From a virus: a stretch of 34,976 nucleotides of DNA. The notes below the pieces were generated by a model. The model did no database searches. It had not been told where the DNA came from and saw nothing but the letters and a program-made list of their open reading frames with translations. The stretch lies in the IMG/VR virus record IMGVR_UViG_3300035698_011040, positions 1 to 34,976 of that record, one strand, 5' to 3'. The translations under genes were made by a program, and so were the position numbers. Numbering within the stretch: the stretch's first letter is position 1; every line of letters starts with the position of its first letter. Below, piece after piece: positions 1 through 34,976 of the stretch.

Positions 1-266
1 TGGAAAAAATAAACTTCGATGGCTCTGGCTCTGGCTATGGCTATGGCTCTGGCGGCTCTGGCTCTGGCTCTGGCTATGGCGGCTGCGGCGATGGCGATGG
101 CTCTGGCTCTGGCCGTGGCGACGGCGATGGTGGAGGCTTTGGCTGTGGTGATGGCGATGGCAACGGCTCTGGCCGTGGTGATGGCGATGGTGGAGGCAAC
201 GGCAACGGCGATGGCTCTGGCTATGGAAATGGCTATGGCTATGGAAATGGCGATGGCGATGGCTAG
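1..266 (+). CDS. Glycine-dipeptide repeat protein, copy C (start crosses window edge)
   Basis: Alternate codons are glycine (GGC, sometimes GGA or GGT) and the codon between is mostly TCT, TAT, GAT, GAC, AAC or AAT, giving a chain of Gly with Ser, Tyr, Asp and Asn, plus a few Phe, Cys and Arg. The frame is open from base 3, and joining the window end to its start supplies ATG, then Glu-Lys-Ile-Asn-Phe-Asp-Gly. About 88 residues, stop TAG at 264-266. Its N-terminus differs from the METVDSG start of the other copies. The upstream GGTGG six bases before the ATG is a plausible ribosome site. No family recognised; it resembles silk-like or polyglycine low-complexity chains. That this frame is translated is an inference, since the other frames are open too. 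Confidence 0.55.
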   Translation, partial: EKINFDGSGSGYGYGSGGSGSGSGYGGCGDGDGSGSGRGDGDGGGFGCGDGDGNGSGRGDGDGGGNGNGDGSGYGNGYGYGNGDGDG

Positions 267-303
267 CAAGCTTTAGAACGACAAGAAAATGGATATTTGA
301 AAT

Positions 304-495
304 ATGGAAACAGTAGATTCTGGATATGACGATGTCTCTGGCTATGGCGATGGCTATGGCGATGGCTCTGGCTATGGTGGCGGATATGACTATGGCGATT
401 GCGATGGCGACGGCGATGGCTCTGGCTCTGGCGACGGCGATGGCTCTGGCTCTGGCTCTGGCGGTGGCGATGGCGATGGTGGCGGATATGGCTAG
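304..495 (+). CDS. Glycine-dipeptide repeat protein, copy D
   Basis: A 63-residue protein beginning METVDSGYDD and continuing as Gly alternating with Tyr, Asp, Ser and a few Cys. The start ATG lies in a block (ATGGAAACAGTAGATTCTGG) that is shared with copies A, B and E, which decides the start. It ends Gly-stop in the conserved tail GGCTAGCAAGCTTTAGAAC. The linker to the next copy is almost identical to the linker before this one. No Shine-Dalgarno site is obvious, so translation may be coupled or weak. Strongly biased composition, no enzymatic motif. Possible roles (structural fibre, adhesin, low-complexity binding protein) are guesses. Confidence 0.55.
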   Translation: METVDSGYDDVSGYGDGYGDGSGYGGGYDYGDCDGDGDGSGSGDGDGSGSGSGGGDGDGGGYG

Positions 496-532
496 CAAGC
501 TTTAGAACCACGAGAAAATGGATATTTGAAAT

Positions 533-808
533 ATGGAAACAGTAGATTCTGGCTATGGCGGAGGTTCTGGCTATGGCCATGGCTATTGCGATTGTTGTGG
601 CTTTGGCTTTGGCAACGGCTCTGGACATGGCGATTGCGATTGCGATGGCTATGGCGATGGCGATGGCGGAGGCGATGGCTCTGGCTCTGGCGGTGGCTCT
701 GGCTATGGAAATGGCTTTGGCGGTGGCTCTGGCTATGAAAATGGTGTCGGATATGGTGGCGGATATGGTGGCGGATATGGTGGCGGATACGGATCTGGCA
801 ACGGCTAG
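533..808 (+). CDS. Glycine-dipeptide repeat protein, copy E
   Basis: A 91-residue protein starting METVDSGYGGG, then Gly alternating with Ser, Tyr, Asp, Asn, Phe, His and Cys, and ending in a run of GGGYGGGYGGG type. It has the same start block as copies A, B and D and the same 3' tail (803-821). It is the last member of the array before the folded segment at 880-1081. A second frame (555-818) is also fully open and would give an Ala/Met/Leu-rich chain ending ASKL. The METVDSG frame is preferred because its start is conserved between copies. Confidence 0.55.
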   Translation: METVDSGYGGGSGYGHGYCDCCGFGFGNGSGHGDCDCDGYGDGDGGGDGSGSGGGSGYGNGFGGGSGYENGVGYGGGYGGGYGGGYGSGNG

Positions 809-879
809 CAAGCTTTAGAACTACGAGAAAAGATGCGGAAGATGACTAATTGCACGATAGGAGACAGTGATTAAAAAGA

Positions 880-1081
880 AAGTATGCCTTGGAGATTGTA
901 TTAAAATCATCCAAGACATACTTTGGTAGAAATGACATGAGCAATTCTAATACTCATGTCGCCATAACTTATGAGATATCCGCTCTAGCTATAGCAGACC
1001 TATGAGGATAACACTCATAGATCACGCCTTATTAATTTCCCTATCGTAGGGAATCCGAAATAATAAGGCAATAGTCTAGAG
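880..1081 (+). other. Highly folded intergenic segment with a three-way junction
   Basis: About 200 bases without a gene that hold four hairpins. H1: 880-886 pairs 917-923 and 888-893 pairs 910-915. H2: 934-941 (GACATGAG) pairs 953-960, perfect. H3: 1000-1006 (CTATGAG) pairs 1014-1020. H4: 1026-1034 (GCCTTATTA) pairs 1061-1069, with inner 1037-1043 (TTCCCTA) pairing 1047-1053 over a TCG loop. An outer helix, 983-992 with 1071-1081 (one bulged T), encloses H3 and H4 as a three-way junction. It lies directly upstream of the replication initiator. It could be a replication-origin element, a leader RNA or a separate non-coding RNA. It does not fit tRNA, and the hammerhead core is absent. Confidence 0.6.
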
Positions 1082-1114
1082 TTTCTTCCAATAGAAGTAA
1101 AGTGATTTCCTCAT

Positions 1115-1136
1115 AAGTTTTTATAAATAAAAACTT
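1115..1136 (+). promoter_or_regulatory. AT-rich hairpin before the initiator gene
   Basis: AAGTTTTT (1115-1122) pairs with AAAAACTT (1129-1136) over a six-base loop. It sits about 22 bases before the initiator ATG, just upstream of its AAAAGGAAA ribosome site. In RNA it could tune initiator translation; in DNA it could be an easily melted stretch. Confidence 0.45.
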
Positions 1137-1158
1137 TATATCAAAAGGAAATTTTACT

Positions 1159-2139
1159 ATGACAGATCAAGATATACTTTCAACTTACGCTTTCGCACAA
1201 CCAGAACTAAAATACTTCGAGGCAATGCCTGGCATCTTAGATTATCTAACCTATATCGAAGAAGTTAAAGGCGAAGATGGGAGTATATCCTTTATTCGTA
1301 AACGATTGAAGCCTGTACACAAAGATATTTATAGAGTAATGAAAAAACTCGCAGGTGAACAGGTCTGCATGAAGGATACTGGATATATAGCTAGAATGTG
1401 TGGATGTAGTCCGACAAGCGTTATAGATAGCAAGAAAGCATTATCTCAAGCTTTTGAGCAGCTAGATGGAAACTCTCTAGTTGATATAACCGAAAAATAC
1501 ACGATGACACGAAGAAATGGCAATAATATCAACAAGAAGCCCGTACATATTGTTATGATCCAACCTATCGCCATATACAATAACCCCTTTATGAAAATAA
1601 TCTATAACCTGAAGCATGATGATCCGAAAAGATTACCGCCTCCTCTCACTCAGATCCTCTCGCAAAAGGAGGCGGAGCTTTCAATCGAAAGGATGTCACA
1701 GCCTGGAATAAAAGAGACTGTTTATAACAACGAGGCTGATTCCAAAAATGGAAAGAGCCTAGAGGCTGATTCCAAAAATGGAATAAGCTCCCCAGAGGGC
1801 TCATTCCAAAAATGGAATGGACATAAACACCCTCTTAAACAAAAACCCCTTGTTAAAGAACAAAACCCCATGGCTAAAGCCATCCAGATGTCTTTGATAA
1901 ATCAAAAAGATGTTGAAGGATGTTTTGTGTCGCAGCATAAAGCGAATGAATTTTTGCAGGTCTTGGGACTAAAGAAAAACGTGATAACAGACCTATTATC
2001 AAGATTCTCGCTTTACGAGATGATATCATCAATCTATTACCTGCGTGACAGGCTATCTACAAAAGAATTGAAGGCCTCAATATCTGGATATTTCATCAAG
2101 ACATTAGAAAATAAATGGTGGATGCCAAAAACAGTATAA
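1159..2139 (+). CDS. Replication initiator protein (winged-helix, lambda O-like layout)
   Basis: A 326-residue protein. Residues of roughly 50-110 look like a winged-helix DNA-binding domain (GYIARMCGCSPTSVIDSKKAL reads as helix-turn-helix). The middle, about 180-230, is a low-complexity linker whose DNA holds three iterons. The C-terminal 80 residues end in a helical block (ISGYFIKTLENKWW) like those of plasmid and phage initiators. Expected role: bind its own iterons and recruit host replication proteins, since no phage helicase, loader or polymerase is seen. The start is supported by AAGGA upstream. Evidence is layout and motif pattern rather than a confident family match; a transcription regulator with a wHTH is the main alternative. 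Confidence 0.65.
   Translation: MTDQDILSTYAFAQPELKYFEAMPGILDYLTYIEEVKGEDGSISFIRKRLKPVHKDIYRVMKKLAGEQVCMKDTGYIARMCGCSPTSVIDSKKALSQAFEQLDGNSLVDITEKYTMTRRNGNNINKKPVHIVMIQPIAIYNNPFMKIIYNLKHDDPKRLPPPLTQILSQKEAELSIERMSQPGIKETVYNNEADSKNGKSLEADSKNGISSPEGSFQKWNGHKHPLKQKPLVKEQNPMAKAIQMSLINQKDVEGCFVSQHKANEFLQVLGLKKNVITDLLSRFSLYEMISSIYYLRDRLSTKELKASISGYFIKTLENKWWMPKTV
1739..1818 (+). repeat. Three palindromic iterons inside the initiator gene (candidate origin)
   Basis: ATTCCAAAAATGGAA appears three times, at 1739-1753, 1769-1783 (extended to 1784) and 1803-1817 (extended to 1818). The core TTCCA-AAAA-TGGAA is a dyad. Spacing is 30 and 34 bases, about three helical turns, so all copies face nearly the same side. 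The first two copies share seven further upstream bases (GAGGCTG). An A-rich stretch follows (1820-1870). Iterons within an initiator gene next to an AT-rich region is the lambda ori arrangement. Confidence 0.7.
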
Positions 2140-2148
2140 AGGAAAAAA

Positions 2149-2250
2149 ATGTTTCACAATTGTAAAAATTCTGCTGAAGCTAAGAAGCTTCTCAAGAAAA
2201 TTGCTAAAAGAGGTTTAATAATACCAATAAAACGACACAGACACCTATAG
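2149..2250 (+). CDS. Small basic protein, 33 residues
   Basis: ATG follows AAGGAAAAAA directly after the initiator gene, a good ribosome site. The product starts MFHNCKNSAEAKKLLKKIAKRG and is mostly one basic helix. It resembles the first helix of small J-domain-like phage proteins (CK..EEAKKLY+KLAK), but the HPD motif is absent, so it would not be a functional J protein. Function unknown. Confidence 0.4.
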   Translation: MFHNCKNSAEAKKLLKKIAKRGLIIPIKRHRHL

Positions 2251-2356
2251 GTTCGAATATCATTAGTCATGTGGCACATTTTACGCCTGTAAATATAAAA
2301 GCAAGCAGAGCCGCTTAAAATGCGAATAAGGTAATTGATATAAAAGATACGAATGA

Positions 2357-2385
2357 TTGACTTGAATAAATATTTATTGTATAAT
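2357..2385 (+). promoter_or_regulatory. Strong sigma70-like promoter
   Basis: TTGACT (2357-2362), a 17-base spacer, then TATAAT (2380-2385). It is among the best promoter matches in the window. It lies 23 bases before the ATG at 2408 and should drive the small-gene group 2408-3181. The stretch 2251-2356 upstream holds no convincing gene. Confidence 0.8.
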
Positions 2386-2407
2386 AAAATAAACAATAGG
2401 GGTAGAT

Positions 2408-2626
2408 ATGTTCGAGATGATGAGTCCAGACGCTGAACCAATGAAAAGAAAAACTCCTGAGACAATAACGGTTTCTGAGTGCTGCAAAAGCTCTGTAACA
2501 GCATGTACACCAGACAACTTTTCCAAGGTGGATAAGAGAGATAAAAAATCATTAATAATGACACTGCAATTTATATGCAATATGTGTGGAAATTATTGCA
2601 AAGTTGAGGAACAGGATATTGGTTAA
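2408..2626 (+). CDS. Cys-rich small protein, probable zinc binder
   Basis: 72 residues with two cysteine groups, SECCKSSVTACTP in the middle and FICNMCGNYCKV near the C-terminus, spaced like a zinc ribbon. First gene after the promoter at 2357-2385. The ribosome site is AGGGG about 5 bases before the ATG. Such small zinc-ribbon proteins are common among phage early genes and often act in host takeover or regulation, but no specific function can be assigned. Confidence 0.65.
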   Translation: MFEMMSPDAEPMKRKTPETITVSECCKSSVTACTPDNFSKVDKRDKKSLIMTLQFICNMCGNYCKVEEQDIG

Positions 2627-2723
2627 AGGAATCTTTACGTTACTTCTTATATGGTCTGTCTTATCTGTTGTAATGTCGCCTATACTAAGCAGGATGTTTT
2701 TTGGTAAAGAAGATGAATACTGA
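2619..2723 (+). CDS. Small single-pass membrane protein, 34 residues
   Basis: Starts with TTG at 2619, eight bases after GAGGA (2606-2610), overlapping the last codons of the preceding gene, so the two are probably translationally coupled. The product is MVKGIFTLLLIWSVLSVV..., one hydrophobic helix (about residues 4-22) followed by a short charged tail KEDEY. Size and topology fit small phage membrane proteins, including pinholin- or spanin-sized ones, but a lysis role is only a possibility. Confidence 0.5.
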   Translation: MVKGIFTLLLIWSVLSVVMSPILSRMFFGKEDEY

Positions 2724-2732
2724 GACTCTAAA

Positions 2733-3044
2733 ATGAAACCATTACAAAGACATAAATACTCCGCTAAAAAGTCTGAAATAGATGGTATGACTTTTCACTC
2801 ACAAAAAGAGGGGAGATATTATCAGAAACTCAAGCTTAGAAAAAAAGAAGGCGAAGTCGTTTTCTTTTTAAGACAAGTGCCTTTTGACTTACCAGGAAAA
2901 GTAAAGTATAGGCTCGATTTTATGGAATTTCATCGAGACGGAACTGTTCACTGCATAGATGTGAAAGGCATGAGAACCAGTGGATATATAATGAAAAAAA
3001 AGATGGTTGAGGATTTATATCCGGTGTACATAGAAGAGGTATAA
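2733..3044 (+). CDS. DUF1064-like nuclease-fold protein
   Basis: 103 residues. The opening HKYSAKKSEIDGMTFHSQKE and the later RLDFMEF and IDVKG are the pattern of DUF1064, a phage family with a restriction-endonuclease-like fold. Likely active-site residues are Glu26, Asp62, Asp76 and Lys78 (E...D...DxK). The family is usually considered a Holliday-junction resolvase-like or other structure-specific nuclease in replication and recombination modules. Here it lies near the initiator, and it may act with the ERF/YqaJ pair across the genome. Catalytic residues appear intact. Confidence 0.75.
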   Translation: MKPLQRHKYSAKKSEIDGMTFHSQKEGRYYQKLKLRKKEGEVVFFLRQVPFDLPGKVKYRLDFMEFHRDGTVHCIDVKGMRTSGYIMKKKMVEDLYPVYIEEV

Positions 3045-3181
3045 TGCCTAAAACAATTGATTTAATAGATCGAGTTTTCGGCAGTAAGAAGCTCATTATA
3101 AAACATATACATAGCACCAATTTGATATCCTATTCGATCGGAAAATTGACGATAAAGCTAGTCAATAATCAAATTCATTAA
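3044..3181 (+). CDS. Small hypothetical protein, 45 residues
   Basis: Begins MPKTIDLIDRVFGSKKLIIK. Its ATG overlaps the stop of the preceding gene (TAATG) and GAAGAGG lies just upstream, so it is translationally coupled to the DUF1064-like gene. The C-terminal half (STNLISYSIGKLTIKLVNN) looks like a short beta hairpin, faintly like a KTSC domain. No function assigned. Confidence 0.5.
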   Translation: MPKTIDLIDRVFGSKKLIIKHIHSTNLISYSIGKLTIKLVNNQIH

Positions 3182-3186
3182 GAAAA

Positions 3187-3275
3187 GGCACAAGAATACT
3201 ATAAAAATGCCAATGAAAAAATGTGCTACGTCGACATTTTGAACCCACGAAGAGGATTCTTCAATCCTTGTGCCG
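3187..3275. other. Inverted repeat between convergent gene groups
   Basis: GGCACAAG (3187-3194) is matched by CTTGTGCC (3268-3275) about 73 bases on, with a smaller stem GAA-gagga-TTC near 3251-3261 between them. The segment lies between the plus-strand group ending at 3181 and the minus-strand gene ending at 3301. The same GGCACAAG arm occurs in the terminator at 31282-31310. It may help end convergent transcription. No gene seen here. Confidence 0.3.
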
Positions 3276-3300
3276 AACATAATAAAAAACTCTTTTACCG

Positions 3301-3546
3301 TTACGCCATATTCCATAAAAAGACCTCCCCTTCGTATTCGTGAGCATTTTCAATATCCCATTTATTACGGCAGCTTTCGCAGCAAAACATCATATTCGGA
3401 TCAAGCCTGCTTTCGCTAACCTCTTCCCAGTCTAGAGAAAATTCGCTTTTGCAGTGATGGCAGGTTTCAAACTCTGTACGGTTATTGTACATCCATGAGT
3501 GAAGAAACTCTGTATCCGATTCAACTTGACTATCTATATTATACAT
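3301..3546 (-). CDS. Zinc-finger-like small protein
   Basis: 81 residues. Two cysteine pairs, ETCHHCKSEF and FCCESCRNKW, about 25 residues apart, make a C-x2-C ... C-x2-C zinc site. Acidic elsewhere. The start is preceded by AAAGGTG on the minus strand. It is the last gene of the minus-strand block. Small single-zinc-finger proteins of this form are common in phage early regions; DNA or protein binding is likely but no specific role can be given. Confidence 0.65.
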   Translation of the reverse strand: MYNIDSQVESDTEFLHSWMYNNRTEFETCHHCKSEFSLDWEEVSESRLDPNMMFCCESCRNKWDIENAHEYEGEVFLWNMA

Positions 3547-3585
3547 GATAAATTTTCACCTTCTGTCTGTTTGTCTTGTTTTTCG

Positions 3586-3619
3586 GCCTCTCAGCACCCT
3601 TATGCTGAGAGGCTTTTTT
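3586..3619 (+). terminator. Rho-independent terminator
   Basis: A perfect 11-base stem (GCCTCTCAGCA at 3586-3596 with its complement at 3603-3613), six-base loop, then T6. It would stop rightward transcripts from the promoter at 2357 after they have run antisense through 3301-3546. On the minus strand the hairpin sits between two genes without a T run. Confidence 0.8.
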
Positions 3620-3626
3620 ATTATAA

Positions 3627-3791
3627 CTACTCTTCTATAACGACATCAAAACCTAGTTCACTGATAATATCAAGAGTCTCAGGCATCAAAGTAGCCGATT
3701 TAGATATTTTGCGAAATAGTTCCGCTTTTTCACATACAGGATATATTCTTTCTGCACCAAAAACTTTTTTAACTTTTACTTTGATTTTCAT
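3627..3791 (-). CDS. Small hypothetical protein, 54 residues
   Basis: Begins MKIKVKVKKVFGAERIYPVC and ends ELGFDVVIEE. AGGAAAAAGAATC precedes the ATG, giving a fair ribosome site. It fills what would otherwise be a gap in the minus-strand block, between genes on the same strand. The basic N-terminus is followed by an amphipathic helix (CEKAELFRKISKS). It looks like a short phage early protein with a beta strand and a helix. Function unknown. Confidence 0.6.
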   Translation of the reverse strand: MKIKVKVKKVFGAERIYPVCEKAELFRKISKSATLMPETLDIISELGFDVVIEE

Positions 3792-3802
3792 GATTCTTTT
3801 TC

Positions 3803-4156
3803 CTATGCCTTTTCTCTAAATTCAAAAAGAACGCCATATAACGTTTTATATGCCACCGGATGCTTGTCTTTCATGCCCATTAACGCCATAGTTGTTATAT
3901 TGCCGTCAATTTGTAAACGCTTTATAGCTATCTGTTTGCAAGCGTTAAGAAAGTCTAACGAACCTTTAGGTCCTTTACCGCTATACTTTACTGCAAGTGA
4001 AAGAGTTAATAGCACACTCTCGTTAACAGCAATATTTACGACAGATTCAATTGCTTTTATTTGATCGTTGTTCAAAGAGCTTTGCAGCTCCATGAGTTTA
4101 TTGTGGCAAGCTTCGAGATCATCGATATTTATAATTGTAACGCCTTCTTCTGTCAT
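3803..4156 (-). CDS. Hypothetical protein, 117 residues
   Basis: Mostly helical (LEACHNKLMELQSSLNNDQIKAIESVV) with a central amphipathic region and the GMKDKHPVAYKTLYGVLFEF ending. No family recognised. The ATG overlaps the stop of the upstream gene (ATGA) and GAGG lies seven bases before it, so the pair 4153-4410 and 3803-4156 are translationally coupled. No signal peptide, no clear membrane segment and no catalytic motif. Confidence 0.65.
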   Translation of the reverse strand: MTEEGVTIINIDDLEACHNKLMELQSSLNNDQIKAIESVVNIAVNESVLLTLSLAVKYSGKGPKGSLDFLNACKQIAIKRLQIDGNITTMALMGMKDKHPVAYKTLYGVLFEFREKA

Positions 4157-4410
4157 TCTTTAACCTCGTTAAATTTAGCACTTTCTCCAAGTTCAAGAAT
4201 CTTGTCTATCAATCCAAGGATATAATCGACCTTGTGAACCGCTTCATGGAAAATGCTTCTGTCTCCTGTCCTTATGTATTTGTGTACGTCGTTATAACGC
4301 TTGCTCAGTTCGTCCTCTAGCAACTCCCGAACTTCCTCGCAAGCTAGCTCATAGCCTTCCTTCAGTCCGTTATCAAAAATCTCTGTATCTCTATATATAT
4401 TGTCGCTCAT
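4153..4410 (-). CDS. Hypothetical helical protein, 85 residues
   Basis: Acidic, helix-rich (GYELACEEVRELLEDELSKRY). The start follows AGGAGCAAGGGCA on the minus strand. Its stop overlaps the start of the next gene, so they act as a pair in one transcript. The distribution of charged and hydrophobic residues suggests a small helical bundle or coiled-coil dimer. No recognisable function. Confidence 0.65.
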   Translation of the reverse strand: MSDNIYRDTEIFDNGLKEGYELACEEVRELLEDELSKRYNDVHKYIRTGDRSIFHEAVHKVDYILGLIDKILELGESAKFNEVKE

Positions 4411-4428
4411 TGCCCTTGCTCCTGTTTG

Positions 4429-4488
4429 TTAGTCTGAAATGATATAAAAGAATATAATAGCAATTATTAGCCATGTAGGTATAAACAT
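4429..4488 (-). CDS. 19-residue hydrophobic microprotein
   Basis: Reads MFIPTWLIIAIIFFYIISD, a single membrane helix with almost nothing else. The ATG has AAGGAG seven bases upstream, one of the better ribosome sites in the block, which is the main reason to call it. It lies between two genes on the same strand in otherwise empty sequence. Phages encode such membrane microproteins for host modulation or as lysis accessories; which applies here is unknown. Confidence 0.5.
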   Translation of the reverse strand: MFIPTWLIIAIIFFYIISD

Positions 4489-4499
4489 AATCGAACTCC

Positions 4500-4766
4500 T
4501 TATAGCTGACTCATTCGCTTGCCTTCGATTCCTCCTGACTCACACCAATTTTTATAAATATTCCTGCTGCCGTTGCAGCCTATCGGCATCTTATTATAAA
4601 CATAACTGACGTATTGAAACATGATATCCCTATTGAAATCGTCCGCACGCCCGAAAGCGTCCATTAAGTCATTTGACAGTACGGCCTCAAGAAAATCGCC
4701 TGTATCCCGACCGATTCTTACATATTCGTTTAGTGACTCTATAGCCCATTCTGGTAGATTGCTCAT
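4500..4766 (-). CDS. Phage hypothetical protein, 88 residues
   Basis: Start chosen at 4766 because AGGAGG lies seven bases upstream on the minus strand; the longer frame to 4796 has no ribosome site. The motif run GDFLEAVLSNDLMDAFGRAD followed by YVYNKMPIGCNGS is typical of a small phage early-gene family that I recognise by pattern but whose function is not known. Conserved Cys in the IGCNGS turn and near the C-terminus (NWCESGG). Confidence 0.7.
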   Translation of the reverse strand: MSNLPEWAIESLNEYVRIGRDTGDFLEAVLSNDLMDAFGRADDFNRDIMFQYVSYVYNKMPIGCNGSRNIYKNWCESGGIEGKRMSQL

Positions 4767-4792
4767 TGTTTCGCCTCCTATTAGTTTAAAAG

Positions 4793-4812
4793 CCACGCCC
4801 TTTCAGGCGTGG
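4793..4812 (-). terminator. Weak rho-independent terminator or intercistronic hairpin
   Basis: CCACGCC (4793-4799) pairs with GGCGTGG (4806-4812); on the minus strand the hairpin is followed by CTTTTAAA. It lies between the genes 4824-5378 and 4500-4766 and may partly end transcription or separate expression levels. Confidence 0.5.
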
Positions 4813-4823
4813 AGAATAACTTG

Positions 4824-5378
4824 TTACGCTGCTTCGCTCTTTAGTTGTTTGAATTTTGAGCATATCGCAAGGTTAATCTGATTTCGGTTCTTTGCGTCCG
4901 TAGCTCTATTTTCTCTTTGTTCCTCTTCGATAGCCTTGCGTTTTGCAATATCCTCAGGAGCTTGTGAAAGGAGGCTAACAGCTCCATGTTCTGAAGCTCT
5001 TACTTCGTATGTTACATGCTTCATAATGCTTTCACGAGCTTCTAAAAGTAAGACCTCGCTTTTCTGCAAGTCATTTAATTTATCATAGTGTTCTGTCTTA
5101 AATTTTATGATTTCGTCAATATTTGAGTACAAGCCAAGGCCTATATCACGTATATGTCCGTCATTGTCCAGTGCTAAAATAGATATAGGGTCATAAGTAC
5201 TTTTCTTAGCAGCACACCAGCTACCAGTTTTGGGATTGAGCGTCTTCTGTATTAAACGCCCGCCTCTTTTGTTAGTCTCAACCCAAAATTTCGCCTGAGT
5301 CTTTAAGCGAAAACCCCAGGGGTAATTTTCCGCCACATGTGCCGTTTCCTCGCTAATACATTCGTATAAATATTTCAT
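4824..5378 (-). CDS. Phage hypothetical protein, 184 residues
   Basis: N-terminal half carries FRLKTQAKFWVETNKRGGR, then TLNPKTGSWCAAKKSTY and ILALDNDGHI, a pattern shared by an unnamed phage family with a small beta-rich domain. The C-terminal third is helical and highly charged (AKRKAIEEEQRENRATDAKNR), probably an extended coil. GAGGAAAGACG precedes the ATG. Second gene of the minus-strand block. The biochemical role is unknown. Confidence 0.7.
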   Translation of the reverse strand: MKYLYECISEETAHVAENYPWGFRLKTQAKFWVETNKRGGRLIQKTLNPKTGSWCAAKKSTYDPISILALDNDGHIRDIGLGLYSNIDEIIKFKTEHYDKLNDLQKSEVLLLEARESIMKHVTYEVRASEHGAVSLLSQAPEDIAKRKAIEEEQRENRATDAKNRNQINLAICSKFKQLKSEAA

Positions 5379-5434
5379 CGTCTTTCCTCAATTGTTATTG
5401 TTTGTTTTTCTATGCTGATTAACAGTAATTGATA

Positions 5435-5659
5435 TTACAATCCCGCTTTCTCGATAGCTGAAAGTATCCCACGGGGCGTTTTCGCATTCGTATGAATTGT
5501 ACCGAAAAATATGTAAGAATCACCGCTTAGCCTATAAATTAATTGACATCGCTTTCCTTTTAAAAAACCCTCTGTTTTTGAAGCTCTGTATGTTTCTCCC
5601 GCCTCTGTTTCGAACTGTACAACACCTTGGAAAATGCTTGTGTCTTTTAACTCTCTCAT
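5435..5659 (-). CDS. Hypothetical small beta-rich protein, 74 residues
   Basis: Contains alternating hydrophobic strands (GVVQFETEAGETYRAS, RCQLIYRLSGDSYIFFGTI) that suggest a small beta barrel, then a short helix (GILSAIEKAG). First gene behind the candidate promoter at 5694-5723 and therefore the head of the minus-strand early block. A GGGAGACAAGACG leader gives the ribosome site. No family assigned. Confidence 0.6.
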   Translation of the reverse strand: MRELKDTSIFQGVVQFETEAGETYRASKTEGFLKGKRCQLIYRLSGDSYIFFGTIHTNAKTPRGILSAIEKAGL

Positions 5660-5693
5660 CGTCTTGTCTCCCTGTTTGTTTGTTTATACACAC

Positions 5694-5723
5694 ACTATAT
5701 AACATACACGACATATAACACAA
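5694..5723 (-). promoter_or_regulatory. Candidate minus-strand promoter
   Basis: On the minus strand TTGTGT (5723-5718), an 18-base spacer and TATAGT (5699-5694) stand about 35 bases before the ATG at 5659. It would drive the whole minus-strand block down to 3301. The -35 match is weak, so the call rests partly on position. Confidence 0.4.
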
Positions 5724-5808
5724 GCGAAAATAGCAAAAAAGGTATAAAAAGAATTTCTTGTCATTTATCGATACTTTATACAAAATGAGGCGAACAAAGG
5801 GCGAACAT

Positions 5809-6033
5809 ATGACAGAGACAATCCTATGGCACAACGAGAGACGATTACTTAGCGATTTGATACCTTATGAACATAATCCTAGAATACTTACAAAAGAAGC
5901 AGCTAAGAGGCTAACGAAGTCATTAAGAAGTACAGGATATGCTGAAGTCATTGTTAAAAGATATAAAACTTTCTGCCTAAAAAACGGCAAAACATCAGTA
6001 ATAAAGCGTAACGGCGAGGTATACGATGGCTAG
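5809..6033 (+). CDS. ParB/Sulfiredoxin-like domain protein, truncated
   Basis: 74 residues from the ATG at 5809 (AAAGGG seven bases upstream). Residues 12-42, LLSDLIPYEHNPRILTKEAAKRL, match the N-terminal start of ParB-type nuclease/CTPase domains, including the NPR turn. The rest of the fold (substrate loop and GHxR-type motif) is missing; the chain ends after a short basic tail that overlaps the start of the small terminase gene. In phages ParB-like domains often lie beside the terminase. This one looks like a reduced remnant or an N-terminal-only version. Confidence 0.6.
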   Translation: MTETILWHNERRLLSDLIPYEHNPRILTKEAAKRLTKSLRSTGYAEVIVKRYKTFCLKNGKTSVIKRNGEVYDG

Positions 6034-6526
6034 GGAACTTAAAGAAGAAGACATTGAAGAGCTTGATGACCTTTGCATGCTGTCTGATGAGAAAAGGGGA
6101 CGACCTAAGAAATGGACTGAAGATGTGATTAAAAAGTTTGCTGATGGCCTTTTAATATATGCCGAACAAAAGACAAGTCTTGTCCTTTCTTGCTATGCTA
6201 CAAGCAAGCGAATTGATGCCGATATTTATAATAAATTAGGTAAAATATCACCATATTTTTTACGAGCCCTTAGAGCTGCAAAGCGTATAATCGGCGAGCG
6301 TCGAGAAACTGGCACGCTTCTAAAGAAGCTAGAGCCAAAGACTTACAGTATGAGCCAAAGAATGTACGATCCTGAATGGTCGAAGCACTTAGACGAGCAA
6401 CTAGCTAAAGACGAGTTAACGAAAGCGAAAGCAAAAATCAAGGCTTTAAAAACTGAATTGAAAAATAAAGGGGAAATATTAGAGTATATTCAGTCTCAAA
6501 AAGCTATTGATACTGTGACTGATTAA
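6026..6526 (+). CDS. terS: Terminase small subunit
   Basis: 166 residues. The RGRPKKWTEDVIKKFADGL opening and a helical DNA-binding N-terminal half are typical of phage small terminases. Residues near 90-120 (RETGTLLKKLEPKTYSMSQ) and a charged coiled C-terminal segment (LAKDELTKAKAKIKALKTELK) fit oligomer formation and contact with the large subunit. It lies one base upstream of the large terminase, the usual order. Role: recognise phage DNA for packaging. The start overlaps the preceding gene. Confidence 0.8.
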   Translation: MARELKEEDIEELDDLCMLSDEKRGRPKKWTEDVIKKFADGLLIYAEQKTSLVLSCYATSKRIDADIYNKLGKISPYFLRALRAAKRIIGERRETGTLLKKLEPKTYSMSQRMYDPEWSKHLDEQLAKDELTKAKAKIKALKTELKNKGEILEYIQSQKAIDTVTD

Positions 6527-6527
6527 T

Positions 6528-7814
6528 ATGCTATGCAATCTGTCATCGCAACAAAAGATTTCTTTAAGAGACGCTGATGCAAGGCTAAATATCTGGCAGG
6601 GTTCTGTACGCTCAGGAAAATCCTTTAGTGCATTACTACGATTCGTTGAATTCGCAATGTCTGATATTGAGGGTGCGATGGTCATCATCGGCAAGACTGA
6701 AGACGCTTTGAAGCGAAACATAATATCGGAATTATATCGGCTGCTGGGTGCAGACGTACAATATTTCAGTGGAAACAGAGAGCTGCATTTATGGGATAGA
6801 ATGATATATGTAATCGGCGCTAACGATGATAGAGCAGAAGGAAAAATCAGAGGTGCGACGTTTGCTGGTGCATTAGTAGACGAAGCAACAACAATTCCCG
6901 AAAATTTCTTTAAAATGTTACTCTCACGATTAAGCGTTGACGGAGCAAAGCTTTTCGCAACAACGAACCCAGACTCACCTTTTCACTGGTTGAAAAAAGA
7001 ATATATAGACAGGCAAGAGGAGCTAGACCTCAAAACCTTTAAATTTGTACTTGACGATAACCCTTCTTTAACTGAATCCTACAAAAATAACTTGAAGAAG
7101 GAGTATAGGGGGTTATGGTACAGACGTTTTATAGATGGCGACTGGGTTTTAGCGGAAGGGGCAATATATGACTTTTTTGATGAAGAAATTCATTGCATAC
7201 AATTTCCGCCCGCCCGAGGGCAATATAATATTGTTGGTGTTGATTACGGCACTACTAATCCTTGCGCTTTCTCTCTTATAGGATATCACGGAGACAAATA
7301 TCCGAATATGTGGCTCGAAAAAGAGTATTACTGGTCATCTAAGCAGCATTTAAGACAAAAAACGGATTCTGAATATGCTCAAGATCTGCTAAAATTCTGC
7401 AACGGATACAATATCAAAGCCATTCTAATCGATCCCTCGGCAGCAAGTTTTATAGCGGAATGTCACAAACAGGGAATAAGAAACATCGTAGACGCTAACA
7501 ATGACGTACTCGATGGAATACGATTTACATCGCAGCTATTGACAGAAGGGACTTTGAAAATTTGCAAGGGATGCAAAATGGCATTGCAAGAGTTTCAGAC
7601 TTATGTATGGGATGAAATAGCAGCTTTACGAGGCGACGAGAAGCCGAAGAAGACAAACGATCACGTAATGGATAGTTTACGCTATGCGACAATGTATTTT
7701 TACGAGCGAGGACGACAGAGTCAGACACCGGCAGAACTCACGAATAGATATAATAGATCGATGGGAATAAGCGACGAACTTTCACCATTTTTTAGAGATA
7801 CATATTTGAGGTAA
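6528..7814 (+). CDS. terL: Terminase large subunit (ATPase and nuclease)
   Basis: 428 residues. Walker A is GSVRSGKS at residues 25-32, Walker B is GALVDEA with Asp118 and Glu119, followed by the coupling motif FATTNPDSP. The RNase H-like nuclease domain shows VGVDYGTTNP, then LIDPSAAS and DHVMDSLRY with conserved aspartates. All expected catalytic residues are present. It cuts concatemeric DNA and pumps it through the portal into the prohead, using ATP. PBSX/P22-like headful type is likely from the neighbours. The product starts MLCNLSSQQK. Confidence 0.95.
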   Translation: MLCNLSSQQKISLRDADARLNIWQGSVRSGKSFSALLRFVEFAMSDIEGAMVIIGKTEDALKRNIISELYRLLGADVQYFSGNRELHLWDRMIYVIGANDDRAEGKIRGATFAGALVDEATTIPENFFKMLLSRLSVDGAKLFATTNPDSPFHWLKKEYIDRQEELDLKTFKFVLDDNPSLTESYKNNLKKEYRGLWYRRFIDGDWVLAEGAIYDFFDEEIHCIQFPPARGQYNIVGVDYGTTNPCAFSLIGYHGDKYPNMWLEKEYYWSSKQHLRQKTDSEYAQDLLKFCNGYNIKAILIDPSAASFIAECHKQGIRNIVDANNDVLDGIRFTSQLLTEGTLKICKGCKMALQEFQTYVWDEIAALRGDEKPKKTNDHVMDSLRYATMYFYERGRQSQTPAELTNRYNRSMGISDELSPFFRDTYLR

Positions 7815-7816
7815 AA

Positions 7817-9880
7817 ATGATTATACCTGGTTTAGACGAGAAGTATTTTGTCGACGGAGACAATGACATCAAAAAGAAGATGGAAGATTCGTATACGCAA
7901 GCACTGTCTATAAATCAAGCGTATTGGCTAGAAGCTGATATAGACGCTCGTTTCAAAGCCGGCGATCAATCGCTTTGGAATCAAGTTTACGGTTCTATGC
8001 ATGGCGTAAACAAAAAGAGTTTTAATTTCAACAGAATCCGACGCATCGTCAACATGATTACTGGACATCAACGTAAAAATCGAAAGTCTATGGTTGTCGT
8101 ACCCATCGAGAGTAGCGACCAAGTTACGGCAGATCAGCTAAGCAAGCTATTGTTCTGGGCCACTAAGAAAGATCATATGCTAGAAACGATATCGTCGGCT
8201 TTTGATGGAGCTGTAACTTGTGGTATGAATATGCTAAGCGTTTGGATGGACTATAGAACAGATAGCGTAAACGGTGAAGTGAGACTTGATAACGTGGGCC
8301 ATTCAGGATATTTGATTGATCCTATGTTCAAGAAGCCAGATTTAAGCGATTGTGATTATTTGTGGCGTAGACTCTGGAAGTCGAAGCCTCAGTTAAAAGC
8401 TATGTTTGATTCGAGAGCGTCCGACATTGATATAATGAATCCTAGGGGCAATCGTGATGGAAAGTTCCCATATATGCTTGAGACGTTCAATGTAGGCATG
8501 AACGGCTTGCTTGCTCTCGATGAATACTGGTATATGACTACACGACCACAAAAGATCATAGAAGACGTTGAAACAGGCGATTACGTTGAATTCTTTGGTG
8601 AAGATGAAGAAGCAAAAGAATTCCTTGCGAAAGATAATAATAGGGTTATAAGAACGGTATATGTTCCAACTGTGAAATTAGTTTACTGTGTAGATGGTCA
8701 AGTCTTCTATGAAGGGCCGAATCCTTATGGACATGCTGAGTTACCCATTGATCGATATCCATTCATTCCGGTAATGGCATATTACGAGCCTGATTTAACA
8801 GATTTAAGTCTACGGATACAGGGCGTTTGCCGTGGATTACGAGATGCTCAATATCTCTACAACAGAAGAAAAGTGATTGAGTTAGACATATTTGAAAGTC
8901 AAATAAATTCAGGCGTTATATACGAAGAAGACGCTCTCGTTGATCCTAACGATGCCTTTAAAACAGGTCAAGGCAAGGGAATAGCTGTAAGACAAGGCAG
9001 GATTGGAGGAGTAAAAGAAATTCAACCTCCACAAGTCCCTCCTTCTATGATGCAATTATCTGAGCAATTAGGACGGGAGATCATGGAGATATCTGGCGTT
9101 AACGAGGAGCTTCTCGGTAGTGCATCGGATGACAAGGCCGGAGTTCTCAGCATGCTTAGGCAAGGTGCGGGATTAACGACATTACAAGGCTTGTATGATA
9201 ATCTGGACTTATCGCAGAAACTTACAGGTAGTCTAATAGTAGAATATATTCAAGCAAACTTTAGGACTGGAAAGGTAGCTAGGATACTAAACGAAGAGCC
9301 ATCGCCACAATTTAGACAAAAAGCATTTCAGAAGTTTGATAGCGAAGTCGAAGACGGTTTGAACACTACGACACAAAAGCAGATGCAGTTTGCCCAGATG
9401 GTAGAATTGCAGCAGTTAGGTGTTAAGCTTTCTCCTGAGGATATGATTGAAGCAGCACAGTTACAAAACAAAAGTGAAATCATCGAGAACATGCAGAAGC
9501 GTGAACAAGCACAGGGTGAGGCGAAACAAAAACAGGATGCTATGCAGATTGAACTTTTCAAGGCACAGATAAACGATTTGAATTCCAGAGCATTAGCAAA
9601 CAATGGTCTCGGATTAGAAAGAACCTCAAGAATCGAAGAAAACAGAAGTCTTGCGACAGCAAGGGAAGCGGACGCAATAGAAAGCATAGCGGGTGCAAGA
9701 CTGGATAAGGTAAAGGCCATAAAAGAACTACAAGAGATGGATCTTAATCGAGTACAGAAACTACTTGAGATGGTGAATTCCTTAGACGTTAGCAGCGAAG
9801 AAGGGCAGGTACAGGCCGTTGATGATTCAAAGGGCCGAATGAATGAAGGACTCTCTTTGTTACAAAGTGTATCGCAATAA
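7817..9880 (+). CDS. Portal protein (P22-type)
   Basis: 687 residues, the size of P22-like portals. N-terminal IRRIVNMITGHQRKNRKS, the SAFDGAVTCGMNMLSVWMDY region and the later GVCRGLRDAQYLYNRRKV and EISGVNEELLGSASD segments follow the pattern of that family. The last 200 residues are rich in coils (EQAQGEAKQKQDAMQIELFK), consistent with the long C-terminal barrel of podoviral portals. It forms the dodecameric ring at one vertex and docks the terminase. Three bases separate it from terL. Confidence 0.9.
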   Translation: MIIPGLDEKYFVDGDNDIKKKMEDSYTQALSINQAYWLEADIDARFKAGDQSLWNQVYGSMHGVNKKSFNFNRIRRIVNMITGHQRKNRKSMVVVPIESSDQVTADQLSKLLFWATKKDHMLETISSAFDGAVTCGMNMLSVWMDYRTDSVNGEVRLDNVGHSGYLIDPMFKKPDLSDCDYLWRRLWKSKPQLKAMFDSRASDIDIMNPRGNRDGKFPYMLETFNVGMNGLLALDEYWYMTTRPQKIIEDVETGDYVEFFGEDEEAKEFLAKDNNRVIRTVYVPTVKLVYCVDGQVFYEGPNPYGHAELPIDRYPFIPVMAYYEPDLTDLSLRIQGVCRGLRDAQYLYNRRKVIELDIFESQINSGVIYEEDALVDPNDAFKTGQGKGIAVRQGRIGGVKEIQPPQVPPSMMQLSEQLGREIMEISGVNEELLGSASDDKAGVLSMLRQGAGLTTLQGLYDNLDLSQKLTGSLIVEYIQANFRTGKVARILNEEPSPQFRQKAFQKFDSEVEDGLNTTTQKQMQFAQMVELQQLGVKLSPEDMIEAAQLQNKSEIIENMQKREQAQGEAKQKQDAMQIELFKAQINDLNSRALANNGLGLERTSRIEENRSLATAREADAIESIAGARLDKVKAIKELQEMDLNRVQKLLEMVNSLDVSSEEGQVQAVDDSKGRMNEGLSLLQSVSQ

Positions 9881-9937
9881 ATGTGTATATTAAAATATTT
9901 ATATGCGACAATTAGCTACTCTCTTCATCTTATACAC

Positions 9938-9946
9938 TGGTATAAT
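9938..9946 (+). promoter_or_regulatory. Extended -10 promoter
   Basis: TGG followed by TATAAT (9941-9946) 58 bases after the portal stop. There is no good -35 box 17 bases upstream, but the TGn extension often compensates. It would start a leader that contains the hairpins at 9954-9996 and then the gene at 10018. Confidence 0.5.
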
Positions 9947-9953
9947 GTGTTAG

Positions 9954-9996
9954 AGGTTTTACAACCTTTCCGCTATCCGGAATTTACGGATGGTTG
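9954..9996 (+). promoter_or_regulatory. Bulged hairpin with a competing alternative stem
   Basis: CAACC (9962-9966) pairs GGTTG (9992-9996) and ATCCG (9975-9979) pairs CGGAT (9987-9991), with an eight-base bulge on the 5' side only. A rival stem AGGTT (9954-9958) with AACCT (9963-9967) uses the same bases, so only one can form. It lies between the promoter at 9938 and the gene at 10018, in the right place for a leader switch. Confidence 0.5.
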
Positions 9997-10017
9997 AAGT
10001 TTCACAAAGGCCATAAA

Positions 10018-10185
10018 ATGAAACAGAAATTTTTCGGCTCTAAGCTCCCAGAAAATGTTATTAAAACATCTTACCCTAAGCAAAGGGGTGCTCTTTCTCA
10101 AGGTAAGTATGTCGATACTCAGCAAGAAATGGACAAAGAGTTTGGCAAGGCTATTTCTAAAGTCAAGAAGTGCATGTATAAGTAA
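10018..10185 (+). CDS. Small basic hypothetical protein, 55 residues
   Basis: Begins MKQKFFGSKLPENVIKTSYP. The ATG at 10018 is preferred over an upstream TTG because AAAGG lies seven bases before it. Lysine-rich, no cysteine pair other than one near the C-terminus. Followed by a strong terminator. It stands between the portal and scaffold genes, where several small unknown genes are collected. No function assigned. Confidence 0.6.
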   Translation: MKQKFFGSKLPENVIKTSYPKQRGALSQGKYVDTQQEMDKEFGKAISKVKKCMYK

Positions 10186-10216
10186 ATTTTCCTCTTTATC
10201 TGTCATAATAAAGTTT

Positions 10217-10245
10217 CCCACGGGTTCATGCTCGTGGGTTTTTTT
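10217..10245 (+). terminator. Rho-independent terminator
   Basis: CCCACG (10217-10222) pairs CGTGGG (10233-10238), followed by T7. It ends the short transcript carrying the 55-residue protein, and probably limits readthrough from the packaging genes. Confidence 0.85.
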
Positions 10246-10248
10246 GTG

Positions 10249-10277
10249 TTGCGATACAGCAGAAATTGTTATATAAT
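10249..10277 (+). promoter_or_regulatory. Sigma70-like promoter
   Basis: TTGCGA (10249-10254), a 17-base spacer, TATAAT (10272-10277). It starts directly after the terminator T run and should drive the genes from 10379 on, with a leader of about 95 bases. Confidence 0.75.
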
Positions 10278-10302
10278 TGTTATTTACGATGCGAAATATA
10301 AG

Positions 10303-10330
10303 TGGTTTTACCAATGAAAATTGTATTGGT
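10303..10330 (+). promoter_or_regulatory. Leader hairpin with alternative pairing
   Basis: ACCAAT (10310-10315) pairs ATTGGT (10325-10330). The same ACCA can instead pair with TGGT at 10303-10306. It lies in the leader behind the promoter at 10249 and has the same either-or logic as the element at 9954-9996. The rest of the leader to 10378 shows no gene. Confidence 0.4.
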
Positions 10331-10378
10331 GGAAGATTAGCCGGTGGATAAAGATTCCAAAATTTAACGAAGGATACT

Positions 10379-10591
10379 ATGAAGAAGTTTGAAAAAGACC
10401 TAGAGCGTTTAATAAACCGACATTCTTTAGAAAACGAATCTGGTACTCCTGACTATATTTTAGCGAGATATTTGGTTAGATGTTTAGATGCATTTAATAT
10501 GGCGACAAAGCATAGAACGTGGTGGTTTCGTCCTGAATGTGAAATAGATGCTCCTTGCCCAGAAAATAGAGATTCTGAATATGAGACATAA
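10379..10591 (+). CDS. Phage hypothetical protein, 70 residues
   Basis: The opening FEKDLERLINRHSLENESGTPDYILARYL and the following helix are a recurrent phage small-protein pattern that often appears near structural or early genes. GAAGGATACT supplies the ribosome site. The central segment is helical, followed by a Trp pair (RTWWFRPE) and an acidic end. Function unknown; the family is widespread in tailed phages of different hosts. Confidence 0.7.
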   Translation: MKKFEKDLERLINRHSLENESGTPDYILARYLVRCLDAFNMATKHRTWWFRPECEIDAPCPENRDSEYET

Positions 10592-10607
10592 AGAATAGGA
10601 GTGAAAG

Positions 10608-10796
10608 ATTAATAACGATTATCCCGATAAAATACCATACGAAAGCTGGATAAATTCGCAACTTTCTATAGCTCGTCACTACGGGGCTATTAAGATAAAC
10701 GGACACTTGTACGAATTGGACTACGATAGTTGTACGACAATAATCAAAGATGGCGAAGAGCTGTTTAAACCTGATTTAGTCAAAACGCCCGATTAA
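10608..10796 (+). CDS. Small phage protein with apparent ATT start
   Basis: 62 residues if translation starts at ATT 10608. The frame reads NNDYPDKIPYESWINSQ, then LSIARHYGAIKINGHLY and ends LVKTPD, a pattern I recognise from small phage proteins of unknown function (PYE-W-NSQLSIAR-YGG-INGK-Y). No ATG, GTG or TTG stands in frame upstream of the conserved part. AGGAG (10597-10601) is placed exactly six bases before the ATT. The last ten bases are also the first bases of the tRNA gene. A lost ATG through mutation or a base error is the alternative. Confidence 0.6.
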   Translation: MNNDYPDKIPYESWINSQLSIARHYGAIKINGHLYELDYDSCTTIIKDGEELFKPDLVKTPD

Positions 10797-10857
10797 TATA
10801 GTGGTAATATGGAAGATTTGTAATCTTTTCACGGTGGTTCGATTCCATCATCGGGCA
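10787..10857 (+). tRNA. tRNA-Thr(UGU)
   Basis: Cloverleaf of 71 bases. Acceptor GCCCGAT pairs ATCGGGC with discriminator A. T8 and A9, D stem ATAT/ATAT with loop AGTGGTA including GG, anticodon stem GAAGA/TCTTT with loop TTTGTAA and anticodon TGT, four-base variable loop, T stem GGTGG/CCATC with loop TTCGATT. The encoded 3' end lacks CCA. The D stem is all A-T, which is unusual. It reads ACA and other Thr codons and may supplement the host tRNA pool. Its 5' strand overlaps the preceding coding region. Confidence 0.85.
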
Positions 10858-10927
10858 TTTAGTCACTTTTTATGATCAGAATATGGAAGGATTTAACATT
10901 TTATACGATCACATTTAAGGAGATGCA

Positions 10928-11371
10928 ATGCGTAAGAAGAAAGTCGGTGAACTCACGAGTGATTTACTAGCTAGACCTAATCTGGATATTAAACAATCGC
11001 TTATGGACACCTCAAAAGAGATGCAAAAGCAGTACCTTCCAGAAATTGAAAAGTGTATTAAGACGCATGAAAAGCTGTGGAGCGAGCCGTTTTATGTCGT
11101 AGTTATCACAAAAAGAGAGCGTCTTATTGTAAACTCAATACGTCAATACTTTCTTGCTAGGCAAACTTTGCCTACTCCTGATCTTGACCAGACAGTTTTC
11201 AAATACACACCAGCTACAGGTGATTTAAAACATTTGTGGACGGTTCCCGATCATGGTAGCATCGATTACTTGATTAGAAACCGACATCTTGTCGTTAAAG
11301 CAGAACAACAGCTACTAGAATACTGCATGCTTTTCAGAAAGGGAAAGCTTGATGAAGTACATGGTGAATAG
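10928..11371 (+). CDS. Phage hypothetical protein, 147 residues
   Basis: Helix in the first third (SLMDTSKEMQKQYLPEIEKCI), a strand-rich middle (EPFYVVVITKRERL) and the PATGDLKHLWTVPD and NRHLVVKAEQQLLEYC segments. The WTVPD and final helix form a pattern seen in unnamed phage proteins placed near capsid genes. AAGGAG lies directly upstream of the ATG. Probably a small soluble protein; no enzymatic motif. Confidence 0.65.
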   Translation: MRKKKVGELTSDLLARPNLDIKQSLMDTSKEMQKQYLPEIEKCIKTHEKLWSEPFYVVVITKRERLIVNSIRQYFLARQTLPTPDLDQTVFKYTPATGDLKHLWTVPDHGSIDYLIRNRHLVVKAEQQLLEYCMLFRKGKLDEVHGE

Positions 11372-11436
11372 CTGTTGAGATTGACCAAATAGTTTTTATA
11401 TGGGAATATAAATTTTAATTCGCATATAGGAATGTC

Positions 11437-11739
11437 ATGGATTTAATCAGCAATATTTCAATAGTAAAAGAAATTTTAGAAGAAGACTACAGGTCAAGAG
11501 ATTGCGACTTGAGTCTATATTGCCGTGTCATAGTTCGTGATCTATCAGACGAGTTAAAAGATATGAACGCTATAAGGTTTATGTCTTTACTTGCCGATAA
11601 GAAGATGCGACACTTTGAAAGTGTTCGTCGTGTTCGTCAAAAACTTCAAGAAAAATGTCCTCAATTGCGTGGCGATTTATATAATAAGCGTCATGGTATG
11701 AAGAACTATGTCAAGAATCAATTGAGATTCGATTTCTAG
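11437..11739 (+). CDS. Phage hypothetical protein, 100 residues
   Basis: Helical, with the C-terminal pattern FESVRRVRQKLQEKCPQLRGDLYNKRH, which is typical of a small phage family (ES-RRARQK-QE--P-LRG). The basic helix suggests nucleic acid binding. TAGGAATGTC precedes the ATG. Ends with TAG, one of several genes showing that TAG is a real stop here. Last gene before the scaffold leader. Confidence 0.65.
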   Translation: MDLISNISIVKEILEEDYRSRDCDLSLYCRVIVRDLSDELKDMNAIRFMSLLADKKMRHFESVRRVRQKLQEKCPQLRGDLYNKRHGMKNYVKNQLRFDF

Positions 11740-11769
11740 CCTATGGCATCCTTCAATATTTAACAATTT

Positions 11770-11778
11770 TGTTATAAT
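11770..11778 (+). promoter_or_regulatory. Extended -10 promoter upstream of capsid genes
   Basis: TGT followed by TATAAT (11773-11778), no strong -35 box. It lies 30 bases behind the gene ending at 11739 and opens a leader of more than 200 bases before the scaffold gene. That leader (11786-12007) contains two folded elements and no gene. Confidence 0.5.
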
Positions 11779-11819
11779 AATTCCATATACACATTAGATG
11801 ATTTAAGTTTCAGGCAGCG

Positions 11820-11855
11820 AGTGACACTTTTGAAAGCAAAGTGGTGGTCACTTTT
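11820..11855 (+). terminator. Bulged hairpin with short T run
   Basis: AGTGAC (11820-11825) pairs GTCACT (11847-11852) and ACTTT (11826-11830) pairs AAAGT (11838-11842), with GGTG bulged on the 3' side only; TTTT follows. About 35 bases downstream of the promoter at 11770. It may be a weak terminator or attenuator, or the end of a short RNA of roughly 70 bases. Confidence 0.5.
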
Positions 11856-11922
11856 CTATGTTCGCCTTCTGTTCGCTTTTTCTTTGCAAATTAAATTTTT
11901 ATATGTCACCATAAATTTATAT

Positions 11923-11963
11923 TTAATCTTGCTTCGCTGTCCGGCGTATGGACGCAAGGTTAA
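11923..11963 (+). promoter_or_regulatory. Bulged hairpin in scaffold-gene leader
   Basis: Outer stem TTAATCTTGC (11923-11932) pairs GCAAGGTTAA (11954-11963) with one T-G wobble; inner GTCC (11939-11942) pairs GGAC (11950-11953); TTCGCT is bulged on the 5' side only. It shares the string GCGTAT followed by GGACGC with the element at 14765-14802. A small GGTAT/ATACC hairpin then sits next to the scaffold ribosome site. Confidence 0.55.
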
Positions 11964-12007
11964 GTGATTAACAGCAGAACAGGTATTCGCTATACCAAGG
12001 AGTATTT

Positions 12008-12760
12008 ATGTCAGAAGAAGACCAAACGGTGCAAGAAGCGGCATTCACCGAGCCACAAGACGAAAATACTCAAGTCACCGAAGCTAATACTCAAGAGACT
12101 GAGGGAGATCCTGCCTTACGAAGGCCAAGTGAGGATGAACAGGAAAGAAACTTCAAGAGATTGAGGGAAAAAGCTGATAGGGCGGAACGTCGTAATACTG
12201 AATTAGAGCGACAGAATTCGGATTATATGAACATGGTGAAGGAGTTCGTTTCGGGTAATAAATCCGAGAAAGAACCTGAACTAGATGATGATGATTCGGA
12301 TATCCCTACTCTTGGACAAACAAAAAAGACGGCTAGGCGTGAAGCTGAAACAGTTTCCGAAAAGGTCATCAGAAAGGTTCTTGAAGAGGAAAGGCAGAAA
12401 AACGCTCCTAGCTTGCTTAAAAACAAGTTTTCAGATTTTGACGATGTTGTAAGTACAGAAAACGTTAATTACTTAATTGAAAACGAACCAGAGCTAGCTG
12501 AATCTTTAAAGAATACTCCGGACTTTTACAAGAAGGGCGTAGCTGCCTATAAAATGATAAAAGGACTGGGTATAGCTAAAAAGGACAGCGTTAATGCTAT
12601 GAAGCAAGACTCAGCCAAAAATACGGCTAAGCCGGTATCCCCCAATGCAATAGCAGGGAGGAACTCAGTTGGCGATGCGAATGTCTTTTCTCGTGGCTTA
12701 ACGTCTAGTCTTAAGAAGCAGTTGCAGCAAGAAATGAGTGCTGCAATCAAAGGACGATAG
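12008..12760 (+). CDS. Scaffolding protein
   Basis: 250 residues, strongly acidic N-terminus (MSEEDQTVQEAAFTEPQDE), a coiled-coil segment (ERNFKRLREKADRAERRNTELERQN, residues about 45-75), an acidic patch (ELDDDDSD) and a small basic C-terminal end (SSLKKQLQQEMSAAIKGR). This layout and the place directly before the major capsid gene identify it as the internal scaffold that guides prohead assembly. AAGGAG precedes the ATG. No protease gene is seen, so the scaffold is probably expelled or recycled rather than cut. Confidence 0.8.
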   Translation: MSEEDQTVQEAAFTEPQDENTQVTEANTQETEGDPALRRPSEDEQERNFKRLREKADRAERRNTELERQNSDYMNMVKEFVSGNKSEKEPELDDDDSDIPTLGQTKKTARREAETVSEKVIRKVLEEERQKNAPSLLKNKFSDFDDVVSTENVNYLIENEPELAESLKNTPDFYKKGVAAYKMIKGLGIAKKDSVNAMKQDSAKNTAKPVSPNAIAGRNSVGDANVFSRGLTSSLKKQLQQEMSAAIKGR

Positions 12761-12792
12761 CTAAAGCTCTGTGTTAAAACATGGAGTTAATA

Positions 12793-13743
12793 ATGGCAAT
12801 TACAACAACTACGGTTTTGCCGGCTGCTGTTCAGCAAAGTTTCTCAATGAAGCTTTTGTCTGTACCTACTCCCTATATGATTCATAGCATCCCTGCTATG
12901 ACGGACTTTATGCCTGCTAATGGCGGAACAACTCTACGACGTAGACGTTATAATGCTCTAAGCACAGCTACAGTTCCTTTAGGAAATACAGGTATTACAC
13001 CACCAGCACAGCAACTAACAGCGATAGACATCGATGCTAAAGTCGATTTCTACGGCACATATGTGTATCTTAACGAGCAAGTAACTCTACAGAATCAAGA
13101 TCCTGCGTTAAACTCTGCAGCTCAACGACTTGGAGTTTCTTTACGGCAAACTGAAGACGAATTGATTCGTAATATGCTTGCTTCTACGGCCGCTTTTGTG
13201 AATTCCGTAAATGGAACAAATGGCGACAACCCTACTGAATTAACACGTTCTGATGTCGATGAAGTTATTCGCACCCTTGCTGATAACGATGCGATGACTA
13301 TAGCCCAAAACATTGAAGGTGATGACAAATTTGGTACTGCACCTGTAAGAGACGCATTCTTTGCTCTTACAAGCACACGCCTGATCGGTGATCTTGAAGA
13401 TGTTACAGGCTTTATTTCTAAGTCACAATATCCTAATCAGAACGATACATTACGTCCTGAATGGGGTTCTGTTTCTAACCTTAGATTCTTGCTTTCCTCT
13501 ATCGGTTCGGTATCGACTGCCGCATCTATGAATAGTGCAGATGTTTATAATATTTTCTGCGTTGGCATGGAAGCTTTTACGATTATTGAGCAAGACCAAT
13601 ACAGCTCACAGTTTATTTACAGGCCACCTATCTATGATGGCCCTCTAGCTCTGAACGCTTCTGCTGGTTGGAAGATGGGGCAAGTACCAAGTCTTAGCAA
13701 TGATGCTTGGGTTATTAATCTTAGAACAACATTAAACGTATAA
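12793..13743 (+). CDS. Major capsid protein, N4-gp56 family
   Basis: 316 residues from ATG 12793, chosen because GGAG lies six bases upstream; a frame to 12781 lacks a ribosome site. TTLRRRRYNALSTATVPL, IDAKVDFYGTYVYLNEQV and the segment FGTAPVRDAFFALTSTRL match the N4-gp56 family pattern (HK97 fold). It forms the icosahedral shell. A CTCTGTG/CATGGAG hairpin (12766-12786) reaches into the ribosome site and may modulate synthesis. Confidence 0.9.
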   Translation: MAITTTTVLPAAVQQSFSMKLLSVPTPYMIHSIPAMTDFMPANGGTTLRRRRYNALSTATVPLGNTGITPPAQQLTAIDIDAKVDFYGTYVYLNEQVTLQNQDPALNSAAQRLGVSLRQTEDELIRNMLASTAAFVNSVNGTNGDNPTELTRSDVDEVIRTLADNDAMTIAQNIEGDDKFGTAPVRDAFFALTSTRLIGDLEDVTGFISKSQYPNQNDTLRPEWGSVSNLRFLLSSIGSVSTAASMNSADVYNIFCVGMEAFTIIEQDQYSSQFIYRPPIYDGPLALNASAGWKMGQVPSLSNDAWVINLRTTLNV

Positions 13744-13753
13744 GGAGGATATT

Positions 13754-14716
13754 ATGACTGCTGAAACAGAAATCATGGTCGGTAAGTACACCTCCGACGG
13801 GACGTATAAGATTTTACAGCTACCTGCTGAAGTACATCATTTCCAGATTCACAACTATACCCAGTATAGTTCTAGTGCCAGCCCCTCTGTTACCAAAAGA
13901 GCATTTTGGTTTCTTGGGATGCCATTAGACTACTACCTTGGTGTGCAAAACACCGATGGTTTAGCTACTGACGAATCTGTTCTTGGTACTACTGGTGGTT
14001 TCCGTTGGTTGGAGTCACAGCCGAACAACCTAGAAGCTGCTGGTAACGCTATAACAGCGATTACTGCTGCTAACCCTCCTGTTGTTAGTCAAGTTGCCCA
14101 TGGCAACGATGTCGGAGACACTGTTCTTCTTACAGCGACTACTGGTGCTCTTCAGATTGCAGGAATGGATTTCACAGTAACGGTTGATGATAGTGCTGAT
14201 ACATTTAGCATCGGTTATATCGGTGTTGCGGCTGCTTTGTTTGCTGCTCCTGCTACTGGCGGAGTATCAAGAAGGGTTTCAACTCCACCGATGTTTACTC
14301 CACGGCGTAGATTTGTTACAGAGATCACTTCTGCTGCTAGTGCGGTAGTAACGATGTCTGTAGTACACGGTTATCAAGTTGGTGAAAAGGTTCGCTTTAG
14401 CGTTCCTGCTGTCTTTGGTATGGTAGAAATGGATAAGTTAATTGGAGAGATCACAGCGATTTCTGTAGCTAACAACACCATTACTGTCGATATCGATTCA
14501 CAGACGTTCACTAATTTTGCTTTCCCTGCGTCTGCCGGAGTTCCATTCACGCATGCACAAGTTAGCCCTGTTGGAGACAATCCTTCTGTGCTTACAGGTG
14601 CTACTGACAACGAAGGATATCGAGCATTACGCATTGGTATTACCGTTGATGGTGCTGATGGAGACGAGATGAAATGGATTGCATTTCGAGCTGGATATCG
14701 CTTACTTGAAGCGTAA
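13754..14716 (+). CDS. Virion protein with two beta-sandwich-like modules
   Basis: 320 residues. Residues of about 100-160 and 190-270 each carry an H-G-x2-V-G-(D/E) turn followed by strands (VVSQVAHGNDVGD and MSVVHGYQVGEK), suggesting repeated small beta domains. The second module resembles the whole protein encoded at 15147-15461. Directly behind the capsid gene, with AGGAGG before the ATG, so a head decoration or minor head protein is likely. No known family name is claimed. Confidence 0.65.
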   Translation: MTAETEIMVGKYTSDGTYKILQLPAEVHHFQIHNYTQYSSSASPSVTKRAFWFLGMPLDYYLGVQNTDGLATDESVLGTTGGFRWLESQPNNLEAAGNAITAITAANPPVVSQVAHGNDVGDTVLLTATTGALQIAGMDFTVTVDDSADTFSIGYIGVAAALFAAPATGGVSRRVSTPPMFTPRRRFVTEITSAASAVVTMSVVHGYQVGEKVRFSVPAVFGMVEMDKLIGEITAISVANNTITVDIDSQTFTNFAFPASAGVPFTHAQVSPVGDNPSVLTGATDNEGYRALRIGITVDGADGDEMKWIAFRAGYRLLEA

Positions 14717-14722
14717 GACATA

Positions 14723-14802
14723 ACTGGTTTCAGTTCCTAAAACTGTATAAAACCAGTCGGCCAATGAGAGGTAAGGTCGAAGCGTATAGGACGCTCCTCT
14801 CA
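14723..14802 (+). promoter_or_regulatory. Pair of bulged hairpins before a capsid-region gene
   Basis: First hairpin: ACTGGTTT (14723-14730) pairs AAACCAGT (14750-14757), inner CAGTT (14731-14735) pairs AACTG (14741-14745), TATA bulged on the 3' side. Second: TGAGAGG (14765-14771) pairs CCTCTCA (14796-14802), inner AGCGT (14781-14785) pairs ACGCT (14791-14795), nine bases bulged on the 5' side. Neither has a T run. AAGGAG and the ATG at 14824 follow. Same right-bulge then left-bulge order as at 11820-11963. Confidence 0.6.
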
Positions 14803-14823
14803 ATTTTAACAAGGAGTTTTATT

Positions 14824-15147
14824 ATGGCTACTATAGTTCGTGGCAAATCAGAGAAATTAGAAGAGATGCGTAAAGAAGATTCAAAAATTGTCAAAGGGAA
14901 GTTTAGCTGTCATATGCCTAAAGGCGGTCAGGTAAAGTTTCCCTATCGTAAGTACAAGGGAGAACCCATCGCTAACTACACATTGAAAGATGGCGAATCA
15001 TATGATCTTCCTATTGGTGTGGTAAAACACCTCAATAATTGCGGTACAGAAGTCAGCGCTCACCTTCTCGACGCTAATGGAACGCCTATTGTTGGAGTTG
15101 GCAAAAAAGATTATCGCTTTTCATTCCAAAGTTTGGATTTTGTCTAA
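14824..15147 (+). CDS. Conserved phage capsid-region protein, 107 residues
   Basis: Start at 14824, with AAGGAG nearby; the longer frame from 14764 runs through a folded leader and is unlikely. GGQVKFPYRKYKGEPIANYTL, then LPIGVVKHLNNCG and a final RFSFQSLDFV, is a recurrent pattern of small phage proteins encoded between capsid and tail genes. Probably beta-rich and part of the virion or its assembly. The exact function is not known. Its stop overlaps the next start (TAATG). Confidence 0.7.
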   Translation: MATIVRGKSEKLEEMRKEDSKIVKGKFSCHMPKGGQVKFPYRKYKGEPIANYTLKDGESYDLPIGVVKHLNNCGTEVSAHLLDANGTPIVGVGKKDYRFSFQSLDFV

Positions 15148-15461
15148 TGAGTACAAAAGCAGATTTCACTCCTAAGAGACGTTTGTTGCAAAATGTCACG
15201 AATGCTGAGATATCTACCTTTACGACTACCGAAGACCATGAATATAATGTTAACGATATCGTTAGGATTGTTGTTCCATTATCGTATGGTATGTATATTG
15301 ATTTTGAGGTAACGAAAATATTAAGTGTGCCTACGTCGGCGACTTTTACTGCTGAACTTAATACGTTGCCATATTCTGCTTTTGTAGCTCCGGCAGCACC
15401 TTATACAGAGGCTCATGTAGTTCCTATAGCCGGCCAGCCAACCGATAACATAGCAGGTTAA
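15147..15461 (+). CDS. Paralogue of the second module of the 13754 protein
   Basis: 104 residues. FTPKRRLLQNVTNAEISTF, HEYNVNDIVRIVVPLSYGM and the AAPYTEAHVVPIAG end align by eye with FTPRRRFVTEITSAASAVV, HGYQVGEKVRFSVPAVFGM and FTHAQVSPVGD in the gene at 13754-14716. So one module is present both free and fused. Likely a beta-domain virion protein. Translationally coupled to the preceding gene. Confidence 0.65.
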   Translation: MSTKADFTPKRRLLQNVTNAEISTFTTTEDHEYNVNDIVRIVVPLSYGMYIDFEVTKILSVPTSATFTAELNTLPYSAFVAPAAPYTEAHVVPIAGQPTDNIAG

Positions 15462-15463
15462 TT

Positions 15464-16441
15464 ATGACAACATTGGCAACCATAAGAACAAAAGTTAGAC
15501 GGTTGACGGCCAGTCCTTCTGAAAATCAACTAACTAATGACGTTATTGATGAGAATATAAATATAGTTTATCTAAACGATATACCACAACATCTTAAGTT
15601 GTTTAGCCTTAAAGAGACGTATTCTTTTTATACAGACCCTAATATCGATACCTACACATTAAATACTAATCCAAGTATAGACCCTTCTGCTGCTGCTGTT
15701 AGTGCCACTGCATATTATAGTGTTGAACCGCCTGTATATGTTGCCGGATATCAATCTTATTATACTCAATCGAGAGAAGAGTTTTTCAGGATGTATCCTG
15801 CCGTTAATGCCGAAGATATACAAGCTGGTACAGCAATTGCAGGTGCATATACAATAACGATTACAAATACTCCTATATTAAGAAATAAGCTTACGGTTTC
15901 TGCTTCTGATGCAGCAGGCAATAGGCTAATTGCTTATGATGATGGTGCAGGTGGATTTACTGGTGATGTCACAGCAGGAGCTATTGATTATATAACAGGT
16001 GAGATAACACTTTTAACCTTTACAGCAGCTATTCCTGCTACTGAAATTATAACAGTGCAATCTGTTCCTTACGTTGCGAATAGACCTAATACGGTTCTAT
16101 TTCATAACAATATTTTCACGGTAAGACCTATACCTGATAAGACGTATCGTATAGACATCGATGCATATAAATATCCTACAGAATTTCTATCATCAGACGC
16201 AGCAGGTACTGCAGAACCACAATTTCTATGGCAGCTTTTAGCAATAGGAGCTTCTAAAAAGATCTTTGAAGACCGTGGTGATATGGAAGGTTCTCAGTCT
16301 ATAAGCGGAATATATCAAGAACAGCTTTTGTTATGTCAGCGTAGGACTATAGAGCAGAATAGACCTCTACGAACATCTACGATATACGCAGGTCAAGTTG
16401 ATGGTGTTGGAAATCTAAATTATAATAATTTTAGAGGTTGA
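15464..16441 (+). CDS. Head-tail connector/adaptor protein
   Basis: 325 residues. The N-terminal TLATIRTKVRRLTASPSENQLT and the helix that follows (INIVYLNDIPQHLKLF) are typical of phage head-tail adaptors that attach below the portal. The middle is an inserted beta domain (YTITITNTPILRNKLTVSASD), and the C-terminal third returns to the adaptor fold (YPTEFLSSDAAGTAEPQFLWQLL). Position right after the capsid group fits. Call rests on pattern and context. Confidence 0.65.
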   Translation: MTTLATIRTKVRRLTASPSENQLTNDVIDENINIVYLNDIPQHLKLFSLKETYSFYTDPNIDTYTLNTNPSIDPSAAAVSATAYYSVEPPVYVAGYQSYYTQSREEFFRMYPAVNAEDIQAGTAIAGAYTITITNTPILRNKLTVSASDAAGNRLIAYDDGAGGFTGDVTAGAIDYITGEITLLTFTAAIPATEIITVQSVPYVANRPNTVLFHNNIFTVRPIPDKTYRIDIDAYKYPTEFLSSDAAGTAEPQFLWQLLAIGASKKIFEDRGDMEGSQSISGIYQEQLLLCQRRTIEQNRPLRTSTIYAGQVDGVGNLNYNNFRG

Positions 16442-16442
16442 T

Positions 16443-17036
16443 ATGGCTTATTTAAATAACATACCTAATGCTACGGACATGCTTGCTGTAAGTCAGAGTC
16501 AGATTAAAGAGAACTTTGCACAGCTAGAGACTCAGTTTATAGTAGATCACGATTCACTATTAGTTGCAGGGGCTACAGGAAAGCATAGGAAGATAACGCT
16601 ACCGGAGTATGCCGTTGCTGCAGATCCTGTCAGTGCTGTAAATGAAGGAATAATTTATACTAAAAATAGTGGCACACAGCCAGAACTTTACTATAGAGAA
16701 GAGAGTGCTGGTGATATTATACAACTGACATCAAATGGCTATCCTTTTTCTTTTATAAAATCATTTGTTTTCATAAATGCTGCAGGCATTATTCAAGGAA
16801 CGGCATTTAATGTAGCTTCTGTAACCCGTGTTGGTGAAGGAACATATAATATTGTTTTTACAAATAATCTTGCTGATGCAAATTATGTCGTAACCACTGG
16901 ATATGAAGAAGCTGCTAATAGAAGTCGTGGTGTTTGTATAAGAAATAAAGTTCTAGGTGGCTTTACTGTACAAACTGTGCAAGGAAACGATTCTCCTTTA
17001 GATTTAGCATGTAATTTAGCTGTTTTAAAAATTTAA
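16443..17036 (+). CDS. Tail fibre-like virion protein, 197 residues
   Basis: The N-terminal YLNNIPNATDMLAVSQSQIKENFAQLE, then FIVDHDSLL, is the anchor segment of a class of phage fibre or receptor-binding proteins. The C-terminal half (IQGTAFNVASVTRVGEGTYNIVFTNNLADANYVVTTGY) is a compact beta domain like those found at fibre tips. Lies between connector and nozzle-like genes. Receptor binding or baseplate decoration is inferred. Confidence 0.6.
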   Translation: MAYLNNIPNATDMLAVSQSQIKENFAQLETQFIVDHDSLLVAGATGKHRKITLPEYAVAADPVSAVNEGIIYTKNSGTQPELYYREESAGDIIQLTSNGYPFSFIKSFVFINAAGIIQGTAFNVASVTRVGEGTYNIVFTNNLADANYVVTTGYEEAANRSRGVCIRNKVLGGFTVQTVQGNDSPLDLACNLAVLKI

Positions 17037-17047
17037 TTGGAGGTATA

Positions 17048-19261
17048 ATGCTATACCAACCTTTTTTTATAGAAGCATTTAAGACTGGTTTAGAAAAAGA
17101 TAAATCTGATTTTCAGCTTTTTCCTGACGCTTTTTCTGTTCTTCAAGATGCTTTTATATGGCGAGATAGAATAGCTCGTAAAAAAGGATATGAAAAGGTA
17201 GGTCGTCTTTTAAGAGTTCTTACTGCACAAGCTCTTGGCAACACAACTGGAACACCACATACAGGAAATATAAAAACCGTTTTAGGTTTAGAGGCAAATG
17301 CAGAGATACACCAAGGTTCTATATCAATCGTTGTAGCAGCTCCAAATACAGAGACTTTCACAGAGCCGGCAACACCAGATGGAGCGCTTGTTGGTAGTGG
17401 AGGCGGCACAGGTACGGTAAATTACTATACCGGAGCTTATACTTTAGTAAGCGGTACTGGATGGGGAGTTTTTCAGGCTATAACGGCAGCTTTTGATTAT
17501 GCTCCCGCCTTACCTTGCATGGGTATTTGGTTGCGTGAACTCACGGCTATTAATGCAGAGATGACAGTTGCCTTTGATACTTCTTACGTTTATTTCTGGG
17601 ACACCACATCTCAAAGATTCATTGAGTCCGGTGCAGGCACGACATGGTTAGGCGATGACAGTCAATTTTTTGGTGTAATGAACTATTATAGCACTACTGC
17701 TGGTGGTGATATAATGGTTACAACGAACTTCAATAAAGGGGTAACACCAGATCCTATAAGGTATTATTCTACTTTTGCCGGAACATGGAATGCACTTGCT
17801 CCTGCTGTTGATGGTGCCGGAAATGAGATACATCAAGCTCTTATTATCATCCCATATAAAGGCCGTTTAGTAGCTTTAAATACTTGGGAGGGTGCTAACC
17901 TTGCGGCTTCTACACAGAATGCTAGAAGGGCTAGGTGGTCGCAGAATGGAGATGCTTTACAGGCTTTAGCTTGGCGTAGTGATACTGCTGGGCGTGGTGG
18001 ATATATTGATGCTCCAACATCTGAACATATTATTTCCGCTTCTTTTATTAGAGATACTCTTATTGTAGGATTTGAAAAATCACTATGGAGATTACGTTAT
18101 ACTGGCAACGAAATTCTTCCTTTTGTCTGGGAACGTATAGATAATGAGTTCGGTGTGGAATCAACTTATTCAATAGTTCTTGCTGATAAGGCACAAATTT
18201 CTATAGGGCAGACTGGTATTGTCGCCTGTGATGCTATGAATGCTAAACGTATAGATAATAAAATACCTGATGAAGTCTTTAAGATTCATAACGAAAATAA
18301 TGGTATTCGTAGGGTTCACGGTGTTAGAGATTACGATAAAAAGTTGATGTATTGGACTATGCCTACAGCAGCAAAAAACAGAACATTCCCCGATAACTTA
18401 CTCGTATTCAATTATGATAACAGTTCATGGGCTATCTTTAAAGATAGTCTTACATGCTTTGGTGTCCTTCAAGAATTTGAGGATAAGGTATGGGAAGACT
18501 ACCCCGATACAAAATGGGAACTCGCTGAATTCTCTTGGATAGAATCTGAATTACAAGCGTTATATCCTGCTATTATCGCAGGAAATCAACATGGATATAT
18601 AGTTAAAATGCAACGCTTTAGCAGAAACGATCCCGCTTTTGCTATAACAGTTATAACAACGGGTACTCCTGTACAACTTACAATTCCTAATCACAATTTA
18701 TCTACTGGCGATTATATACAGGTATCTGGAATTTTAGGCACATCGAATACTCTCAATGATATTTCTTATAAGGCAAATTATATTGACGAAGATAACTTTT
18801 CGTTGAGTGATGAAAATGGTATTCCGATTACGCTTGCTGCAGGAAGCACATATCTTGGTGGTGGTGAGATAGCCATATTACATGATTATAGAGTGCGTAC
18901 AAAGAAGTTTAATTTCCTTGAAGGAGGAAAGGCGATAGGATTGGGATATATAGATTTTCTAGTCAATAAAACTTCTAATGGAGAGTTCAACATAGATATA
19001 TATGCTGATAATAATGATAGCACTCCAATGAATGTTGACGATACATTTTTTAATACTACAGTGTCAACGCAGCCATACGATTCCGATATCGTAGGACAAA
19101 ACAAACTTCTTCACAGATTTTATTCTTCTATGCATGTTCAATTTCTTCAATTTGAGCTTAACCTAACAGGAGCTCAAAAGATAAACGATGAGATACACGA
19201 TTCAGATATCGAAATATATTCCATGACACTATGGCTTGATAAAACAGGGAGGACGGTATGA
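17048..19261 (+). CDS. Tail nozzle-like structural protein (P22 gp10-type)
   Basis: 737 residues. The opening QPFFIEAFKTGLEKDK, then DAFSVLQDAFIWRDRIARKKGYEKVGRL, is the pattern of large podoviral tail proteins of the P22 gp10/T7 gp12 sort, which close the tail below the adaptor. The long middle is beta-rich and could form a propeller. Residues about 530-600 (HNLSTGDYIQVSG) hold another small beta module. GGAGG precedes the start; the end overlaps the next gene. Assigned by pattern, not by structure. Confidence 0.65.
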   Translation: MLYQPFFIEAFKTGLEKDKSDFQLFPDAFSVLQDAFIWRDRIARKKGYEKVGRLLRVLTAQALGNTTGTPHTGNIKTVLGLEANAEIHQGSISIVVAAPNTETFTEPATPDGALVGSGGGTGTVNYYTGAYTLVSGTGWGVFQAITAAFDYAPALPCMGIWLRELTAINAEMTVAFDTSYVYFWDTTSQRFIESGAGTTWLGDDSQFFGVMNYYSTTAGGDIMVTTNFNKGVTPDPIRYYSTFAGTWNALAPAVDGAGNEIHQALIIIPYKGRLVALNTWEGANLAASTQNARRARWSQNGDALQALAWRSDTAGRGGYIDAPTSEHIISASFIRDTLIVGFEKSLWRLRYTGNEILPFVWERIDNEFGVESTYSIVLADKAQISIGQTGIVACDAMNAKRIDNKIPDEVFKIHNENNGIRRVHGVRDYDKKLMYWTMPTAAKNRTFPDNLLVFNYDNSSWAIFKDSLTCFGVLQEFEDKVWEDYPDTKWELAEFSWIESELQALYPAIIAGNQHGYIVKMQRFSRNDPAFAITVITTGTPVQLTIPNHNLSTGDYIQVSGILGTSNTLNDISYKANYIDEDNFSLSDENGIPITLAAGSTYLGGGEIAILHDYRVRTKKFNFLEGGKAIGLGYIDFLVNKTSNGEFNIDIYADNNDSTPMNVDDTFFNTTVSTQPYDSDIVGQNKLLHRFYSSMHVQFLQFELNLTGAQKINDEIHDSDIEIYSMTLWLDKTGRTV

Positions 19262-19746
19262 CATTTCTTCCTACAAACTCACTTACATCCTATGTTCCTA
19301 GCGATATTATCCTTCCAGAAGATCCTGAAGAATTACGTCAAGAGCTTAACGATGTCCTTAAGAAAATTATAAACGCTTTAAACGATAAAGATATCGCACA
19401 TTATAATAGCATTGAATCTGTTAATGGACAAAAGTGGTTAGACACAACTGATCCTCAGGTATTTAAAAATGCATTTCGTAAGGTTATTGATTTTGGGGCC
19501 TTGCCTAATGCTGCTACAAAAACTGTTGCTCATGGTATAACGTGGAATCCCAATACCGTTTTCACTCGTATCTATGGCACTGCTACCAGACCTAGTACAG
19601 TTTCCATTCCGATTCCATATAGTAGTTCAGTATTGGCTCAAAACATTTTATTATCCGTTAGTACAGCTAATGTGACTATTACAACTGCTGCAAATTTCTC
19701 AGTATATTCGACTTGTTATGTAGTGTTGGAATATTTACAATATTAA
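19258..19746 (+). CDS. Tail/fibre-associated protein, 162 residues
   Basis: An N-terminal helix (PEELRQELNDVLKKIINALNDKDI), then SVNGQKWLDTTD and a beta C-terminal domain (FRKVIDFGALPNAATKTVAHGIT). The FGALPN...K-VAHGI segment is common in phage fibre and tail-tip proteins. Start overlaps the end of the nozzle-like gene (ATGA). Likely a small virion protein with a helical stalk and receptor- or sugar-binding head. Confidence 0.65.
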   Translation: MTFLPTNSLTSYVPSDIILPEDPEELRQELNDVLKKIINALNDKDIAHYNSIESVNGQKWLDTTDPQVFKNAFRKVIDFGALPNAATKTVAHGITWNPNTVFTRIYGTATRPSTVSIPIPYSSSVLAQNILLSVSTANVTITTAANFSVYSTCYVVLEYLQY

Positions 19747-19761
19747 AAAAAGGAGTATACG

Positions 19762-20307
19762 ATGCCGAAGTGGAACGAGATATTATACGGTAAAAAAGAA
19801 AAAATGCAGCAGATGCCGACGTTAACGGCTGACCAGCAGAAGTTTCAAGACACTATGTTGCGTGGTGCTACACCTGGTATGGAGTCTGGATTCGATTATC
19901 TTAATCAAATGTTGTCTGGCGATACTCAAGCTTTTGAAGCACCTATGATGCGACAGTTTCAAGAACAAACAGTTCCAGCATTAGCAGAAAGATTCGCAGG
20001 TTTAGACGCTCAAAATTCTAGTGCTTTTGGACAGTCACTTGGTCAAGCAGGAGCCGGTTTACAAGAAAATTTAGCTGCAATGCGTCAGGGTTTGATGATG
20101 CAAGCACTACAACAAATGCAAGGTATGGGACAAGCCGGAATGGGGCAATCTTTTGAACCTATTTTCAGACCAGCCTCGGAAGGACTACTTGGAAGTATTC
20201 TACCAGGTCTTGGTCAGGGCATGGGTCAAGCAGGTGGAGCTGCTGCCGGAAGTGCGATGTCTAGCGGAATGGAAGGTCTCTCTTCTCTTTTCGCATTACT
20301 TTTATAA
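19762..20307 (+). CDS. Ejection-type internal virion protein, 181 residues
   Basis: Starts MPKWNEILYGKKEKM. Rich in Gln, Met, Gly and Ala, with helical segments (NLAAMRQGLMMQALQQMQGM) and a glycine-zipper C-terminus (GQAGGAAAGSAMSSGMEGL) that could insert in membranes. Location behind the tail genes and this composition match podoviral ejection proteins that leave the capsid with the DNA. AAAGGAG lies upstream. Confidence 0.6.
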   Translation: MPKWNEILYGKKEKMQQMPTLTADQQKFQDTMLRGATPGMESGFDYLNQMLSGDTQAFEAPMMRQFQEQTVPALAERFAGLDAQNSSAFGQSLGQAGAGLQENLAAMRQGLMMQALQQMQGMGQAGMGQSFEPIFRPASEGLLGSILPGLGQGMGQAGGAAAGSAMSSGMEGLSSLFALLL

Positions 20308-20357
20308 AATAGCCTATCAATAGCATCGTAAGTATCAATAGTTTAAAGGAGTCGAAA

Positions 20358-21560
20358 ATGGTTCAAGTAATACCGCAATCTCCAGGATGGGGTGCTAAAT
20401 TGGGCGAAGGTCTTGGAAAAGGCATTGCAAGTGGAATGGATACTTTGGCGAAGGAATGGCAGACTGATAAAGAACGTAAGAAATTTAGCGAATATATGGA
20501 GAAACTGCCAAAAGACGCAAGTATTGAAGACAGATTGCTGTATATGTCGCAAGCTCCTGTTGACAATCAGTTAAAAACTAGCATGATGAGTAACATGGTT
20601 GCTCTTGATAAACAGGAAGGCCAGCAGAAGCAGAACGAAGAGTTGATGAATATGCTTATTAAAGGTCCAGGGGAATCACCTGATGAGACTATTGTAAAGA
20701 ATTCTGAACAAGAAGAAGTTTCAGAAGATACTTTATCAAAACCTAAACCTAAAGATGATTTGTCTAAAAAGCTTTGGACTAAAGATCAGATAACGTCTGC
20801 TACGCTTAAGAATCCAAATGTCGGCAAGATGATGCAAGAGCAGAATAAGGGAGTAGAAAAAGAAGATATAGAAAAAAGAAAAGAGAACTTTGCTGAAAAG
20901 AAATTGGTTTTACAAGACAATAAAAAATACAGGGAAAAAATAACTTCTTCAGCAGAAGCTTCTCGTCTACAGTTTAAATCAATAAAAAATCAACAATATC
21001 TGATAGATCAAGGGTTAGAAACTGGTCAATTGACATTCGATAATATGATGACTAAACTTGGACTCGGTGGTGCTGCGTCTCCTGAAGCTCAAGCATTTCA
21101 AGCTAATACACTAAACTACATGGAAGGTCAGAAGGATAAGTTTGGTGTTAGATTGTCAGATGCGGATTTATCACTTATCATGGATAAATTACCCAGTATC
21201 GCACGAAGTGTTGACGGAAACAAATTGATATTATCTCTTTTTGAATCAGAAGCTAGATATAACTCAGCAAAAAAAGATTCCTTGCAAGAAGCCATGAAAG
21301 GTGATGTTTCTTGGGATTTTGAAGAAAATGTTGATAAAATCTTAGAACAAAAACTTGCAGAAGATCCAACAATAGAAGGCGGATTTAAAGACATCGTTGA
21401 ATCTTTACATAGAAAAGCGGCTGGAACTTCTTTAGAAGCACCTAAATCAAAAACCTTTGAGTCAATGCCTTCTCCTGTTGGAAATGAAAATAAGATTCTC
21501 ACAGATGATAAAACTGGAAAGCGTTGGAAGAGTAACGGAAAAGCCTGGAAGGAGATTTAA
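20358..21560 (+). CDS. Ejection-type internal virion protein, 400 residues
   Basis: Starts MVQVIPQSPGWGAKLGEGLG, with a small Gly-rich helix (GKGIASGMDTLAKEW), then long charged helical segments of coiled-coil type and many Lys, Glu and Asp. There is a short insertion-like central part (TKLGLGGAASPEAQAF). Neighbour of the other two ejection-type genes. Role in DNA delivery inferred from order and composition. TTTAAAGGAG is the ribosome site. Confidence 0.55.
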   Translation: MVQVIPQSPGWGAKLGEGLGKGIASGMDTLAKEWQTDKERKKFSEYMEKLPKDASIEDRLLYMSQAPVDNQLKTSMMSNMVALDKQEGQQKQNEELMNMLIKGPGESPDETIVKNSEQEEVSEDTLSKPKPKDDLSKKLWTKDQITSATLKNPNVGKMMQEQNKGVEKEDIEKRKENFAEKKLVLQDNKKYREKITSSAEASRLQFKSIKNQQYLIDQGLETGQLTFDNMMTKLGLGGAASPEAQAFQANTLNYMEGQKDKFGVRLSDADLSLIMDKLPSIARSVDGNKLILSLFESEARYNSAKKDSLQEAMKGDVSWDFEENVDKILEQKLAEDPTIEGGFKDIVESLHRKAAGTSLEAPKSKTFESMPSPVGNENKILTDDKTGKRWKSNGKAWKEI

Positions 21561-21561
21561 T

Positions 21562-22908
21562 ATGGCCTTTGTATTAGAAGATCTTCAAGATGTTGAAGAA
21601 GCCGACACTGATAAAAAAGGACGTTTTGTTTTAGAAGAAGAGCCAGAAGAAACAATCGAGTCATCGACAGAGTACGGTAGCAGACAAACAGCTAGAACTA
21701 GTTCTAGGATAGGTGAGACACTACTAGGGGTACCTGGAGATATAGCCAATATACCTAGTGCTATAACAGAGTATATGTCTAAGAAGGCTGGCCTTCCTAC
21801 ATACGAAGAAATGGTGCAACGTGGTGCCAAAAAAATAGGTGCAGACGAAGACAAGTTTGTTAAAACAAATATTCCGACCTCTAGCGAAATAAAAGAATTT
21901 ACGACTTCTGTAGTTGGTGATTATATAAAGCCACAAACCGAAGGAGAGGAATTGTCCGATGAGATCACATCGGATGTGACCTCACTTCTTGTCGGAAGAA
22001 AGATGCCTACTAAGGGCGGTGTTGTTTCTAAGATGTTAAAGACGATTGCCAGACCTTTTCTTGTTTCATTAGGTTCTAACGTCGCTAAGGAAGGCGTTAA
22101 GAAAATTGGTGGTGACGATAAAGCTCAGACATATACGAAACTCGGAATGATGTTCTTTCTTGATGTATTAGGAAAAAAATCAGGTAGACGACTTGGCAAA
22201 GAGCTTTATAGGGAGGCCGAGGGATTTCTTCCAGAAGGCACTCATGTATTTACAGACGGATTAGAGAATAAACTATCAAGATTAGAATCAAGACTTTTGA
22301 AAGGTGGTTCTGCTCCATCAAAAACTCCTGTTCTTCAAAAAATAAAAGAATTAAATGGCAAAATTAAAGAGGGAAGAATAAGGGTTGACGAACTTCAGGA
22401 GTTTAAAAGAGATATAAATGAAGTGTCTGCAAGTCTATACGACTTACCAAAGGGTCCAAAAGCTAAGTTGAAAAGCAATTTCAACCAATTAAGAGGCGAT
22501 CTAAAATCCACACTTGACGAATATGGCAAAAGAAATCCTGAGTTTATAAATGCTTGGAACAAAGCAGAAGAAGTGCATGCGGCTATAAATCAAAGTGTTA
22601 AAGTTCGAGAGTCTGTTTTCAAATTCGTAAAAAAAAATAAGAAACTTAGTGCTACGGCATTAGGAGCTTTCGGGTATGGATTCGGTGCTAAAGGAGCTTT
22701 AGTTGCGTTGCCAGCCGCAGCGATGGTCTATTCTTCGGAATTAGCTGCAAGAATAGTAAAAAGCCCAGAACTGAGAAAGCATTATAAAAATGTCGTAATC
22801 TCAGCGATGAAGGATGACGCTGCTAATGTATCAAAAAATATGTCTAAGCTTGACAAAGCTTTAAAAAAGGAAAATGTTGAATTCGACTTTTCTTTTGAAG
22901 AAGATTAA
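21562..22908 (+). CDS. Ejection-type virion protein, 448 residues
   Basis: ATG 21562 chosen because AGGAG stands seven bases upstream; the frame is open further upstream but overlaps the preceding gene. An acidic N-terminus (EEEPEETIESS) is followed by SRIGETLLGVPGDIANIPSA and the pattern PTSSEIKEFTTSVVGDYIKP, as in podoviral ejection proteins. A hydrophobic stretch (about residues 365-395, ALGAFGYGFGAKGALVALPAAAMVY) may cross membranes. Its last three bases overlap the stop of a minus-strand gene. Confidence 0.65.
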   Translation: MAFVLEDLQDVEEADTDKKGRFVLEEEPEETIESSTEYGSRQTARTSSRIGETLLGVPGDIANIPSAITEYMSKKAGLPTYEEMVQRGAKKIGADEDKFVKTNIPTSSEIKEFTTSVVGDYIKPQTEGEELSDEITSDVTSLLVGRKMPTKGGVVSKMLKTIARPFLVSLGSNVAKEGVKKIGGDDKAQTYTKLGMMFFLDVLGKKSGRRLGKELYREAEGFLPEGTHVFTDGLENKLSRLESRLLKGGSAPSKTPVLQKIKELNGKIKEGRIRVDELQEFKRDINEVSASLYDLPKGPKAKLKSNFNQLRGDLKSTLDEYGKRNPEFINAWNKAEEVHAAINQSVKVRESVFKFVKKNKKLSATALGAFGYGFGAKGALVALPAAAMVYSSELAARIVKSPELRKHYKNVVISAMKDDAANVSKNMSKLDKALKKENVEFDFSFEED

Positions 22909-23027
22909 TCTTCGTAAAAAGTGTATGGTGGTATGTCGTCGTCTTTCAATGACTTGTTGTCTTGATATTCTGAGTATGCACAGAAAATTGTTATTACAAC
23001 AATCGCTGTTAGTATAGAAGCGATCAT
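22905..23027 (-). CDS. Small N-terminal membrane-anchored protein, 40 residues
   Basis: MIASILTAIVVITIFCAYS is a membrane helix or lipoprotein-like signal; the rest (EYQDNKSLKDDDIPPYTFYED) is acidic and soluble. AAGGAG lies five bases before the ATG on the minus strand. It converges on the ejection gene, sharing the stop region. It stands against the direction of the late genes. Possible spanin-like or accessory membrane protein; not proven. Confidence 0.55.
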   Translation of the reverse strand: MIASILTAIVVITIFCAYSEYQDNKSLKDDDIPPYTFYED

Positions 23028-23041
23028 GTTGTCTCCTTTTA

Positions 23042-23182
23042 TTATTGTTTTTTCTCGTCTTTCTGTATTTTCCGGACGCAATACATAACGAAATCTCTTA
23101 TAGATACACCCCTTCTAGCTGCTTCTATTTTTATAGCTTTGTGGTCTGATTCTGTTACGTTAAATATTATTTGCTTTCTCAT
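23042..23182 (-). CDS. Ribbon-helix-helix small DNA-binding protein, 46 residues
   Basis: QIIFNVTESDHKAIKIEAAR, then RGVSIRDFVMYCVRKI, fits a CopG/Arc-type ribbon-helix-helix: one strand followed by two helices, with GVSI at the turn. It would bind DNA as a dimer. Only a weak ribosome site is seen. With the 40-residue gene downstream it forms a two-gene minus-strand cassette within the late region. It may repress its own promoter near 23183-23215. Confidence 0.6.
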   Translation of the reverse strand: MRKQIIFNVTESDHKAIKIEAARRGVSIRDFVMYCVRKIQKDEKKQ

Positions 23183-23299
23183 AGTATATACCATTAGTTG
23201 ATATTTCTGCAATACTTATAGCGGTATAACAGACGTTTATCTATTTAACAATAAAAATTTAAATTACTATTAAGAAAACCCAGCCTATAGGAGGGTAAG

Positions 23300-25786
23300 A
23301 TGACTAAAAAAAGAGTCACTAAATCATACGGACTTTCTAGTCCTTTAGAAGATAATTTTCCTGCTCCAATTATAGCAGCTAGAGCACCTACCGTAGCAGA
23401 TGCAGGATATTCAAAAGGACAAGTTTGGATTGATACAGTTGGAGCTGCTGCATATACATTTATTGGCACTGCTGCAGGTGTTGGTGATTGGGATTCTACC
23501 TCTGTCGAGAACGCTTCAACTACTGTTATTGGTGTAACTCGTTTAGCGACAGTCGCTGAAAGCGTAGCTGGAATAGCGGTAAATATTGCAAATACTCCTG
23601 CTGGATTAGCAGCCGTAGCTATCGCAGGAGCACCTAACTGGTCTGAAACTGTATCAGGTATCGGACAACTATCGACCTTAGCTGAAGCTGTCGCTTCTGT
23701 AAATGACACAACTGCTATGACACCATTAAAAGTAGCTGGTGTATTTGCCGCTCCTCCTGCTCTTGGAAGTGGAACTCCTGCTGCCGGTGCATTCACGACT
23801 ATAAGCACTACAGGTCTTGCAAGTCTTGGTGCTTCTGCTACAATTGTAACAGGTGCTGTAGCTTTAAGTCTTGGTGCTGATGCTGGTGCGGGTGCTATCA
23901 ATATGGGAACAGGAGCTGCTGCTCGTGTCATCACTCTTGGTAATGTTACAGGAGCTACAGGAATTGTTCTAAATTCTGGTACTGCCGGTGTTGCTATTAA
24001 TACAACCGGTGCTGGTGATGTCACAGTAACTTCAGCCGATACGGTTATAGTCGATTGTGCTGGTGTCTTAGAGCTTAATAGTTCTGCTGGTATTATCGGT
24101 ATTGGTAATGATGCTGTTGCTCAAAATATTAATATAGGAACTGGTGCTGCTGCACGAACGATTACTATCGGTAATACTTCTGGTGCTAGTGCATTGGCCT
24201 TAGTATCTGGAACAGGTGCTATTGATGTGGGTGTTGCGATTGCTCATACAATTACAATCGGTAATGTCACAGGAGCCACTGCTTTAGTTCTTAATGTAGG
24301 AACCGGAAACTTCAATCTTGAAGGTGCTGTTGCTTCTACATACAACATTTCTGCTGCAGGAGCTAATACTGGAACGATAACAATCGGAGCCGGTACTGGT
24401 GCTCAAACGCTTAATTTAATGACTGGTGGAACGGCTGTTAAGACAGTTAATATTGCTACTGGTGCTATTGGCAATATCGTAACTATCGGCAGTGTTACTG
24501 CTGCTGCTTCTCTTGATATGCTTGTCGGAACAGGAAACTTTACTTTAGAAGGTAATGTTGCTTCTACTTATACGATTTCAGGTACTGGTGCCAACACAGG
24601 TCTTATTTCAATAGGAGCTGGAACTGGTGCACAACAACTTGACTTGATGACAGGTGCAGTAGGAGTCAAAACTGTTAATATAGCCACTGGTGCAATAGGT
24701 AATATTGTTACTATTGGTAGTGTTACTGCTGCTGCTTCAATGTCTTTACTTGTAGGAACAGGTAACTTCACCCTAGAGGGTGATGTAGCATCAACTTACG
24801 ATATTTCTTCTACTGGCATTAATACTGGTACTGTAACTATAGCTTCAGGAACAGGTGCTCGTACAATTGAGATCGGAGGAGGTGGTACAGGTGCTAAAAC
24901 TATCAACGTTGGTGCTGCTGCTTCTGCTGATCTTATCACGATTGGCGATGCTACTGGTGCCGGAAGTCTTGATCTTGTTTGCGGTACAGGCAACTTCACA
25001 TTAGAAGGTAATGTTGCTACAACTTATACCATTTCTGGAACAGGAGCTAACACAGGTCTTATTTCAATAGGAGCTGGAACTGGTGCACAAACTCTTAACC
25101 TTATGACAGGTGGAACAGGAGTTAAAACCGTTAACGTCGGAACCGGAGCTATTGGTAATATTATCACTATTGGTAGCGTTACTGCTGCTGCTTCAATGTC
25201 TTTACTTGTAGGTACTGGCAATTTCTCTCTTGAGGGTGATGTCGCTTCTACTTATGCAATATCAAACACTGGTATAAATACTGGTCAAGTTGATTTAGCT
25301 GGTGGAACTGGTGCTAGAACTATCAATATCGGTGGTGGAGGAACAGGTGTCAAAACTATCAATATTGGTGCTGGTGCATCTGCTGATATTATCACCATTG
25401 GTGATGCTACAGGAGCAGGAAGCACAGACGTTATTGCTGGAACAGGAGGTCTTACTCTTAATGCTGCTGGTATTGTTGATATGGTACCGGTAACAGCAAG
25501 TAATGCTGGTGTTGCTGCTACAATCGATGCTAATGTCGGTGTAAGCACTCATACAGGTCAGGTAACTGCTGCTGCTGCTTCACAGGTATTCACTATTACA
25601 AACAGCGTTTGTACTGTTGGTAGTGCTATCCTAGTTAGTGCTGCGAATTTAGGAGCCAATGACGCTCAGATGACTATAACTCGTGTCACACCTGCTGCTG
25701 GTAGCTTTACAGTGACGCTTACCAACAATGGTGCTGCTGCACTTAATGGTGATGTTTTGATTTCATTTTGGATCATAGCAGCGTAA
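23300..25786 (+). CDS. Large repetitive tail fibre
   Basis: 828 residues. N-terminal module (residues 1-75) with AARAPTVADAGYSKGQVWIDT, probably the virion-binding part, then a long Gly/Thr/Ile/Val repeat region (motifs such as GAGTGAQTLNLMTGG and AIGNIVTIGSVTAAAS) that should form a beta-helical or beta-prism shaft. Residues 337-716 are five 76-residue blocks. The C-terminal tip (about residues 720-828, ASNAGVAATIDANVGVSTHTGQ) is a different beta domain likely to contact the host. AGGAGGGTAAG precedes the ATG. A terminator follows. Confidence 0.75.
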   Translation: MTKKRVTKSYGLSSPLEDNFPAPIIAARAPTVADAGYSKGQVWIDTVGAAAYTFIGTAAGVGDWDSTSVENASTTVIGVTRLATVAESVAGIAVNIANTPAGLAAVAIAGAPNWSETVSGIGQLSTLAEAVASVNDTTAMTPLKVAGVFAAPPALGSGTPAAGAFTTISTTGLASLGASATIVTGAVALSLGADAGAGAINMGTGAAARVITLGNVTGATGIVLNSGTAGVAINTTGAGDVTVTSADTVIVDCAGVLELNSSAGIIGIGNDAVAQNINIGTGAAARTITIGNTSGASALALVSGTGAIDVGVAIAHTITIGNVTGATALVLNVGTGNFNLEGAVASTYNISAAGANTGTITIGAGTGAQTLNLMTGGTAVKTVNIATGAIGNIVTIGSVTAAASLDMLVGTGNFTLEGNVASTYTISGTGANTGLISIGAGTGAQQLDLMTGAVGVKTVNIATGAIGNIVTIGSVTAAASMSLLVGTGNFTLEGDVASTYDISSTGINTGTVTIASGTGARTIEIGGGGTGAKTINVGAAASADLITIGDATGAGSLDLVCGTGNFTLEGNVATTYTISGTGANTGLISIGAGTGAQTLNLMTGGTGVKTVNVGTGAIGNIITIGSVTAAASMSLLVGTGNFSLEGDVASTYAISNTGINTGQVDLAGGTGARTINIGGGGTGVKTINIGAGASADIITIGDATGAGSTDVIAGTGGLTLNAAGIVDMVPVTASNAGVAATIDANVGVSTHTGQVTAAAASQVFTITNSVCTVGSAILVSAANLGANDAQMTITRVTPAAGSFTVTLTNNGAAALNGDVLISFWIIAA
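24308..25447 (+). repeat. Five tandem 228-base repeats in the fibre gene
   Basis: Blocks at 24308-24535, 24536-24763, 24764-24991, 24992-25219 and 25220-25447, each 76 codons and beginning Asn-Phe-x-Leu-Glu-Gly. Blocks 1, 2 and 4 are type A (GANTGxIxIGAGTGAQ, ITIGSVTAAAS) and 3 and 5 are type B (GINTGxVxxAxGTGARTI, ITIGDATGAGS). The order A-A-B-A-B indicates duplication of an A-B pair. Confidence 0.85.
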
Positions 25787-25809
25787 TTCTATAAGCCTTT
25801 TAAAAAAGC

Positions 25810-25847
25810 ACCCCTAGCAAAGATTTAATTCTTAGCTAGGGGTTTTT
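25810..25847 (+). terminator. Rho-independent terminator after the large fibre
   Basis: ACCCCTAGC (25810-25818) pairs GCTAGGGGT (25835-25843), followed by T run to 25847. Five A residues before the stem make it partly bidirectional, so it can also serve the minus-strand gene ending at 25879. Confidence 0.85.
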
Positions 25848-25878
25848 GATTTTCTCCTAAAAGACAATCTGTTGCAAA

Positions 25879-26107
25879 CTATTCAGTGACTAGCTCTTCT
25901 ATTTTTGCGGATACTTCAGGTTCTACTTTTGGAGCTTCGTCTTCTTTCTGTTTCTCTAATGCTTTCCATAACTCTTCTTTGATGTTCGACACAACACCAT
26001 AAAGTTCAGCTAGATCAGCGTCTGCTGGGAATTCTACCACAAAAGATCGTTTTTCATTTTTAACAGCTAATTTTCTGTCTTACGGTTGGATCTGATACCA
26101 CTTGCAT
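25879..26107 (-). pseudogene. Frameshifted small helical protein gene
   Basis: ATG 26107 stands six bases after AAGGAG on the minus strand. It reads MQVVSDPTVRQK and then meets a stop after three more codons. A one-base shift in the A4 run at 26071-26074 restores LAVKNEKRSFVVEFPADADL and a long acidic helix ending in KIEELVTE (stop 25879-25881), about 75 residues. Either a real frameshift, a base error or programmed shifting. Composition suggests a small structural or chaperone-like fibre accessory. Confidence 0.5.
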
Positions 26108-26209
26108 TGCATTCTCCTTAGTTTTTTGTTTTGGCACTCACCATGCTATTATGCTAATTCTATACATAAGTTATTATTATACATCAAGACATTATAGGCA
26201 AAATATTTC

Positions 26210-26238
26210 TTGTTTCCTATACCTTAAAAATTTAATAT
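26210..26238 (+). promoter_or_regulatory. Candidate promoter for the second fibre group
   Basis: TTGTTT (26210-26215), 17-base spacer, TAATAT (26233-26238), 25 bases before the GTG start at 26264. It follows the terminator at 25810, so a fresh start is needed here. Sequence match is moderate. Confidence 0.45.
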
Positions 26239-26263
26239 AACATTATGAATAAGAGGTTGCGGT

Positions 26264-26635
26264 GTGGCATTCGGGAAAAGAAGTACTTGGACTGAAATAC
26301 AAGAGCTTAACGGTGTTTCTATTTGGTGGCTATATACAGCTATAGGTGATCCTATTGATAAAGCTGTTAGAGCTGTTATTTTTACCAATAATACAGATAT
26401 CGACATCTGGTTTTCCGACGCTCCATCTACAAAAGCCGGTGAACATACCGATATGGTGAAAGTAGCACCGTATTCATCTTCTACTTGGGATATTTCCACT
26501 CAAAGATCATTAGAAGACAAGCCTTTACTTATTTCAGTTGGTACACAATTTTATGCTCGTTCATTTTGGATGGATCATGCTAGTGCTGGCACTTGGGTTA
26601 GCGTTAGTTGCCTGACTGTAGAATCTGGTTCATAG
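26264..26635 (+). CDS. Small virion/fibre protein, paralogue 1
   Basis: 123 residues, GTG start with AGAGG seven bases upstream. RSTWTEIQEL, AVIFTNNTDIDIWFSDAP, TWDISTQRSLEDKP and VGTQFYARSF align with the next gene, so the two are duplicates. Likely a beta-sandwich protein (GTWVSVSCLTVESGS end) attached to tail fibres. No hydrolase motif. Sits at the head of the second fibre group behind the promoter at 26210. Confidence 0.6.
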   Translation: MAFGKRSTWTEIQELNGVSIWWLYTAIGDPIDKAVRAVIFTNNTDIDIWFSDAPSTKAGEHTDMVKVAPYSSSTWDISTQRSLEDKPLLISVGTQFYARSFWMDHASAGTWVSVSCLTVESGS

Positions 26636-26649
26636 GAACATATAGTTAG

Positions 26650-26665
26650 GCGTATTTTAATACGC
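26650..26665 (+). promoter_or_regulatory. Intergenic palindromic hairpin
   Basis: GCGTAT (26650-26655) pairs ATACGC (26660-26665) over TTTA. It lies between the two paralogous genes, about 30 bases before the AAGGGGG ribosome site, with no T run, so it is more likely a stabiliser or processing site than a terminator. Confidence 0.4.
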
Positions 26666-26693
26666 AGACAAAACTGCTAAAAAGGGGGCAATT

Positions 26694-27044
26694 ATGAGTT
26701 ATGGAAGTCGAGCAACATGGGACTCTATAAGAGAGTTAGCATACGATAGTTTAGACACAGCGTATGTTGCTGTTGGAGCAGCGTCAACGAAAGGAATGCG
26801 TGTAGTAAAGTTCACAAACACAACAGATTTAACGGTATATTTTAGTGACGACGGTGTAGTCGATCAGTTAAAGATACCATCAAATTCTTTTGAGTTATGG
26901 GATATCACTACTAATAAGGCACTATCTGACAAACCTCAATTTGTCAATATAGGAACACAGTTTTATTGTAGATATGATGGTCAAATAGCACCGACTTCAG
27001 GTTGGGTTTCTGTAGAAGCTTTAATAGTCGAAATAGGCTCATAG
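26694..27044 (+). CDS. Small virion/fibre protein, paralogue 2
   Basis: 116 residues. RATWDSIRELAYDSLD, VVKFTNTTDLTVYFSDDG, LWDITTNKALSDKPQFVNIG and GWVSVEALIVEIGS match the preceding gene block by block. Duplication followed by divergence. AAAGGGGG lies before the ATG. Role as virion decoration or fibre connector inferred from context. Confidence 0.6.
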   Translation: MSYGSRATWDSIRELAYDSLDTAYVAVGAASTKGMRVVKFTNTTDLTVYFSDDGVVDQLKIPSNSFELWDITTNKALSDKPQFVNIGTQFYCRYDGQIAPTSGWVSVEALIVEIGS

Positions 27045-27053
27045 GAGGTCGTT

Positions 27054-28928
27054 ATGTCACAAAGTGGAATTATTTCAGAGTCAAGTGGTGTCGGAACAGA
27101 CTTAAAAACTATTACTGGCGATTTTGGCACTGCCGTTGGTGGTGATGGTGCTAATAATATCGATCTTGTAGGCAATGGGGTTCAAGGTGTTTCTACTACC
27201 GGTGCTCCTGCTACAAATACAGTTACTATTACAATAGATAATGCGAGTACAACGCAGAGAGGTGTTGCTTTTTTTGAAGCAGATGATTTCAACACTGATG
27301 CAGGAGAAATTGAACTCGAAGATACTGTTGTAAAAAGTATTACTACACCGAGTGGAGCATTGACTCCGGTTGCTCATACCATTGAATTTGCTGATGGTGA
27401 AGGAATAGATATAACCCATGTTGATGAAATAATTACTATTGATTGTGAAGATGCTAGTACCGCAAATAAAGGTATAGCATCCTTTGATGGCTATGACTTT
27501 ACTGTCGCTGCTGGAAATGTTACATTGCGTCCTGGTAGTGCTATATATTTTGTCGGCAAATGGGGCAACGATTCTGCCGATGGTTTGAATTTTGAAAGTG
27601 CAAAACTTACGCTACAATCTGCTGTGACGGCTGCACCAGCTCTATCAACAATTCTCGTTTATCCAGGAACATATACAGAGACTGTAACTAATACGGCAAA
27701 CAATATTACAGTAATCGGAATGGGTAAGCCGAATTCAGTAATTCTTTCTCAGGCCGATGCTAATGTCGTGGACTTCTCTACATTCACAGGAATTCAATAC
27801 AAGTATATTACGATACAATGTACTGCTGCAACAACTGCTATCAATACGATTCAGGGAACGACAGGGAATTGTTCGTTTAAAGAGTGCACCATTAAAATGA
27901 CTAGTGCTGCTGCTATTGTTGCTTCTGCCCAGCCTGCTATCGGGTCAATAGGAACTGGTACATTAACAGTTATACTAGGAAAAGCTGCCTATGCACATAC
28001 TGGTGCATGCGGTGGAACTGCACAAAAGGGAGCTTTTAAGGTTGCTAACGGTGGACTTATAGATCTTAAACTTATTAAAGGAATCACTATTATTAATAGT
28101 GGTACAGCTCTTGTAACTTCTCTTGGAATTGATACTGCGTCTACTGGTGTCTTTGAAATTGTCGAAAATGAGATAGACATAACAGACGCTGATGCAACAA
28201 TTGTTGCTGGTTTCGCTTATCTTGGTGGAACCGGTATAGATCATGAATATAGAAGGAATACAGTACATGTTACTGTAGGAGCGGCTAATACTGGATATGG
28301 TCTTTTTACTGCCGATACAGCTTCTACTACAAGATCATACTTTAACCATATTCACGTTGTAGATGCAGGTGGAACTAGTTATGGCTTCATCGTAGGAACA
28401 GGAGCAACATTAATTTCTCAGTTTGATGATATCATTGCGGATGATGGGAATACAATTACAGGTACGTTTACACAGGTAAACTCTCCTAGTGATGGAAACT
28501 TAGAGTTAACCGGAAATCTTGAGTGCGGCACCTATACACTAGATGGAATTGCTGGATCTTTTGCTAATTCAGAAGCACAATATATGCAAGCAGGATTACA
28601 AACTGTCGATGCCGTTGCTGTAGCTATTGATACGATAGCCTTAGCGGCTAATACAATGTGTACCGTTGAGGCTCGTTTTAATGGATTCATAGACGATTAC
28701 TCGGCATCATGTGGTGGATTTCTTAGATATACCGCTAGAAGGGCAGGAGCAGGAGCTGTAGAAGTTTCAGTACCTATTATCGATATACAAGAAGATAGTG
28801 CAGGAGCACCTATTGTTGATGCTGATGTCAACGGCAACAATATAAGACTACTTGTTCAAGGGATAGCAGCCGAAAATTGGAATTGGGTAGTAACATATAG
28901 CTACCACTTAACACGGACTAACGCTTAA
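27054..28928 (+). CDS. Tail spike/fibre with predicted right-handed beta-helix
   Basis: 624 residues. The N-terminal 150 residues are beta-rich linkers. From about residue 160 the segment IYFVGKWGNDSADGLNFESAKLT, then ILVYPGTYTETVTNTANNITVIGMGKP, is the classic start of a pectin-lyase-like beta-helix, as in tailspikes that bind or cut surface polysaccharide. The rest is regular short strands. The last 110 residues (VEARFNGFIDDYSA ... DSAGAPIVDADVNG) form a separate C-terminal domain shared with the next gene. Active-site residues cannot be chosen from sequence alone. AGGAGG precedes the ATG. Confidence 0.7.
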   Translation: MSQSGIISESSGVGTDLKTITGDFGTAVGGDGANNIDLVGNGVQGVSTTGAPATNTVTITIDNASTTQRGVAFFEADDFNTDAGEIELEDTVVKSITTPSGALTPVAHTIEFADGEGIDITHVDEIITIDCEDASTANKGIASFDGYDFTVAAGNVTLRPGSAIYFVGKWGNDSADGLNFESAKLTLQSAVTAAPALSTILVYPGTYTETVTNTANNITVIGMGKPNSVILSQADANVVDFSTFTGIQYKYITIQCTAATTAINTIQGTTGNCSFKECTIKMTSAAAIVASAQPAIGSIGTGTLTVILGKAAYAHTGACGGTAQKGAFKVANGGLIDLKLIKGITIINSGTALVTSLGIDTASTGVFEIVENEIDITDADATIVAGFAYLGGTGIDHEYRRNTVHVTVGAANTGYGLFTADTASTTRSYFNHIHVVDAGGTSYGFIVGTGATLISQFDDIIADDGNTITGTFTQVNSPSDGNLELTGNLECGTYTLDGIAGSFANSEAQYMQAGLQTVDAVAVAIDTIALAANTMCTVEARFNGFIDDYSASCGGFLRYTARRAGAGAVEVSVPIIDIQEDSAGAPIVDADVNGNNIRLLVQGIAAENWNWVVTYSYHLTRTNA

Positions 28929-28937
28929 GGAGGCATA

Positions 28938-29609
28938 ATGGCTAAAAGTTTGCCAGTTGGACAACCTTTAGGTTATCTAGGCATAAAAGAAGTGAACCCT
29001 CCTGAAGTATACGAAGCAGCGAGAGCGCCTTTAGTTACTGACTATCGTTATGATACAGGCGATGTATGGATTGACACTTCTAATGTTGATATCTACATGC
29101 TTGCAGCTAGGTCTGGGTCAACTGCTACATGGTTACGTTTCGAGGAGTCTTTAACCTTCTCAGGAAACAACGGTCTTGAAGCAACGAATGTTGCTGGTAC
29201 GGTAACGTTTGGATTTACGCCTATTGCTGTCGGCTATACAGGCTCACAAAGGGAATACGCTCAGAATGCCATACAGACAACCGATGCTACTGTAACGGAT
29301 ATAGTGTCTATAGTATTGGCTGAAGGGGAAATGATTTCCTTAGAGGCACGCATTAACGCTTACAGAGATGACTATACCGAAGCTTTAGTGGCTAAGGTGT
29401 TTACCGGAGCGTTTAGAGAACCTACTGGAAACGTTACAGTTCTCAATTCAAATCTTGATATATTTGAAAATAGTGCTGGTGCTCCAACCGTTGAAGTGGC
29501 TGCTGATGTTGTAAATCAGACGCTTGATATCATAGTAACAGGCGAGGTCGGTAAAAATATTTTTTGGGTAGCCACATACGAATACAATAAGTTGTTATCT
29601 GATGCTTAG
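28938..29609 (+). CDS. Chimeric short fibre protein, 223 residues
   Basis: The N-terminal part AARAPLVTDYRYDTGDVWIDT matches the anchor of the large fibre at 23300, and the C-terminal 110 residues (SLEARINAYRDDYTEA ... NSAGAPTVEVAADV) match the end of the spike at 27054. It is therefore built from an anchor of one fibre and a tip domain of another, without a shaft. AAGGAGG precedes the start. Likely mounted on the same virion site as the large fibre. Confidence 0.65.
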   Translation: MAKSLPVGQPLGYLGIKEVNPPEVYEAARAPLVTDYRYDTGDVWIDTSNVDIYMLAARSGSTATWLRFEESLTFSGNNGLEATNVAGTVTFGFTPIAVGYTGSQREYAQNAIQTTDATVTDIVSIVLAEGEMISLEARINAYRDDYTEALVAKVFTGAFREPTGNVTVLNSNLDIFENSAGAPTVEVAADVVNQTLDIIVTGEVGKNIFWVATYEYNKLLSDA

Positions 29610-29628
29610 ATGTAAATGTAGGGGGCTT

Positions 29629-29783
29629 CTAGTCCTCTACATGTTTCCAGCTTTTTCTTAAAATTATTGATGATATTGTTGTTTGTTCACAATTAAATTT
29701 CTTGGCGAGATCTTTTTGCTTTTTTTTATTTCCCATGGAAACTTTTTAAATTCTTTCTGACAAAAATCACACGTGACTAACAT
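29629..29783 (-). pseudogene. Remnant of a zinc-finger/HTH gene, homing-nuclease-like
   Basis: On the minus strand from 29783, LVTCDFCQKEFKKFPWEIKK gives a C-x2-C zinc knuckle. In the next frame, after an A8 run, KQKDLAKKFNCEQTTISSII with LRKSWKHVED and a stop at 29629-29631 gives a helix-turn-helix like the C-terminal domain of phage HNH homing endonucleases. The HNH core itself is absent, so this is read as a deleted and frameshifted remnant. A compact Zn-HTH gene with a one-base error is the alternative. Confidence 0.5.
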
Positions 29784-29818
29784 GACATAACCATCCCAAT
29801 GTTAACTCCCATTTAGAA

Positions 29819-29871
29819 CAAGAGAAGACGCCTGGGAAAGGCGCTTTTCGGATGATCCGTCCTATCTCTTG
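29819..29871 (+). promoter_or_regulatory. Three-way-junction leader element
   Basis: CAAGAGA (29819-29825) pairs TCTCTTG (29865-29871), enclosing CGCCT/AGGCG (29829-29833 with 29839-29843) and CGGA/TCCG (29849-29852 with 29856-29859). It lies 70 bases before a TTG-started fibre gene. TTTT after the first inner hairpin could also make a weak terminator. The rest of 29784-29941 shows no gene. Confidence 0.5.
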
Positions 29872-29941
29872 CGTTTATATATACCAAAATTTAGAATAAA
29901 AATAAACTTCAAAAAAATGATACATCTTTAGGAGTTTCGAT

Positions 29942-31051
29942 TTGAACGGCTTTGTAAACAATAATTTTAATGCAGATGGTTCTGTAGCTGCTGGCACAAG
30001 CGTAACTGCAACTACTTCACTAAACGGTGCAACTGGTGCTATAACAGCACAATTAACTGCTGGTGCCTTTGACGGTGCTTATTCTGTGGGTGTATCTGGT
30101 GGATGGGTTTCTAACCTTGGCATAACTTATGCTTCAAATACTTTATCTGTAACAGGAGCAACGGCAGCTCTTAGTGCCGCTAATCCAGGATATGTGATTA
30201 TGCAGGATAAATCGTCACCAGGATTATTAAAGAAATATACTGTTATAGCAAATCAAGGGTTCTTAGACGATACAGGAGCTTCCGAGATTATAGGAAACCG
30301 ATTTGGGCTGATAACAGGTGTAGCTTATGCAGAAGATATTCCTTTTTTCATCTATGCCGTAACAAATGATGCAGAAACTGAAATCGCTTTTATGTGTTCA
30401 AGAGTTCCTTCAAAGACGACTTCACCAGTTGTTGCAAATATCGGAGATCCTAGTGCTGCAACAGCAGATGAACAGTATGCTTTCTTCAGCTTTGATGATA
30501 TTACTGAAGCCGACTACGAATCAAATCCATGTGTTTGTATCGGCTCATTTAGAATGCGGATGTCTGCATCAGATGATTGGACTGTTCAAGCCTTGTCAAT
30601 TAATGACGGAATAGGTCTATTCAACGAAACTACAGCATTTTCATATCCTTCCGGTGTATTCGAAAACGCTACTGGTACATATCTTAAGGATAACGGTGGA
30701 ACAGCTCCTTTTTTTACTGATAATTTCTATAAATATACCATTGATAGGACTGGAACTTTTAAATATTATTTCGTATCGGATAAAGACGGGGGAACAGATG
30801 GGGCAGGTGCTGTTAATTCTATAATGATGCTTCCATATCGAATGGTTACTTTAGGAAGTAATATACATATTCCCGTAGGTAGTGTTATTTCAGCAGGAGG
30901 AACGGATGGATTGTTAACATTTCAAGGCTCTAATGGTTCTAATCAAATGATTCTTCTTAACTCAGCATCGATTGCATTAACAAACTCAAACTTTTCAGCA
31001 GGAAATAGAACAATTAGAGGAATGATTTCTTTTGACGTGAGATTATCTTAA
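29942..31051 (+). CDS. Virion protein, probable fibre or tip, 369 residues
   Basis: TTG start at 29942 with AGGAG seven bases upstream. N-terminal Ala/Thr/Gly-rich beta repeats (SLNGATGAITAQLTAG, LSVTGATAALSAANPG), then a compact beta region (YVIMQDKSSPGLLKKYTVIANQ, FFIYAVTNDAETEIAFMCSR) and a C-terminal strand-rich end. The composition fits the other fibre-region genes. It does not share their anchor or tip domain. Receptor contact is likely, the ligand unknown. Confidence 0.6.
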   Translation: MNGFVNNNFNADGSVAAGTSVTATTSLNGATGAITAQLTAGAFDGAYSVGVSGGWVSNLGITYASNTLSVTGATAALSAANPGYVIMQDKSSPGLLKKYTVIANQGFLDDTGASEIIGNRFGLITGVAYAEDIPFFIYAVTNDAETEIAFMCSRVPSKTTSPVVANIGDPSAATADEQYAFFSFDDITEADYESNPCVCIGSFRMRMSASDDWTVQALSINDGIGLFNETTAFSYPSGVFENATGTYLKDNGGTAPFFTDNFYKYTIDRTGTFKYYFVSDKDGGTDGAGAVNSIMMLPYRMVTLGSNIHIPVGSVISAGGTDGLLTFQGSNGSNQMILLNSASIALTNSNFSAGNRTIRGMISFDVRLS

Positions 31052-31061
31052 AGGAGCAACA

Positions 31062-31277
31062 ATGAGGCTTTATGATGCAGGCTTGTCAATAATCATAGCC
31101 GTTTTAGCTTTAACGGTTATCGGTTCTATGGCTCATAGAGTTTCTAATAAAGAGCATCATACGGGCAAAGAAGAATTCGCTGGTCATGACGACGCTTTTG
31201 AAGAATCTATGGAGGTTTTAGAGGCTGCATTGACTGGAAGCAGAGAAGATTTTACACCAGAATCGCCTGAGCAGTAA
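31062..31277 (+). CDS. Small membrane protein, 71 residues
   Basis: MRLYDAGLSIIIAVLALTVIGSMAHRV shows one membrane helix (about residues 7-24), followed by a soluble acidic tail (EESMEVLEAALTGSRED). AAAGGAG stands before the ATG. As the last late gene before a terminator, and with no other lysis gene known, a holin or spanin role is possible, but the topology alone does not prove it. Confidence 0.55.
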   Translation: MRLYDAGLSIIIAVLALTVIGSMAHRVSNKEHHTGKEEFAGHDDAFEESMEVLEAALTGSREDFTPESPEQ

Positions 31278-31281
31278 AAAT

Positions 31282-31310
31282 GTGGCACAAGATGGGGAGT
31301 CTTGTGCCAC
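31282..31310. terminator. Bidirectional terminator between convergent operons
   Basis: GTGGCACAAGA (31282-31292) pairs TCTTGTGCCAC (31300-31310), an 11-base perfect stem. The minus strand continues ATTTTTAC, a clear T run for the recombination operon; the plus strand continues with an AT-rich tract. It separates the late region from 31317-32812. Confidence 0.85.
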
Positions 31311-31316
31311 TACCTA

Positions 31317-32198
31317 TTATTTATTTTTAATTTCTGAAAATCTAAAGCTTTCCTTGCCTTGTTTCTTGTATTTTGCGAGGTCTAAAAGATTTTCCTCACA
31401 TGCTTTTCTATAGTCGACTTTACTAGTAGAATATTTTGTTATTTTTAATACGTTTCCTACGATAGAGCTTCTGTTTTCGCATAGATCAACCAGCTCTTCT
31501 CTTTTAGCCTTTTTAAGGGCTGATACTGCCTTTTCCTGCTCGTCTAGTGCTAGTATATCATTCGCCAATTGAATAGCATCAGCATCGCTTATATGCGACC
31601 AGTCGGCATCTGTCAAAGGAGGTTCTTTATCCTCTTCGACATATTTCCAAAACTCTAGAAGTTTAGGTATCAATTCATTGTCTATGAAGTCATCGTCTCT
31701 ATGAATAAATTTATCTAAGCTAACCCCATCTTGATATGCAGATAGATATCCAATACTTGAGCCAACGACACAATATTGATGCTGAATCTGAACCCAATAT
31801 TCAGGATATACTTCTCTTATCTTGTCATTTAATATGGCATCAAACATCTTTTTGCCTCTAGGACACTTAATCTCGACAAAACCACCACGTCCATCCGTTA
31901 CTCCATCAAAAGAAGCCCTTATAATAGGGTACTTATCGTGTTCAGCACATAACGGCTTAAACTCTAACTTGTGCTCTTTAGAAAAGATTTCTAGTGCCTC
32001 TCCTTCAAGATCGATACCTCTTTGCATATCGGCATTGATTTGGGTAGGGAATCCCCTACCAGTTTTATCTTCCCATAGCTGCAACGGTGTCTTGTATTTA
32101 GAAAGCCCTAATACAGCAGAACTCTCTGATGCTCCTATGCCTGATTTTCTCCATTCTAGCCACTCGTCCGATCTCTGATCTAATTCAACTATTTTCAT
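31317..32198 (-). CDS. YqaJ-family exonuclease
   Basis: 293 residues. RSDEWLEWRKSGIGASESSAVLG opens the YqaJ (lambda exonuclease-like) fold. Asp98 in SFDGV, Glu109 and Lys111 in VEIKCPRG are the catalytic acids and lysine of this nuclease type. It would chew 5' ends of double-stranded DNA and make 3' tails for the annealing protein encoded next to it. AAGGAG precedes the ATG, which overlaps the stop of the ERF gene (ATGA). Confidence 0.9.
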   Translation of the reverse strand: MKIVELDQRSDEWLEWRKSGIGASESSAVLGLSKYKTPLQLWEDKTGRGFPTQINADMQRGIDLEGEALEIFSKEHKLEFKPLCAEHDKYPIIRASFDGVTDGRGGFVEIKCPRGKKMFDAILNDKIREVYPEYWVQIQHQYCVVGSSIGYLSAYQDGVSLDKFIHRDDDFIDNELIPKLLEFWKYVEEDKEPPLTDADWSHISDADAIQLANDILALDEQEKAVSALKKAKREELVDLCENRSSIVGNVLKITKYSTSKVDYRKACEENLLDLAKYKKQGKESFRFSEIKNK

Positions 32199-32812
32199 TT
32201 TGCATTCTCCTTATCATCGATTAGCTTATGAACAGTTTTAATTATAGTCGCATAATCTGTTAACATTATTTTGTTAAACTTTTTGTATGTCGATAGCATT
32301 CTTGCCCTGATATCATCGTGACCGTTGATTAGCATCTCTATAGCGTTGACTTGATCTCTTGTAATATATGAATTAGCATTGCCGTCATCGTCAGCTTGAG
32401 ATATTCCAAGTATGGCAGCGAGGCTATAGCGACGCAAATATGTACAAACTCCACCGATTCCTTGTGGATCTGCCTTTGCAGGAACACATCCTATAGTAGT
32501 CTCAAGCCATTCGCCACTGGAATGAATTACCTTTGTAGTGATAAATGTTCGTTTCTCGTTACCTGATGGAAATTGCATGATAGCAATCTCATTATTTACT
32601 AGAGATTCCCTTGAAGCCTCGATTATTGAATTTAAATCAGCAAAGGTTGATTTAAAGAATGGGTTCTTTTTATCTTTTATAGCAGAACCAAACTCTCCTT
32701 GAGCCTTTGATAAGGCAAGAGCTAATTGCCCTATTCCTTGAGAAAAAGATTCCTTTTTAACGATGATTTCGTTGTCTATATTCTCAAGCTCTCTACTTTC
32801 TTGTGCTTTCAT
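32195..32812 (-). CDS. ERF-family single-strand annealing recombinase
   Basis: 205 residues. NPFFKSTFADLNSIIEASRE, then GEWLETTIGCVPAKADPQGI and GGVCTYLRRYSLAAILGI with QADDDGNA, is the ERF family pattern (P22 Erf). It anneals complementary single strands exposed by the exonuclease, allowing circularisation and concatemer repair. A short helical C-terminal domain follows. Transcribed from the divergent region 32813-32972. AGGAGG lies upstream of its start. Confidence 0.9.
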   Translation of the reverse strand: MKAQESRELENIDNEIIVKKESFSQGIGQLALALSKAQGEFGSAIKDKKNPFFKSTFADLNSIIEASRESLVNNEIAIMQFPSGNEKRTFITTKVIHSSGEWLETTIGCVPAKADPQGIGGVCTYLRRYSLAAILGISQADDDGNANSYITRDQVNAIEMLINGHDDIRARMLSTYKKFNKIMLTDYATIIKTVHKLIDDKENAK

Positions 32813-32847
32813 TGTGTGCCTCCTATGGCATTTTTTCTTTTGTCTAC

Positions 32848-32876
32848 AATATACAATATTCGATGATTTAAGTGAA
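32848..32876 (-). promoter_or_regulatory. Minus-strand promoter in the divergent control region
   Basis: On the minus strand TTCACT (32876-32871), 17-base spacer, TATATT (32853-32848), about 35 bases before the ERF start. The facing gene starts at 32973, so 32813-32972 should hold both promoters and operator sites. Arms ATATTCG (32856-32862) and CGAATAT (32903-32909) form an inverted pair that a Cro-like protein might use. Confidence 0.5.
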
Positions 32877-32972
32877 ACATTTATTTATATAAAAAAAAGT
32901 TGCGAATATGGCATAATATATTGTAATAAATACAAATATAATTTATATTAGTGATTATTTATAGGAGGGTGT

Positions 32973-33167
32973 ATGAACCTTAACGAGTATGTTAAATCCA
33001 AAAATCTAACCCAGCGATTGATGGCTGAGAAATTGGGAATTACAATAACTCACCTTAGAATGCTGATGATCGGCAAGAGTTCACCAAGTAAGAAACTTGC
33101 AATCTTGATCGAGTCTGTTACTGAAGGAAAAGTTACTAAAGAAGAAGCCATTTTTTTAAAGATTTAG
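32973..33167 (+). CDS. Cro-like XRE helix-turn-helix regulator
   Basis: 64 residues. NLTQRLMAEKLGITITHLRMLMIGK is an XRE-type helix-turn-helix; the remainder (SSPSKKLAILIESVTEGKVTKEEAI) finishes the small domain. AGGAGGGTGT precedes the ATG. Position opposite the recombination operon and at the head of the early operon makes it the probable switch regulator of both. No CI-like partner or integrase is seen, so lysogeny is not supported. Confidence 0.8.
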   Translation: MNLNEYVKSKNLTQRLMAEKLGITITHLRMLMIGKSSPSKKLAILIESVTEGKVTKEEAIFLKI

Positions 33168-33174
33168 GAGATGT

Positions 33175-33477
33175 ATGAGTATTGCTGAATTGAAAAAAGT
33201 TCTAAGCGAAGACAAAACTATGTCAGACGAAAACAAAGCGATAACGCTTAAAAGAGCAGAGGCATCCGAACAAATAGCTGCTAAAATCAAAGAACTTGAT
33301 CTTAAGCCTACAGATATAATTGATATACTCATAGGAATGGCTTGTGGTGTTACAGGAGGGTGTATGCAACCATTTAACGCTATAGCATATCTTTTGAAGA
33401 GTATGTCAAATTACTACGATTATTATGAAGTATCGAGACATGCAATGGAGGCAAACGTTGAAGATATCAATTCTTAA
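33175..33477 (+). CDS. Hypothetical early protein, 100 residues
   Basis: Helical N-terminus (AELKKVLSEDKTMSDENKAI), a middle Gly/Cys-rich segment (LIGMACGVTGGCMQPFNA) and a Tyr-rich end (NYYDYYEVSRHAME). TTAGGAGATGT precedes the ATG. The end overlaps the start of the SpoVG-like gene, suggesting translational coupling. No family known to me. Confidence 0.55.
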   Translation: MSIAELKKVLSEDKTMSDENKAITLKRAEASEQIAAKIKELDLKPTDIIDILIGMACGVTGGCMQPFNAIAYLLKSMSNYYDYYEVSRHAMEANVEDINS

Positions 33478-33832
33478 GTACCATAAATTTCCAGAAGGGA
33501 AGGTGAGAGGGGTTTCTGATATCGGAATCGATGTTGACGGATACCAGTTAGTTGTTAACGGAGTTAAGGTTGTAGAAAGCGATAACGACAAACGTTTTTA
33601 TGCTATGCCACAGCGTGATTATATAGACGAAAATGGAGAGAAAAAATACACCAGTATATGCGGGTTTTTCACTAAAGCCGGATATCAGGATTTTCATTCG
33701 TCTATGACTTCAGCTTTTAAAGCGTTTTTTTCTAAAAAAGCACCTGCAAACCCAAAAAAGCAGGATACTGCATCACAACACAGCAATTATAATTCAGAGC
33801 AAGAGGATTCCTTTGATTCTGTACCTTTTTAG
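33458..33832 (+). CDS. SpoVG-fold protein with SSB-like acidic tail
   Basis: TTG start at 33458 chosen because GGAGG (33447-33451) lies six bases before it and the product then begins MKISILKYHKFPEGKV, where the fold starts. Residues about 15-70, with GIDVDGYQLVVNGVKVVE, RFYAMPQRDYI and YTSICGFF, match SpoVG (nucleic-acid-binding beta fold). The C-terminus is low-complexity and ends EEDSFDSVPF-like (EQEDSFDSVPF), the acidic hydrophobic tip by which bacterial SSB recruits partners. Probably the phage single-strand-binding protein used with ERF and YqaJ. Confidence 0.7.
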   Translation: MKISILKYHKFPEGKVRGVSDIGIDVDGYQLVVNGVKVVESDNDKRFYAMPQRDYIDENGEKKYTSICGFFTKAGYQDFHSSMTSAFKAFFSKKAPANPKKQDTASQHSNYNSEQEDSFDSVPF

Positions 33833-33840
33833 GAGACTAT

Positions 33841-34020
33841 ATGTTCGAATGGATTCCAATAGAGCTTAGGATGCCGCACATGTACGACCTTGTACAAGTG
33901 CTTTACAAAGACGAAACGACACAATTTGTCTGGCACACAGGACAGGGTTGGGATGGTGGCCGCCCTATAAGTAAAGAGGAGGTAATAGCATGGAGGAAAC
34001 CTAATGCAAAAGAGAGCTGA
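33841..34020 (+). CDS. DUF551-like small protein, 59 residues
   Basis: MFEWIPIELRMPHMYDLVQV with GWDGGRPISKEEVIAWRKP follows the W-I-P...V-V...I--W-P pattern of the DUF551 group, small phage proteins of unknown role. Too short to have been listed by usual cut-offs. Follows the SpoVG-like gene with TAGGAGACTAT as ribosome site. Its stop lies in the first of two direct repeats. Confidence 0.65.
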   Translation: MFEWIPIELRMPHMYDLVQVLYKDETTQFVWHTGQGWDGGRPISKEEVIAWRKPNAKES

Positions 34021-34066
34021 TACGAAATCATATCAATAACATATTGATACGAAATCATATCAATAA
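34018..34066 (+). repeat. Two 22-base direct repeats, operator-like
   Basis: Identical 22-base units at 34018-34039 and 34045-34066 (27-base period), each beginning TGATACGAAATCATATCA, itself an interrupted dyad (TGATA and TATCA). The second copy reads TTGATA...TATCAA, a longer dyad. Located before the DUF6948-like and glycine-repeat genes, so binding sites for a dimeric regulator are plausible. Confidence 0.7.
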
Positions 34067-34119
34067 TAAGAAAACGGATATGGTAAAGAATATTTAACAA
34101 TTTGAATAAAAGGAACGAG

Positions 34120-34467
34120 ATGAAAAACATAATTGAAATTGATGGAATCAAATATCAGGCTATTAATACGAACGAAGACGGTCTCATGGATTACGTTATA
34201 GTGCGAACGTATTCGGCTGGCGTTTTTGCAGGATATCTGTGTGAAAAAACAGGCAAGGAAGTCACTTTGAATAACGCAAGACGACTCTGGTATTGGGAAG
34301 GTGCCTCTTCATTGTCACAACTTGCAATGGAAGGGGTGAAAAAGCCAGACAAATGCAAATTTCCCTGTACAGTTGATCGAGTCACTTTAACTGAAGCTAT
34401 AGAAATTATTCCTTGTACAGAAGAAGCAAGAAAGATAATTGAAGAAGTTCCAGTATGGAAACAGTAG
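34120..34467 (+). CDS. DUF6948-like phage protein, 115 residues
   Basis: ATG 34120 chosen because AAAGGAACGAG stands before it. YVIVRTYSAGVFAGYLCEKTG, ARRLWYWEGASSLSQLA, KFPCTVDRVTLTEAIEI and the ending EEVPVWKQ are the known pattern of this phage family (function unknown, beta-rich). The final codons lie in the sequence ATGGAAACAGTAG, which is also the start of the first glycine-repeat gene, so the two genes overlap by 13 bases. Confidence 0.8.
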   Translation: MKNIIEIDGIKYQAINTNEDGLMDYVIVRTYSAGVFAGYLCEKTGKEVTLNNARRLWYWEGASSLSQLAMEGVKKPDKCKFPCTVDRVTLTEAIEIIPCTEEARKIIEEVPVWKQ

Positions 34468-34640
34468 ATTCTGGCTATGGCGACGGCTATGGCGATGGCG
34501 ATGGTGGAGGCAACGGCAACGGCAACGGCTATGGCTATGGAGATGGCTATGGCGGAGGCGGTGGCGATGGTGGAGGCAACGGCAACGGCTATGGCTATGG
34601 AGATGGCTATGGTGGCGGATACGGATCTGGCAATGGCTAG
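34455..34640 (+). CDS. Glycine-dipeptide repeat protein, copy A
   Basis: 61 residues from METVDSGYGDG, then Gly alternating with Asp, Tyr, Asn and Ser, ending in the conserved tail. The start overlaps the end of the DUF6948-like gene in another frame. This copy probably shows how the array arose: the block ATGGAAACAGTAG at the 3' end of the host-like gene was duplicated with the repeat gene. No clear ribosome site; coupling to the upstream gene is possible. Confidence 0.55.
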   Translation: METVDSGYGDGYGDGDGGGNGNGNGYGYGDGYGGGGGDGGGNGNGYGYGDGYGGGYGSGNG

Positions 34641-34677
34641 CAAGCTTTAGAACCACGAGAAAATGGATGGTTTAAGT

Positions 34678-34956
34678 ATGGAAACAGTAGATCCTGGCTC
34701 TGGCGATGGAGATGGCGACGGCTATGGCGACGGCTATGGCGATGGCGATGGCTATGGAAATGGCTATGGAAATGGCTATGTAAATGGCTATGGAAATGGC
34801 TATGGCTATGGCTATGGAAATGGCGATGGCTGTGGCTATGGCTATGGAAATGGCTATGGCTATGGAAATGGCTCTGGCTCTGGCTCTGGCGATGGCGATG
34901 GCTCTGGCGATGGCTCTGGCTCTGGCTATGGCTATGGCTCTGGCTCTGGCTCTTAA
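34678..34956 (+). CDS. Glycine-dipeptide repeat protein, copy B
   Basis: 92 residues starting METVDPGSGDG, then Gly with Asp, Tyr, Asn and Ser. An in-frame ATG at 34663 exists but the METVD block is the conserved one. It ends with TAA instead of the GGCTAGCAAGCTT tail, and the linker to copy C differs from the other linkers. Copy C follows across the window ends. Gly-Tyr-Gly-Asn stretches are the most regular of the array. Confidence 0.55.
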   Translation: METVDPGSGDGDGDGYGDGYGDGDGYGNGYGNGYVNGYGNGYGYGYGNGDGCGYGYGNGYGYGNGSGSGSGDGDGSGDGSGSGYGYGSGSGS

Positions 34957-34976
34957 AGTATCGGGGTGGTCAGAAA

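Follow-up and report, generated by a model that had tools for sequence, protein, structure and literature searches.

Sm-type proteins form nucleic-acid-binding rings, and several of them (SmD1, SmD3 and LSm4) carry Gly-rich tails that, in these eukaryotic proteins, are made of Gly-Arg and encoded in cis. The phage locus described here resembles them in combining a predicted Sm-like core, encoded by a gene of the Pfam family DUF6948, with a glycine-dipeptide repeat (Gly-X), and in two phages the two parts are naturally fused in cis. It differs from them in its X residues (Ser, Tyr, Asp or Asn, with Arg almost absent), in that a gene of its own mostly encodes the tail, and in that sequence homology to LSm was not detected with hhalign. 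The Hfq protein of Acinetobacter carries GGFGGQ repeats whose number matters for function (PMC11617691), and it is likewise an Sm core with a repeated Gly/aromatic disordered tail. Unlike the phage pair, Hfq is a host gene with its tail in cis and with a different repeat, and no hypervariable array was described for it. Fast-evolving, in-frame tandem repeats that encode disordered protein are found on the extrachromosomal Borgs; according to that report (PMC9879509), the repeats arise independently in Borg genes, whereas in the phages a single repeat type goes with a single partner family. Our literature searches (subscription journals lay outside them) returned nothing matching the DUF6948/Gly-X pair and no paper naming DUF6948, and the entry for Pfam family PF22253 records neither a Gly-X partner nor a Sm-like fold and assigns no function. 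Since no described system has such an architecture, we count the pair as new as a system; by analogy, it may work like the Sm proteins with glycine-dipeptide tails.

The window, that is, the whole stretch of DNA analysed, is a virus record of 34,976 bases with terminase, portal, capsid, RecE and Erf genes (PHROGs). Gly stands at about every second residue in five of its ORFs, of 61-92 aa (Table 1), and the five Gly-alternating genes of an earlier sequence-only reading were thus recovered, one of them readable only if the ends of the record join. The METVDSG or METVDPG start that this reading gave for four genes was found as well, three times in the first form and once in the second, and copies 1, 2, 4 and 5 have the start ATGGAAACAGTAGAT in common. 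It had also listed an identical 3' tail in four genes: the tail TAGCAAGCTTTAGAAC is indeed identical after copies 1, 3, 4 and 5, but the word slightly overstates the case, as 1-2 bases differ beyond it. The tail of copy 2 is another sequence. A spacer of the kind found between copies 1 and 2 also follows copies 3 and 4. From the near-identical tails and the common start it follows that duplication gave rise to the array and took in the overlap region as well. The codon pattern reported earlier, with variable codons differing almost only at bases 1 and 2 and Gly codons kept, agrees with our counts, base 3 of the X codons being 144 T, 27 C and 2 A and the Gly codons being GGC in 144 of 192.

Copy 3 can be read only once base 34976 is connected with base 1, since the record is classed as 'linear' and is without a terminal repeat. 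Base 34976 and bases 1-2 together make an ATG, and the resulting MEKIN start resembles those of two relatives (L084 and L126). Of 96 related contigs, 13 end at most 250 nt downstream of DUF6948, so the Gly-X repeats break assemblies, and for this reason the window likely ends within the array. The array had been described as spanning the genome junction; an ORF can be read there if the ends join, but the junction is probably just an assembly stop inside the repeats. The copy number in the window is provisional, and mis-assembly may have affected it. Elsewhere in the window, an 828-aa ORF (23300-25786) has four internal repeats of ~76 aa (228-nt period) and is possibly a fibre or adhesin, and a 30-nt tandem repeat (1732-1818) lies within the 326-aa ORF at 1159-2139. 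When this last, replication-like gene was used as a search anchor, no relatives were found.

Table 1. Positions of the DUF6948 gene and the Gly-X array in the window, and loci with the gut C-terminal domain.
Feature	Position or locus	Strand	Description
DUF6948 gene	34120..34467	+	115 aa; Pfam PF22253, E 1.2e-34; predicted Sm-like small beta-barrel
13-base overlap	34455..34467	+	ATG of copy 1 inside the last DUF6948 codons (VPVWKQ*)
Gly-X copy 1	34455..34640	+	61 aa, METVDSG start
Spacer between copies 1 and 2	34638..34689	+	contains both the recurring tail TAGCAAGCTTTAGAAC and the recurring start ATGGAAACAGTAGAT
Gly-X copy 2	34678..34956	+	92 aa, METVDPG start; 5 aa longer if read from the upstream ATG at 34663
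Gly-X copy 3	34976 then 1..266, if ends join	+	88 aa in all, MEKINFDG start
Gly-X copy 4	304..495	+	63 aa, METVDSG start
Gly-X copy 5	533..808	+	91 aa, METVDSG start
Gly-X fused to gut C-terminal domain	L207, L211, L213, L216, L219, L227, L230, L233-L238, others		

The gene directly upstream of copy 1, which the sequence-only reading had passed over, belongs to DUF6948, with a score of 118.7 bits against a curated cut-off of 27 bits. Where the two genes overlap, one frame of GTATGGAAACAGTAG encodes VWKQ and the stop, and the other opens with METVD. With DUF6948 as bait, 96 IMG/VR loci were examined, 87 of them with at least 150 nt after the stop. A Gly-X ORF follows DUF6948 in 84 of these 87, and its start, an ATG, GTG or TTG, lies at exactly -13 in 66 IMG/VR loci. 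Two of the three exceptions have Gly-X upstream (L095) or as an in-frame fusion (L096), so that only L140 is without it. The exact start pattern ATGGAAACAGTAGATYCTGG had no match in viral contigs. GTDB genomes contained 57 DUF6948 loci, with Gly-X in 42 of the 46 that had room for it and the same 13-base overlap in 33. The titles of these records, which are metagenome bins with tentative host names, list Gracilibacteria, Chlamydiae relatives, Acidobacteria, Cloacimonadota, Planctomycetes, Pseudomonadota, Bacteroidota, Clostridia, cyanobacteria and archaeal bins, and the pair is also present in named cultured phages of Chlorobiaceae, Iodobacter, Pectobacterium and Vibrio. At the DUF6948 loci, 161 of 164 Gly-X runs of at least 9 units lie no more than 1.2 kb from the DUF6948 stop. 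The same scan found no such run in 1.0 Mb around capsid-gene relatives of the window phage, which excludes a chance origin of the Gly-X ORFs. A programmed frameshift fusing the two products was also considered; it is disfavoured because the overlap always gives ATG, GTG or TTG, and also by loci with a separate ATG 1-14 bases past the DUF6948 stop.

The association was also found from the other side. A reverse search was started from Gly-X DNA without DUF6948 and gave, among the matches listed, 47 loci with enough upstream sequence. DUF6948 (34 loci) or a divergent relative (8 loci) stood directly upstream in 42 of these 47 listed loci, the model for the 8 divergent relatives having been built partly from loci that it then counts. 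The divergent relatives have the consensus VVVDRGWIFAGDV or VVLDRGW. Match 4 of DUF6948 in the BFVD structure database is a Rheinheimera phage protein of 16% identity, which is itself followed by a Gly-X gene, and this protein has a homologue in the divergent group at 50% identity; by predicted structure, the divergent group is thus tied to DUF6948 independently. DUF6948 matched at least 568 viral contigs, and it was found in 2 of 296 sampled Bacteroidota and 1 of 299 sampled Pseudomonadota genomes, totals that include the sample's centre genome. From its rarity in the sampled bacterial genomes we take it to be mainly a virus family. Among 40 records of capsid relatives, none had a matching Gly-X stretch and a single one matched DUF6948, weakly and below the threshold. 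The cassette thus does not track the capsid lineage of the window phage. DUF6948 and Gly-X are a widespread two-gene unit in phages of many bacterial phyla.

The length of the Gly-X gene shifts by units of 6 bases, and it does so faster than the adjoining genes change. Three variants were compared among 115 records of cultured Rheinheimera phages: their Sm-like gene has 0-1 changes in 315 bases, the two downstream genes are identical (489 bases), and the Gly-X gene lying between them has 1-13 substitutions as well as 1-5 indels, the length of each indel being a multiple of 6 bases. In IMG/VR, too, near-identical loci differ in Gly-X (L129 from L143 and L134), and separate tandem Gly-X arrays are present in L083, L093, L094, L250 and L294. 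The sequence-only reading had proposed an expanding gene family that changes by recombination or slippage. Gain and loss of 6-base units beside near-identical neighbours directly support unit-wise change of length and so the idea of slippage, and tandem arrays recur elsewhere; a gene family it is, but not a stand-alone one, the array being the second half of the conserved DUF6948 pair. Identical copies in fixed number, named at the time as the contrary outcome, were not what relatives contained.

Two of the tandem arrays can be described further. Five Gly-X ORFs at L294:1719-3000 have identical ends, MGLKAFLKFG at the N-terminus and EPNLTSAGATVVEE at the C-terminus; they follow a PcfJ-like ORF, DUF6948 is not immediately upstream, and this is an independent array of the same kind. 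Three tandem ORFs of the form MNIKISRG-(GX)n stand at L250:1253-2130, where no DUF6948-like gene was found upstream.

As judged from codons and composition, the Gly-X gene is under protein-level selection. In 132 distinct Gly-X proteins, Ser makes up 34% of the X residues, Tyr 28%, Asp 22%, Asn 6% and Phe 3%, and Ala was observed 28 times at X against 304 expected from the base frequencies per codon position, a tenfold depletion. GC3 of the X codons tracks genome GC (0.30 below 40% GC, 0.96 above 60%), and in the paired loci the ATG-led frame is the Gly frame. The X residues are periodic at even lags: the value is 0.302 at lag 1, where shuffling gives 0.356, and 0.407 at lag 2. Gly-X is fused in frame to the C-terminus of DUF6948 in two phages (L096 and L273), and in loci of gut Bacteroidota and Clostridia it is fused to a conserved C-terminal domain (FAHG... 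WHHxLTGSC). The model of this gut-phage domain is confident (pLDDT 90); the domain had no match in Pfam or NCBIfam, and a fold search against the PDB gave no credible match. Matches of Gly-X proteins to Pfam TrAA12 were mostly below the cut-off and were taken as low-complexity artefacts. Gly-X tails also occur on another small N-terminal domain in L268, L287 and L322 (of the DLIAAGACSDGV type in L287 and L322), and those of L322 and L268 stand behind DUF6948. Close downstream of the Gly-X gene in L098 there is a 222-aa ORF (11097-11765) with repeats of the Cys-x-Gly-Cys type (CRGCRGCDGCDSC).

The AlphaFold model of the DUF6948 protein has a pLDDT of 87. Its top 50 Foldseek matches in the PDB are all Sm/LSm chains, with probabilities of 0.96-1.00, E-values of 5e-3 to 2e-2 and TM-scores, normalised to the query length, of 0.39-0.50. 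A hhalign comparison of DUF6948 with a hand-made LSm alignment gave a probability of 3.5% (p 0.013), with the best alignment covering the Sm1 segment, and a DUF6948 sequence search against the PDB returned nothing. Neither the Pfam LSM model PF01423 nor the Hfq model PF17209 matched in the window record; the Hfq model does match in 7 of 14 control genomes. Because the E-values are marginal and homology is unconfirmed by sequence methods, DUF6948 is termed Sm-like here by predicted fold only.

We tentatively read the array as the expanded second half of a two-gene unit in which a nucleic-acid-binding Sm-like ring would be joined by a disordered Gly-X tail in trans, and we give this reading somewhat less than an even chance. 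DUF6948 would fold as a Sm-like barrel and assemble into a ring, which would bind phage or host nucleic acid, probably RNA. Through translational coupling, the Gly-X protein would be produced where DUF6948 is, and it would bind the ring in trans as a tail that is disordered and rich in Tyr. The two would build a ribonucleoprotein assembly or condensate in the early replication and recombination phase of infection, and extra copies and slippage would tune the length and number of the tails, not their precise sequence. A tail in trans is the most economical reading because several Sm-type proteins carry Gly-rich tails. The recurring neighbours of the pair are mostly Sak4, RecE, RecT, Erf, exonuclease and DnaB genes; these ssDNA-annealing, exonuclease and DnaB genes put the pair in the vicinity of genes for replication and recombination. 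Ring formation, nucleic-acid binding, binding of Gly-X to DUF6948 and condensation are what we infer at the level of a model, and the overlap could also be simple translational coupling of two proteins that do not physically interact. That tailed phages of many phyla use one two-protein ribonucleoprotein system, a Sm-like ring with a separately encoded (Gly-X)n partner of fast-changing length, tuned by slippage and duplication, that builds a condensate or ribonucleoprotein, we hold to be doubtful.

The first rival to the trans-tail reading is a hypervariable decoy or counter-defence protein, with Gly-X targeting a host factor such as a protease or defence sensor, DUF6948 acting as carrier or regulator, and repeat length recording an arms race. 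We consider it rather unlikely. The fast change of length by 6-base units in isolated phages whose adjoining genes stay the same, the independent and repeated origin of tandem arrays, the mostly viral distribution of DUF6948 and the extensions that vary at both termini (the C-terminal domain of gut phages, for instance) would all suit such a role; the composition at X is, however, very uniform across phyla, which is unusual for a diversifying recognition surface, and PADLOC gave no match.

Less probable is a structural or adhesive low-complexity protein, a silk-like beta-sheet or matrix that is virion-borne or exported, with DUF6948 as its chaperone. Silk and plant glycine-rich proteins are similar in their strict alternation of Gly with small polar and aromatic residues, and this likeness and the even-lag periodicity of X fit the proposal. 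We nevertheless think it improbable, as the genes that recur beside the pair mostly serve recombination and replication and not the virion, and no export signal was noticed in the proteins read. Small Gly-rich peptides beside a small partner also resemble precursor/recognition-element pairs, and a modified natural product precursor, with DUF6948 as leader-binding or maturation partner, would agree with short variable peptides that have fixed starts; it is nonetheless very improbable, because a recurrent modifying enzyme is absent among the neighbours and only two genes are common to hundreds of viral loci. An incidental frame on a hexamer array that serves as a replication, recombination or packaging site would account for the hexamer repeats and for the contigs that often end there, but it is hardly credible and was rejected, already largely refuted by the codon evidence (the ATG-led frame, GC3 and Ala depletion) and by the in-frame fusions to DUF6948 and to the conserved C-terminal domain.

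The components of the pair are a Pfam family of unassigned function and unannotated low-complexity ORFs, and nearly all loci examined carry the pair in a family whose relatives reach those 568 or more viral contigs. If the Sm-like reading of DUF6948 is true, the pair would be a viral counterpart of the Sm proteins with glycine-dipeptide tails, split over two genes, and the effect of repeat length in a low-complexity tail could then be asked through natural variants in near-identical isolated phages.
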